A stretch of 7,107 nt of DNA, from the NCBI GenBank assembly GCA_026981635.1, contig JALSIF010000002.1, forward strand, positions 1 through 7,107, written 5' to 3'. The translations under genes and the position numbers were made by a program. Positions 1 through 7,107 of this stretch are shown in pieces; the first letter of the stretch is position 1, and every line of letters starts with the position of its first letter. Below the pieces are notes generated by a model, which saw nothing but the letters and a program-made list of their open reading frames with translations, was not told the DNA's origin and searched no databases. Source of the DNA: JALSIF01 sp026981635 [NCBI: bacterium]. GTDB taxonomy: Bacteria > 4484-113 > JALSIF01.

Positions 1-133
1 GTACATGGGCGTCCAGCGCTCCACCTTCCTCATTGACCCGCAGGGAAAGATCGCCAAGGTGTGGGAGAAGGTGAACCCCGACGGCCACGCCGAGGAGGTC
101 ATCCAGGCCCTAAGGGAGCTCACCCGGGGCTGA
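1..133 (+). CDS. bcp: Bcp-type thioredoxin-dependent peroxiredoxin, C-terminal fragment
   Basis: Only the last 43 residues are in the window (codons from base 2, TGA at 131-133); the 5' part lies upstream. The fragment reads YMGVQRSTFLIDPQGKI, followed by AKVW and a helix ending ALRELTRG. This matches the C-terminal end of the Bcp/PrxQ subfamily, where a G-(I/V)-x-R-(S/T)-T-F-(L/V)-I-D strand contributes the conserved active-site Arg and is followed by the HAEEV helix. Known role of the family: thiol-dependent reduction of H2O2 and organic hydroperoxides in the cytoplasm. The catalytic cysteines are outside the window, so activity cannot be checked. The gene converges on the nuclease-like gene, with 12 nt between the two stop codons. 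Confidence 0.88.
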   Translation, partial: YMGVQRSTFLIDPQGKIAKVWEKVNPDGHAEEVIQALRELTRG

Positions 134-145
134 CCAGAAAGCTTT

Positions 146-1057
146 CTAGCGCTGAAGCCGAGATAGCAAGGCCTCAACGATGCCGCCCAGCTCCCGCTCA
201 AGCCTCCTTCGCTCCGCCGGGGGGATGTCGCTTAGGTCAAAGTAGACCCTCACCCCAAACACCTCCGCCCCCTCCGGCGAAAGCATCACCACCGGAGGTA
301 CCTCACCTGTACCTTCCCTAGCTGGTCTTTTCATCGTAGGCCTAACCGATTGCCCCCGCGGCGGCCTGGGGCTGGCCCTGGCGGTAGTTTTCACCATGGA
401 AGGACTGGAAGTAGGATGGGATTGCCCCCCATCCCCCGCCAGCTTTTTCTTAGAACCGCTTGCCTCGGTCAAGACCGGGTGGGGTGAAAGCTTCAAGTAG
501 GCCCGCTGGTAGGGTCGGTCAAGTTCGGCCGGCTCAATGGCGGCAAGCCCCAGGGCGTAGAGGCGGAGGTTTATCAGACCCAGGTGGTCAAAGAGGTAGA
601 TGCAGGGGCCGCCCTTACAGCGCCCCCCATACTTGGCCCTAAGGGTCTTTCCCCTAAGCTCCTCCTCCAGCCAGCGGGCAAGACTCTTGTATCTTCCCCC
701 GCTTGCCCTGGCGATGCGCTCCCCCCCGTAGGGGAGCACCCCGGCCAGGTTGACCCACTGGGCCCCACCCCCCGGCCGCCGGATGAGCATCCTCAGCCGC
801 TCGCCCTGCCTTACGGTCAGCACCTCAACCGGAAAGGCTCCCACTCCAGGCTCAATGGCCCAGGCGGGTCGGGGCGGGGGCTGCTTCTCGGCCAGCTCTC
901 TTGCGATCTCCTCCGGGGTGGGCTCCTCAAAGGCCACCAGCCGGGCCGACGGGGAAAGCTTCATCTCCCGCTCCATGGAGAGGCTCAGGGTGGCCAGGGA
1001 GACTGCCGCCACCCAGCTCACCAGCAGGACCACCAGGGTGGTAGCCACCAGCGCCAC
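146..1057 (-). CDS. Membrane-anchored protein with a degenerate staphylococcal-nuclease-like domain
   Basis: 303 aa with a GTG start. A GAGGGA ribosome site lies inside the 3' end of the upstream redoxin gene, whose TAG is only 3 nt before this start, so translational coupling is likely. Residues about 3-24 form one hydrophobic helix (LVVLLVSWVAAVSLATL), probably an uncleaved anchor with the rest outside. Residues about 75-190 follow the order of an SNase/OB-fold domain: VNLAGV at 102-107 (usual VRLAGIDAPE), ARWLEEELRGKTL at 127-139, a C147-x4-C152 pair, IYLF at 153-156, then LINLRLYALGLAAI at 160-173 (usual VN..LV..GLA). The Arg35, Asp40 and Glu43 positions of the nuclease appear to be Asn, Leu and Gly, so catalysis is unlikely. 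Residues about 195-250 are a basic Ser/Pro-rich linker. A small unassigned C-terminal domain of about 50 residues ends in an amphipathic helix. The SNase assignment is by motif order only. Confidence 0.72.
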   Translation of the reverse strand: MALVATTLVVLLVSWVAAVSLATLSLSMEREMKLSPSARLVAFEEPTPEEIARELAEKQPPPRPAWAIEPGVGAFPVEVLTVRQGERLRMLIRRPGGGAQWVNLAGVLPYGGERIARASGGRYKSLARWLEEELRGKTLRAKYGGRCKGGPCIYLFDHLGLINLRLYALGLAAIEPAELDRPYQRAYLKLSPHPVLTEASGSKKKLAGDGGQSHPTSSPSMVKTTARASPRPPRGQSVRPTMKRPAREGTGEVPPVVMLSPEGAEVFGVRVYFDLSDIPPAERRRLERELGGIVEALLSRLQR

Positions 1058-1060
1058 CGG

Positions 1061-1678
1061 CTATCCCTCCCCCTCCCTGCTCATCTGCTGGAGGGCATAG
1101 TCGGTAAAGATCACCTCCCAGAGGCGGTCGCTGAGGTAGCGCTCCACCCCGCGAAAGATGCCCACCAGGGTGCCGTCGGGCCGATAAAGCACGATCAGCG
1201 GTATGCCCAATTCCTCCAGCTTGTAAGTCTTTCCGGTCCTCACCCCTAGCGGGTCAAGCACGATGGGGAAGGAGAAGTTTCGCTCCTCCACATAGGGGAT
1301 GAGCTCCCTCTCCCCCAGGGCGTCAATGGCCACCCCGATGATGCGGGCGGGGATGCGCCGCTTCCCATCCAGCCTGCCCCGCTCAGGAATGGAGAGATAG
1401 AACTCCTCCACCGCAGGAAGCTCCAGCTCGGCCAGGGGGCAGGTGGAGGAGAAGAAGACCACCGCCGTGTAGTAGCCGCGGGCAAACTCGGAGAGGCGGA
1501 TCTTGCTGCGGGGCTCACCCAGGCGGGGAAGCTCAAAGTCGGCCTCCCCAACCGAGCTGAACTCATACCACTCCTGCTTCTCCGCCGGATAGTAGCGGGC
1601 AAGGGCGGGAGGGGCCGAGGTGGCAAGGGCGATCCCGCCAAGGAGGATTGCGCCAAGAAATCTTATGCCGGTTCCCAT
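1061..1678 (-). CDS. Secreted TlpA/AhpC-TSA-type thioredoxin-fold protein with a single cysteine
   Basis: 205 aa from the ATG at 1678. That start is chosen over an upstream in-frame ATG at 1783 because an AGGAAG ribosome site sits 6 nt before it and a signal peptide begins there: MGTG, a hydrophobic core around residues 8-20 and a likely cleavage after ALA (residue 27). The mature part is a redoxin: DFELPRLG at 47-54, strand AVVFFSS at 72-78, then T-C80-P-L-A and a helix ELELPAVEEF. A GVAIDA strand follows at 115-120, an FPIVLD at 137-142 and a cis-proline motif GIPLIVLYRPDG at 158-169. TlpA-like proteins usually carry CxxC here; this one has CPLA and no other cysteine. A one-cysteine peroxidase, a thiol carrier or a non-redox binding role are all possible. 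It is the first gene of a pair with the nuclease-like gene (3-nt gap), which suggests a shared extracytoplasmic job. Confidence 0.82.
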   Translation of the reverse strand: MGTGIRFLGAILLGGIALATSAPPALARYYPAEKQEWYEFSSVGEADFELPRLGEPRSKIRLSEFARGYYTAVVFFSSTCPLAELELPAVEEFYLSIPERGRLDGKRRIPARIIGVAIDALGERELIPYVEERNFSFPIVLDPLGVRTGKTYKLEELGIPLIVLYRPDGTLVGIFRGVERYLSDRLWEVIFTDYALQQMSREGEG

Positions 1679-1726
1679 TTTGCTTCCTTTATACCTGACC
1701 TCACCTCGGTTGATAAAGTTCGCTTT
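1679..1726. other. Divergent intergenic region between the redoxin and PseG-like genes
   Basis: 48 bp that must hold the 5' signals for two divergent genes unless their promoters lie inside the coding regions. It is richer in A+T than its surroundings. TTGATA (1710-1715, + strand) resembles a -35 box but has no -10 at the right distance before the GTG. GATAAA (1712-1717, + strand) could be a poor -10, and would give a nearly leaderless mRNA. No confident promoter or operator repeat is visible. Confidence 0.4.
1683..1688 (-). promoter_or_regulatory. Ribosome binding site that fixes the redoxin start
   Basis: AGGAAG on the minus strand, 6 nt (counted from AGGA) before the ATG at 1678. No comparable site precedes the longer in-frame ATG at 1783, and only the shorter protein begins with a signal peptide. 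A TATAAA at 1688-1693 overlaps this site. As a -10 box it would place transcription start within a few bases of the ATG and leave the ribosome site off the mRNA, so I do not call it a promoter. Confidence 0.7.
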
Positions 1727-2761
1727 GTGCGGATGCTCATTATCACCCGGGGTGGAGGAGACTTTGCCACCGGCCACCTCCACCGCCAGCTATACCTCCT
1801 CCGCGAGCTTGAGACTGGCCTGGGGGAAAGGGATCTTTCCCCCCAGGCAGTAATCCTTGCCAACCCCCACCCAGTCTGCTACCGCTTCTTCACCGGGGCC
1901 TTCTCCACATCCCTGCCCTGCTCAATCCACTTTGCAGACACGCCGCAGAAGCTCCTTGACAGTACCGGTAGAAGCCGGTTTGACCTGGTCATTACTGACC
2001 TGCTGGAGCTTGATCCACCCCTGATGGATATGCTCTCTGACCTTCCTAGCCTGCCCAAGGTGATCTTTGACGATCCCAGGCCACTTCCCTTTCCTGCTCT
2101 CCGGATAAACAGCCTGGTCATCCCCCCTGAAATACCTTCCGGTGAGAGCTCCCGCTGGAAGGTGGGCAACCGCTACCTGGTGCTGAATCCTGTCCTAAGG
2201 GAGATTGAGCCTCCACCGGCGCAAGAGCGGCGGGGAGTGGTGGCAACCTTCGGGGGAAGCGACCCCCACCACCTGAGCGAGGCCCTGCTGGAGCTGGCAA
2301 GGAAGGAAGAAGAAAGCTTTGCCCCCCTCCTTCCCCTGACTCTGGTGGTGGGGTCAGGAAAGGTCCTAGAAGGTCTCCAGCCTCCCCCCCTGGTTGACCT
2401 GCTCATAAGCCCGCCCGACTTTCACCGCCGCCTGGCTGGGGCCAGCCTAGCCATAACCACCGGCGGGATAACTGCCTTTGAGGCCGCCTGCTTGGGGACT
2501 CCCTTGGTGGGCACCGCAAGGAGCGGGCATGAGCTGGCAAACCTCCGCCGCCTCTCCGGGGCGGCCATTGTCATAGACGCCACCTGCCGCCTTGACCGGC
2601 CTGTGGAGGTGTTGAGGGAGACCCTCCTAGCCGCCCTGGAACTGCTTCATGAGCCTGCAAGGCTCGCCCAGATGGGAAGCTGGGGAAGGAGCCAGGTTGA
2701 CCCCCTGGGAGCTAGGCGGGTCTGGCAGGAGATCCTAAGCTGGATGAAAGAGGGAGGCTAG
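1727..2761 (+). CDS. PseG/SpsG-like nucleotide-sugar hydrolase or GT-B glycosyltransferase-type protein
   Basis: 344 aa from the GTG at 1727; an ATG at 1733 is an alternative. The GTG is preferred because it yields the family's usual M-R-x-L opening, although no strong ribosome site precedes either codon. The fold order matches PseG: a Rossmann start with TRGGGDFATGHLHR, where His17 sits where PseG has its catalytic His; FDLVITDLLELD at 85-96; KVIFDDPR at 111-118; NRYLVLNPVL at 148-157; GGSDPHHLSEAL at 176-187; LLISPPDFHRRLAGASL at 225-241; and the UDP-sugar-binding loop TTGGITAFEAACLGTPLV at 244-261. PseG hydrolyses a UDP-linked diacetamido sugar in pseudaminic acid synthesis, and the fold is related to MurG. 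None of the other Pse or Sps enzymes is in the window, so the substrate is unknown and glycosyl transfer remains possible. Its stop overlaps the mnmA stop. Confidence 0.78.
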   Translation: MRMLIITRGGGDFATGHLHRQLYLLRELETGLGERDLSPQAVILANPHPVCYRFFTGAFSTSLPCSIHFADTPQKLLDSTGRSRFDLVITDLLELDPPLMDMLSDLPSLPKVIFDDPRPLPFPALRINSLVIPPEIPSGESSRWKVGNRYLVLNPVLREIEPPPAQERRGVVATFGGSDPHHLSEALLELARKEEESFAPLLPLTLVVGSGKVLEGLQPPPLVDLLISPPDFHRRLAGASLAITTGGITAFEAACLGTPLVGTARSGHELANLRRLSGAAIVIDATCRLDRPVEVLRETLLAALELLHEPARLAQMGSWGRSQVDPLGARRVWQEILSWMKEGG

Positions 2762-3873
2762 GGGGAAGCCTTCACCAGCTCTTCTTCAAACTCAGCCTCC
2801 AGGGTGGTGGAAGCGATCTCCCCTCCCCCCAGCACCAGCTCCTCCCGGTAGAGGACCGCCCACTGGCCGGGGGCCACCGCCTCCAAAGGCTCCTCTAGCT
2901 CTATCAGCGGCTGGCCTCCGTCCAGAACCAGCCGCCCCGGCACCGGCCGCTGGCGGTAGCGGGCCTGAACCTGATAGACCTCCCCCGGCTGCAGCGAACC
3001 GGGGGTAATCTCGTTTAGCTCCCGCAGGCGGATCTGCCTTACCGGCAGCAGGAAGCGGGGCCCCACATAGACCGTCCTGCTCTCCGGGTCAATCCGGTAG
3101 ACGTAGACCCGCTCTCCCGCCGAGACCCCGATGGAGCGCTGTCCGATGGTGAAGTGCTCAATCCCCTCATGCTCCCCCAACACCCTTCCGCGGTAGTCAA
3201 CGATCAGCCCCCTGCCGTTGGCACCGGCCCCCAGCCGCTCGCGGATGAACTCCCGTCGGCTGCGGTAGTCCTCCAGGAAGCAGATGTCCTGGCTCTCCGG
3301 CTTTCTGGCGGTAACCAGACCCTCCTCCTCGGCGATCCCCCTTACCTCCCCCTTGGTGAGCTCGCCCACCGGAAAGATGAGCCGGCCAAGCTGCTTAGGG
3401 GTGATGCAGGCCAGAAAGTAGCTCTGGTCCTTGCTCCGGTCAGCTCCCCGGGCAAGGTAAAGCCTGCCCTCCCGCTCCACGGTGCGGGCGTAGTGGCCGG
3501 TGGCAAGAAGCTCCGCCCCCAGGTCGCGGGCGATCCTAAGCATCAGATCAAACTTGACGAACCGGTTGCAGGCGATGCAGGGGTTGGGGGTAAGGCCACG
3601 TCGGTAGTAATCAACGAAGCTCTCAATCACCATGCGGGAGAAGGGCTCGCGAAGATTCACCGTGTAGTGGCGTATACCCAGGCGCTCGCAGACCCGCTTG
3701 GCATCACCGGTAGCAATGAGGGAGCAGCAGCGGCCACCGGTGGTGCGGCCAAGGAGATCGGCGGTCATCCCAATCACCTCATATCCCTGCCGCACGAGAA
3801 GCAGGGCGGCCACCGACGAGTCAACCCCGCCGCTCATGGCCACCACCACCCGCCTGTTGCTACCCGCTCCCAT
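2758..3873 (-). CDS. mnmA: tRNA-specific 2-thiouridylase MnmA
   Basis: 371 aa, usual length for the family. It adenylates U34 of tRNA Lys, Glu and Gln and replaces the 2-oxygen with sulfur. Visible motifs: PP-loop SGGVDSS at 14-20 (ATP pyrophosphate binding); CCS at 49-51; NPCIACNRFVKF at 97-108 with the nucleophile Cys102; ATGHYAR at 124-130; DQSYFL at 149-154; and KPESQDICF at 191-199 with the second catalytic Cys198. The C-terminal barrel includes HFTIGQR, VYVGP and RYRQRPVPG. Cys99 replaces the Asp of the Escherichia coli NPDVLCN motif, giving a CxxC. The ATG at 3873 is preceded very closely by AGGAA; a GTG eight codons downstream (3849) with a GGAG-like site is a credible alternative. 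The gene follows iscS after 14 nt, as expected for its sulfur donor. It has no terminator room because its stop overlaps that of the convergent gene. Confidence 0.97.
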   Translation of the reverse strand: MGAGSNRRVVVAMSGGVDSSVAALLLVRQGYEVIGMTADLLGRTTGGRCCSLIATGDAKRVCERLGIRHYTVNLREPFSRMVIESFVDYYRRGLTPNPCIACNRFVKFDLMLRIARDLGAELLATGHYARTVEREGRLYLARGADRSKDQSYFLACITPKQLGRLIFPVGELTKGEVRGIAEEEGLVTARKPESQDICFLEDYRSRREFIRERLGAGANGRGLIVDYRGRVLGEHEGIEHFTIGQRSIGVSAGERVYVYRIDPESRTVYVGPRFLLPVRQIRLRELNEITPGSLQPGEVYQVQARYRQRPVPGRLVLDGGQPLIELEEPLEAVAPGQWAVLYREELVLGGGEIASTTLEAEFEEELVKASP

Positions 3874-3887
3874 CGTTCCTACGCCAT

Positions 3888-5042
3888 CTAACCTACCCTG
3901 ATTCCTTGCCGCAGTGTCCTAACCACCCTAACCACCCGCTCTGCCGCCCACTCCACATCTTCCATGGTGTTAGTGAGCCCGAAGCTGAAGCGGACCGCAC
4001 TCCTAGCCCGCTCATCACCCACCCCGATTGCCCTGAGCACGTGGCTTACCTCCAGCGAGCCCGAGGTGCAGGCGCTTCCCGCACTGCAGGCCACCCCCTC
4101 AAGGTCAAGCCTCAGCACCAAGGTTTCGCTGGACAGGCCGGGAAAGCTCAGGTTGGAGATGCCCTCCGCCCGCCGTTGGGGATCGCCGTTTACCACCGCC
4201 CCCACCTCGGCGGCGAGCACCATCTCCTCAAAGCGGTCCCGCATCTCTCTGATGCGCTGGGCATAATCCCTGCGCTCCGCCAGTAGCATCTCCAGGGCCA
4301 TCGCCCCTCCCCCGATGGCGGGCAAGTTGTGGGTTCCCGCCCTCAGGTCAAACTCGTGGGCTCCACCCCGCACTACTCCCATCAGGGGGACCTCGCCCTT
4401 CCTAATCAGCACTCCCACCCCCTTGGGGCCATAGAACTTGTGGCAGGCGATAGTGATGAGGTCAGCGGGAAAGTCCCGCAGGTCAAACCCCGGATGGGCC
4501 ACCGCTTGAACGGCGTCGCAGTGGAAAGTAACCCCCCGCTCCCTTAGGGCCGCATAGATCTCCCCGATGGGCTGGATGGTGCCCAGCTCGTTGTTGACCG
4601 CCATTACCGAGACCAGCACGGTGTCCTCCCTCACCGCCGCCAAGACCCGCTCAGTCTCTGCCACCCCCGAAGGCCCCACCTCAACCAAGGTCACCTCCAT
4701 CCCCAGCCTCCGGGCCAGTTCAAGGTGGTGGAGGACCGAGTGGTGCTCAATGGTGAGGGAGACCAGGTGCCCCCTAAGTTCCCTGGCCAGGGCGGTCCCC
4801 AGGATGGCCAGGCCGTTGGCCTCGCTTCCGCAGGCGGTGAATATCACCCCTTGGGGGGGGACACCAAAGGCACGGGCAAAGGTATCCCGCGACCGCTCAA
4901 GCTCCGAGCGGGCAGCCTGCCCGGGGGTGTGGACGCTTTCCGGGTTGGCCGGGTAGCGCCAGGCCAGCTCCGCCATCCGCTCTACCACCTCCCGCCGGGG
5001 TGGCGTGGTGGCGGCGTGGTCCAGATAGATGGACTCAACCAT
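3888..5042 (-). CDS. iscS: Cysteine desulfurase, IscS/NifS class
   Basis: 384 aa PLP enzyme converting cysteine to alanine and an enzyme-bound persulfide, in the cytoplasm. Motifs seen: YLDHAATTP at 6-14; the catalytic His pair EHHS at 99-102; NNELGTIQPI at 150-159; CDAVQA at 175-180 (Asp176 and Gln179 contact PLP); the PLP lysine in CHKFYGPKGVG (Lys202); RGGAHEFDLRAGTHN at 225-239; and the persulfide Cys325 in CSAGSACTSGSLEVSHVL. The SACTSG loop with the following SLE.SHVL is the group I (IscS/NifS) form rather than SufS. The start ATG has a GAGGGGAG ribosome site just upstream, 17 nt past the stop of the thioredoxin-like gene. Downstream mnmA suggests that this desulfurase serves tRNA thiolation and perhaps Fe-S assembly as well. 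No iscU is adjacent. The symbol is given by class; NifS is an equally valid family name. Confidence 0.95.
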   Translation of the reverse strand: MVESIYLDHAATTPPRREVVERMAELAWRYPANPESVHTPGQAARSELERSRDTFARAFGVPPQGVIFTACGSEANGLAILGTALARELRGHLVSLTIEHHSVLHHLELARRLGMEVTLVEVGPSGVAETERVLAAVREDTVLVSVMAVNNELGTIQPIGEIYAALRERGVTFHCDAVQAVAHPGFDLRDFPADLITIACHKFYGPKGVGVLIRKGEVPLMGVVRGGAHEFDLRAGTHNLPAIGGGAMALEMLLAERRDYAQRIREMRDRFEEMVLAAEVGAVVNGDPQRRAEGISNLSFPGLSSETLVLRLDLEGVACSAGSACTSGSLEVSHVLRAIGVGDERARSAVRFSFGLTNTMEDVEWAAERVVRVVRTLRQGIRVG

Positions 5043-5059
5043 GGCTCCCCTCTACCCCG

Positions 5060-5443
5060 CTAGGCTTTTTCCGCCTGTGGCCCTATCTCCAGGAGCTGAT
5101 TAACCTTCTCCCGCAGATAGTCCTCACTATGGACTCCGGTGGTCCTGCCCACTCGCCTGCCTGCCCGATAGAAGAGCAGGGTAGGCACAGTAAGCACCCC
5201 CAGGCGGTAGGCCGAAGTGGGAAACTCGTCAACATTGATCTCCAGGAACTCCACCAGCCCCTCAAACTCCTCCCGGAGCTGGCGTACGATGGGCTGGAGA
5301 TACTTGCTGGGCGCCGACCAGGGGGAGGTAAAGACCACGATTACCGGCCCCTCGTGGTGCTGGAGGAAGCTCTCCAGCGCCCCGTCCACCAGCTCAGCCT
5401 GGGAGATGGCCATCGGGGATATCTTAACCGCCCGGGGAGGCAT
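5060..5443 (-). CDS. Cysteine-free thioredoxin-like protein
   Basis: 127 aa from the ATG at 5443, or 117 aa from the ATG at 5413; the shorter form matches normal thioredoxin length. Neither has a clear ribosome site. The fold is plain: strand VIVVF at 34-38, active-site turn PWSAPSKYLQP at 41-51, FLEINVDEFP at 66-75, cis-proline TVPTLLFYRAGR at 85-96, a strand with TGVHSEDYLREKV and a final helix. Both active-site cysteines are serine (W42-S-A-P-S-K47), the buried Asp26 position is Val37, and there is no cysteine anywhere. The two serine codons, TCG and AGC, are not single-base misreads of the same Cys codon, so a sequencing error is unlikely. It is first in the operon with iscS and mnmA. It cannot do dithiol exchange; a scaffold, regulator or holdase role in the manner of CnoX-type thioredoxin folds is inference. 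Confidence 0.9.
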   Translation of the reverse strand: MPPRAVKISPMAISQAELVDGALESFLQHHEGPVIVVFTSPWSAPSKYLQPIVRQLREEFEGLVEFLEINVDEFPTSAYRLGVLTVPTLLFYRAGRRVGRTTGVHSEDYLREKVNQLLEIGPQAEKA

Positions 5444-5453
5444 AGGGGCAGGG

Positions 5454-5491
5454 AAAGAAATAGAAACGCCCCGCGGGAGCCGGTCAGCGGG
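5454..5491 (-). terminator. Intrinsic-terminator-like end of the small RNA
   Basis: On the minus strand a GC-rich hairpin is followed by an interrupted T tract, GTTTCTATTTCTTT (5454-5467). The hairpin can be local (CCCGC 5487-5491 with GCGGG 5470-5474, 12-nt loop), or the role can be taken by the closing stem of the rod, which also ends at 5468. The tract ends only about 10 nt before the ATG at 5443, so incomplete termination here would feed the thioredoxin-iscS-mnmA operon. Confidence 0.5.
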
Positions 5492-5620
5492 AGTTCACCT
5501 CGAGCCTGGCCTACCAGGTGGGTGTCCAGCGGAGGGCCCACGGGCACACTCCGTCGAGGACCCCCTCATGCTCGGGTGTTGGCTCCGTGACTCTTCCCGC
5601 CTTTCGCACTCCGCAGGGCT
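5460..5620 (-). ncRNA. ssrS: Structured small RNA, probable 6S RNA
   Basis: No ORF covers this gap, and on the minus strand it folds into one long rod. Starting at the predicted start site, bases 5609-5619 (GCCCTGCGGAG) pair with 5468-5479 (CTCCCGCGGGGC) with one bulged C. Then come 5595-5600 with 5487-5492 (GCGGGA/TCCCGC), 5587-5590 with 5495-5498, and 5581-5585 with 5502-5506 (GAGCC/GGCTC). A central bubble follows; its 3' side can form a small hairpin at 5505-5518 (CCTGG-TAGG-CCAGG). The apical arm is 5558-5563 with 5520-5527, 5549-5553 with 5530-5534 (CGGAG/CTCCG) and 5542-5545 with 5536-5539. Paired ends, a central bubble with a 3'-side hairpin, a long apical arm and a size near 155-160 nt are 6S features; 6S binds sigma-A-type RNA polymerase holoenzyme as an open-promoter mimic. 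In Bacillus subtilis, bsrA (6S-1) lies a few genes upstream of yrvO-trmU, similar to this order. Pairings were found by eye. An attenuator leader for the sulfur operon is the main alternative. Confidence 0.55.
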
Positions 5621-5626
5621 AGAGGG

Positions 5627-5632
5627 ATTATA
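5627..5632 (-). promoter_or_regulatory. -10 box (TATAAT) for the small RNA
   Basis: A perfect TATAAT on the minus strand, standing out in GC-rich surroundings, 30 nt after the FHA gene stop. Start of transcription would fall near 5619-5620, exactly where the 5' strand of the closing stem begins. No good -35 hexamer is present at 16-18 nt spacing (the 17-nt position reads CCTCGT), and there is no TGn extension immediately before it. Confidence 0.6.
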
Positions 5633-5661
5633 TCCAAGCCACCACAGCCACGAGGGGTCGC

Positions 5662-6531
5662 TCAGGCTGAGCCTTTATCGCCCTCCGGCATTACCACCCT
5701 GAGACCGCTGTCACCCACCTCAATCAGGTCCCCATCGGCAAGCAGCCTAGCCTCGCTTATGCGGCTGCCATTCACGTAGGTGCCGTTTGTGCTGCCCAGG
5801 TCCCTGATCTCAAGCCCCACCGGGGACAGGCTGAACTCAGCGTGGAGACGGGATACCCGAGGGTCGTTCAGCCTTATCTCCACCCCCTCACCCCGACCCA
5901 GTCGCCAGGGTCCCTCTCCGGTGAGGGGGAAAAAGCTGCCCGCCTGCTCTCCTGCCACCACCGAGAGACCTCGCCGTACTGCCTGGGCCGGCCCCTCCGC
6001 CTTATGGGCGGCTGGCTCCCCCGCTGGAGACTCCGCTGTGGGTGGGGAGACTTGCCCAGGAAAGGCTGTCTCACCCGGCGAGGGGCTGGAAGCCACCCCA
6101 GCCGGTGGGGGGGATACCGGAGCAGGCGCTGCCTTCTCCTTGGGTCGGGGCGGCGGGGGTGCACCCCCTACCCCAGCGTGAAGCTCCCGGAAGGCCAGAA
6201 AAAGGTTGAGCAGGGCAAAGACCAGCACGCCCGCTGCCGCCAGGATGAAGCGGTCGCTAACCTGAAGCACCACCTCTCCCCTGACCATCCGGTAGCCGCT
6301 GATGAGAAAGCCCAGCTCCCCCAGCATCCCCAGGTTGACCAGCAGAAATCCCCAGCCCGCCTCCTCCATCAGGCTCCAAATCAGGAGTAGCACCAGCCCG
6401 CCTCCCAGCATGAAGAGGGCGGCCAGGCGGGGCTCATGTAGTATCACCTGGGGTTGGGCAAGACTGGCCAGAAGCTCATAGCCCGAGACCGATACGGCGG
6501 CAACCAGAAAGAGACTGGAGAGCCACTTCAC
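5662..6531 (-). CDS. Membrane protein with a C-terminal FHA domain
   Basis: 289 aa, GTG start at 6531 behind a purine-rich GAGGAGGAAG site (6541-6550) at slightly long spacing. The N-terminal half has four probable membrane helices: about 3-24, 36-54, 58-80 and 95-115. Residues 121-186 are a Pro/Ala/Ser-rich linker, probably cytoplasmic. Residues about 205-282 are a forkhead-associated domain with the conserved set: GR at 212-213, SRLH at 227-230, RDLGSTNGTYVNG at 243-255 and the closing GDLIEVGD. FHA domains bind phosphothreonine peptides, and the Arg213, Ser227 and Asn249 positions needed for binding are intact, so a partner phosphorylated by a Ser/Thr kinase is expected; no kinase is in the window. 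It follows secA after 47 nt on the same strand and may be co-transcribed. Any link to protein export is only positional. Confidence 0.88.
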   Translation of the reverse strand: MKWLSSLFLVAAVSVSGYELLASLAQPQVILHEPRLAALFMLGGGLVLLLIWSLMEEAGWGFLLVNLGMLGELGFLISGYRMVRGEVVLQVSDRFILAAAGVLVFALLNLFLAFRELHAGVGGAPPPPRPKEKAAPAPVSPPPAGVASSPSPGETAFPGQVSPPTAESPAGEPAAHKAEGPAQAVRRGLSVVAGEQAGSFFPLTGEGPWRLGRGEGVEIRLNDPRVSRLHAEFSLSPVGLEIRDLGSTNGTYVNGSRISEARLLADGDLIEVGDSGLRVVMPEGDKGSA

Positions 6532-6578
6532 TGGCCTAAGCTTCCTCCTCCCATCGGTTTGGGGGGTTGTTCAACCAT

Positions 6579-7107
6579 CTAGCGGCGCTTGCGACGCCTG
6601 AGCATCCTGCGCTGGCGTCGGTTGAGGGGCTGGGGCGCCCCCCTCATCTCCGCCGTCCGGTCCTGGGCGGCCACCGCCGCTCCCGCCTTCTCCCGCTCCT
6701 GGCGGCGAAGCTCCCTGATCTCTTCTGCCACCCCATACTCGGGCTGGCGGGCCGCCTCGGCGTAGTTGTCCCCCCGCTCGCGGAAGACCCTGCGCCGCTC
6801 CAGGGTCTTCCTCAGTGGCTCAACGTTGATCTGGGCCCTAAATAGGGTGCTTACGACCTCCTTTTGGATCTCCGCCTTGAGCTGCTCAAACATCTCAAAG
6901 GCTTCCTTGGAGTAGACCACGATGGGGTCAATCTGGCCATAGCCCCTAAGCCTTACCCCCTCGCGCAGCTGCTCCATGGCGTTGAGGTGCTCAATCCACA
7001 GGCGGTCAATGGTGCGAAGCATCACCACCCGCTCAAGCTCCCGCATCCAGTTGGGCCCTTCCACCCCCAGTTCCTGCTGGATGCGCAGCACCTCCTCCTC
7101 CTTCTCC
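6579..7107 (-). CDS. secA: Protein translocase ATPase SecA, C-terminal part
   Basis: The 5' end is beyond the window; 175 C-terminal residues are visible. The helical scaffold region is clear: a Glu-rich stretch, NWMRELERVVMLRTIDRLW, EHLNAMEQLREGVRLRGYGQ and DPIVVYSKEAFEMFEQLK, all typical of SecA. SecA is the motor that drives preproteins through SecYEG. After this region a tail of about 70 charged residues ends in NRRQRRMLRRRKRR. The zinc-binding CxCxSGxxYxxCC motif that many SecA proteins use to bind SecB and phospholipids is absent, and the visible part contains no cysteine. The arginine-rich end may take over the phospholipid or ribosome contact, which is inference. There is no terminator-like structure before the FHA gene 47 nt downstream. 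Confidence 0.96.
   Translation of the reverse strand, partial: EKEEEVLRIQQELGVEGPNWMRELERVVMLRTIDRLWIEHLNAMEQLREGVRLRGYGQIDPIVVYSKEAFEMFEQLKAEIQKEVVSTLFRAQINVEPLRKTLERRRVFRERGDNYAEAARQPEYGVAEEIRELRRQEREKAGAAVAAQDRTAEMRGAPQPLNRRQRRMLRRRKRR

Follow-up and report, generated by a model that had tools for sequence, protein, structure and literature searches.

A 6S RNA gene and its recurring cysteine-poor thioredoxin-fold neighbour in an uncultured bacterial phylum

Background

6S RNA is a common bacterial RNA that mimics a promoter and restrains RNA polymerase. As the part of PMC8876501 devoted to its cycle describes, the RNA imitates a promoter and is copied into pRNA from the 5' side of its central bubble; helix P2 is unwound, and either a 3' bubble hairpin or a collapse helix forms. 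The same part describes an E. coli-type release with a 3' bubble hairpin and, for 6S-1 of B. subtilis, a hairpin together with a collapse helix. Two sequence features of the pRNA start are given in the relevant section of PMC8414754, namely a conserved adenine next to the start and, for E. coli, A. aeolicus and R. sphaeroides, GG as nucleotides 4/5 of the pRNA (the positions also being given as 5/6 or 4/5).

As a case study, we consider here a stretch of 7,107 nucleotides (hereafter the window) from the bacterium JALSIF01 sp026981635, contig JALSIF010000002.1, in which the genes follow the order end of secA, FHA, 6S, thioredoxin-like gene, iscS-like gene and mnmA. Compared with the 6S / SsrS family of Rfam (RF00013), the RNA of the window shares the full-length match, the closing stem, the central bubble, the apical arm, the promoter-like box and a possible rearrangement between P2 and the bubble; it differs by a shorter apical arm, with 159 nt matched to a model of 187 positions, and the phylum to which it belongs differs in that half of its members score under the Rfam cut-off.

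Results and discussion

Identification of the 6S RNA gene

An earlier note on this DNA, made from the letters alone, had named a 6S-like RNA in a 218-nt gap, the limits of which were confirmed, the FHA gene ending at 5662 and the thioredoxin-like ORF starting at 5443. The cmsearch run that it had proposed, with RF00013 on the minus strand, bore out the name: the match extends from 5622 to 5464 over model positions 1-187 of 187, with 51.1 bits (E 3.2e-8), a modest score that lies above the curated gathering score of 46.4 bits. Within the window no Rfam family other than RF00013 exceeds its gathering score, and the locus is the only match to RF00013 at E <= 0.001 in the source genome (1,745,230 bases, 85% complete). 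The runner-up family in the window, for which the gathering score is 80, reached 19.8 bits, and the remaining matches, far under their own gathering scores, were set aside as chance. A coding reading of the gap was also rejected in view of the covariance evidence, the ORFs that cross it either overlapping the neighbour genes or lying in other frames. No match to the gap sequence was found in the plasmid collection. The features of the locus, all on the minus strand, are as follows.

5464 to 5622, minus strand: 6S RNA gene (RF00013 match and homologues in the phylum)
about 5620 to 5464, minus strand: probable transcript of about 157 nt, its start placed from the -10 box
5627 to 5632, minus strand: -10 box TATAAT of the putative 6S promoter, from the sequence, with no recognisable -35
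5605 to 5619, minus strand: closing stem, 5' strand (minimum-free-energy fold and double changes in 7 of the 15 pairs of helix 1)
5468 to 5482, minus strand: closing stem, 3' strand, then a T-rich stretch (sequence, terminator scan, minimum-free-energy fold and covariation)
5581 to 5585, minus strand: helix P2, 5' strand GAGCC, with its partner GGCUC at 5506-5502 (RF00013 match, minimum-free-energy fold and covariation)
5578 to 5591, minus strand: predicted pRNA template, start opposite C5578, 14-mer GUUGGCUCCGUGAC (by position and by the features given in the relevant section of PMC8414754)
5566 to 5577, minus strand: 5' side of the central bubble, predicted partner of the P2 3' strand and beyond when the template is occupied (RF00013 match and constrained folding)
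5520 to 5564, minus strand: apical arm, shorter than the Rfam consensus (RF00013 match and minimum-free-energy fold)
5505 to 5518, minus strand: possible 3' central-bubble hairpin CCUGG-UAGG-CCAGG, mutually exclusive with P2 (alignment read by eye and constrained folding)

The gap almost certainly holds a bona fide 6S RNA gene, with a putative sigma-70-type promoter of its own and a predicted pRNA-driven release; at the sequence level, this identity is supported by the covariance model, by compensatory evolution, by the promoter-like box and by a conserved location. As a kind, the RNA is ordinary, being a further 6S RNA of a family already known.

Direct reading of the minus strand found the perfect TATAAT that had been claimed at 5632-5627, and a promoter scan of the window returned no full sigma-70 promoter and no -35 hexamer. 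When the box was scored as the best hexamer having A as its second and T as its sixth letter, a -10-like box was found upstream of the stem in 10 of 10 homologues (raw count), 7-12 nt before the first conserved C of the stem. It agrees with TATAAT at six of six positions in three of them, at five in five and at four in two, and in both of the latter TTGACA stands 17 nt further upstream.

The minimum-free-energy fold of 5622-5464 is a single long rod of -79.6 kcal/mol; because 7 of 200 dinucleotide shuffles folded as well or better (z -2.06), the fold by itself is modest evidence. In this fold the closing stem starts at 5619/5468, just where it had been drawn, with one base of the 3' strand bulged among its first 12 pairs, and it is followed by the expected T-rich end, where the terminator scan gave one site compared with 0.2 in shuffles.

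Homologues in the phylum

The sample of the phylum comprised ten genomes, all of one class. RF00013 matched eight of them at E <= 0.001, five above the cut-off, and the two without a match (G002 and G004) both belong to family f3. In a lax repeat of the search G002 remained without a match, and the two found in G004 (15.9 and 11.4 bits) were not convincing. We then built a phylum-specific covariance model from the eight matching sequences and ran it on ten chosen genomes, which yielded one candidate of 29.6 bits in G002 (E 0.002) and one of 23.6 bits in G004 (E 0.05). Each is preceded by a perfect TATAAT and has a thioredoxin-like match downstream on its own strand, at 62 nt in G002 and at 19 nt in G004, the first ATG after the candidate lying at 61 and 57 nt, respectively. 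The phylum model also matched antisense strands, with 18.5 bits in the window and 23.6 bits at locus L016, as a rod structure may give, and because of these scores the G004 candidate, at 23.6 bits, rests on its position. Both candidates are probably 6S RNAs, and 6S RNA joins the likely gene set of this whole uncultured phylum.

Conservation of the rod by compensatory changes

Covariation was examined in two alignments. For the eight RF00013-matching sequences, aligned plainly with MAFFT, RNAalifold gave a structure of 32 pairs, 11 of which carry double changes, with 23 double-change cells compared with a shuffled mean of 8.6. For all ten sequences, again aligned with MAFFT, 27 pairs were evaluated against 500 shuffles that preserve the make-up of the columns but ignore the relatedness of the sequences: the 28 double-change cells (shuffled mean 11.0) and the covariation score of 0.399 (0.219 shuffled) were both reached by 0 of the 500. 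Two weaker measures gave 11 of 27 pairs with a double change compared with 7.5 in shuffles (4 of 500 as high) and 29 further pair types compared with 24.4 (14 of 500 as high). The proportion of paired cells was 90.2% for eight sequences (41.0-50.4% in slid versions) and 91.7% for ten (41.0-52.9% in slid controls). The structure has an advantage in this comparison, having been read from the very alignment on which it was scored. In the ten-sequence alignment, sliding it by +2 left 17 double-change cells.

The rod with its closing stem, central bubble and apical arm is therefore kept by compensatory changes, none of which falls in the four pairs of P2. In the closing stem, the one for which the earlier note had predicted such changes, both sides have changed in 7 of the 15 pairs of the ten-sequence alignment. 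Helix P2 has no double changes; variation in two of its four pairs is limited to one side, and in two of the ten sequences of that alignment three of the four do not pair.

The thioredoxin-fold neighbour

In nine of the ten phylum genomes a thioredoxin-fold gene lies directly downstream of the 6S RNA gene on the same strand. In G009, no thioredoxin-like gene was found within 1.9 kb downstream of 6S. The copy in the window is as follows.

5060 to 5443, minus strand: thioredoxin-fold gene, CxxC replaced by SAPS (PF00085, E 9.8e-16), its start perhaps at 5413

Genomes G000 to G008 contain 20 thioredoxin-like matches (2-3 per genome), all of which were aligned, 9 of them linked to 6S and 11 unlinked. 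The CxxC motif is kept in all 11 unlinked copies; both active-site cysteines are replaced in seven of the nine linked ones (SAPS, SKPS, SRPA, SKPA), the exceptions being G004, with one cysteine replaced, and G002, which keeps both (CSAC). In a tree of the 20 copies one branch parts linked from unlinked (95/90, 94% of bootstrap trees), with a warning of long branches. When copies from outside were added, the linked set needed two changes, and a single one in only 18% of bootstrap trees; one origin is therefore not established.

By eye, TAAGAT is seen 7 nt before the internal ATG at 5413 of the window's thioredoxin-like gene (5411-5426, minus strand), and TATAAT 7-8 nt before the thioredoxin-like ATG in G003, G004 and G006. 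Boxes placed so close to the ATG suggest leaderless mRNAs.

The constant position of the RNA directly upstream of this gene, in nine of the ten phylum genomes and in two of these nine with an ATG only 11 nt past the matched end, could also be explained by a structured leader of the thioredoxin-like gene, that is, a cis-regulatory element or attenuator and no free 6S RNA. Such a leader is very improbable: the RF00013 match is of full length and above the gathering score, in G009 the RNA occurs with no such gene over the following 1.9 kb, and the -10-like boxes seen by eye in the window, G003, G004 and G006, 7-8 nt ahead of the thioredoxin-like start codon, suggest separate transcription.

With the 6S RNA itself belonging to a known family, the new element is the cysteine-poor thioredoxin-fold gene that recurs beside it, an observation of gene order and sequence by which the encoded protein becomes a candidate partner of a global regulator. 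A search of the literature, most subscription papers lying outside it, found no report of linkage between 6S and thioredoxin genes; a survey by Wehner et al. in 2014 may bear on the question. That 6S RNA and the cysteine-poor protein might form a functional pair in the same pathway of polymerase restraint or stationary phase, perhaps through binding of the polymerase, of sigma or of 6S, seems to us a rather unlikely reading.

Predicted pRNA and refolding

Read by position from opposite 5578, the predicted pRNA of the window is GUUGGCUCC. With the starts in the homologues placed by alignment, GG occurs at predicted pRNA positions 4/5 in eight of the ten (exceptions G002 and G004) and the adenine beside the predicted start also in eight (exceptions G005 and G001).

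From what is described for the 6S family, we infer polymerase binding, pRNA synthesis, release and stationary-phase expression for the RNA of the window. The RNA would be transcribed from its own sigma-70-type promoter and would fold into a rod of about 157 nt, the open centre of which would mimic a melted promoter and occupy the housekeeping RNA polymerase holoenzyme. Once nucleotides are available again, the polymerase would copy a short pRNA from opposite 5578 through GAGCC; this copying would unwind helix P2, the freed 3' strand would form the bubble hairpin and the collapse helix, and their formation would release the polymerase.

A hairpin on the 3' side of the bubble had been considered in the earlier note, and this point was borne out in part, such a hairpin being possible by sequence at 5518-5505 but missing from the unconstrained fold. 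In the window it has 4 bp and is formed only with the template blocked. Counterparts read by eye from the alignment in family f4 are CCUGU/ACAGG and CCUGC/GCAGG. With the template blocked, the window and three f4 genomes all fold a 3' bubble hairpin of 4-5 bp (CCUGG/CCAGG, CCUGU/ACAGG and, twice, CCUGC/GCAGG) and, in the same fold, a helix in which the 5' side of the bubble pairs with the 3' strand of P2; in this they resemble 6S-1 (bsrA) of B. subtilis. Elsewhere, blocking the template produced a 10-bp hairpin on the 3' side of the bubble in G001, which competes with P2 as in E. coli 6S (ssrS), and a 6-bp hairpin in G007 and G008.

The P2 of the unconstrained fold is replaced on blocking in the window, G001, G007 and G008, and a local alternative already stands in place of P2 in the unconstrained folds of G009, G006, G002 and G004; refolding is mixed in G003, and G005 is without a clear P2 or alternative. 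The energy of the template-blocked fold was reached by 7, 3, 3, 17, 7, 23, 6, 40, 38 and 4 of 200 shuffles of the bubble letters in the ten sequences, and the number of paired bases, attained by 22-176 of 200 shuffles, is unusual in none of these sequences. This test on predicted folds favours the 6S release mechanism, as supportive evidence and not as proof.

An RNA of the Ms1 type, which would bind core polymerase without sigma and which is described as structurally related to 6S in the relevant part of PMC9130861, can be discounted almost entirely, no family but RF00013 passing its gathering score in the window and the predicted pRNA start features being kept in eight of the ten homologues.

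Gene neighbourhood of 6S

The FHA-domain protein (PF00498) encoded between secA and 6S (5662-6531, minus strand) shows, by eye, hydrophobic stretches in its N-terminal half, and no relative of it was found among viral contigs. A weak PseG-like match lies at 1727-2761 on the plus strand, with 44 bits against an NCBIfam cut-off of 153.55 bits. A contig search with the IscS of the window returned 28 loci at 32-43% identity from mixed phyla.

In Bacillus, bsrA lies near yrvO/trmU, and the earlier note had seen a parallel in the iscS and mnmA genes of the window. This parallel did not hold across the phylum: over ten loci with flanks of unequal length, iscS directly follows the thioredoxin-like gene in three (the window, G003 and G006) and mnmA is found in the window only. 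G002 has an iscS match 3.65 kb upstream of 6S. Among 25 6S loci of other phyla, examined with longer flanks, none gave an iscS match and a single one gave a weak mnmA match, 4.4 kb away. The Bacillus-like neighbourhood thus characterises this genome or a single lineage; the linkage of 6S with iscS and mnmA is not conserved. As to the immediate neighbours of 6S, rarA is close by in the case of B. subtilis 6S-1, according to the relevant part of PMC8414754, whereas the window has a thioredoxin-like gene; and ygfA is the neighbour of 6S in many proteobacteria, as stated in the corresponding part of PMC9130861, whereas in the window 6S lies between the FHA and thioredoxin-like genes.

6S loci outside the phylum

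The RF00013 search was extended to 192 genomes, of which 93 match at E <= 1e-6. Using the thioredoxin profile, we examined 104 loci besides that of the window, with stronger and weaker RF00013 matches: 9 from the phylum and 95 from outside it, the latter in 94 genomes (G067 has two). Most loci had flanks of at least about 1.5 kb, and some flanks ended at contig borders, as in G090, where the 6S match touches the contig end.

A thioredoxin-like gene lies directly downstream on the same strand in 3 of the 95 outside loci (raw count), namely in G037, G061 and G130; a thioredoxin match 5.9 kb from 6S in G055 was left out of this count. Chance adjacency of 6S and thioredoxin should be rare, because genomes G000 to G008 carry only the 2-3 thioredoxin matches each given above. 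G037 and G061 belong to one phylum, in which two of the three genomes examined have 6S matches, and at both loci (L113 and L126) the gene encodes two tandem thioredoxin-like domains without CxxC (SGLC; DHEP), the next frame being rarA-like (named by eye). The 6S-linked thioredoxin-like gene of G130 (L148) retains CKPC, and the frames that follow it resemble, by eye, aroQ and a peptidase.
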